37,355 bases of DNA from Candidatus Rifleibacteriota bacterium. Its GTDB lineage: Bacteria; Muiribacteriota; Ozemobacteria; Ozemobacterales; Ozemobacteraceae. This document shows, one piece after another, positions 1 through 37,355 of this stretch. Every line of letters starts with the position of its first letter. Positions within the stretch are counted from its first letter, which is position 1. Made by a program: the position numbers and the translations under genes. The notes beneath the pieces are model-generated. The model had not been told where the DNA came from and made no database searches. It worked only from the letters and a program-made list of their open reading frames with translations. The stretch covers positions 1 to 37,355 of the forward strand of contig CAJOQX010000236.1 of assembly GCA_905236865.1 (NCBI GenBank), written 5' to 3'.

Positions 1-69
1 ACAAGCTAATAAAAAATAAGCAACTATAAAGAAAGTAAAAGAAAGTAAACATTTATTAAGAAATATATA

Positions 70-97
70 GAGAATTGAGAATTGAGAATTGAGAGAT
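70..97 (+). repeat. Heptanucleotide tandem repeat array
   Basis: Four heptamer units in a row: GAGAATT three times, then GAGAGAT. It lies upstream of the promoter of the first gene and is not coding. Similar purine-rich heptamer arrays occur at 3204, 14012, 14108 and 33660, which suggests a family of short tandem repeats. It is followed at 101-130 by a segment resembling the hairpin that follows the array at 14012. Confidence 0.75.
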
Positions 98-146
98 ATA
101 TAAACTGTATCCATAGAAATGGACAATAATACTATAAAACAGAAAA

Positions 147-175
147 TTGTTTTAGAAAACAAATATTGTTATAAT
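147..175 (+). promoter_or_regulatory. Sigma-70-type promoter for the 222-1700 unit
   Basis: TTGTTT at 147-152 and TATAAT at 170-175 are separated by 17 bases, which is ideal spacing. Transcription would begin near 182, giving a leader of about 40 bases. An AGAGG Shine-Dalgarno lies shortly before the ATG at 222. Confidence 0.6.
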
Positions 176-221
176 ATTGCGATTATTAGCAATTGCAGAA
201 TAATTCAAGAGGTATTTTATT

Positions 222-773
222 ATGAAAGATTATGCTTCAAGTCATAATTATAAATACAAAGAAAAAGATGATAAATTTTTGATAGTTTATCCTAGTAATA
301 TAATACAAACTTATCAAGCCAATTTTTCCAACGTTGTAGAAGGTGAAGAAAATGGAATTACTTTTACAATGGGGTATTATGACAGATTAAATTCCAATAA
401 TCAACAAATAAAACAATCAATAATATCTATAAGAAATAAACTTATTGATTTACCCTGTTTTTACGCAATGGCTAAAGCTTTTTTTCAGTCAAATAATTAT
501 AAAGTCTATTTAAATGAAAATACAAATTTTACTCTGATTGGAAGACCTGAAAAAGTAATAAAACAGCTATTTACAGATAAAATATGTGAAGCGGTCAATA
601 GGTTTTTTAACAATTCTGACTGTGAGTATTTAGAAGGTATTAGCGAATATTTAACGTTAATATATAAATCTCATTTAAAACCTGATCAACTGAATAATTT
701 AAAAGAAACAGCAATAGTATTATCTAGTATTTTTGCTATGAATGTGGATTTCAATACAAATCATACTGAATAA
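222..773 (+). CDS. Unknown soluble protein, related to the downstream gene product
   Basis: I do not recognise the family. The product is 183 residues, has no signal peptide or membrane segment, and is rich in Asn, Lys and aromatic residues. Its C-terminal half (from about residue 100, 'FTLIGRPEKVIKQLF') can be aligned by eye with the C-terminal part of the next product ('CLVNGKNTALIKEFF'). Both continue with a charged helix, a beta-strand pair and a final amphipathic helix. The N-terminal halves also share a pattern of strands ending in 'LP.FY' / 'FPKFY'. The two are therefore probably paralogues, one soluble and one membrane-bound. The start is supported by an AGAGG Shine-Dalgarno and a good upstream promoter. 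The next gene starts 15 bases on, so the two are likely co-transcribed. Function unknown. Confidence 0.75.
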   Translation: MKDYASSHNYKYKEKDDKFLIVYPSNIIQTYQANFSNVVEGEENGITFTMGYYDRLNSNNQQIKQSIISIRNKLIDLPCFYAMAKAFFQSNNYKVYLNENTNFTLIGRPEKVIKQLFTDKICEAVNRFFNNSDCEYLEGISEYLTLIYKSHLKPDQLNNLKETAIVLSSIFAMNVDFNTNHTE

Positions 774-788
774 ATAAATGGTGTTATT

Positions 789-1700
789 ATGAAATTAAAT
801 TTTAAATTTTTTTTAGTGCTATTCTTTATCAGTGTTGCCATTTTACTAAAAGGTTTATCCGTAATTAATAAAACAAGTACAATTGATAAAGCTTTTGGAA
901 TTATATTTATAATTTTTGGAATCATTTTTGCTTTAATTTTTATATATTTGTTTTTATATCATTTATTTCAACGAATAAAGCTTAGAATTTTCTGCATAAG
1001 TAGAAATTTAACTTTTTATAAGAATTGCAACCTAATTATAGATAATTTTTGCTTTAACAAAGTTTATAAATTAAAACGTAACATTGATTTTCACGATGGG
1101 ATAAGCAAAGAAATCTTTAATGGTTCTGTAATTAAATATATTCATGGAATCCTTTCGGACGAAGACGAAATTCAGAAAAATGGATTCTATTTATTTTTAC
1201 TTAAAAATGTTAATTTTCCAAAGTTTTATGTGTATGATAACATTTCTACAATTACAATAGCAGGAAAGAGGTTAATAACAGATTCCGATGAGAATAACCC
1301 TATTTTGAGATTTGAACCTATTTATACAAATCACCTAAATGAAGCAGAGCGAAATGAGCTAATAAAGAATATTAAAGTAAAATACAATATTAATGTAGAT
1401 AATAGGTTAACAGAAGACGAATTAGAAGATGTAGATATTGATAAATACAATAATACTTGTTTAGTCAATGGGAAAAATACCGCTTTAATAAAGGAATTTT
1501 TTAATGACAATGTTTTACATGATTTTAAAGAATTAATGGATAAAATTTGCTTCGTTGAAGCTAAAGACAATTATCTTATTGTATGTACTGAAGAATTCGA
1601 CTTTGAAAAAAGACATAAAATAAATGAAGAATTACTATATTTTATAGAAAAACTTGTTCAACATATAGATGACCAGTTCAAAGTTCCACAAAGACTATAA
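789..1700 (+). CDS. Unknown membrane-anchored protein with cytosolic domain
   Basis: 303 residues. Two hydrophobic segments lie near the N terminus (about residues 7-24 and 36-58), separated by a short polar loop, so both termini are probably cytosolic and the rest (residues 65-303) is a soluble domain. That domain has alternating strands ('YKLKRNIDFHDGIS', 'GFYLFLLKNVNFPKFYVY') and a C-terminal helix, and resembles the protein encoded just upstream. An acidic linker (about 210-218, 'TEDELEDVDID') divides it. The Shine-Dalgarno is weak, which fits translational coupling to the upstream gene. The gene converges on the Fic gene with a 40-base gap. I cannot name a family or function. Confidence 0.75.
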   Translation: MKLNFKFFLVLFFISVAILLKGLSVINKTSTIDKAFGIIFIIFGIIFALIFIYLFLYHLFQRIKLRIFCISRNLTFYKNCNLIIDNFCFNKVYKLKRNIDFHDGISKEIFNGSVIKYIHGILSDEDEIQKNGFYLFLLKNVNFPKFYVYDNISTITIAGKRLITDSDENNPILRFEPIYTNHLNEAERNELIKNIKVKYNINVDNRLTEDELEDVDIDKYNNTCLVNGKNTALIKEFFNDNVLHDFKELMDKICFVEAKDNYLIVCTEEFDFEKRHKINEELLYFIEKLVQHIDDQFKVPQRL

Positions 1701-1740
1701 AAATATGATGGAAATATTAATTCAAGTTAGTTTATGGTTT

Positions 1741-2280
1741 CTAGTTTTCGTAGAAATAAGACTGTTCTAAACCTTTAAAAATAGTTTCTCTGTCATTAAC
1801 TTTATCTGTTAAATTTGGTAAAAGTAATGCACGTAATTCTAGATCGTTAATAGGGCTTCTTTCCATGGCTTGCAAGTATTGAGTCTTATCTACTTTTTGC
1901 CAATCAACAACTTTTTTCAAACTTCTTTTAAGCATTAAATCAAGCCATATTCGCATAGACCTGCCATTACCTTCTAAGAAAGGATGAGCAATATTCATTT
2001 CCACATATTTAGAAATAATTTCTTCGAAATTATTCTCTGGCATTTTTTCTACGGCAACTAAAACTTCTTTCAAATAAAGAGTATTAGCAAATCTTAAATT
2101 ACCTTTAGAAATGTTTAATGTTCTGATTTTTCCAGCAAATTCATATAGACCGCCAAATAAAATAGAGTGAATTTGCTGTAACCCATTTGTAGTTCCTATT
2201 TCAATATTGTTTATTTCACCACTTTCAAAAAGGTTAAATGCATTTTCCAAGCTTTTTTTATCTAAATCATTTGTATTCAT
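1741..2280 (-). CDS. Class III Fic-domain AMP-transferase, self-inhibited
   Basis: Fic enzymes transfer AMP from ATP to a hydroxyl side chain of a target protein. The 179-residue product carries the core motif HPFLEGNGR at 99-107, with catalytic His99, Glu103 for Mg2+ and Arg107 for phosphate binding. The '[10 protein letters not shown]' flap segment (about 44-53) precedes it. The protein ends '[10 protein letters not shown]': Ser174 and Glu178 fit the C-terminal inhibitory motif (S/T)xxxE(G/N) of class III Fic proteins such as Neisseria meningitidis NmFic, in which that glutamate blocks ATP. Length and architecture match NmFic, which modifies DNA gyrase in reports on that family; gyrase as target here is inference. 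No antitoxin is adjacent, as expected because inhibition is internal. The ATG at 2280 has no clear Shine-Dalgarno. Confidence 0.92.
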
Positions 2281-2332
2281 GATTTTATATTATCATAGAT
2301 TTATATCTTAGACTAGACAGTTATAAAACCGA

Positions 2333-2345
2333 CAGGGAAAACGCA
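2333..2345 (+). repeat. Dispersed 13-base motif CAGGGNAAACGCA, copy 1
   Basis: The sequence CAGGGAAAACGCA is preceded by a TATAA-containing stretch. The same motif with one variable base occurs at 3168, 36846 and, inverted, 37048. All copies are intergenic or at an uncertain gene start. Confidence 0.5.
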
Positions 2346-2408
2346 ACCTTTCTTAATTAATCAGTATTCTATTTTGTAGTCTGTTCATTGGGAGATTTTA
2401 ACATTGGT

Positions 2409-3101
2409 TTATATTTTAAAACAATTCTTATATTTCAATTCGGCGAGAGTCCAATCTTCTTCTGTATCAATATCTTGAACCTGGGTTTCAGAAATTATAA
2501 TTGGACTTGCTTTCATTTTTAGAAGTTCCATATCGTGATTAATTTCAGAAACCTTAAACCAATAGAATTGTCCTGCGTCATGGAAAACAGGCTGTAAATC
2601 TTGTGATCTTGTTCTTGAATGTTCTGGATAAATCATGTTTAATTTGCCATCTTTATCTATTGTTAGAGCTCTTTGAATTGGGTAAGAATATTTCACTACA
2701 GGTATTGCAGCAGTAGTTTTATTTTTTATCATTAGTTCAAAACCTGCTTTTATACTCTCTGAGCTAACAAAAGGAGCTGTTGGATATAAACAGCAAGCAT
2801 AATCAAAGAAAATACCTCTTTTATTATATTCTTCTATAACTTCAATAATTACATCCGTTGTTGTTGCTATATCGTTAGAAGTTGCTTCACTTCTTTTAAA
2901 TGGAATTTTCGCACCGTATTTTTCTGCAATTTCAGCTATTTCATCGTCATCGGTAGAAACCATTACTTCGTCAAAAACGCCACTTTTTAATGCTGATTCT
3001 ATAGAATATGCTATAATTGGCTTTCCTAAAAAGTTTTTTATATTCTTTCTTGGAATACGTTTTGAACCACCACGAGCAGTAATTATCGCTAGATTTTTCA
3101 T
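2409..3101 (-). CDS. pseF: CMP-sugar synthetase, probable pseudaminate cytidylyltransferase
   Basis: It couples CTP to a nonulosonic acid to give the CMP-activated donor used by flagellin glycosyltransferases. The 230-residue product begins with the nucleotide-binding signature ARGGSKRIPRKN (about residues 9-20), followed by 'FLGKPIIAYSI' and the 'STDDDEIAEIAEKYGA' motif of acylneuraminate cytidylyltransferases. The segment 'FHDAGQFYW' (about 188-196) is typical of the PseF branch rather than NeuA, so pseudaminic acid is the more likely substrate. The start is preceded by GAAAGG. No other pse genes are nearby, so the pathway would be encoded elsewhere. The large flagellin in this window (27530-29770) is a plausible final acceptor. 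Family assignment is firm; the exact sugar is inference. Confidence 0.88.
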   Translation of the reverse strand: MKNLAIITARGGSKRIPRKNIKNFLGKPIIAYSIESALKSGVFDEVMVSTDDDEIAEIAEKYGAKIPFKRSEATSNDIATTTDVIIEVIEEYNKRGIFFDYACCLYPTAPFVSSESIKAGFELMIKNKTTAAIPVVKYSYPIQRALTIDKDGKLNMIYPEHSRTRSQDLQPVFHDAGQFYWFKVSEINHDMELLKMKASPIIISETQVQDIDTEEDWTLAELKYKNCFKI

Positions 3102-3167
3102 ATTTATATACCTTTCTTATTTAAATAAAATATACCACAAACAAAGAACTAGTTTCAAACTACTAAT

Positions 3168-3180
3168 CAGGGCAAACGCA
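3168..3180 (+). repeat. Dispersed 13-base motif CAGGGNAAACGCA, copy 2
   Basis: CAGGGCAAACGCA, 70 bases upstream of pseF. It matches the copies at 2333, 36846 and 37048 except at the sixth base. Confidence 0.5.
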
Positions 3181-3203
3181 AAACAATTTATGAGTTTAGA
3201 TAT

Positions 3204-3238
3204 GAGAGATGAGAGATAAGAGATAAGAGATAAGGGAT
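3204..3238 (+). repeat. Heptanucleotide tandem repeat array
   Basis: Five heptamers in a row: GAGAGAT twice, AAGAGAT twice and AAGGGAT. Non-coding, between pseF and smc. Confidence 0.75.
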
Positions 3239-3331
3239 TTGTTATGGCTAACACTAGTCTGTATTATAACCTTAATTATTGGTTGATAGTTTTTATGGAT
3301 TGCCAAGCCTGTGCTCTATTTTTTAACTAAC

Positions 3332-3360
3332 TTGATATTTGATGTAAAATATGGCATATT
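3332..3360 (+). promoter_or_regulatory. Possible promoter for smc
   Basis: TTGATA at 3332-3337 and CATATT at 3355-3360 with a 17-base spacer lie about 70 bases before the smc start. In so AT-rich a region the -10 match is only moderate. Confidence 0.35.
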
Positions 3361-3429
3361 ATGACTTGCTATTTTATAAGTAAAAAATAGTCGCAATGAT
3401 ATATAGATTAATAAGGTTGGCACAAATTC

Positions 3430-6400
3430 ATGCATCTAAAGTCGCTTGAGCTAATGGGCTTTAAGTCTTTTGGCCATAAGACTGTTTTTGATTTTACTCC
3501 TGGTCTTACAGCTATAATAGGACCTAACGGTTCTGGAAAAAGTAACGTATGTGACGCTATACGTTGGGTTTTAGGTGAACAAAGCCCTAGAGCACTTCGT
3601 GGAACAAAAATGTCAGAAGTTATTTTCGCTGGTTCTTCTGAATACAGACCTTCTGCATTTGCACAGGTTAAGCTAATTCTAGACAATGAAGACCATTCAA
3701 TGCCTGTAGATTATACCGAAGTAAGTATTGGTAGGCAGCTTTACCGCTCAGGTGAAAGTAATTATATACTAAATCAAACAAGAACTACTTTGGGCAGTAT
3801 TAAAGAACTGCTAATGGATACTGGTATAGGTAAAGACGGTTATTCTGTTATTGGTCAGGGCGATATAGATGATATTATTTTTCAGCGAACTCAACCGAGA
3901 CGTGTTTTAATTGAAGAAGTTGCAGGAATTACAAGATTTAAGCACCGCAAAGAAAAAGCATTAGACAAACTTGATCATACAAAGACCAATATGACTCGTA
4001 TTACAGATATTATATCTGAAATAGAGAATCAATTAGGACCTTTGGCTGAACAGGCAGAAAAAACTCGCAAATATCAAGCTTTAGCGGCTGAAATTCGGCA
4101 ATTAGAAATAGACCTCATTTTATATGATTTAAATTCTTACTATGGTGAAAGAGAAAATATCAATTCTATGAGAATTGGATTATTAGCAAGAATTGATGAA
4201 ATAGAAAAATTTATTAATGAAGTTGATGAAAAGAAAGCCGAAGCAAAAATCAAGTTTGATGAATTTGACTCCATTCTAAAAGACCGTCAATCTGAAGTAG
4301 ATACAATTATCAAGCAGACTACATCACGTCATGACGAGATTAACAAGCTTATGCTTGTAATAAAAGAAAAACAGACTCGTAGTAACAGCTTAGAAGAAGA
4401 ATTAATCAGAATAGATAAGAATTTACTTGATAGCGATGAAGAAATAACAGATGCAGCTAACCGATTAAGAGAAGAAGAATCTCAAGAAACAAAACTTTCA
4501 GAAGAAATGTCTGAGCTTGAATCTAATAAAACTTCTGTAAAACAAGAATTAGATGCTCACATACTTGCTCTAGCAAAAGACAAAGACACTTCTTTAAAAT
4601 TAGCTTATAAGCTTTCTGAATTAAGAACTCAAAAAAATACTGCCGAACAGCAAATATCAATTTGGGAACAACAATTAGCTAGACGAGAAAACGCTGTAGC
4701 AAATGCACAAGCTAATGTTAATGGAATAAAAGAAAAGCTTGCAAATCTTGAAAAAGAAATATCTACAATTGAAACAGAAATAGAACTGAATAAAAATCAA
4801 CAAAATTCAGACTTTACAAAACTTGCTTTATTAGAAAAAGATTGTAAAAGAACCGAAGAAGAGCTTAATGGAATTGCAGAACAGATAAAATTAAATTCTG
4901 GACGAAAAGAAATAGTCGAATTGACTATGCGGAACGACAAAAGTGGTATTTATCGCGGAGTTCAAGCAGCCTTGGCTTTAAAAGAATCAGGTCGCTTGAC
5001 AGGTATTTGTGGCATAGTTGGTGAATTGATAAAAGTTCCTAACGGTTATGAAGTAGCATTAGAAACAGCTCTTGGTGGAAGCATACAAAGCATTATCACA
5101 AGAGATGCAGAAATAGCAAAATCTGCTATTTCCATTTTAAAACAAAATAAGGCAGGGAAAGCAACTTTTCTACCTTTAGATTTAATGAAAGCTCCACCAA
5201 CAGTAGACAAGCCTAATGTAAAAGGCTGTCTAGGCGTAGCCCTTCAAATAATACAATTTGACGCTAAGTATTATACAGCATTAAGTAATTTACTCGGTCG
5301 AGTATTGATTTTTGACAACATCGATAACGCTGTCGCCTATACTCGTATTAGTAGGAATTTTAATAGAATAGTAACTCTCGATGGTGAAACAGTCAGTGCT
5401 TCTGGTTCTATGACAGGTGGTGGAGAAGAAAAAAAAGCTGGTGGTATTTTAAGCAGAAAAAGAGAGTTAGAAAACCTTATATCTTTGATTACTTCTTTGC
5501 AAAGTAAAGAAAGAAGTGTCAGAATGCAGTATAGCAAACTTAATGCTGAACGACAGAAACTCTCTGATTCTGTAAATTTGCGTGAAAAGACAATTACCCA
5601 AAGAGAAAATTCTTTGAGTTTCTTTAAAAGCCAGTATGAGATAACTTCATCTGAATTAGATTCTAAGCAGAATGAATTTAATAATGCTAGTGCAGATAAA
5701 GAAGGAATAGCAGATGACATTACCCGTTACAAGAAAGATTTAGCTAACTATATTTCTGAATTAAACTCTTTAGAACAGCAAAATAAAGATTTGAAAGAAG
5801 CATTAGAAAGCCAAAAAGAAGTTGAATCTGCAATTATGACTCGTTTAAATGCTCTTAGCGATATGTATAACAAAAAGAGCATAGAAATGGCTCAAATTGT
5901 GGAAAGAAAAAAAGGTATTCAAAAAGAAATAGATGCTGCAAATAGACGTAAGAGAGATTTAGAAGACCGTAAGAAGAGAATTTCAGAAGAAATAACTGAA
6001 CTGACTACAATTAGCAAAGATAATGAGCAAAAAATAGAGGGGTTAAGACTAGAAATAGATGAGCTTTCTAAAAAACGTGATTCACTAACTGAGGCTATGA
6101 CTGCTGTTCAAGATGAATATACAAGAATGTCCAAAGAGCTTGAAATATTAGACAGAACCTATCAAAGCCGTAAAAAGATTATTGATTCAACCAAAAATAA
6201 ACTTAGTGAATTAGACATTAAATTGGCAGAAGTAAATACTCATATTAGTACAAAAGAAAGTATTTTGAATGTAGATTATGCCTATAATCAAGATCCTGCT
6301 ATTTTTGACACTAAAAAATATGAAAGCCGTGACGATTTGGTTGGTAGTATTAACGGAAAACGTTTTGAGCAAGTGGCACTTGGTACTGTAAACGCTATGG

Positions 6401-7056
6401 CTATTCAAGATTATGAAAAAGCCAAAGAAAGATATGATTTTTTAAATTCTCAGCTTTCTGATTTACAAGAAGCCGCAAATTCGCTTCAAGACCTTATTAG
6501 TGAAATAGAAAAAACTTCTGCTGAAAAATTTATTGAAGCATTTAATATGGTTAATACTGCTTTTGAACATATTTTTGAAATTCTCTTTCCTGGTGGAAGC
6601 GGAACATTAAAACTATCAGACAAAAATGATGTTTTAAAAGCAGATGTTGATGTTCATTGCAGACTTCCAGGTAAAAAGCTCACCACTCTTGAACTATTTT
6701 CTGGTGGTGAAAAATCAATGATTTCATTAGCTTTGTTATTTGCAATCTTGGAAGTAAAACCGCCTGCCTTCTGTTTGTTAGACGAAGTTGAAGCAGCTTT
6801 AGACGAAGCAAACGTTAAACGTTTCAATCGTATGCTTAGAAATTTTGCAGACAAGACGCAATTTCTTGTTATTTCTCATAATAAAGAAACAATGCAAACT
6901 GTTGATGTTATTTATGGGGTAACTATGCAAAAAGGCGGTATTTCTAAGCCTATTTCAATCAGACTTGAAGACAATGACAAAATTAAAGAATTTACTTTCG
7001 ATGGCAAGGGTTCTCCTAAAGAACGTAATATAAATCTTTCCGAAAAGACTGAATAG
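3430..7056 (+). CDS. smc: Chromosome segregation ATPase SMC
   Basis: SMC dimers compact and separate chromosomes with ScpA and ScpB. The 1208-residue product has the N-terminal half of the ABC ATPase ('GPNGSGKSN', Walker A at 31-38). A long coiled coil follows (about 170-490), then the globular hinge (about 500-680) with 'GIYRGVQAAL', 'YEVALETALGG' and 'ATFLPLD', and then the returning coiled coil. The C-terminal half-ATPase has the signature 'FSGGEKSM' (LSGGE-like, with Phe for Leu), Walker B 'AFCLLDEVEAALDEAN' and the H-loop 'LVISHNKETM'. Length is normal for bacterial SMC. The start matches the conserved 'LKSLELMGFKSF' beginning. ftsY starts 10 bases downstream with its Shine-Dalgarno overlapping the smc stop, the common smc-ftsY arrangement. 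Confidence 0.98.
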   Translation: MHLKSLELMGFKSFGHKTVFDFTPGLTAIIGPNGSGKSNVCDAIRWVLGEQSPRALRGTKMSEVIFAGSSEYRPSAFAQVKLILDNEDHSMPVDYTEVSIGRQLYRSGESNYILNQTRTTLGSIKELLMDTGIGKDGYSVIGQGDIDDIIFQRTQPRRVLIEEVAGITRFKHRKEKALDKLDHTKTNMTRITDIISEIENQLGPLAEQAEKTRKYQALAAEIRQLEIDLILYDLNSYYGERENINSMRIGLLARIDEIEKFINEVDEKKAEAKIKFDEFDSILKDRQSEVDTIIKQTTSRHDEINKLMLVIKEKQTRSNSLEEELIRIDKNLLDSDEEITDAANRLREEESQETKLSEEMSELESNKTSVKQELDAHILALAKDKDTSLKLAYKLSELRTQKNTAEQQISIWEQQLARRENAVANAQANVNGIKEKLANLEKEISTIETEIELNKNQQNSDFTKLALLEKDCKRTEEELNGIAEQIKLNSGRKEIVELTMRNDKSGIYRGVQAALALKESGRLTGICGIVGELIKVPNGYEVALETALGGSIQSIITRDAEIAKSAISILKQNKAGKATFLPLDLMKAPPTVDKPNVKGCLGVALQIIQFDAKYYTALSNLLGRVLIFDNIDNAVAYTRISRNFNRIVTLDGETVSASGSMTGGGEEKKAGGILSRKRELENLISLITSLQSKERSVRMQYSKLNAERQKLSDSVNLREKTITQRENSLSFFKSQYEITSSELDSKQNEFNNASADKEGIADDITRYKKDLANYISELNSLEQQNKDLKEALESQKEVESAIMTRLNALSDMYNKKSIEMAQIVERKKGIQKEIDAANRRKRDLEDRKKRISEEITELTTISKDNEQKIEGLRLEIDELSKKRDSLTEAMTAVQDEYTRMSKELEILDRTYQSRKKIIDSTKNKLSELDIKLAEVNTHISTKESILNVDYAYNQDPAIFDTKKYESRDDLVGSINGKRFEQVALGTVNAMAIQDYEKAKERYDFLNSQLSDLQEAANSLQDLISEIEKTSAEKFIEAFNMVNTAFEHIFEILFPGGSGTLKLSDKNDVLKADVDVHCRLPGKKLTTLELFSGGEKSMISLALLFAILEVKPPAFCLLDEVEAALDEANVKRFNRMLRNFADKTQFLVISHNKETMQTVDVIYGVTMQKGGISKPISIRLEDNDKIKEFTFDGKGSPKERNINLSEKTE

Positions 7057-7066
7057 GAGTTTTTTA

Positions 7067-8533
7067 ATGAGTGACGAAACTGAAAAAAAGAATGAATCTG
7101 AGAATAAAGAAATTGCTAATAATACAGATGAAAACAAGCAATTAACTGAAGTTTCATCGCAACCATGGGATGAAACAAGAGTTGTTGTTTTTCTAATCGG
7201 TATTTGCTTACTAATAGAAGGTTTGCTTATTTTCTACCAGGCAGGCTCATCTCAAGTTTTAGTTGCTAGTGTAACAGGTCTAGGCGGTCTTATAATGATG
7301 CTAATGGCTTGGTTACTTCCTTTTGATACTGATGTAGACGAAGAAGCTAAAGAAATAAAAGAAAGTGATGAAGAAATCAAAGAAAAGTCCACATTAGAAG
7401 CGACAAAAGAAGTAAAAATTATAGAAGAAAAGATAGAGACAAAAGAAGAGGTTTCTGCAGAGAAAAACAAAGTTGATGAAGAAAAAGTAGAAGAAGAGTC
7501 CGAAAAAAAAAATCTAACCGATAAAAAAGAATCGGAAGAAACAACTCAAAAGACAGATAAACCACAAGAACTTGAACTAACTTGGTTTCAAAGACTATCT
7601 AAAGGGTTAGAAAAAACAAGAACAGGTTTTATAGGAAAGTTAAAAAAACTTGTTCTTGGAACCACTAAAATCGATGACGATTTAATTGATGAACTAGAAG
7701 AAACTCTTTTTGAAGCTGATGTGGGTGTAAAAACTACTAATGAATTGCTAAATAACCTTCGTAAAAAAGTAGAAGATGAAGATATAAAAGATTCTAATAT
7801 CATTTATGAAGATTTAAGAAATCAATTAAGAAACAAATTAGCAAAATATACCGAACCTCCACGAATGAATCCTAATGGTTTGACAGTTTTTATTATTATT
7901 GGAGTTAACGGAGTTGGAAAAACCACCACCATAGCGAAACTCGCCAATAAATACAAAAAAGAGGGTAAAAAAGTCATTTTGGCAGCTGGCGATACTTTTA
8001 GAGCTGCAGCAATAGACCAGATTGGTATTTGGGGCGAAAGAGCAGGAGTTGAAGTTATTAGAGGACAAGAAGGTGGTGATCCAGGAGCTTTAGTTTTTGA
8101 TGCAATTAACTCCGCAAAGAAACGTGAAGCAGACCTATTGATCATTGACACAGCTGGAAGAATGCACGTCAAAGCTAACCTAATGGCTGAACTGAACAAA
8201 GTCATGAAAATAATTCAAAAAGAAAGTGATGGCGGTCCTCACGAAATCTTCCTAGTTCTTGACGCAACAACAGGTCAGAATGCTGTTCAACAAGCTAAGC
8301 AATTTAACGAAATATTGCCTATAACAGGTTTGATTGTTACTAAACTTGATGGAACAGCTAAAGGTGGAGTTCTTTTTGCTGTTGAAGAAGAATTAAATGC
8401 ACCAGTAAAATTTATTGGTGTTGGAGAAAAAATGGAAGATTTAATGCCTTTTGAACCAGAAAAATTCTTAGAAGCTCTTTTTGCTGATGATACAGACAAA
8501 AAGAAAAAAAGTGATTACAATGTTGTTAAGTAG
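7067..8533 (+). CDS. ftsY: Signal recognition particle receptor FtsY with N-terminal membrane segments
   Basis: FtsY is the SRP receptor GTPase that delivers ribosome-nascent chains to the translocon. Within 488 residues the C-terminal NG domain is complete: N domain about 175-260, P-loop GVNGVGKT at 279-286, 'DTFRAAA' at 309-315, 'DTAGRMH' at 361-367 and 'TKLDGTAKGG' near 425. Upstream of it are two clear hydrophobic segments (about 39-58 and 64-85) and then a Glu/Lys-rich acidic linker (about 88-170). Most FtsY proteins have only a peripheral acidic A domain, so an integral two-helix anchor is unusual. The AGGAG Shine-Dalgarno (part of the smc stop) fixes the start. The next gene follows after 15 bases. 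Confidence 0.97.
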   Translation: MSDETEKKNESENKEIANNTDENKQLTEVSSQPWDETRVVVFLIGICLLIEGLLIFYQAGSSQVLVASVTGLGGLIMMLMAWLLPFDTDVDEEAKEIKESDEEIKEKSTLEATKEVKIIEEKIETKEEVSAEKNKVDEEKVEEESEKKNLTDKKESEETTQKTDKPQELELTWFQRLSKGLEKTRTGFIGKLKKLVLGTTKIDDDLIDELEETLFEADVGVKTTNELLNNLRKKVEDEDIKDSNIIYEDLRNQLRNKLAKYTEPPRMNPNGLTVFIIIGVNGVGKTTTIAKLANKYKKEGKKVILAAGDTFRAAAIDQIGIWGERAGVEVIRGQEGGDPGALVFDAINSAKKREADLLIIDTAGRMHVKANLMAELNKVMKIIQKESDGGPHEIFLVLDATTGQNAVQQAKQFNEILPITGLIVTKLDGTAKGGVLFAVEEELNAPVKFIGVGEKMEDLMPFEPEKFLEALFADDTDKKKKSDYNVVK

Positions 8534-8548
8534 TAAATAGGAGTTAAA

Positions 8549-10126
8549 ATGTTTTGGATAAAGCATAGACGATCAATTCTTTGGATTTTATACGCATTAT
8601 TTTTCCTTCATGCAATTTTATGGTATACTTGTGGTTACCAAAGAATTGGGCAATTTGCTTTTGGCGAAATATTCTTAACATTAAAAACAGGAATAATTTC
8701 AGCTGGAACTATTTTTGTTTTGCTCGTTTTTATTCACGCATTGTTTTTTGGTGGACTTTTCTGCGGATGGTTTTGTCATTGGGGTGTGACACAAGATGTT
8801 TTTGCATGGATTCTGAAAAAATGTGGCATAAAACCAATTATGCGTCATCTTGAATCAAAATATATTCAATGGGCGTGGTTTATTATTTTAATAACCCAAG
8901 TAGTATTATTTTGGTGGTTTAATGGTTTACCAACAAAATTTGTATTTAATCCATCATATACAGAAGTTTGGGCAGGAAATCCAAAAGCTATTTTTATGAT
9001 TTGTATGACCTGTATCGTGAGTGGTTTTTTGCTCATTTTTCTATTTGGGGAAAGAGCTTTTTGCCGTTCAATCTGCGTATTTAGACTTTGGTTTAGTTGG
9101 TTTGAAAAATTTTCTAAATATAAAATAATAAGAAATAAAGAATGCTCTTCCTGCTCAAATGAATGTTCTAATTCTTGTTTTATGGACGTTAATGTTGCAG
9201 AAGAAGTTAAAATTAATGGTGTTGTTAGAAATACTGCCTGTGTTAAATGTTTTAAATGCATGGGTGCTTGCCCTAATCAAGCCTTAACAGCATCTTTTCA
9301 GAAAAGTCCTTATGAAAAAAATGAAGAAATATCTAGACCTGTTCCATTATTTGATTCTTTAATTTCGACTATTCAAGTTGCGTTTACTATTTTAGTTTTA
9401 CATTTCTTTGGATATAGCATTGGCGGAAATATGTCTTTGTCATTAGGTCTAGTATCTGGTTTTGTTATTATCCATATACTTTATTCTAAATCTATCTCTT
9501 GGTTTGAAATATTACTTATACCTTTAATAGCTACAGGATTACATTATGGAAACGATATGAATCCTGCAACGTCATTAGTTAAAGGTTTATTTGCAATATC
9601 CCTATTCATAATTATTGCAAAATATATTGGATTCAAAAAAGGTTTTGATTTTATAGACAAAATACCTAACGAAATAAAAGTTTCTAAATTATTGATTACA
9701 ATAATACTAATTCCTGCAATTTATTTTAGCTGTATAGAAAGCGTAGCCTCATACTATCTTCAAAAAGCTGCTGCGGCTGGTGAAAAAAAAGATTGGAAGA
9801 CTTATGCTGATTTATATGAAAAATGGGGCGAATATAATAACGACAAAGTAAATTTATATTTTGATTTGGGAAAAGTAGAACTATTTAATCTAAATGAGTA
9901 TGACAAAGCATTAGAATCATTCAAAAAAAGTTTCGACTTGTTATATCGTGAAGATTTGGTAGTTGATACTGCCGAATTGTTATTAACCGAAGGCTTACCT
10001 TTACATTCAAAGAAATTATTAACTTATTATATTGATAAAGGGAAAGATTCTCAAATATTAAAAGACTTGTTGGAAGAAGCTGAAAAAGAAATAACGAAAA
10101 AGAAGGCTAAAGTTCTAGGAAAATAA
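8549..10126 (+). CDS. NapH/CcoG-like membrane 4Fe-4S protein with C-terminal TPR-like repeats
   Basis: The 525-residue product has membrane helices near residues 10-27, 48-70, 108-125 and 148-167. It has the paired 'FCGWFCHWG' (Cys72, Cys76) and 'FCRSICVFRLWF' (Cys172, Cys176) motifs of NapH/NosR/CcoG-type electron-transfer proteins. Two 4Fe-4S clusters follow: Cys199, 202, 206, 210, and 'CVKCFKCMGACP' with Cys231, 234, 237, 241. More membrane helices follow (about 270-400), then a soluble tail (about 405-525) that looks like TPR repeats ('YFDLGKVELFNLNEYDKALE'). Family members pass electrons from quinol to periplasmic or cytosolic partners; the partner here is unknown. GGAG before the ATG and 15-base spacing put it in the smc-ftsY unit. 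The TPR tail is not usual for the family. Confidence 0.88.
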   Translation: MFWIKHRRSILWILYALFFLHAILWYTCGYQRIGQFAFGEIFLTLKTGIISAGTIFVLLVFIHALFFGGLFCGWFCHWGVTQDVFAWILKKCGIKPIMRHLESKYIQWAWFIILITQVVLFWWFNGLPTKFVFNPSYTEVWAGNPKAIFMICMTCIVSGFLLIFLFGERAFCRSICVFRLWFSWFEKFSKYKIIRNKECSSCSNECSNSCFMDVNVAEEVKINGVVRNTACVKCFKCMGACPNQALTASFQKSPYEKNEEISRPVPLFDSLISTIQVAFTILVLHFFGYSIGGNMSLSLGLVSGFVIIHILYSKSISWFEILLIPLIATGLHYGNDMNPATSLVKGLFAISLFIIIAKYIGFKKGFDFIDKIPNEIKVSKLLITIILIPAIYFSCIESVASYYLQKAAAAGEKKDWKTYADLYEKWGEYNNDKVNLYFDLGKVELFNLNEYDKALESFKKSFDLLYREDLVVDTAELLLTEGLPLHSKKLLTYYIDKGKDSQILKDLLEEAEKEITKKKAKVLGK

Positions 10127-10198
10127 ATAATAGTGGTATATTTACCCTTCCATTAGCTAAGTTTTTACTATTTGATAGATAAAAAAGAGGAGTAAACT

Positions 10199-11479
10199 AT
10201 GACTAACCATAAAGAAATTGCTTATGCAGATTTTATACTACATAATCTTGATTCTGCTGTTATTTATCCAAATCCATATAGAGGAAAAGGAACAAAAGTT
10301 GGCTGGGAAACAAAAGAGTTAAAAAAAGTTTCCATAGCTTCTAAAAAAGGCAAAATTGTTTGGATTGGTAATTCTAATGAATTGAGCGATAATGTAAAAA
10401 TAGCTGCAAACGCTAAATTTTATAATGGTGAAGGTTTACTTGCAGTTCCTGGTTTTGTAGATTCTCATACTCATTTATTATATGCAGGAAATAGAGCAGA
10501 TGAGTTTGAGATGAGAGTTCAAGGTAAAACTTATCTAGAAATACTAGCGGCTGGCGGTGGTATTCTGAATACAACAAATGCAGTCCGTAGCCTTTCAGAA
10601 GAAGAATTATTTATAGAAACAGCTAATCGTATCGAGTTAGCTATGCAAAGTGGAGTCACAACTATTGAAATAAAGACAGGTTACGGCTTAGATTTAAAAA
10701 ACGAGCTAAAAATGATTAAAGTTATTGAAATGCTAAAAGAAGCTTATCCAATAAGAATAGTAACTACTTTCATGGGAGCTCATGCTGTTCCAGCTGATAG
10801 AACCAATGATTCAGACTCATTTGTGGATGAAATCTGCAAAGAATGGATTCCTGCTGTAGCAGAAACAAAATGTGCCGTTTTTAACGATGTTTTTACAGAA
10901 AAAAAAGCTTTTTCAGTAGAACAATCACGTAAAATTCTTAATGCAGGTCTTAAATTTGGCTTAAAACCAAAGATTCACGCCGATGAAGTAAATGTTCTTG
11001 GTGGTGTCGATTTGGCAGTTGAAGTTGGTGCTGTAAGTGCAGACCACCTTTTGATGACAAATGATGAAGGAATAAAAAAATTAGCAGGTAGCGGAGTAAT
11101 ACCTACAGTTCTTCCAGGCACTTCGACTTATTTAATGGAAAGCCATCATGCTCCAGCTCGTAAGATGATTCAAGCTGGGCTTCCAGTTGCTATAGCTTCA
11201 GACCATAATCCTGGAAGTTGTCAGTTTCTCGGAGCTAATATAATTCAATCAATGGCTATGTTACAATTAAGAATGAGTGCTTCAGAAAGCTTAATAGCTG
11301 GAACTCTCCATGCTGCTCATGCTTTATCAATGGGAAATGAAATAGGTGCAATCGAAGTAGGTCGTTATATGGATATTGCCTTATTTGATTTGGAATCATT
11401 TAAACAAATAGGCTATCATATAGGGCAAAACTATCTACATGATTTAATTATTAATGGTGAACCAGTCTATAGCGATTAA
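10199..11479 (+). CDS. hutI: Imidazolonepropionase
   Basis: It hydrolyses 4-imidazolone-5-propanoate to N-formimino-L-glutamate, the third step of histidine breakdown, in the cytosol. The 426-residue product is of normal length and has the amidohydrolase metal motif 'DSHTHL' (His90, His92), the substrate-binding 'AGGGILNT', then 'GAHAVP', 'KIHADEV' and the late 'ASDHNPGSCQF' with the metal-binding Asp. Those motifs identify HutI rather than other amidohydrolases. The AGAGGAG Shine-Dalgarno before the ATG is strong. No hutH, hutU, hutG or ftcD is adjacent, so the other steps would be encoded elsewhere or be absent. Confidence 0.96.
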   Translation: MTNHKEIAYADFILHNLDSAVIYPNPYRGKGTKVGWETKELKKVSIASKKGKIVWIGNSNELSDNVKIAANAKFYNGEGLLAVPGFVDSHTHLLYAGNRADEFEMRVQGKTYLEILAAGGGILNTTNAVRSLSEEELFIETANRIELAMQSGVTTIEIKTGYGLDLKNELKMIKVIEMLKEAYPIRIVTTFMGAHAVPADRTNDSDSFVDEICKEWIPAVAETKCAVFNDVFTEKKAFSVEQSRKILNAGLKFGLKPKIHADEVNVLGGVDLAVEVGAVSADHLLMTNDEGIKKLAGSGVIPTVLPGTSTYLMESHHAPARKMIQAGLPVAIASDHNPGSCQFLGANIIQSMAMLQLRMSASESLIAGTLHAAHALSMGNEIGAIEVGRYMDIALFDLESFKQIGYHIGQNYLHDLIINGEPVYSD

Positions 11480-11509
11480 ATATTTTTAAATAAAAAGTGA
11501 ATAGAGATA

Positions 11510-11565
11510 CCCTCTTTTTGAAAGGCTTTTTTTGTGTTATATTTAATATAAGAGCAAAAAGAGGG
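11510..11565 (+). promoter_or_regulatory. Hairpin sequestering the RBS of the anti-sigma kinase gene
   Basis: CCCTCTTTTTG at 11510-11520 is the exact reverse complement of CAAAAAGAGGG at 11555-11565, with a 34-base loop. The GAGGGG Shine-Dalgarno of the gene at 11573 lies in the second arm. Folding would hide the ribosome-binding site. The layout suggests control of translation, or coupling to upstream read-through. The first arm followed by T-rich sequence might instead assist hutI termination. Confidence 0.5.
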
Positions 11566-11572
11566 GAATACA

Positions 11573-11995
11573 ATGAAAGATAAAAAGGTTTCTAAAGAAA
11601 TAACCATAAACCTTTTTTCTACACGCTATCAGGATTCTGTCAGGAAAAAAGCTGAAGAAATAGCCAAACAAATGGGTTTTGATGAAGACTCTATTTTTGA
11701 TTTAGCCTTAGTTGTCGACGAAGCTTATGTTAATGCAATAGAACATGGAGCAGAAGGGAAATCTGATACTAAGTTAGAAATTAAGTTTTTAATTTTTGAT
11801 GACAAACTTGAAATATCAATAAAAGATAGCGGTCAAGGCTTTGATATGAATCAAGTAACTGTTCCAGACAATTTAAAAAGTTTATCTTCCACTAGAGGCA
11901 GAGGATTAGGATTAATTAAGCTTTTAACAGATGAATTTTCTATGGAATCACAACCTGGATTAGGTACGACAGTAAGATTTAGCAAATACATCTAA
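11573..11995 (+). CDS. RsbW/SpoIIAB-like anti-sigma factor serine kinase
   Basis: A small GHKL ATPase of 140 residues. The N-box is 'VVDEAYVNAIEHG' (Glu50, Asn54), the G1 box 'DSGQGFD' (from Asp85) and the G2 box 'GRGLGLIKLL' (109-118). It has no histidine phosphorylation domain, so it fits the HATPase_c_2 group: protein serine kinases that bind a sigma factor and phosphorylate an STAS anti-anti-sigma protein. Neither a sigma factor nor an STAS gene is adjacent, so the partner is unknown. The start follows a GAGGGG Shine-Dalgarno placed inside an inverted repeat (11510-11565). A strong terminator follows at 12019. Confidence 0.9.
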   Translation: MKDKKVSKEITINLFSTRYQDSVRKKAEEIAKQMGFDEDSIFDLALVVDEAYVNAIEHGAEGKSDTKLEIKFLIFDDKLEISIKDSGQGFDMNQVTVPDNLKSLSSTRGRGLGLIKLLTDEFSMESQPGLGTTVRFSKYI

Positions 11996-12018
11996 TAATT
12001 TAAAATAATATCTAATAA

Positions 12019-12063
12019 AAAATACCCAAAAGGGCTTCGGTTTGTAAGTCTTTTGGGTATTTT
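12019..12063. terminator. Bidirectional rho-independent terminator
   Basis: AAAATACCCAAAAG at 12019-12032 pairs perfectly with CTTTTGGGTATTTT at 12050-12063 around a 17-base loop. The A- and T-rich stem ends allow it to serve both the anti-sigma kinase gene (+) and the SLH porin gene (-), which converge here. Confidence 0.85.
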
Positions 12064-12072
12064 ATCTAAGTC

Positions 12073-13233
12073 TTAGAATTTGCTAAACAATTCAGTAAAG
12101 TATAAGTCTACTTTTTGATCAGGCATATCTCTTGCTTCAATTTTGCTGTTCTGATAGCCAAGTTTAAGTCTTGTATTTTGGGCAATCCTGTATGTATAAT
12201 CAAAAGTTATCAAATTAGCTTCCAAATCATTGAAGAAACCAGGATTTGGATTTCCGATTCTTACGTTAAATGTATTGGCTTTGTTTTCATATCTGTTATT
12301 AAGATAATCATAAGCAAGTCTAAAATTATGCTTATCATTATTTCTAGCTTTAAAACCAAATTGAAGTTTATAATCGTTCAAATTTTTGAAAGTTAAATTA
12401 GTATTAGCATTATAAGCCATTGAAACTAGATATAAATCATCAAAAATAGTTTCGTTGCCTTCACAATAAGAATTAAAGTTTTCTACATTTACATTAGCAT
12501 CAGATTCGTCATCAGCATAAGTAAAAGCGAATTTAGCATTAAAATCTTTTTTGCTATCGTATTTAAATGCAACATGACCTAATATACCCTGTGCATCACG
12601 ATTAACACCGTTTCCATTTTCTATATCGCTATAAACAACGCCTAAATCATAAGTTAATTTATCGTTATTATTTGATAATTTACCGCTAGAACCAGCTTCA
12701 TATCTAACTTCTTTTTCATTTTTAGCTAATTTGACATTATTGTTATCATAAGCACGTTCGTTATAGTAAATACCAAAATACAAATCATGACCTTTATAAT
12801 TATAATCTGCGTTTATATTCCAAATATTGTAGTAATCATCTCCATTTTGTCTTTCAAAAAACATATTCATAGCAAGATCTATATCACCGCTACGTCTAGA
12901 ATAGCTAACAGCATCCATATAATTATGAACGACAAAACCATGACCATGCTGATACCAATCTCTACCAAATTTGAAATCATTGCCATGACCCAACAAATCT
13001 TTTACTTTCAAATACGCAATTTCAACATCAGCTGTATTCTTGTTTCCGCCATACCATTCATTAGAATTAAGACCTAAACCATTATTTTCATTTCCAATAA
13101 TGTTCCATCTTGCACGCATTGATACTTTATCGCTAATTTTGGAATCTAGTTGTAATCGAAGCCCTGTTTCTGTTCTATGTCGACGATTTTTACCATTATT
13201 TACGCCATTTAAAGAACCTCTGTCGTGAACCAA
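12073..13233 (-). CDS. Outer-membrane beta-barrel (porin) part of a split SLH protein
   Basis: This 386-residue reading frame is the C-terminal part of an SLH-domain porin. It is made of repeated amphipathic strands with alternating aromatic residues ('DLYFGIYYNERAYD', 'NFRLAYDYLNNRY') and ends 'LYFTELFSKF', with the terminal Phe of an outer-membrane beta-signal. It has no signal peptide, and its first possible start in frame is a TTG without a Shine-Dalgarno. The same frame stays open upstream to the A7 run at 13320-13326, where it joins the SLH gene (13314-13715) by a single -1 shift, through 'RINGIKEYIKNGGLEKVK' and 'LSGDILVRNYGL'. The two pieces are therefore one gene of about 545 codons, either frameshifted or recoded. 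Porin role and location are inferred from architecture. Confidence 0.85.
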   Translation of the reverse strand: MVHDRGSLNGVNNGKNRRHRTETGLRLQLDSKISDKVSMRARWNIIGNENNGLGLNSNEWYGGNKNTADVEIAYLKVKDLLGHGNDFKFGRDWYQHGHGFVVHNYMDAVSYSRRSGDIDLAMNMFFERQNGDDYYNIWNINADYNYKGHDLYFGIYYNERAYDNNNVKLAKNEKEVRYEAGSSGKLSNNNDKLTYDLGVVYSDIENGNGVNRDAQGILGHVAFKYDSKKDFNAKFAFTYADDESDANVNVENFNSYCEGNETIFDDLYLVSMAYNANTNLTFKNLNDYKLQFGFKARNNDKHNFRLAYDYLNNRYENKANTFNVRIGNPNPGFFNDLEANLITFDYTYRIAQNTRLKLGYQNSKIEARDMPDQKVDLYFTELFSKF

Positions 13234-13313
13234 GCCGTAATTTCTTACAAGTATGTCTCCTGATAACTTAACTTTTTCTAAGCCACCATTTTTTATATAT
13301 TCTTTTATACCAT

Positions 13314-13715
13314 TTATTCTTTTTTTACGCTTTCAACATCTTCTTTTAAAGTGACAATATCTTCTTCAAGCTTCACTGTTTTAAAGCCAATAAGATGCAA
13401 TTCGTAACCAAATTCAACAGCTAATCTTTCTAGAGTTTCAACATCGGCTTTAGTGAATACTGAATTATCATTAACAGTATTTTCATATTTCGCCAAGATT
13501 CTAGCAATAACCATAGCTAGATGATAACGGCTAACTTTTTCTTCGCCTTTATATTCTCCATCAGGGAACCCCTGAATTAAACCTTTATCCGCTAATTTTT
13601 TTGTTGCATCATAAGCCCAGTGAGAAGCAGTAACATCAGAGAACGGATTTGCAGAAGAAACAACTACTGTTGAAATCATTAAAGCAACAGAAGCCAATAA
13701 AGAAAACTTCTTCAT
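13314..13715 (-). CDS. SLH-domain N-terminal part of the split porin
   Basis: 133 residues. A signal peptide (about 1-22, cleavage after 'VVSSA') is followed by one S-layer homology domain (about 24-80, 'PFSDVTASHWAYDATKKLADKG' region with 'GFPDGEYKGEEKVSRYHLA'). A coiled-coil segment comes next (about 105-133). In diderms with this layout the SLH domain binds peptidoglycan-linked polymer and holds the outer membrane to the wall, while the barrel forms a pore. The frame stops one codon after the A7 run at 13320-13326; a -1 shift there continues into the barrel (to 12073). The AGGGAG Shine-Dalgarno before the ATG is good. Alone it would be a secreted SLH peptide without a barrel. Confidence 0.88.
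   Translation of the reverse strand: MKKFSLLASVALMISTVVVSSANPFSDVTASHWAYDATKKLADKGLIQGFPDGEYKGEEKVSRYHLAMVIARILAKYENTVNDNSVFTKADVETLERLAVEFGYELHLIGFKTVKLEEDIVTLKEDVESVKKE
13320..13326 (-). promoter_or_regulatory. A7 slippery run, candidate -1 frameshift site
   Basis: On the coding strand the text is GTA AAA AAA GAA TAA. A -1 slip of the two lysine codons on the A7 run changes the continuation to AGA ATA AAT GGT and avoids the TAA, entering the porin frame. Transcriptional slippage adding one A, phase variation of the homopolymer, or a sequencing error in it would give the same product. I saw no strong downstream stem or upstream Shine-Dalgarno-like enhancer. Confidence 0.5.
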
Positions 13716-14011
13716 TTATTTTCACTCCCTATTTTATAAATCTTTTTTTATAGACCAAGAAAACCCTATTTTATTTTTTTCTGTATTTTCTATTTCAAGT
13801 ATTATATTTCCATTTGCACTGTTCCCATCAGCATCTTAATTGTTAATACAAGGAGCTTGCTCACCTATATGACACACAAGGACAGAAAAATACAAATTAT
13901 TGAAAATAGTAATATTTTTTTAAATAATTCTCTCTTAAAAGAATTAAATATTTAGTTACCATATTTCAAATAAAAGTACAAGAGCTTTGTAAAAAATTAA
14001 TATTGATGAAA

Positions 14012-14039
14012 TTGAGAATTTAGAATTGAGGATTGAGAG
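14012..14039 (+). repeat. Heptanucleotide tandem repeat array
   Basis: Four units: TTGAGAA, TTTAGAA, TTGAGGA and TTGAGAG. The array and the hairpin that follows resemble the sequence at 70-130. Confidence 0.65.
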
Positions 14040-14047
14040 TGCAAAAT

Positions 14048-14096
14048 AAACAGCACCCATAAAAATGTTTTGTGTCCATTTTTATGGGTGCTGTTT
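14048..14096 (-). terminator. Strong rho-independent terminator of the lipoprotein gene
   Basis: AAACAGCACCCATAAAAATG (14048-14067) pairs with its exact reverse complement at 14077-14096, giving a 20-base-pair stem with a 9-base loop. On the - strand the stem is flanked by T-rich sequence on the distal side. It may work in both directions. Confidence 0.8.
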
Positions 14097-14107
14097 TTGA
14101 CTAGTTT

Positions 14108-14155
14108 CTTATATCTTATATCTTACATCTTACATCTTATATCTTATAATCTTAT
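14108..14155 (-). repeat. Heptanucleotide repeat array containing a stop codon
   Basis: On the + strand: CTTATAT twice, CTTACAT twice, CTTATAT once, an eight-base variant CTTATAAT, and a partial unit. Read on the - strand, the first unit supplies the TAA stop of the lipoprotein gene. Confidence 0.7.
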
Positions 14156-15039
14156 TTACCATTTTTACCAGTAGTATAGAATAAGGTTCTTTCATTATCA
14201 GAAAGAGATTGTACAATGTTATTGACACCATCTTCTCTGTATATATAATCAATTCTAACATTGAGGTTGTTCAAATTATAAGATTTTGCAGCAGATTCTC
14301 CTGATTCTGTTAAAGTTACTTGATAATAAATAGTTCCGTCTTTTTTACTTCCAATAGATTTGATAGCTAGATTTTGAATACTAGAGTTGTCAGAACTAGT
14401 CCAGCTCTCTAAAACTTCTAATTTATCGTTCAATGCAGAAATTTTCCAAGTGCAAGAATCAAAATTTATATCTAATTTTTCTCCAGCTTGATTACTAAAT
14501 ATTAGTTTCGCAGAAGTAGAAGCGGTCCTTTCCATCGAAATGCTGCCAACTTCGTTTGCGTTAAATTGAGGTTCATTATTTATATATAATATTTGTTTTC
14601 CATTACCATCTACTGATATAGACATATTACCATTTATAGAAGCTACCTGTAGATCAGATATAAATTCAACTGATGAAACTTTTGAAAAAACAATTTCTAA
14701 TGGTTGTGTATTATCTTCGTAAAGAATATGAATAGAAGCCGAAGCTGTATTATCAGTCATTTCTATAATATGGGTTTTATACATTACTTTTGAAAATCTA
14801 TAAAATTCAGAATCCATACTATGCCCAGGAAATTCTACGCCATTAAAAAGTAGTTTTATTTTGTCTAATGCAACAGAAGCTCTTAAAGACGCATTTTCGG
14901 TTTGATTTACAATATCTTTTGCAACATAAATATTCAATGTTTGAACTTCATCTTTATTGCTGCTGTTATTGTTGCTGATACAACCTGTAAAAACCACACT
15001 AATACAGAGCAACATAATTAAACAAAAAACTTTTTTCAT
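14152..15039 (-). CDS. Lipoprotein of unknown function
   Basis: The 295-residue product starts with a lipoprotein signal peptide and lipobox 'VFTGC' (modified Cys about residue 20), then an Asn/Ser-rich linker. The remainder is beta-rich with no recognised domain; the segments 'NMSISVDGNGKQILYINN' and 'AKLIFSNQAGEKLDINFD' look like repeated beta-hairpins of a sandwich fold. It is probably anchored on the periplasmic face of the inner or outer membrane. GGGGAG precedes the ATG. It lies 85 bases downstream of the sensor gene on the same strand and may be co-transcribed. Its stop codon lies within a heptamer array and a strong terminator follows. Confidence 0.8.
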   Translation of the reverse strand: MKKVFCLIMLLCISVVFTGCISNNNSSNKDEVQTLNIYVAKDIVNQTENASLRASVALDKIKLLFNGVEFPGHSMDSEFYRFSKVMYKTHIIEMTDNTASASIHILYEDNTQPLEIVFSKVSSVEFISDLQVASINGNMSISVDGNGKQILYINNEPQFNANEVGSISMERTASTSAKLIFSNQAGEKLDINFDSCTWKISALNDKLEVLESWTSSDNSSIQNLAIKSIGSKKDGTIYYQVTLTESGESAAKSYNLNNLNVRIDYIYREDGVNNIVQSLSDNERTLFYTTGKNGK

Positions 15040-15124
15040 ACTTATAGCTCCCCAAGTAAAACTACTTTAAATAAATATAAATCGAAAAATAGAAAATTTA
15101 CATCAACAATTCTGAACAACTAAC

Positions 15125-17578
15125 CTAAGCAGGAACATTGTTACAGTAGAAACTTTCCCATATTCCTCTTTCCTCATTAAGAACAAAGAAAGAGAATTCA
15201 TGAGAAAGAATATTCACGCAAAAATCCGCTACAGAAACATCAAAATCTTTTTCACCTTCGGTCAGATAAAAGAAAATGCCACCTAATAATCTTTCTTTAT
15301 CTACCAACGGATATAATATAACATCGTCCACTTCATCTTCTGATTTGAACGATATTTTATTTTCATAATTTTGTTTTAACTGCTCAACCATTTTTGTTTC
15401 TAATTTTGTAAGTTCAAGAGCCTTTGATTTATCTATTCTTGAAAAGCAATCTATTTTAGATACATCAGTCTGAATCCTTACAAGCATTGCATCTTGAAGT
15501 GGCAAAAGTTTGCTAATTTCAAAAAGCATACTAGAGAACGGAGCAGGCTCTTTGGTGAAATCACTCATTATCATTGTTTTTACAGAATCAAGACTGCTAT
15601 TCATTTTAATCAGATTTTCATGTAATTCTTTATTTTGTGACTGCAACTTTCTGTTTTCTACTGCATTTTTTATTGCTCCAGAAACTTGTTTTAAATAGAA
15701 ACTGACCATATCTATAATGTTTTCTGCACTATCAGAAACACTATATTTTTCAAGCATCATCATCCCCAAAAGCTGATTGTTTTCTTTTAAAGGAACAAAT
15801 GCTACTAATCTTTTCAAATCACCATTCGTAATAGCCAATGCTGCGGAAGGTTTTTCAGGTCTTAATTCTGCACTGAAAACTACTGGTCTACCTTCAGTTA
15901 GTGCAGGGTCAAGCGTTTCTGGGTGATTTCTTGGAATATCGAGAAGTCTTGGTGAAACTTTTCTAATATCCAATATTTCATTTTTTTGCTCATTCATATC
16001 TGTAGCATCAAAAACATGAAAACAAGAATTTTCTAATCCAAATAAATCTTTTGTTCTTTGCTCTACTTTTCCTATTAGTTCATCTAGTTCGCCACAAGAA
16101 TTCATAAAATCAGATATATCTTCAAGAATCATCTGTCTATTTTCAAGTTCAAATCTTAATTGGTCGTTATCTGCCTTTATAGATGCAAGATTATCCATAA
16201 GCTCAGATAGCTTTGTATTTTGAACATTGTTTTCACTATCCAAATTTTTAACTTTTGTATTAAGAACTTCTATTTCAGCCGTTTTATCAGAAGACAACTT
16301 AGTAAATTTGTCTAACGATATCTGCAAATTCTGATTCTCTTTACTGAGTCTGTCTATAGTGCTTCTTGCGTGCATACATTCAGCACTAAGAGTTGCAACT
16401 AATTCTTTTCTATTTACTTCCAAAGTCTTCTCTTGAAAAAGGATCATAAGTCTGTCTTTGGCATCGTATTCTCTGTAATAGCTAATCAACAAATCAAATA
16501 TATGTTCTATATTATCTTTTAAGATAATTTTTACATCTGGAATTTTCTTCATAGTTCTAGAATTCAAAACAGACTGTGAAGTAAATTCAAAATTTGATTT
16601 TGCTAAATCAGGTAGACAGTTTAATAAATTTTTATTTAACAAATCCTCTTTTACAAGATGTAAACTTTCAGCACCACTAATATTGATAACTTTTCCATTT
16701 GAATCAACAACAATCCATGGATTATCTTGTATAAGTGCAACATGTTTCAAAGAAATACTTGAAGATTTACTAATAAAAAGAGAATTATCCAAATCTGCTA
16801 CTTTTTCTTTAAAGGCAAGGGTCAGTTTTTGTGACATTATGCTAGAAGAAATAAATACAAATATAGATAATAGAGAATAAGCTCCAATCCAGATATTACA
16901 GTCATGCAAATCACCATATTTAGGTGGAATAAATTTTAAATGTGACATATACCCTTCTTTAACAAGAATGGCATTACCCACCCATATACCACAGGTTAGA
17001 AATGCATAGCCTATTCCTGCTTTTGCACTTATAACAGAACCAGCTATAAATATAGGAATAGAAGCCATCATAAACATAGGACTTTCTGTTGAACCTGTAT
17101 ACCTTGTTAAACATAAAACAACTATCAAGTCAAAAACAATCTGTAAATGCATTATATTCTCTAATGAAACTGGATTCACAGGAAAATCTTTGACTGTTTC
17201 TAGAAACATTAGATAAATAATGCTAGTTATTTTAATTAAAATACTTGGTATGCTAAAAAGCCCTCTTAAACCCTTTGTTTTTACATTAGCAAAGAATCGA
17301 GAAAGCACTCTTAATATAGCTCTTTTTAATGTTGTTAATCCTTTTGTTACTGATAGCTGCCTTGAAAGCATAGATATATGAAGTGTAAGATAAATATTAA
17401 AAGCAGCAAGAATACAACAAATTATATATATAGGTTCTAATCTTTCTTTTAAATTCGATCCAAAACTATAATAGAAAGCATAGTAACAAAATATTAAAAT
17501 AACAGGTATACTAGCCCATCTAAGTGCAACAAGATTTCGAGCCACCTGCAATTCGCTTTTATAAGGATTTACAGACAT
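15125..17578 (-). CDS. Membrane receptor with PAS and GAF domains, no output domain seen
   Basis: 817 residues. Hydrophobic segments lie near 20-38, 50-70, 110-128, 145-160, 168-205 and 230-250, indicating a polytopic membrane sensor region. A PAS-like domain follows (about 280-400, 'NPWIVVDSNGKVINISG'), then a long coiled coil (about 410-505). A GAF-like domain comes next (about 510-650, 'ELIGKVEQRTKDLFGLENSC' to 'LLGMMMLEKYSVSD'), then a short coil and a second GAF-like domain (about 690-805, 'DAMLVRIQTDVSKIDCF' to 'LLGGIFFYLTEGEKDF'). I see no HisKA/HATPase, GGDEF, EAL, HD-GYP, PP2C or methyl-accepting region. Signals may pass by protein contact, possibly to the cNMP/MinD-like protein encoded upstream. 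The start follows an AAGGAG Shine-Dalgarno. Confidence 0.82.
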   Translation of the reverse strand: MSVNPYKSELQVARNLVALRWASIPVILIFCYYAFYYSFGSNLKERLEPIYIICCILAAFNIYLTLHISMLSRQLSVTKGLTTLKRAILRVLSRFFANVKTKGLRGLFSIPSILIKITSIIYLMFLETVKDFPVNPVSLENIMHLQIVFDLIVVLCLTRYTGSTESPMFMMASIPIFIAGSVISAKAGIGYAFLTCGIWVGNAILVKEGYMSHLKFIPPKYGDLHDCNIWIGAYSLLSIFVFISSSIMSQKLTLAFKEKVADLDNSLFISKSSSISLKHVALIQDNPWIVVDSNGKVINISGAESLHLVKEDLLNKNLLNCLPDLAKSNFEFTSQSVLNSRTMKKIPDVKIILKDNIEHIFDLLISYYREYDAKDRLMILFQEKTLEVNRKELVATLSAECMHARSTIDRLSKENQNLQISLDKFTKLSSDKTAEIEVLNTKVKNLDSENNVQNTKLSELMDNLASIKADNDQLRFELENRQMILEDISDFMNSCGELDELIGKVEQRTKDLFGLENSCFHVFDATDMNEQKNEILDIRKVSPRLLDIPRNHPETLDPALTEGRPVVFSAELRPEKPSAALAITNGDLKRLVAFVPLKENNQLLGMMMLEKYSVSDSAENIIDMVSFYLKQVSGAIKNAVENRKLQSQNKELHENLIKMNSSLDSVKTMIMSDFTKEPAPFSSMLFEISKLLPLQDAMLVRIQTDVSKIDCFSRIDKSKALELTKLETKMVEQLKQNYENKISFKSEDEVDDVILYPLVDKERLLGGIFFYLTEGEKDFDVSVADFCVNILSHEFSFFVLNEERGIWESFYCNNVPA

Positions 17579-17702
17579 GATAACTCCTTGATGTCAATAA
17601 TTTACACTTCAAGCGAGTTATCGACTAGCTGTATCTTTTTTTTTATAAAAAATTTCGTTTTTATTAAGTTGGTAAAAAATGCTGGCTATGGTTTGTCAAC
17701 TA

Positions 17703-18977
17703 TTAAGAATTAAACCAATTTACTATAGCTCCAAATATTCCACTAGAAGATTGTCCTGCTTCTGGTGGTAACTTTTCTTTTGTAATATCACTAATTAAAG
17801 AAACTATATCGTTACGATAATCAGACTTTTCTTTGTCATCAAAAACTGTCTTACTATTATTTATAAGATTAGAAACAACTTTTCCGTCATCGTGAATAGA
17901 ATAATTTATCTTAACATTGTCTTTTTGCATAGCCCCATCTATTTGTTCTTTTGGCAAACTGAATGGACTACCAAATCTATTAAGAACAAGATGTATTTTT
18001 TCTTTCGGATATTTTAGACTATCCATTACTTTTAGACAATTGTGAACAGCTATAATATGTTCCATATCAGGATTCATAACAAGCATAATAACGTCTGACA
18101 AATCAAGAGCATTAATAGATATATCTTGCAATAAAGAATGAGTATCAATAATGATATAATCAAACTGATCTTTGGATAAAGTTATTATTTTTCTGAGGTG
18201 GTTTGAATCAACATTTTCTGATTGTTCAGGTTTCAAAGGAGCAGAAAGCAATTCAAATCCAGAATTATGTTTGACTAAACAATTTTTTATATCATCAAAA
18301 CTTCTCATTGCTCCAGCTTCGGTTAAATCAACAATCGTCTTTTTTACTTTTAGTTCAAGCATAAAAGCGATGCCGCCAAACTGCAAATCTAAATCCATTA
18401 GCAAAACTTTTTTATTCAAATATTTAGCTATGCCATAAGCCACATTAGTTGCAATAGATGTTTTACCAGCCCCACCTTTTGGACTGAAGAATGTGATTAT
18501 TTTTGCATTAGTTGGAACAGATTCTTGTTTTGATTCTGTTTTTGGAACTGTTTTATCGGCTCTAAGTCGTTTAGTAAGAGCTGTCATTATACGTAGAGCC
18601 ACAAAAGAATTTAACCTGAGAAGCATATCGAAATTCTTTTTTTCAAGCTCTAAGATTTCACATTCTGTTTTAGAAACAATAGTGGCATTTCTAGGCAATT
18701 CTTCAACTAAAGCCATTTCGCCGAAGAAATTGTTTTCATCAGTAGATTTGATAGTATTTAAAACTACTTTTTTACCGTCAATTATTTTTGATACTTCTAC
18801 TTCACCATTTGTTAGAATATAGAAAGCATCACCTTCATCGCCTTCCTTGAAGAATTCTTCATTAGCAGGAATTGTTCCTTTTTGAACAATCTGAGCTAAT
18901 TTTTCTATGTCTGAATCTTCGAGTTTATTGAATAAAGAAACATTTTTCAACATATCAATGGTTATAGTATCTGACAT
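17703..18977 (-). CDS. Cyclic-nucleotide-binding domain fused to a MinD/ParA-like ATPase
   Basis: 424 residues. An N-terminal cNMP-binding domain (about 10-140) has the phosphate-binding cassette 'FFGEMALVEELPRNAT' at 84-99, including the Glu and Arg that contact the cyclic nucleotide. A short linker leads to a deviant-Walker-A ATPase: 'KGGAGKTS' at 167-174 with signature Lys167, then 'LLMDLDLQFGG' (Asp195, Asp197), 'YIIIDTHS' and 'LVLNRFGSPF'. The ATPase half resembles MinD/CpaE proteins that position surface structures such as pili or flagella. The C terminus ('GIFGAIVNWFNS') could be an amphipathic membrane-targeting helix as in MinD. A nucleotide-controlled positioning role is inference. 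GGAG precedes the ATG; the gene lies 31 bases after the GerW gene. Confidence 0.9.
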   Translation of the reverse strand: MSDTITIDMLKNVSLFNKLEDSDIEKLAQIVQKGTIPANEEFFKEGDEGDAFYILTNGEVEVSKIIDGKKVVLNTIKSTDENNFFGEMALVEELPRNATIVSKTECEILELEKKNFDMLLRLNSFVALRIMTALTKRLRADKTVPKTESKQESVPTNAKIITFFSPKGGAGKTSIATNVAYGIAKYLNKKVLLMDLDLQFGGIAFMLELKVKKTIVDLTEAGAMRSFDDIKNCLVKHNSGFELLSAPLKPEQSENVDSNHLRKIITLSKDQFDYIIIDTHSLLQDISINALDLSDVIMLVMNPDMEHIIAVHNCLKVMDSLKYPKEKIHLVLNRFGSPFSLPKEQIDGAMQKDNVKINYSIHDDGKVVSNLINNSKTVFDDKEKSDYRNDIVSLISDITKEKLPPEAGQSSSGIFGAIVNWFNS

Positions 18978-19008
18978 AGTTAATCTCCAAGTATTATTAT
19001 AAATTTAA

Positions 19009-19419
19009 TTACGCTTTAGTTTCTGAACTAGTTTCTGTATCTGAAGTTTGAGAAGCTTCTTCTTTTTCATCGCCATCTTTAGCTATTCCCATCAGTTTAT
19101 TGTATACTTTTTCGCCAACTTCTGGAGTTAAGATTCGTTCCCAAACAGTTTCTCTTTCTTTTAAAGAAATAAGTTTAACTTCTTTATCGCTTACAACTAG
19201 GAAAGCAACAGGTTCAAGAGTAGCACCACCGCCAGAACCTCCACCAAAATTAGTTTCATTTTTTCCCTGACCACCACCAGCACCAAAACCAAAAGAAACT
19301 TTTGTAACTGGTATAACAGTCCATTTTCCACAAACTGTTGGTTCACCAATAACGGTCTTAGAGTTAATGGCAACTTTCATTTCAGATAATACAGTTTTAA
19401 TCAAAGCATCGATAGCCAT
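19009..19419 (-). CDS. GerW/YtfJ-family protein
   Basis: 136 residues. The family pattern is clear: an N-terminal helix, 'GEPTVCGKWTVIPVTKVSFG', a Gly-rich segment 'GFGAGGGQGKNETNFGGGSG' (about 46-65), then 'EPVAFLVV' and 'VKLISL'. Bacillus subtilis GerW (YtfJ) is a sporulation protein needed for germination, but the family is widespread in bacteria that do not make spores, so sporulation should not be inferred here. The C terminus is a Ser/Thr/Glu-rich tail. The Shine-Dalgarno AGGAGG is strong. It is probably the first gene of a unit with the cNMP/MinD-like protein and perhaps the receptor. Confidence 0.9.
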   Translation of the reverse strand: MAIDALIKTVLSEMKVAINSKTVIGEPTVCGKWTVIPVTKVSFGFGAGGGQGKNETNFGGGSGGGATLEPVAFLVVSDKEVKLISLKERETVWERILTPEVGEKVYNKLMGIAKDGDEKEEASQTSDTETSSETKA

Positions 19420-19583
19420 ATATGCTTAAAAACCTCCTAGCGTTTTCTTATTTTACCAAAAAGTTATAAATAAACAAACTTTTTTATTTTTATTTATAAT
19501 CAGCTTAATAAAAATTTACTTTAAAAAATTATAATCATTATGTTATTTATAATAATACAAGTTATGTATAAAGGGGTAATCAG

Positions 19584-20426
19584 ATGAGAAAAGAAATAAA
19601 GCAACAGTTTTTAACTGGTGAAAGAGCACTTTTTAAATCCAATGACCTCTTAATAATAGATAGCATTTTCGACAATGGTGAATCTCCTTTAAAAGAAAGT
19701 CAAAATATTGAGCTTGTTAAATCTACTTTTAAATGGAAATACCCTCTTTGGTATTGTAACAATATAAAAACAGACAAAACAAACTGGCTAGAAATGGCTC
19801 GTTCAGGCGTTTGGTATACAAATAATATAAAAGTATCAAACTGTATAATTGAAGCTCCAAAAAATTTTCGACGTTGTGAAGGTATAGAATTAAACAATGT
19901 TTTCTTCGCAAATGCCTCTGAAACATTGTGGAATTGCAAAAATATAAAACTTAACAATGTTCAAGCTAAAGGCGACTATTTTGGAATGAACTCTTCTGAT
20001 GTTGAAATAGATAACCTTTCGTTAGATGGCAATTATTTTCTAGATGGCGGTAAAAATATAGTTATTAGAAACAGCCGTTTGTTATCTAAAGATGCTTTTT
20101 GGAACTGTGAAAATGTAACTGTTTACGATTCTTTTATTTTAGGAGAATACTTAGGTTGGAACTCTAAAAATTTAACTTTCATTAATTGCACTATCGAAAG
20201 CCTGCAAGGACTTTGTTATATCCAAAACCTTGTAATGAAAAATTGTAAGCTTATCAATACAACTTTAGCTTTTGAGTATTCTACTGTAGATGCTCAAATA
20301 AACAATACTATAGACAGTGTTTTCAACCCAACTAGTGGCACTATCAAAGCAGAAAAAATAAAAAAATTAATAATAGAAAAAGATAAAGTAGACCCATCAA
20401 AAACTAAAATTATTGTTGAAAGTTAA
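19584..20426 (+). CDS. DUF3737-family beta-helix protein
   Basis: 280 residues. Repeats of about 20 residues ('LWYCNNIKTDKTN', 'VWYTNNIKVSNC', 'LWNCKNIKLNNV', 'FWNCENVTVYDS') form the ladder of a right-handed beta-helix. The beginning 'KQQFLTGERALF' matches the DUF3737 family as I remember it. No signal peptide or catalytic motif is visible; the protein is predicted to be cytosolic. The family has no firmly established function. It stands alone, divergent from the GerW gene and convergent with the 434-residue membrane protein gene. GGGG before the ATG supports the start. Confidence 0.85.
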   Translation: MRKEIKQQFLTGERALFKSNDLLIIDSIFDNGESPLKESQNIELVKSTFKWKYPLWYCNNIKTDKTNWLEMARSGVWYTNNIKVSNCIIEAPKNFRRCEGIELNNVFFANASETLWNCKNIKLNNVQAKGDYFGMNSSDVEIDNLSLDGNYFLDGGKNIVIRNSRLLSKDAFWNCENVTVYDSFILGEYLGWNSKNLTFINCTIESLQGLCYIQNLVMKNCKLINTTLAFEYSTVDAQINNTIDSVFNPTSGTIKAEKIKKLIIEKDKVDPSKTKIIVES

Positions 20427-20504
20427 TTTGACTAGTTTTAATTTGTTTCTACTTAACAGAAAATTTTCACCTTTAATGATATTACAAAAAAATCAAATTT
20501 AATT

Positions 20505-21809
20505 CTATTCCACAAAATTCAATTCTGTTACACGATGAGCTAAAGTGGTTGCATCAGCAAGATTAAAATCATGAGGACATTTAACTTTTATTCGTTTTTC
20601 TTCTTTCGAGCGAAGAGTAGTTTGAGTGAAAAGCGTGGTTGTAAAATTTTGTTTATTGCCGAAATTAGAAGAAATTTCAATGTCTAAAGTTACTAGATCT
20701 ATATCCAAATTAGTCTTATTTTTACAATAAATATTAAGATCTTTTAAATCAGATACAGGGTCTATTTCTATATCAAGACATTCTGAAACAGATTTATCTA
20801 CCAAATCATTCCATTTTGATAAATATTTAGAGTCTGCTTTGAAATTTTTTCTAAATTGCTGAATCATATCAAGAACATCAGGATAAAACCCTCTTTTTTG
20901 CATAACAATGGCCACGGGTATTAACCATTCAGGTTGTTTTGTTCTAAAATATTCTTCAAGACCTATGCTTAAAGTTTTTCTTTGAATACTTGGATTGCCT
21001 GTTTTTAATATTTGTTCGATAAGCTCATCTAAGTTATATTCACTTTTTTCTTTAGATTTATTGGTTGATTTTGGTTCACCTTTTTTAGGGGTTTCCAACT
21101 TCATGGCTATATCAACCCAGTCAGTTAAAGTTACAGGGCGAACAGTGTCAGATATTAAAATATCTACAGTCCCATCTCCATCCATTCTGAAAATACGACC
21201 TAAATAACCTTCATTACCTGATGAAGGGAAAATAAACCCTACATGATTCTCATTCCATTTTGTTTGAAATATTTTAGAATTTATGCCTTCAGTAGCGTAA
21301 ATTTGATATTTAAACATGAGCCTAATAGGATGCCAATCAGAATTAAGAACCAAAGGAAGTAATTTCCTCATTTCAGAAGGGAGAAACCATCTCGATATTC
21401 CACTAGATTTAAAATTGACTTTTTTTGTCTTTTCTTCAGCATAAATATAGATATGTCGGCTTTCAACTCTTGAATGGATTCTAAATTCAGCAGCATTATA
21501 ACCTATTTTTACAGGTGTAAATTTATCAGGAATAGAAAAAGTATAACCGTTTATTTTTACAGGATAGCAAACACCTACTTCTGATTTTTTGACTAAATTA
21601 ATTCTTTCTGGTGCACTAACAAAAATACTTTCAGATATTTTTAAAGATTGAACAAAATAATTTCTACTAACTATTGGAATTACAATAAATATTAGTATAA
21701 GAACTATTATAAATAAAAAACTCCATATCAAATTTCTAATAAGTCGTTTTTTAAAGTTATCGCTATTGGCTGAATCATTCTGCGATTTCTTAGTTGAAGC
21801 CCTTGCCAT
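20505..21809 (-). CDS. Unknown single-pass membrane protein
   Basis: 434 residues. A basic, Ser-rich N-terminal tail (1-25) is followed by one strong membrane helix (about 27-49, 'LIWSFLFIIVLILIFIVIP'), so most of the protein is predicted outside the cytosol. The soluble part is beta-rich to about residue 235, followed by a charged linker ('KKGEPKSTNKSKEKSE') and a helical section (about 255-340) that may contain degenerate TPR-like helices. A final beta domain (about 350-434) looks like an immunoglobulin-type sandwich ('NLDIDLVTLDIEISSNF'). It starts 4 bases after the TPR gene with GAAGGG upstream. No family recognised. Confidence 0.75.
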   Translation of the reverse strand: MARASTKKSQNDSANSDNFKKRLIRNLIWSFLFIIVLILIFIVIPIVSRNYFVQSLKISESIFVSAPERINLVKKSEVGVCYPVKINGYTFSIPDKFTPVKIGYNAAEFRIHSRVESRHIYIYAEEKTKKVNFKSSGISRWFLPSEMRKLLPLVLNSDWHPIRLMFKYQIYATEGINSKIFQTKWNENHVGFIFPSSGNEGYLGRIFRMDGDGTVDILISDTVRPVTLTDWVDIAMKLETPKKGEPKSTNKSKEKSEYNLDELIEQILKTGNPSIQRKTLSIGLEEYFRTKQPEWLIPVAIVMQKRGFYPDVLDMIQQFRKNFKADSKYLSKWNDLVDKSVSECLDIEIDPVSDLKDLNIYCKNKTNLDIDLVTLDIEISSNFGNKQNFTTTLFTQTTLRSKEEKRIKVKCPHDFNLADATTLAHRVTELNFVE

Positions 21810-21813
21810 TCAG

Positions 21814-22989
21814 TTAAAGCCCTTCTATATCCTCGGGTTTGCTATCTAAATTTTCTATCATTTCCTCAACTAAGCTTATTAAATTTGAATTTGGAAAATT
21901 AGCTTTTATATTGGTAAATATTTCCATTGCCTCATCTAATCTATTATCTGCAATAAGCAATTCGGCTTTCATATATAATAATCTATCCATAAAGTTACAA
22001 TCTTTATTTTCAGATATAAATTTATCTAGATGATTTAAGCCTTCAGCAGAATGAGTATAATCAATTTCTAATAGAATTTTAAAGAACTTATTTAATAAAT
22101 CAACATTTTTTGGATTATTGATATTTGCATTCAGAAACTCAAGCTCTTTTTGAGCAATTTCAGTATATTCACTATCTGTATATTTAAGAACAACTTCTTC
22201 AAAATTCTTCATTGCTTCTGAATATTTACCAGCAAATTTTAAAGCTTCTGCATAATAAAAAAGCAATTCAGGAATCGCCTTTTTGGGCATATTTCCTTTT
22301 TGGGAATCTAAAGCTTTACTATAACAAGAAACAGCTTCAGCACTTTTCCCTTTAAATAAATATTCTGTTCCAAGATTCATCAAAAGGTTAAAATGAGTTC
22401 CTTCGTTATAGCCAACTTGAGTTAAAGTTAGAAGTCCATTTTTTAGTTGATACATCTCTAGTCTGTATAATTCTGGAGGAGCATAATCATGGAAATTAAC
22501 AAGATATTTCAAGTATAAAATCTGCTGATTGCCTTTGTTATTAAAATAAACTTCTCTGCAATTCAGCATTTTGCTTTCATTTTCTTCTTTAGGGAAAATC
22601 TTTTCAAGCATTTCTTTTTTATTTGTGTTTAGAGTATAAATGTATGGTATTACATTTTCGCTTTCTGGAAACCTTAAAGTAGAGATTATTTCTATTCTTC
22701 CATCACTATCTAAGTCAGAATACTGCAATTCATAAGGAACTAATCCTTCATAGCTATCTAGTATTATTGCTTTTTGATTTGATGGCTTAAATAATAGATA
22801 ACTAGCTAAGTTTTGTTTGTCTTTTGATATTTGTAGAAAAAATTCTCCAATATTATTTATCTTAAAAGCAGTTTTTTGAGCTTTAGCAACTTTTTTCTTT
22901 GCCTGAACAGCTAAAAGACTATTTGCAGATGCAAACAGCAAAAGAATAAATAAAACGACTAAATATTTGTTATAGATTTTCTTTTTCAT
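21814..22989 (-). CDS. Exported TPR-repeat protein
   Basis: 391 residues. A signal peptide or anchor lies at about 8-28 ('YLVVLFILLLFASANSLLA'). A beta-rich section (about 45-190) with 'YSDLDSDGRIEIIS' resembles an FG-GAP/calcium-like loop and suggests a propeller-type fold. TPR repeats follow (about 200-300, 'NLGTEYLFKGKSAEAVSCYS' and 'YYAEALKFAGKYSEAMKNFE'), and the C-terminal helices (325-380) carry one or two more. This is a scaffold protein in the envelope. It overlaps the nrnA-like gene by 20 bases and is followed 4 bases later by the membrane protein gene, so the genes are tightly coupled. Exact role unknown. Confidence 0.8.
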   Translation of the reverse strand: MKKKIYNKYLVVLFILLLFASANSLLAVQAKKKVAKAQKTAFKINNIGEFFLQISKDKQNLASYLLFKPSNQKAIILDSYEGLVPYELQYSDLDSDGRIEIISTLRFPESENVIPYIYTLNTNKKEMLEKIFPKEENESKMLNCREVYFNNKGNQQILYLKYLVNFHDYAPPELYRLEMYQLKNGLLTLTQVGYNEGTHFNLLMNLGTEYLFKGKSAEAVSCYSKALDSQKGNMPKKAIPELLFYYAEALKFAGKYSEAMKNFEEVVLKYTDSEYTEIAQKELEFLNANINNPKNVDLLNKFFKILLEIDYTHSAEGLNHLDKFISENKDCNFMDRLLYMKAELLIADNRLDEAMEIFTNIKANFPNSNLISLVEEMIENLDSKPEDIEGL

Positions 22990-23995
22990 CTTGATTATAA
23001 AACTTATTAACTTGTTTTTTCATTAAGTCAATAGCTTTTTTTGCCATCTCCTCAATAGGAATTGTTTGACTACACCCAGAAGCAGGTATATGACCTCCAC
23101 CTCCAAGAGCCACAGCTACTTCTTTAACATCGATTCCGCCTCTTGAACGAAATTCACAAGCAGAAATACCGTCTTCTCTTTCAAATATTGTTACAGATGC
23201 AGTAACACTTTGTATAGTAAGAGGAATATTAAATATTCCACTAGCAAAAATATTACCTACATTTGCATTTAGTTTTTTAAGGTCATTTTGTGTAACAACT
23301 AATGTTGCTAGATGATTATTACACTCTAGCTTAAAATTAGTCAAGCCAAAACCTTGTAAACGTAAATCAACTTCTGAACGTCCACTATTTAAAGTATTCA
23401 AAATTCTTGAAGTGCTTAACCCTGTTCTAAGCAATCTAGCAGCTGCTTCATGGGTCGTATATCTTATATTTTCATTAGAGAAAGTTCTTGAATCAGTCAT
23501 CAAACCTAACATTAAACTTTCAGCAATATCTGTATCTAAAGGAAATTCTCCTAGGTCTATTAATGAAGTTACTATTTCACAAGTTGCCTGTGCACCAGTA
23601 TCCACATAGTTTATATCGCCAAAATTTACATTGCTGGCATGGTGGTCAATATTAATCATAATTGTTCTTGATTTGTCATATTTAAGTTTAACACCATGTC
23701 GTTCAGCATCACCGCAATCTAATACTAATATTAAATCATGATTAGATTCAATTTCTACTTCTTTTAATAGTTGGTGGTTTTCTGGCCAAACAAATGGAAA
23801 TCTAGAAGGAATTCCATCAATCAAATCAACATCTACTTTTTTACCTAGTTTTTCTAAGGATTTCATAAGACCAGAAACAGAACCTATTGCATCTCCATCT
23901 GGTCTAAGATGTGAAGTAATAAGTATGTTGTTGCTTGTTTTTAGCAAATTTATTATTTTTTGAGCTTCTTTTTGTAGTTCTTTAGGTATCATCAC
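22970..23995 (-). CDS. nrnA: DHH-family phosphoesterase, NrnA type
   Basis: It is likely to degrade short RNA (nanoRNA, pGpG) and/or 3'-phosphoadenosine 5'-phosphate in the cytosol, as NrnA does. The 341-residue product has the DHH-domain metal motifs 'SHLRPDGDAIGS' (His29, Asp33, Asp35), 'LDCGD' (Asp93) and 'NIDHHASN' (Asp117, His118, His119), and the DHHA1 substrate motif 'GGGGHIPASGC' near the C terminus. Length is normal. Translation starts at GTG 23995 or, more likely, ATG 23992, which overlaps the upstream stop as TGATG and implies translational coupling to the binding-protein gene. Placement inside a sugar ABC-transporter unit is unusual. Confidence 0.93.
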   Translation of the reverse strand: MMIPKELQKEAQKIINLLKTSNNILITSHLRPDGDAIGSVSGLMKSLEKLGKKVDVDLIDGIPSRFPFVWPENHQLLKEVEIESNHDLILVLDCGDAERHGVKLKYDKSRTIMINIDHHASNVNFGDINYVDTGAQATCEIVTSLIDLGEFPLDTDIAESLMLGLMTDSRTFSNENIRYTTHEAAARLLRTGLSTSRILNTLNSGRSEVDLRLQGFGLTNFKLECNNHLATLVVTQNDLKKLNANVGNIFASGIFNIPLTIQSVTASVTIFEREDGISACEFRSRGGIDVKEVAVALGGGGHIPASGCSQTIPIEEMAKKAIDLMKKQVNKFYNQDEKENL

Positions 23996-25428
23996 ATATC
24001 CACATTGCCTAATTCTTTGTTATCATCGGTGTCAGTAACGTGTTTAAGCATACCATCGATGTCTTTTTGCATTTCTGCACAATAGCTTTTGGGGTCTTTA
24101 TGTTCAAGAGTGCATCTTTCGAGATAATCAGCAATAAGGTCTCTAATTTCAAACCAAGCTGTAATTCTAGGTTCAAAAGCTAAATTATCAAGATAGCCAT
24201 AAATAGCGTTTAGATTTGGGTCTTTCTGCATTTCTGCTTTCATCAAACCAGAATTTACAGAAGAAACTCTTACAGGCATATAAGTAGTGCCTATACTCCA
24301 TTTAACGCCGTTTTCAGTGTTGGTAAACCATTTTATGAAATCCCAAGCACCTTCAATCTTTTTGGAGTCAACATTCTTGAATATACAAATATTTGTTCCA
24401 GAAAGAATTGTGCTTCTATAAACTCCACCAGGCAAAGTTTCATCTTCGATACCAGGCACAGGAGCCATACCCATTCTGAAATCTGGATTCATATAAATTT
24501 TACTAGTAACACTTGATTCAATAATTCCGCATTTACCAGCAATAAATTCGTTCTGATGATCGAATGCTTGCCCTTCTTTTGCAAGTCCATCTTTGAGCAT
24601 ATCCTGCAAGAAGCTAAGTGAATCAATAGCGGCTTTTTCATTAAAGCCACACTTTAAAATACCATCATTATCACGTTTGACAATATAGCCTTTATTCGCT
24701 TTTATTCTATTCAAAAAGCTCCAGTTGTTCGATTTGGCACAACCATAACCATATTTGCCTTCTATACCTTTGGATTTATAGTAATCCACAATGGTCTGAC
24801 AATAAGCACGTAATTCATTAAATGTTCTAGGTGGTTTTTCAGGGTCCAAACCAACTTCTTTAAACATATCTTTATTGTAATAAAGTACTTGAACACTTTT
24901 GTTGAAAGGAAAAGAATAAAGCTTACCAGCAAAAGTATTATTTATTCTTAGAGCAGGAATAATATCGTTTCTAATATCTTCAATGGGTTTGTTTTCTGAT
25001 TTAGCTTTTTCAATATCTGCATTAATTAAGTCATCAATACAAACTATTTTTTCATGTTTTATAAACTTTTTAGTCAAAGTTTCAAAACATTGAGCTACAT
25101 CTGGGGCTTCATCAGCAATAAGAGAAGCTAGAAGCTTTTTCTGTAGAGTATCATAACCACCCATATTTATTGTTTTTACGTAACATTTGCTATTTGGGTC
25201 GTTATTATATTCATTAATCAGTTTATCCATAGCTTCGCCAAGAGGTCCACCCATAGCGTGCCAAAAAACTATTTCGGTTTTTCCATTTGTATTTGCTTGA
25301 GATTGAGATTTGCTATCACCTGTATCAGCCCAGAAAATCTGATAAGTTATCAAAACCCAAAAGATAAAAACTATAATGAGGAAAGCATCCATTCCTGTAA
25401 TTCTGTGATTACCTATTTTAAATCCCAT
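23992..25428 (-). CDS. Sugar ABC-transporter substrate-binding protein, membrane-anchored
   Basis: 478 residues. The mature part starts 'TEIVFWHAMGGPLGEAMDKL' and matches family 1 carbohydrate-binding proteins of the UgpB/MalE type; 'LPGGVYRSTILSG' and 'AWDFIKWFTNTENG' are typical of the C-terminal lobe. The N terminus lacks a lipobox and has a single helix (about 14-34) with no clear cleavage site, so the protein may stay anchored in the inner membrane. It lies 4 bases downstream of one permease gene and completes the substrate-specific set of an importer. The substrate cannot be told: glycerol-3-phosphate, a disaccharide or an oligosaccharide are all possible. Confidence 0.92.
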   Translation of the reverse strand: MGFKIGNHRITGMDAFLIIVFIFWVLITYQIFWADTGDSKSQSQANTNGKTEIVFWHAMGGPLGEAMDKLINEYNNDPNSKCYVKTINMGGYDTLQKKLLASLIADEAPDVAQCFETLTKKFIKHEKIVCIDDLINADIEKAKSENKPIEDIRNDIIPALRINNTFAGKLYSFPFNKSVQVLYYNKDMFKEVGLDPEKPPRTFNELRAYCQTIVDYYKSKGIEGKYGYGCAKSNNWSFLNRIKANKGYIVKRDNDGILKCGFNEKAAIDSLSFLQDMLKDGLAKEGQAFDHQNEFIAGKCGIIESSVTSKIYMNPDFRMGMAPVPGIEDETLPGGVYRSTILSGTNICIFKNVDSKKIEGAWDFIKWFTNTENGVKWSIGTTYMPVRVSSVNSGLMKAEMQKDPNLNAIYGYLDNLAFEPRITAWFEIRDLIADYLERCTLEHKDPKSYCAEMQKDIDGMLKHVTDTDDNKELGNVDM

Positions 25429-25432
25429 TTTA

Positions 25433-26422
25433 TTACTCCTTCATACCAGATGTTGCAGAAGATTCTACAAACTGTTTCTGGGCAAAGAAATACATAATAA
25501 CCAATGGAAGAATAGTCATTGTAGAGGCAGCCATTAGCTGACCCCATTCATTTCCTGCGTCAGAAGAGAAGTAGCTTAACCCGACTTGAATAACTCTAAG
25601 ATTTGTATCGTTAGTAACAATCAAAGGCCAAACGAAAGCATTCCAGTTAGACAAGAAAGAAAAAACTCCCATTGTTACCAATGAAGGTTTACAGAGTGGC
25701 AATGCAACTCTCCAGTAGAAACCAAATCTGCTACAGCCATCTATAATAGCTGCTTCAAAAAGGTCTTTCGGCAATTGCATAAAGAACTGTCTTAGGAAAA
25801 ATACGGCATAAGCAGAAGCAAGCCATGGAACTGTCAAAGCTAGATAAGTATTAATCCAGTGCATTTTTGAAAGCATAATGTAGTTAGGAATAAGCAACGC
25901 TTGCTGTGGAAGCATCATTGTTCCTAAAATCATTAAAAATACAGCGTTTTGACCTGGAAACTTAAAGAAAGCAAAAGCATAAGCCGCTAGAGAAGCAAAG
26001 AAAAGAGAAACTGCTGTAACAGTAATACTTACAAATAGAGTATTCAAAAAGAACCTATAAAATGGTTGTGCCTTTAAAGCATTTTTATAGTTATCCCACC
26101 ATTCAAAGGGTTTCTTTCTTGGGTCTCTCTTATCTTCTGGTGTAGCATACCAAGCATCATCTATTTCTTTCTGTTCTTTGATACGCTTTTTATCTGATTC
26201 GTCATTTAAGAAAGAAGGTCTGATTGAGTCTGGCAATAAAACAATTTTGTCTGTTGGGCTTTTAATGATTTCTTGATTGCTCTTGAATGACGCACTAATC
26301 ATCCAAACAAATGGGAACAACATAAAGAAAGCACCGAGAATTAGTAGTATATGAACAGGAACATATTCTAGATGTATAATTTTATTATTGTTAGATGGAC
26401 TTTTAGAAAAGTGAAATAACAT
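25433..26422 (-). CDS. Sugar ABC-transporter permease, MalG/UgpE type
   Basis: 329 residues, with the six-helix fold of carbohydrate permeases of the MalG/UgpE subfamily. The cytosolic EAA loop 'EAAIIDGCSRFGFYWRVALP' contacts the ATPase. Between helix 1 (about 28-46) and helix 2 (about 120-140) lies a charged insert of about 60 residues ('ESDKKRIKEQKEIDDAWYA', 'PEDKRDPRKKPFEWW') that would face the periplasm; it is longer than in typical MalG. It starts 11 bases after the other permease gene. No ATPase gene is in the unit, so a shared MsmX-like ATPase encoded elsewhere is likely. Confidence 0.92.
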   Translation of the reverse strand: MLFHFSKSPSNNNKIIHLEYVPVHILLILGAFFMLFPFVWMISASFKSNQEIIKSPTDKIVLLPDSIRPSFLNDESDKKRIKEQKEIDDAWYATPEDKRDPRKKPFEWWDNYKNALKAQPFYRFFLNTLFVSITVTAVSLFFASLAAYAFAFFKFPGQNAVFLMILGTMMLPQQALLIPNYIMLSKMHWINTYLALTVPWLASAYAVFFLRQFFMQLPKDLFEAAIIDGCSRFGFYWRVALPLCKPSLVTMGVFSFLSNWNAFVWPLIVTNDTNLRVIQVGLSYFSSDAGNEWGQLMAASTMTILPLVIMYFFAQKQFVESSATSGMKE

Positions 26423-26433
26423 GATTAACTACC

Positions 26434-27312
26434 TCAAGAATAGTGAACTTTCTTTTCAACATAAAGTTTGTTGAATAGAGTGCAAGCAAAGATAATCAAG
26501 AATAGAACAAATGCCATAGCTAGAGCATAGCCAAATTCAAACTGATCGAAAGCTTTGCGGTAGAGGTAATAAACAACAACCATAGTACTCTTTAATGGAC
26601 CGCCACGAGGTGTCATCATATAAACTTGAGAGAATACTTGGAAAGAACCAATAACTGACATTGTAAAAATAAAGAAAGTAGTTGGTGAAAGCATTGGCCA
26701 AGTAATATGAACGAACTGTTGCCACCGATTAGCACCATCTATTCGTGCTGCTTCATAAAGATGTTTTGGAATGTTTTGTAGACCAGTCAAGAATATAATA
26801 ATGTTGTTGCCAAGACCTTTCCAAACGCTCATTAAAATAATTGCTGGCATTGCCCAATTTGGGTCTTGCAACCAAGCGACAGGCGATATTCCAAACCAAC
26901 CAATAACCTTATTTAAAAGCCCTATTTCGGGGTGATAGATAAAATTCCAAACTATTGCTACAGCATTTATTGAAGTAACAACAGGAATAAAGTAAGCTGT
27001 TCGATAGAATCCTAACCCTTTAATAGGATTATTAAGCAGAATGGCTATTCCCATTGACAAGAATATAGTCAGCGGAATACTCAATGCAGCGTAATAAATA
27101 GTGTTCCAAATTGATTTCCAGAACATAGGGTCATCGAAAAGACGTGTGTAGTTGCCTGCACCGACAAATTCAGGTTTACCAATCAAGTCCCATTCGTAAA
27201 AACTTACGCCTAGAGACATAAAAATTGGTAACACATGAAAGACGAATAGTATAACTATTACAGGCATAAGATAAAGGTATGCACCCCAATCTTTTTTGTT
27301 TTTGTTTAGCAT
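26434..27312 (-). CDS. Sugar ABC-transporter permease, MalF/UgpA type
   Basis: About 292 residues and six membrane helices of the MalF/UgpA subfamily, with the EAA loop 'EAARIDGANRWQQFVHITWP'. I chose the ATG at 27312 ('MLNKNKKDWGAYLYL'), which has an AGGAA Shine-Dalgarno. The frame extends to a TTG at 27351, but a promoter-like TTGAAT-16-TATAAA overlaps that extension. It is the first gene of a six-gene unit continuing with the second permease, the binding protein, nrnA, the TPR protein and the membrane protein. Confidence 0.92.
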   Translation of the reverse strand: MLNKNKKDWGAYLYLMPVIVILFVFHVLPIFMSLGVSFYEWDLIGKPEFVGAGNYTRLFDDPMFWKSIWNTIYYAALSIPLTIFLSMGIAILLNNPIKGLGFYRTAYFIPVVTSINAVAIVWNFIYHPEIGLLNKVIGWFGISPVAWLQDPNWAMPAIILMSVWKGLGNNIIIFLTGLQNIPKHLYEAARIDGANRWQQFVHITWPMLSPTTFFIFTMSVIGSFQVFSQVYMMTPRGGPLKSTMVVVYYLYRKAFDQFEFGYALAMAFVLFLIIFACTLFNKLYVEKKVHYS

Positions 27313-27336
27313 TTTACTAATTCCTGTTTTTAGATT

Positions 27337-27364
27337 TTTATAATACTGCAAAGAGTATATTCAA
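27337..27364 (-). promoter_or_regulatory. Promoter of the sugar transporter unit
   Basis: On the - strand TTGAAT (27359-27364) and TATAAA (27337-27342) are 16 bases apart. Transcription would start near 27330, about 18 bases before the chosen ATG. It helps decide that start. Confidence 0.5.
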
Positions 27365-27488
27365 TTTTTTTTATTGTGGCAAATTATTTATTTAAATTAT
27401 TGTTTAATTTTATGTTTTTAATCCGTATTTTTTTTGAACAATATTAGGAATTCTAGTATCAACACAATAGAGAGATTATAAAAAACAA

Positions 27489-27519
27489 AAGCCCCATCAG
27501 ATAATATCTAATGGGGCTT
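27489..27519 (-). terminator. Rho-independent terminator of the flagellin gene
   Basis: AAGCCCCAT (27489-27497) pairs with ATGGGGCTT (27511-27519) around a 13-base loop. On the - strand the stem is followed by TTGTTTTT. It lies 10 bases after the flagellin stop. Confidence 0.85.
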
Positions 27520-27529
27520 CAGTGTCATT

Positions 27530-29770
27530 TTACTGAAGGAGGCTTAGAACATTCTGACTTAATGCGTTTGCTTGTGCAAGCATAGCAGTGCCAGCCTGTT
27601 GCATTACCTGAGCTGCTGAAAACTCAGTCATTTCTAAAGCCATATCAACATCTCTTATACGAGATTCTGAATCGGTCATATTAGTTCTGGCATTTTCCAA
27701 GTTATTGCTTGTATATTCTAATCGATTCATGTAAGCACCTAATTTAGAACGTTCACCAGATACAGTAGACAAAGCTTTTTCTATTCTTCTTAATGACATC
27801 TGAGAACTTTCTTTTGTTGTCATATCTAGCTTATCGATACCTAATGCTTTTGTAGACATATCGCAAATTGTTATAGGCATTTTCTGCCCTTCATTTGCTC
27901 CTATGTGATACTTAGGACTAGAATCTTTTATATGGACTCTAAAATTTGTATCTCCATCACCTATTGCAGTACAATCTTTGTAACCAAATATATCCATACT
28001 GGTAATTGCAGTATTGACAGTGCTTACTAAAGATTCTACAGTCAACAAACTTTGATACAAACGAACATCTTCGCTATTATAGTCGCCAAGATAAGTAGAA
28101 GTAATAGCCAAAGAACCATTTACTTCATCAAGTCTTGCAGCAACTGTTGCAGCTTCGATATTTCGATTCCAAGTAGTAAGCCATTCATTTATTTCAACTA
28201 AATCAGGACCTGCTGATATTGTAACACCAACAGAAACGTCAATAGTAGCATTCTTACCATCGGTTATTCTGATAGTTAAACCAGCACTAACCTTGCTAGA
28301 ATCTGTAAGAAGACTAAAACCCTTTATACCTTGTTGAGAATTCTTTTGACCGTCTATGAATCCTATATAGTCACCTGCAGGAATACCTATAGTATTACTA
28401 CCAGCATTTACTTTAATACCTGTCGGAGCTCTGCCATCTTCTGGTCTGTAATTTAAGCGAACCTGACCATTTACAACTTCTGCTGCCATTCCACTATTTC
28501 CACCAGTTACAGCAGCAATTTGAGCATTAATTTCTGCAACTATACCATTCATTGAATATCTACTATCTTTAGCAAAACTTACAGAAACTGTTACTATAGA
28601 AGTAACAGAAACACCAGTTTGAAATTCAAAAGATAGTGTTTCAGGAGCAGAAAATTGAAGCCCTTCGACAATTCCACCATTACCTGCTACTTGTGCTGGA
28701 GTAGAATCAAATACTACATCTATACCAGCTAATATTCCAGAAACTCTGTCTGCACTTGTAGTAGCACTAATAATTGCATTAGGATCGTCAGACAAAACAT
28801 TTGCTATAACAACATTGTTTACAGATTCTCTAGTAACGGATAGACCTAAAGCATCCATAACAATCTGTGGCCCTATAATTGAGAAATTACCTGCTTCGCC
28901 AACTTTACCAGAAACTAATTCTAAATAACCGCCCATACCAGAAACACCTGTTTGAACAGTATTTACCATGCTAACATGTGAATTTCTCAATCCAAGAGCA
29001 TTTGTATTTGCCAAAGCATCCTGCAATGTTGAAGCTAACTCATTAAGAGTCATCTTACCATTTATTGTGAATTCAAAGTTTTCGGAATTACCAGTAGCAT
29101 AAAGTGTTTGAGGGGTAGTCAAAGAGAATACGCCAGCTTCATCATAGAATTCGGCTATATCTTCAAGCCTTGTATTACCCTGAGCTAACTCGCCAGTATT
29201 TTTATTTTTAAATATTTGAGTAGTCTGCATTTGGGATATACCACCCTGAACTACTGTCATACTTAAAGCATAATCGCCAGCGACTACACCAGAACCAACG
29301 GCAACACCTTTTATATATTTACTACTTGAAGATACAAGAGCTGTCTGACTTCCATCAAGTAACTTTTTAGTATTATATTCAGTAGAATTTGCAATACTAT
29401 CTATAGCTTCCTTTAGGCTGTTGACCTCCTTCTGTATTTCAAGTCTGTCATTGGTTGTCAAAGTGTCATTTGAACTCTGAACAGCTAATTCGCGTAATCT
29501 CTGAAGAATACTTTCAGTTTCATTCAAACCGCCTTCAGCAGTCTGTAACATTGACATACCATCTTGAGCATTCAATTTGGCACGATTCAAACCTTTAATC
29601 TGACTTCTCATTTTTTCGCTGATAGTCAGCCCTGCTGCATCATCTGCAGCATGATTGATGCGAAGTCCCGAACTAATTTTTTGGATAGAACCTTCCAGAC
29701 GAGAGCTAGATCTAACAAGACTTGAATGACTAGAAATTGCAGTTACATTATGATTTACACGTAACGACAT
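27530..29770 (-). CDS. Flagellin (large)
   Basis: The filament subunit, exported by the flagellar type III system. The conserved N-terminal D0/D1 region (1 to about 140) has 'SSGLRINHAADDAAGLTISE' and 'DGMSMLQTAEGGLNETESIL'. The conserved C-terminal D1/D0 region (about 655-746) has 'NLENARTNMTDSESRIRDVD' and ends 'ANALSQNVLSLLQ'. Between them is a long variable region of about 510 residues (D2/D3), Ser/Thr-rich and a likely site of O-glycosylation, in keeping with the pseF gene. At 746 residues it is much longer than the roughly 270-500 usual for flagellins. The leader has an ideal GGAGGA Shine-Dalgarno 8 bases before the ATG and a GGA-loop hairpin suggestive of CsrA control. It stands alone, with its own promoter and terminator. 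Confidence 0.97.
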   Translation of the reverse strand: MSLRVNHNVTAISSHSSLVRSSSRLEGSIQKISSGLRINHAADDAAGLTISEKMRSQIKGLNRAKLNAQDGMSMLQTAEGGLNETESILQRLRELAVQSSNDTLTTNDRLEIQKEVNSLKEAIDSIANSTEYNTKKLLDGSQTALVSSSSKYIKGVAVGSGVVAGDYALSMTVVQGGISQMQTTQIFKNKNTGELAQGNTRLEDIAEFYDEAGVFSLTTPQTLYATGNSENFEFTINGKMTLNELASTLQDALANTNALGLRNSHVSMVNTVQTGVSGMGGYLELVSGKVGEAGNFSIIGPQIVMDALGLSVTRESVNNVVIANVLSDDPNAIISATTSADRVSGILAGIDVVFDSTPAQVAGNGGIVEGLQFSAPETLSFEFQTGVSVTSIVTVSVSFAKDSRYSMNGIVAEINAQIAAVTGGNSGMAAEVVNGQVRLNYRPEDGRAPTGIKVNAGSNTIGIPAGDYIGFIDGQKNSQQGIKGFSLLTDSSKVSAGLTIRITDGKNATIDVSVGVTISAGPDLVEINEWLTTWNRNIEAATVAARLDEVNGSLAITSTYLGDYNSEDVRLYQSLLTVESLVSTVNTAITSMDIFGYKDCTAIGDGDTNFRVHIKDSSPKYHIGANEGQKMPITICDMSTKALGIDKLDMTTKESSQMSLRRIEKALSTVSGERSKLGAYMNRLEYTSNNLENARTNMTDSESRIRDVDMALEMTEFSAAQVMQQAGTAMLAQANALSQNVLSLLQ

Positions 29771-29778
29771 AGTTTGAT

Positions 29779-29816
29779 TCCTCCGTGAACCAGTCCATTA
29801 TTTCGCATCCTTGCGA
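29779..29816 (-). promoter_or_regulatory. Flagellin mRNA leader: GGA-loop hairpin plus GGA-rich SD (putative CsrA sites)
   Basis: The mRNA reads UCGCA-AGGA-UGCGA (29803-29816), a 5-base-pair hairpin with GGA in the loop, close to the CsrA consensus ACARGGAUGU. It is followed by AUGGAC and then by the Shine-Dalgarno ACGGAGGAA (SD core 29779-29784). A hairpin site plus a site overlapping the Shine-Dalgarno is the layout of the CsrA-repressed hag leader in Bacillus subtilis. CsrA itself is not in this window. Confidence 0.6.
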
Positions 29817-29824
29817 TACTAAAA

Positions 29825-29852
29825 AAGATACACAAAATTAAATTTTCGTCAA
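29825..29852 (-). promoter_or_regulatory. Flagellin promoter (sigma-70 type)
   Basis: On the - strand TTGACG (29847-29852) and TATCTT (29825-29830) have a 16-base spacer. The start site near 29818-29820 would place the GGA hairpin almost at the 5' end of the mRNA. No sigma-28 (TAAA-N15-GCCGATAA) element is visible. Confidence 0.6.
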
Positions 29853-29932
29853 GTATTTTTTCAAAAAAAATTTCAAAATTTTTTTGAATCAGACAAAAAT
29901 CTAATTTTATGTATCTCTGTTAAATATATATG

Positions 29933-29955
29933 CTAATTTCTGAAATAGAAATTAG
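29933..29955 (-). other. AT-rich hairpin after the duplicate leader
   Basis: CTAATTTCT and AGAAATTAG form a perfect 9-base-pair stem with a 5-base loop. It lies between the duplicate leader and the flagellin promoter and could end the short transcript, but the following sequence has no strong U-run. Confidence 0.35.
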
Positions 29956-29975
29956 ATTTATTACTTTATTGGGAG

Positions 29976-30002
29976 TTAAGTTTTTATTATGCTAATTAGC
30001 AT
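29976..30002 (-). CDS. Eight-residue reading frame after the duplicate leader
   Basis: ATG at 30002 with an ideal GGAGGA (30009-30014) six bases upstream, encoding MLISIIKT and then TAA. It sits exactly where a flagellin start would be in the duplicated leader. It is either a leader peptide, a relic of a deleted flagellin, or not functional. Confidence 0.3.
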   Translation of the reverse strand: MLISIIKT

Positions 30003-30008
30003 TAAGCT

Positions 30009-30048
30009 TCCTCCATGAACAGACTAAAATATTTACGCTTCCCTGCGT
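30009..30048 (-). promoter_or_regulatory. Second copy of the flagellin leader (GGA hairpin plus SD)
   Basis: The mRNA has ACGC-AGGGAA-GCGU (30035-30048), then UUUUAGUCUGUUCAUGGAGG. It aligns with the flagellin leader ('CUGGUUCACGGAGGAA' against 'CUGUUCAUGGAGGAA') and keeps both GGA sites, but no flagellin follows. Confidence 0.6.
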
Positions 30049-30059
30049 TCTATATTAAT

Positions 30060-30087
30060 AATATAAATAAAAAGAAACATAAGTCAA
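30060..30087 (-). promoter_or_regulatory. Promoter of the duplicate leader
   Basis: On the - strand TTGACT (30082-30087) and TATATT (30060-30065) have a 16-base spacer, the same spacing as the flagellin promoter. It begins just past the terminator of the HEAT-repeat gene. Confidence 0.6.
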
Positions 30088-30095
30088 GAGGGAAT

Positions 30096-30130
30096 AAAAA
30101 AGTTTAACAATTATATTGTTAAACTTTTTT
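30096..30130 (-). terminator. Rho-independent terminator of the HEAT-repeat gene
   Basis: AAAAAAGTTTAACAA (30096-30110) pairs perfectly with its reverse complement at 30116-30130 around a 5-base loop. On the - strand the stem ends in a run of T, and it directly follows the stop at 30135. It closes the rpiB/deaminase/murA/HEAT group. Confidence 0.85.
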
Positions 30131-30134
30131 ATTT

Positions 30135-31847
30135 TTATTCTTTTATATTTTGTGCAAAACGGTCCAATATACTTTCATAAATCTCTGATTTTAAACGAGT
30201 TCTATTTGCTTCATTAAGTAAAGGTATCAAAGCTCTTATATCGCCTCGAATGCTCAAAGCTTCAAGAACATTTCTATAAACCATATCTTCTTTATCGTGC
30301 AACATTCTAATTAGAATTGGAATTCCAGCAGGGTCATCAATCTGCCCAAGTGCAAATACAGCGGAAGCCCTAACCCATCGACTTCTGTCGTGAGACATTT
30401 TTTCCAATTCTTCAAAAACTTCAGAATGACCACTTTTCCAAAGAGCAATAGCGGCATTAACTCTAACACGGTCATTTCTATCTTTAAGCATTGGGAAACA
30501 AGCTTCTGGCAAACCTTCCCAATTTTGAGCAGAAAGAGCTTCTATTGTGTTTGCTCTTACTCTAGCATCTTTATTCTTTAAATTTGGAATTAATATTTTT
30601 ACAACATTGTCGTCTTTTATTCTTCCAATAGCAGAAATAGCCGTTGCCATCACCCAAATATCAATATTTGTGGATTTTATAACATTTTTCAACGATTCAA
30701 TTAGTTCTGGTGTTTTTATATTAACAGCCGCTTCAATAGCATTGATTTTAATCCAACGTTCTTTTGCATAAAGAGCTTCTTTCACCAATGAAGAAGCTTT
30801 AGAGCTTCCGATACGCCCTAGAACGAGAAGAAGCTGTTCTTTTATAAGCAAAGGCATCCTTTCGTAATCAATCATAATCCTGTCTACTATTTTTTCCCCA
30901 ATATTGCCTAATGCCTCTATGCTAGCTTTTTGCAAATCTTCATCTGAAGATTGTAAAAGTTTGAACAAATCATCAAAAAGAAAAGAACTTTTTTCTTCAG
31001 CAGCTTTTTTTACAAGAACAATTCGAATATTTTTTTCTTTTTCAGTAATAATCAATTGACGAATTATTTTAATTCTTTCATCAGCAGCGAAAAGAACCAA
31101 ACCATCCAAGGCCGCTTTTCTAATATTTGCCCTATTGTCATTTAACAAAAGTTGATAAATCACTCTATCTTCAATTAGTGGATGAGAATTCAAAGCATCT
31201 ACAATTATCTGTCTAACTTCTGCATTAGAAGACATTACTAGTCTTTTTATTTGATTGTAAGCGCCCTCGTCTTTTAATCTTGTCAAAGCTAGATTAGCCA
31301 TTAACGAAATATTCCAAATAGGATTATCAGAAAGCATTTTTAGAGATGTGTGACTTTCTGATGAAGGAAACCTTATAAAATAGCTTATTGCTGGAACGAG
31401 AAGTTCTGAATCCCTTGTCTGTCTAAGAATTTCATTCATTAAAGAACGAACTTTATTATCGTTATAAGATAATAGAAGTTCTACAATCTTTTTTCTTAAA
31501 GGAACAGGCTGGTCTGCACCACAAGCCTTTATAGGTATATCTTCCACAGACGACAAATCAATCTTTCTTAAACTTTCATAAGCTTCTTTAGCAATCTTTT
31601 CATTTGAATTACTTATGAAATCAATCAAATACTTAACAGATGCTGGATTTGTAATCTGTCCTAAAGATTTTATAGTAGCCAAAAGAACTTCTTTATCAGG
31701 AGATGAAAGCAAGTCATGTAACTCTTCAGAATGATTTTTTATTTTTAAAATTCCTAGAGCGGAAATAGACATTAATTTAACTTCTCTATCAGAACTATTA
31801 AGACCTTCTATAAGCTTTTCAAATCGTTTTTTTGAAGTTTCTGGCAT
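30135..31847 (-). CDS. HEAT-repeat protein
   Basis: The 570-residue product is built almost wholly of HEAT/armadillo-type helical repeats of about 31 residues, for example 'SISALGILKIKNHSEELHDL', 'ASIEALGNIGE' and 'VRANTIEALSAQNWEG'. There are roughly 15 or more, ending with PBS-lyase-like HEAT units ('SAVFALGQIDDPAGIPILIR'). There is no signal peptide, so it is a cytosolic scaffold. It starts 19 bases after murA and is probably co-transcribed with it. The partner is unknown. A strong terminator follows. Confidence 0.93.
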   Translation of the reverse strand: MPETSKKRFEKLIEGLNSSDREVKLMSISALGILKIKNHSEELHDLLSSPDKEVLLATIKSLGQITNPASVKYLIDFISNSNEKIAKEAYESLRKIDLSSVEDIPIKACGADQPVPLRKKIVELLLSYNDNKVRSLMNEILRQTRDSELLVPAISYFIRFPSSESHTSLKMLSDNPIWNISLMANLALTRLKDEGAYNQIKRLVMSSNAEVRQIIVDALNSHPLIEDRVIYQLLLNDNRANIRKAALDGLVLFAADERIKIIRQLIITEKEKNIRIVLVKKAAEEKSSFLFDDLFKLLQSSDEDLQKASIEALGNIGEKIVDRIMIDYERMPLLIKEQLLLVLGRIGSSKASSLVKEALYAKERWIKINAIEAAVNIKTPELIESLKNVIKSTNIDIWVMATAISAIGRIKDDNVVKILIPNLKNKDARVRANTIEALSAQNWEGLPEACFPMLKDRNDRVRVNAAIALWKSGHSEVFEELEKMSHDRSRWVRASAVFALGQIDDPAGIPILIRMLHDKEDMVYRNVLEALSIRGDIRALIPLLNEANRTRLKSEIYESILDRFAQNIKE

Positions 31848-31866
31848 ACTACTTTTCCTTCTTCTA

Positions 31867-33129
31867 TTATTTGTATTCTTCTATACGTGTAATATTTGCA
31901 CCTAGTTTACGAATACGTCCAACTAAGTCTTCGTAGCCTCTATCTATATGGTAAATTTGGCTAATTTCAGTGTGACCTTGAGCAGAAAGACCAGCAAGAA
32001 CCATTGCTGCTCCTGCTCTTAAATCTGTTGCTTCAACAGGAGCTCCTTTTAGTCCAGAAACTCCATGAATTACAGCAGTTCTTTCATGAATATTTATATT
32101 AGCACCCATTCTAGAAAGCTCTGAAACATGCATAAACCTGTTTTCAAAAATAGTTTCAGTAATCGAAGAAGTTCCTTCGGCAATACACATCGCAGTCATT
32201 AGCTGTGCTTGCATATCAGTTGGGAAACCAGGATAAGGCAGAGTTTTAACATCTGTAGCCTTTAGTCTTTCATTTGCACCAGCAATAATAAAATTATCGC
32301 CAGTTTCTATAATTGCTCCCATTTCTTTTAATTTTGCTATCAACGCTAATAAATGATTTGGAGAACAGTTTTCTATTCTAATAGGTCCTTTTGTAATTGC
32401 ACCAAGAACAGCAAAAGTTCCTGCTTCTATTCTATCTGGCATTATGCTATATTCGCAACCACCAAGCTCTTCAACACCTTCTATAATAATACTCGGTCCG
32501 CCAGCACCTTTAATTTTAGCTCCTAAAGCGTTAAGGAAATTAGCTAAATCCACAATTTCAGGTTCTTGAGCAGCATTTTCTATTGTTGTTTCTCCTTCTG
32601 CTAAAGTAGCAGCCATTATAAGATTTTCTGTCGCTCCAACAGACGGGAAATCCAAATGTATTTTTTTACCTACAAGACGCTCTGCAATAGCAACGGCACA
32701 ACCGTTTTCTATAGAAACTTTGGCTCCTAATTCCTCAAAACCCTTTAAATGAATATTTACAGGGCGAACTCCAATGGCACAACCACCAGGAAGCGGAACT
32801 CTAGCTTTTTTCAATCTTGCAAGAAGAGGTCCCATAACGAAAAAGCTAGCTCTCATCGTTTTCACAAGTTCATAAGGAGCTTCTTCACTGATTGTTCCTG
32901 AAGCATTAAATTCATAAGAATTATTAGATACTCTTGCGACCTTTACACCGATAGATTCTAAAACCTTTGAAATAGTTACAACATCGTTTAAAGCTGGAAC
33001 ATTATTTAATTTAACTGGTTTGGTGCTCAGAATAACTCCTGCTATAATAGGTAAAGCTGCATTTTTCGCACCACTAACCTTTATAGTTCCTACTAATGGT
33101 TTGCCACCGTCGATTAGGATTTTTGCCAT
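31867..33129 (-). CDS. murA: UDP-N-acetylglucosamine 1-carboxyvinyltransferase MurA
   Basis: The first committed step of peptidoglycan synthesis: transfer of enolpyruvate from PEP to UDP-GlcNAc in the cytosol. At 420 residues it is of normal length. It has 'VSGAKNAALPI' (Lys22, Asn23) and the catalytic-loop motif 'PLPGGCAIGVRPVNIHL' with Cys117 (equivalent to Cys115 of E. coli MurA), so sensitivity to fosfomycin is expected; some lineages carry Asp there instead. 'PYPGFPTDMQAQ' holds the later active-site Asp. It starts 3 bases after the deaminase gene. Confidence 0.97.
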   Translation of the reverse strand: MAKILIDGGKPLVGTIKVSGAKNAALPIIAGVILSTKPVKLNNVPALNDVVTISKVLESIGVKVARVSNNSYEFNASGTISEEAPYELVKTMRASFFVMGPLLARLKKARVPLPGGCAIGVRPVNIHLKGFEELGAKVSIENGCAVAIAERLVGKKIHLDFPSVGATENLIMAATLAEGETTIENAAQEPEIVDLANFLNALGAKIKGAGGPSIIIEGVEELGGCEYSIMPDRIEAGTFAVLGAITKGPIRIENCSPNHLLALIAKLKEMGAIIETGDNFIIAGANERLKATDVKTLPYPGFPTDMQAQLMTAMCIAEGTSSITETIFENRFMHVSELSRMGANINIHERTAVIHGVSGLKGAPVEATDLRAGAAMVLAGLSAQGHTEISQIYHIDRGYEDLVGRIRKLGANITRIEEYK

Positions 33130-33132
33130 AAC

Positions 33133-33630
33133 TTAATCTATTTGAATCCTTTCAAGTTTCATATTCACTTCTTTTAACATTTCTAGCGAAAGTTCATCTG
33201 GATATTCTCCTAGAAAAACTATTCGTTTAATTCCTGCATTTATAAGCATTTTACCACAGGTTACACAAGGCTGGTGAGTACAATATACAACGCTATCTTT
33301 TAAAGAAACACCAAATGCAGCGGCTTGTAATATAGCATTCTGCTCTGCATGCAATCCTCGACATAACTCCTGCCTTTGTCCTGACGGAATATGTTGTGAT
33401 TCTCTCAAACAACCTTCTGGACGCTGAAAGCAATGAGCAACACCATTAGGTGCACCGTTATAACCTGTAGCAAGTATTCTATTTTCTCTAACTATAACAG
33501 CACCAACCTGTCTTCTCATACAGGTTGAACGTTGAGCAACAAGTTTTGCAATACGAAGAAAATAGGTGTCCCAATCAGGTCTGTCTGCAAATTCTTTTCC
33601 TTTAGGTGTAACTTTGGTAATATCTTCCAT
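33133..33630 (-). CDS. dCMP deaminase family protein
   Basis: A zinc-dependent cytidine/deoxycytidylate deaminase, 165 residues, making dUMP for thymidylate synthesis. The zinc site is '[11 protein letters not shown]' (His and catalytic Glu) with '[11 protein letters not shown]' (two Cys). An upstream Cys/His-rich insertion ('[12 protein letters not shown]') matches the second zinc site of ComEB/dCMP deaminases. The N-terminal '[20 protein letters not shown]' is typical of dCMP deaminase. It is next to murA and downstream of rpiB, an arrangement seen in other bacteria. Confidence 0.94.
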
Positions 33631-33659
33631 TTTTACTCCTTGTTTTAAGATGCAAAGTA

Positions 33660-33764
33660 TTAGAGATTAGGGGTTAGAGGTTAGAGATTAGAGGTTTCTC
33701 TCCCCTCCCCTCTCCTCTCCTCTCCTCTCCTCTCATCTCTCATCTCTCATCTCTTATCTCTATC
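33660..33764 (+). repeat. Compound heptamer/pentamer repeat running into rpiB
   Basis: Five TTAGRGR heptamers (33660-33694), then a pyrimidine tract with about four TCTCC pentamers (33711-33730), then TCTCATC three times and TCTTATC (33731-33758). The purine and pyrimidine halves could pair as a long imperfect hairpin. The right end encodes the last residues and stop of rpiB. Confidence 0.75.
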
Positions 33765-34180
33765 TTTTCTATTCGTTTTTGGTGACGACCACCTTCAAAA
33801 TCAGTAACTAAGAATTTATCAAGAGCATCTTTTGCAATTTCTTCACCAATGATACGACCACCCATAACAATAATATTTGCATTGTTATGTTTTCTGGAAA
33901 GTTCTGCTTCAAGAGAGCAATGAACCAAAGCAGCTCTAATACCAGGATGACGATTTGCTGCAATAGAAATGCCTATTCCAGAACCACAAACCAAAAGTCC
34001 TTTTGAATCTTTATCTGATAAAACTTTTTCTGCAACCTTATGAGCATAATCAGGGTAGTCGCAAGAATCAGAAGTGTAAGTTCCCAAATCTTCAACTTGA
34101 TAACCTGATTTTTCAAGATGAGCTATTAAAATATTTTTTAAAGCAAGACCTGCATGGTCAGAACCTGCATATATCTTCAT
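33740..34180 (-). CDS. rpiB: Ribose-5-phosphate isomerase B
   Basis: Interconverts ribose 5-phosphate and ribulose 5-phosphate. About 146 residues with 'YAGSDHAGLALK', 'DYPDYAHKVAE', the catalytic-Cys motif 'LLVCGSGIGISIAANR' and 'NNANIIVMGGR', all typical of RpiB. I chose the ATG at 34180: GGAG lies 6 bases before it, inside the alternative four-residue extension from 34192, which has no Shine-Dalgarno. The last residues ('EKIEIRDER') and the TGA stop are written by a TCTCATC-type heptamer array, so the C terminus has probably been replaced by repeat expansion. Confidence 0.95.
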   Translation of the reverse strand: MKIYAGSDHAGLALKNILIAHLEKSGYQVEDLGTYTSDSCDYPDYAHKVAEKVLSDKDSKGLLVCGSGIGISIAANRHPGIRAALVHCSLEAELSRKHNNANIIVMGGRIIGEEIAKDALDKFLVTDFEGGRHQKRIEKIEIRDER

Positions 34181-34486
34181 ATCTTTCTCCATTTGTTTAG
34201 GTCGTTTATAATTAAAGTATATCTTAACATTATAAACTATTTTTTATTTTGTTGTAGTCTAATTAAAAAAAAATTATAAAATATTTTTGAGATTAAACAA
34301 AAAGCTAATTCTTTCCAAATATAATCATTATTTTGATTAATAGAAACAGATTTTTATAGTATTGTAGAATAAAGTTTGAGATACCCCTGACTATTAAACA
34401 AGATAACTTGACAATATATAGATTTTAACTTAAAACTATAGCGAACAATGTAAATCATAGTTGCTAAATTGATAAGGTAATTCTAT
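34181..34486. other. Divergent intergenic region
   Basis: About 300 AT-rich bases between rpiB and the prepilin-peptidase-like gene. I see no gene, clear hairpin or repeat. Promoters for both neighbours should lie here, but no match is convincing. Confidence 0.4.
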
Positions 34487-35218
34487 ATGCCATATACAGA
34501 CAGTATTCATTGGTTTTTGACAGTATTTTTCTTTATTTTCGGTAGTTTGCTTGGTAGTTTTAGCAATGTTGTTGTTCTTCGTATGGCAATTAGTAAGTCA
34601 GTTATTTTTCCTCCTTCAGCTTGTCCTAAATGCGACCATCAGTTGCACGCAAAAGATTTAATACCTATTTTTAGCTGGATATTTTTAGGAGGAAAATGTA
34701 GATATTGCAAAGCCCCTATCTCTGTCCAATACCCATTAGTTGAGTCGTTTATGGCGATTATCATCGCACTTTCTTTCAATAAGGTAGGGTTAGGATTACC
34801 ATTTGTATGCTTATCTTCTGCTATGGCTATTTGGTTTGTTATAAGCACAATATTTGTCAGAGGCGAAGTTTTAAAACACCAACCCTTTGTTTGGGCTATT
34901 CTTTATTCTATAGTTCTTAAATACGTGATTATTGGAAAAACCTTATTTGACTACAATTTTATAATTGCTTTAAGTATCGCTATCCTAATTGGCTTATCTA
35001 TAATATTTCTTAAAAAAAACAAAATAGAATTTACAAGATGGACCAGTCTAACTTTTTTATTTTTTTTCTACTTTAATGCAAGTATTTGGTTAATTTTACC
35101 TTTTATAGTTGTAATTGGTTTGCTAGAAGAAAATAGTCAGCAGTCAAATAATCAAGCAAAATGGATGTTTTATGTTATTCAGTTACTTGGGATTTTGAAT
35201 AATCTTTTGATTCGCTAA
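34487..35218 (+). CDS. Prepilin-peptidase-like membrane protein lacking the peptidase motif
   Basis: 243 residues. The N-terminal part matches the A24 prepilin peptidase N-terminal (methylase) domain: helix 1, 'GSLLGSFSNVVVLRM', and the zinc-type cysteine pairs Cys46/Cys49 ('CPKC') and Cys71/Cys74 ('CRYC'), then 'QYPLVESFMA'. In active PilD/GspO enzymes the following helices carry a first catalytic Asp and a 'GxGD' motif. Here I find neither, although further membrane helices are present up to residue 225. It may be a degenerate or methylase-only homologue, or a protein with a different role. It converges with the next gene. Confidence 0.82.
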   Translation: MPYTDSIHWFLTVFFFIFGSLLGSFSNVVVLRMAISKSVIFPPSACPKCDHQLHAKDLIPIFSWIFLGGKCRYCKAPISVQYPLVESFMAIIIALSFNKVGLGLPFVCLSSAMAIWFVISTIFVRGEVLKHQPFVWAILYSIVLKYVIIGKTLFDYNFIIALSIAILIGLSIIFLKKNKIEFTRWTSLTFLFFFYFNASIWLILPFIVVIGLLEENSQQSNNQAKWMFYVIQLLGILNNLLIR

Positions 35219-35284
35219 CCAAGACAAAAACTAAGCATTATACAATAAAAACGATAAAAACCGACTACAATAAAAACTAAATAA

Positions 35285-36784
35285 TTAGTCATGTTTTTGC
35301 TGATTTGGGGTGTGGTAGATATTATTATTTAGTGTTTCTTTTAATTTACCTATATAAAGTTTTTGTCCTGCTTTTATCCAATCCAGTTTAGGATAATAAT
35401 CACTCAAATCAACAGAAGCGAATATCCTATCTTTATCAGTTATTTTATCTATCCAAGGTTTATATAATTTATAATAAAATCCTGAATATACTATATCTCT
35501 ATATATTTTCTTGTCATCTTCCTTCATTATTGCAGGCTCAAAACCAAGCACATATTTATATTTCGCTTCAGGATTATTATAATACTGAAAATAAAAATGT
35601 TTCATACTGTCATTATAGACAATTCCACCATCTTTTGGTTCATACTCTGAATATTCTTGTTTTGAAAAGTCTACAGAAAACATTTTTACTTCCTTCTGAT
35701 TATTCCAATTTAATCTAGGAATAAGGATAAGTAAAGAAATCATAATAAAAAGGAAATAAAACCATTTAAAGCTTCTTCTTTTTATAGATTGCATATCTTG
35801 TATCAACAAAGAAAGTTTTAGCGACAACCAAAACATTAAAGCAATAATTCCCCAATCAACCCAAAAACGAATTACTTTTATTGACAGCAACCAACTTAAA
35901 AGAATGAAAATGAATGTTGTATCCGATGATAAATCATAAAATTTCAATCTTTTAGAGTGTATCAAGAGTATTATTATAAATAAAGTTGGAACTATCCAAA
36001 ACAAATGAATATCACCCTCTGCAAATTCGCTAACCAACTGCCAATTAAAAATTTGTTCCTTAAAAATATTTAAAGTAGCATAAAAATGATAATGCAAAAA
36101 CTGGTTAAAATTTCCTGTAAGATATGCCCCTATTAGTGTAGAAAGAATAATTAACAAAGTCAGTTCTAAAGATTTTGTAAACTTTCCAGCTATAATCATT
36201 GCTAATGGCAACAATAGAAAATTATACCAAGTTCCGTGAATCCAAACAGCCAAAAGCAAAATAATTATAGTTACCGAATAACTCAAAATCCAACTATATT
36301 TGTTATCTTTTTCAGAAGTCCATATTTTTATTAACACCAAAAAAGTAGCACAAGAAATAAGATAAGGACGACCAAGCATTAATCTAGAAATTATTGTTCT
36401 ATCAAACAAGAACATTATTAATAGTGCAATCGACCAAGTAACAAAATTAGGCGTAACTAATGAGCCAGTAAGATTTACAAGAAGAAATAAACTAATTATA
36501 GAAAAATAAATCAGCTCTTTTTTACCTATACAAAGTCTTTTATGAAGAAATCTTAGTATTTTATGCCAGCCCACATTGTGATCAGCTTCAAGCTTTGGAG
36601 CTATTTCCAACACATCACTCCATTCACGGTTTGTTGTTGAAAATGCTACATGACGATTTACGTCATCTGTAGGCAAAAATCCGTTTTTTATAACTTTAAA
36701 AGGTATAAAAGTAAAAGTTGCGATAATAATTATTATCGCTAACGCTTTTTCTAAATACTGAATTTTAAAAAATTGAAATCGCAT
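35285..36784 (-). CDS. Polytopic membrane protein of unknown function
   Basis: About 499 residues from the ATG at 36784. Roughly ten or eleven membrane helices occupy residues 12-340. The first extracytoplasmic loop has 'PTDDVNRHVAF', and a later one 'GRPYLISCATF' and 'WIHGTWYNFLLL'. A soluble C-terminal domain of about 130 residues follows. The acidic pair in loop 1 and a large C-terminal domain recall GT-C glycosyltransferases, but I cannot make a firm assignment. The frame extends to an ATG at 36859, which coincides with a dispersed 13-base repeat and lacks a Shine-Dalgarno; the chosen ATG also lacks one, so the start is uncertain. Confidence 0.75.
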   Translation of the reverse strand: MRFQFFKIQYLEKALAIIIIIATFTFIPFKVIKNGFLPTDDVNRHVAFSTTNREWSDVLEIAPKLEADHNVGWHKILRFLHKRLCIGKKELIYFSIISLFLLVNLTGSLVTPNFVTWSIALLIMFLFDRTIISRLMLGRPYLISCATFLVLIKIWTSEKDNKYSWILSYSVTIIILLLAVWIHGTWYNFLLLPLAMIIAGKFTKSLELTLLIILSTLIGAYLTGNFNQFLHYHFYATLNIFKEQIFNWQLVSEFAEGDIHLFWIVPTLFIIILLIHSKRLKFYDLSSDTTFIFILLSWLLSIKVIRFWVDWGIIALMFWLSLKLSLLIQDMQSIKRRSFKWFYFLFIMISLLILIPRLNWNNQKEVKMFSVDFSKQEYSEYEPKDGGIVYNDSMKHFYFQYYNNPEAKYKYVLGFEPAIMKEDDKKIYRDIVYSGFYYKLYKPWIDKITDKDRIFASVDLSDYYPKLDWIKAGQKLYIGKLKETLNNNIYHTPNQQKHD

Positions 36785-36845
36785 ATATAAAGTTATAAAT
36801 ATACCACGAATTACAGAATTATAACAAACTTTAGAAGTTTTATAA

Positions 36846-36858
36846 CAGGGTAAACGCA
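36846..36858 (+). repeat. Dispersed 13-base motif CAGGGNAAACGCA, copy 3
   Basis: CAGGGTAAACGCA followed by TTAAA. It forms an inverted pair with the copy at 37048-37060 and covers the alternative start of the membrane protein gene. Confidence 0.5.
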
Positions 36859-36938
36859 TTAAAGATTTTTTAATGATTATAAAAGTTTGTAATAATCATA
36901 GTTTTTGTTAATCATTATAAACTTTGTGTGAGTAATAA

Positions 36939-36975
36939 ACGTCATTGCGAAACCGCAAGTTATACGTCATTGTGA
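36939..36975 (+). repeat. Tandem pair of ACGTCATTGYGA motifs
   Basis: ACGTCATTGCGA at 36939-36950 and ACGTCATTGTGA at 36964-36975. Similar 'CGTCATTGCGA' elements are dispersed in many bacterial genomes. The following bases are unusually GC-rich for this window. Confidence 0.5.
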
Positions 36976-37047
36976 GCATAAAAAGTATGCGTGACAACGT
37001 GGCGTTGCTGAAAGCAAAACGAAGTCTATCCAGAAAAGAAATTTTAA

Positions 37048-37060
37048 TGCGTTTGCCCTG
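37048..37060 (-). repeat. Dispersed 13-base motif CAGGGNAAACGCA, copy 4
   Basis: On the - strand CAGGGCAAACGCA followed by TTAAAA. Inverted relative to the other three copies. Confidence 0.5.
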
Positions 37061-37238
37061 AGTTATATAACCCAAGCAAAAAACTACACATTTTTAACAA
37101 TCTATTTATGACGTTACCCATTAAATTTTTAAAAATAATTGTCTGTCGCAAATAGGCTTAAATAAAGGTTTATGTATTGTGGAAAGGCTAAGATTCATAA
37201 GTTTTTATAAAAAATATGAATTTTAGTGAATTTTCTAC

Positions 37239-37267
37239 TTGTCATATTTCCAAGATATATGTATAAT
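37239..37267 (+). promoter_or_regulatory. Promoter of the HU gene
   Basis: TTGTCA (37239-37244) and TATAAT (37262-37267) with a 17-base spacer, a near-perfect sigma-70 promoter. It lies about 33 bases before the GTG start and its GGAGGG Shine-Dalgarno. Confidence 0.75.
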
Positions 37268-37299
37268 CAAACTTGACCAAATTTTGTAGGAGGGTTCAA

Positions 37300-37355
37300 G
37301 TGAATAAATCAGAACTCGTAAAAGCAATTGCTAAAAAAGCAGAAGTTACTAACGC
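37300..37355 (+). CDS. HU-family DNA-binding protein, N-terminal fragment
   Basis: The window cuts this gene. It begins with GTG after a GGAGGG Shine-Dalgarno and reads 'MNKSELVKAIAKKAEVTNA', the characteristic start of HU/IHF nucleoid proteins, which dimerise and bend DNA. The strong promoter fits the abundance of HU. The remaining 70 or so codons lie beyond the window. Confidence 0.88.
   Translation, partial: MNKSELVKAIAKKAEVTN

Follow-up and report, generated by a model that had tools for sequence, protein, structure and literature searches.

Why does a flagellin leader with a promoter of its own stand ahead of flaB with no flagellin behind it? The stretch of DNA that raises this question, 37,355 nt long and referred to here as the window, comes from the fragmented, 79%-complete assembly (3.56 Mb, contigs from metagenome assemblies) of an uncultured, rumen-type bacterium whose relatives are Candidatus Riflebacteria of the family Ozemobacteraceae. 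The earlier note on this DNA had described, about 230 bases upstream of the real leader, a homologous one with promoter, GGA hairpin and ATG. As explanations it had offered the deletion of a tandem flagellin gene, a decoy RNA that titrates CsrA, or a leader peptide unit. In our reading of the minus strand, the orphan leader unit is present exactly as first described.

Anatomy of the orphan unit

We aligned 36 flagellin leaders of Ozemobacteraceae relatives, leaving the orphan out. Both hairpins of the family leader carry GGA in the loop in this alignment, and hairpin 2, often GATTC-AYGGAG-GAATC, contains the Shine-Dalgarno sequence. All six pairs of helix 1 vary on both sides while 90% of cells pair, a covariation that none of 500 shuffles reaches on any of five measures and that slid controls do not reach either. 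The covariance model built from these leaders, R1, matches the window at two places only. One is the flaB leader, scoring 52.5 bits (E 1.3e-9), and the other is the orphan, with 35.1 bits (E 7e-6), which bears out the homology first noticed; no Rfam family matches anywhere in the window. All 14 invariant columns are kept in the orphan leader; in its hairpin 1, a T-A pair of the flaB leader has become A-T, and pairing is maintained. The pattern GTTCAYGGAGGAA occurs only twice in the whole 3.56-Mb assembly. Model score and genome-wide pattern count together rule out a chance match.

The boxes of the orphan promoter, TTGACT at 30087-30082 and TATATT at 30065-30060, are separated by 16 nt. Hairpin 1 (ACGC-AGGGAA-GCGT at 30048-30035) holds GGA within its loop. 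The leader contains TGTTCATGGAGGAA, reaching to 30008, and the ATG lies at 30002-30000. Hairpin 2 is reduced to TTC-ATGGAG-GAA around the Shine-Dalgarno sequence: GGA and Shine-Dalgarno are kept, the two outer pairs are broken, and three pairs are left of five. The unit thus has two GGA sites, one of them within a firm hairpin. Its reading frame ends after eight residues, as first read, and the encoded peptide bears no likeness to any flagellin start. The spacer beyond it has no match in the related genomes, and the real flagellin leader follows 232 nt downstream of the orphan leader.

Features of the orphan unit and its neighbours in the window
Feature	Position	Strand	Basis or remark
HEAT-repeat protein, upstream neighbour	30135..31847	-	
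Terminator-like perfect 19-bp inverted repeat	30093..30133	.	immediately 3' of the HEAT-repeat gene
Orphan-unit promoter, predicted sigma-70-type	30060..30087	-	TTGACT-16-TATATT, 10/12
Orphan flagellin-type leader, two hairpins and ATG	30000..30051	-	covariance model, folding
Eight-codon frame MLISIIKT	29976..30002	-	TAA stop 29978-29976
Spacer with 9-bp hairpin CTAATTTCT/AGAAATTAG	29923..29975	-	z -4.5
Giant hairpin	29820..29922	-	folding, covariation; U6 tract at 29826-29821
flaB promoter, inside the giant hairpin	29825..29852	-	TTGACG-16-TATCTT
flaB leader with two GGA hairpins	29770..29819	-	covariance model
flaB flagellin, 746 aa	27530..29770	-	PF00669 and PF00700; orthologue of the second gene in the flaA-flaB tandem

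Two hairpins flank the unit. On the upstream side, the terminator-like inverted repeat would insulate it from transcription upstream. On the downstream side, the giant hairpin has 27 pairs in its outer stem (-35 kcal/mol, z -8.1). Three related genomes have a counterpart between flaA and flaB, over the flaB promoter and with a U-tract end, and four compensatory pairs are seen among the window and these three genomes. We considered a promoter inversion switch, given that the flaB promoter lies in an inverted repeat, but a terminator fits better because the U-tract is conserved and the covariation is of the kind expected for RNA. The giant hairpin is thus probably the terminator of the orphan RNA, overlapping the flaB promoter. 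The superposition of an upstream gene's probable terminator on the next gene's promoter, conserved with compensatory changes in three relatives, is an observation in its own right. Since the orphan sits between these two hairpins, its predicted product is a separate RNA of some 230 nt with two GGA sites, and the orphan would form an isolated unit of about 233 nt (30053-29821) if the promoter is used.

Probable descent from a lost flaA

Comparison with related genomes, as the earlier note had suggested, provides a potential source for the unit. Three congeners (G001-G003) carry flaA and then flaB in tandem, each with a TTGACG-16 promoter and a leader of the orphan type, and G001 has one further flagellin upstream of the tandem; the three are so closely related that they amount to hardly more than a single comparison. 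The flaA promoter in these genomes, TTGACG-16-TATTAT, has the same design as the orphan promoter. In the protein tree, the window flagellin groups with flaB (95/99), and the flaA proteins make up a clade of their own (100/100). The split between the two precedes the branching of the window genome, so flaA is older than the window lineage. A flaA search of the 79%-complete assembly found no orthologue: the best match to the query is the window gene itself (60%), followed by the flagellin linked to csrA and by more remote flagellins. An important caveat is that, at this completeness, flaA could lie elsewhere, unassembled.

Because relatives retain the tandem, the tree places flaA before this lineage, no flaA was found in the assembly, and the hairpin between the two units is shared, we favour the reading in which the orphan is a relic, the promoter, leader and terminator left behind by flaA loss, with a probability of roughly 0.6. 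The suggestion that a tandem flagellin gene was deleted here is thereby supported.

By eye, an alignment of the sequence after the ATG suggests a flagellin remnant, but over the 100 nt that follow the orphan ATG shuffled sequences do as well (p 0.62 local, 0.34 anchored), and no flagellin codon was found there by this test. This speaks against the relic reading, since a loss of flaA would have to have begun right at the start codon or be old. So does the identity of only about 60% between the orphan leader and the relatives' flaA leaders, whereas the flaB leader is nearly unchanged. The orphan and flaB leaders are about 62% identical, and the orphan resembles other flagellin leaders of the family at least as well, which rules out the orphan as a duplicate of the flaB leader. 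Collapse of near-identical tandem flagellins during assembly was also set aside, since it would be expected to fuse the copies at homologous points, with a single leader remaining instead of two that differ. Flagellin decay is seen elsewhere in the family, where one leader (L188, G011:C64:2967-3015) is followed by a 65-aa stump with several stops and another (L206:2097-2147, G008:C160) by a 55-aa mini-flagellin.

Orthologues of the HEAT-repeat gene in related genomes are not adjacent to flagellins, which points to a rearrangement breakpoint between this gene and the orphan unit, and, since the upstream gene differs from that of the relatives, synteny supports the flaA position on the flaB side only. 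These orthologues also lack any such element, and we discarded the idea that the orphan belongs to the HEAT gene neighbourhood.

Leaders without flagellins in Ozemobacteraceae

We searched 24 genomes of the family and flagellar loci from them, counting the matches listed per genome. At least 89 high-scoring leaders were classified, of which 68 precede a flagellin-type frame (the G011 stump included) and 21 of the 89 listed lack a full flagellin frame downstream. Eleven of these 21 lie 137-248 nt upstream of flaG. Eight, the window copy included, stand alone, with a flagellin leader 150-400 nt further downstream, and occur in six genomes of four genera (G000, G010, G011 with two, G018, G022, and G023 with two), and none of the eight shows a flagellin remnant. 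The last two precede a repeat protein (G008) and the 55-aa mini-flagellin.

Promoters of a sigma-28-like type (TAAN-N14-16-GCCGATAA, up to two mismatches) stand ahead of 15 of 20 flagellin-less leaders, the mini-flagellin being left out, compared to 4 of 68 flagellin leaders (Fisher p ~1e-9, for related sequences that are not independent). The window unit is an exception in this group, with a flagellin-like promoter of the sigma-70 type. Taken together, the leaders without a flagellin retain their two hairpins with covariation: 30 cells differ on both sides of a pair, with 0/500 shuffles reaching this, in an alignment that also contains the leader of the G011 stump. A syntenic pair of units, from G011 and G018, lies in the gap that separates the same two neighbouring flagellins, about 200 nt past the upstream stop; their leader scores 22.5 versus -5.1 +/- 2.8 for shuffled sequence, while similarity on either side stays at or close to background.

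Because flagellin-less leaders persist elsewhere, active maintenance is a serious rival to the relic reading: the leader-only unit would be selected as a CsrA-titrating sRNA that frees flagellin and flaG translation, one of an Ozemobacteraceae set. The retained G011/G018 pair, the recurrence of such leaders and the predicted promoter and probable terminator of the window unit make a CsrA decoy plausible, and the covariation of the group in both hairpins, the eight stand-alone units free of flagellin remnants and the flaG leader of the window genome, described below, point the same way. However, hairpin 2 of the window unit retains only three of five pairs, its two sites compare with many in CsrB/RsmZ, and its promoter departs from the sigma-28-like one of most flagellin-less leaders. 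The usual CsrA antagonist, FliW, is also present: CsrA (PF02599, L116:6549-6821) and FliW (PF02623) are encoded beside another flagellin of the same genome, in the order fliW-csrA-flagellin. Moreover, discovery by a conservation-based covariance model favours conserved copies, and hence conserved units. We prefer a relic over a maintained decoy because hairpin 2 erodes in the window copy; a role of this copy as a CsrA decoy is possible from its sequence, but we consider selection for that role rather unlikely.

The eleven flaG leaders (L203:2605-2653, G000:C55:12104-12152; L226, L224, L195, L201, L205, L207, L209, L212, L216 and L219) mostly lie behind a sigma-28-like promoter and have no conserved frame after them. 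In the one from the window genome, the Shine-Dalgarno sequence is altered from GGAGG to GGAAG and the GGA hairpin is retained. Some tens of bases past three of these leaders (L226, L224, L195), ATTCCTC and TCCTTGA are complementary to the leader segment TCAAGGAGGAAT, which suggests an alternative pairing that might mask the CsrA site.

Two other kinds of gene carry similar leaders. A two-hairpin leader with a sigma-28-like promoter precedes the gene for an uncharacterised protein (MSILQSNNYGNKN..., some 447 aa) at three loci (L234:795-838, G001:C348; L235; L236), and its second hairpin, AACTC-AAGGAG-GAGTT, covaries. The repeat protein behind the G008 leader counted above has 451 aa with YDPGTxHRLKQSGLLGHP-type repeats and lies directly upstream of a flagellin (L202:2166-3572, G008:C26).

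The remaining proposal of the earlier note was a leader peptide unit. Translation of such a peptide, or of a small protein, from the orphan ATG has an intact Shine-Dalgarno sequence and start codon in its favour. It nevertheless appears highly improbable: the frame has eight codons here and 16-67 after the other stand-alone leaders, the start codon folds into the hairpin ATGCTAATTAGCAT, and the frames behind flagellin-less leaders have neither Pfam similarity nor clear similarity to one another. These frames are largely dissimilar, and a small conserved protein after the stand-alone leaders was rejected; that MLISIIKT is a functional peptide is likewise doubtful.

A possible route to a regulatory RNA

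For the relic, we propose the following model. The flaA coding sequence would have been lost, and the promoter, the CsrA-binding leader and the terminator would survive as a self-contained transcription unit. The sigma-A-type promoter (30087-30060) would start an RNA at about 30053, which the giant hairpin and its U-tract would end just ahead of the flaB start, at a length of about 230 nt. This RNA would offer two GGA motifs, one in the firm hairpin and one at the Shine-Dalgarno sequence in the weakened hairpin. It would bind CsrA to some extent and might thereby relieve flaB, flaG and further genes with such leaders from repression, so that the unit today would be a relic whose decoy function is weak at best.

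Action in cis would require read-through from the orphan promoter into a longer flaB mRNA, on which the two leaders jointly bind CsrA. Both leaders lie on one strand, at the distance given above, and orphan units and flaG leaders elsewhere also precede a same-strand gene. Yet the giant hairpin and U-tract between the units should block most read-through and flaB has a promoter of its own, which leaves this arrangement improbable.

More broadly, Ozemobacteraceae may use free-standing flagellin CsrA leaders as regulatory RNAs, some driven by sigma-28 (located 5' of flaG or between flagellins in tandem) and the window's driven by sigma-A and derived from a lost flagellin, which would jointly buffer CsrA in step with flagellar assembly. 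We regard this family-wide scheme as speculative and unlikely as a whole. The route itself can be stated concretely: a CsrA-controlled gene that loses its coding sequence would keep a promoter, a leader bound by the protein and a terminator, which amount to a ready-made decoy. Should the units turn out to be relics, flagellin turnover would have produced them as a matter of course. We found no Csr sRNAs described for Ozemobacteraceae in the literature, and the recurrent flagellin-less leaders make CsrA decoys outside Gammaproteobacteria a testable question.

Known systems resemble parts of this picture. In the Hag-FliW-CsrA system of Bacillus subtilis, the flagellin leader contains CsrA sites (PMC6529632). 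The fliW-csrA-flagellin gene order of the window genome is like this system, whereas its multiple flagellin genes are not. We know of no orphan leader described for the B. subtilis system. The CsrA-titrating sRNAs CsrB/CsrC and RsmX/Y/Z carry multiple GGA stem-loops (PMC4894983); the orphan RNA would likewise sequester CsrA via GGA hairpins, but has two sites. Escherichia coli has sigma-28-dependent, UTR-derived flagellar sRNAs (PMC10578931). The present units would similarly be short RNAs from flagellar untranslated regions, and most of the relatives' flagellin-less leaders have sigma-28-like promoters, in contrast to the sigma-70-type promoter of the window unit. The sigma-28-dependent RNAs of E. 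coli are known as base-pairing regulators.

A close parallel is the flaA leader of Campylobacter jejuni, which is 45 nt long. It folds into a pair of stem-loops that both display ANGGA in the loop, and the downstream one covers the ribosome-binding site, a structure supported by compensatory changes (Dugar et al., 2016, PMC4894983). There the flaA mRNA leader is both a target and an antagonist of CsrA, which it titrates; FliW is the main antagonist and flaG another CsrA target (PMC4894983). The Ozemobacteraceae leaders share the two-hairpin design. Unlike the C. jejuni leader, which is part of a flagellin mRNA, the window leader is a putative separate short unit without a flagellin, from an unrelated phylum. 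The earlier note had thought a CsrA sponge derived from a flagellin leader to be new; titration as such is known from C. jejuni (PMC4894983), and it is the leader-only version that would be new.
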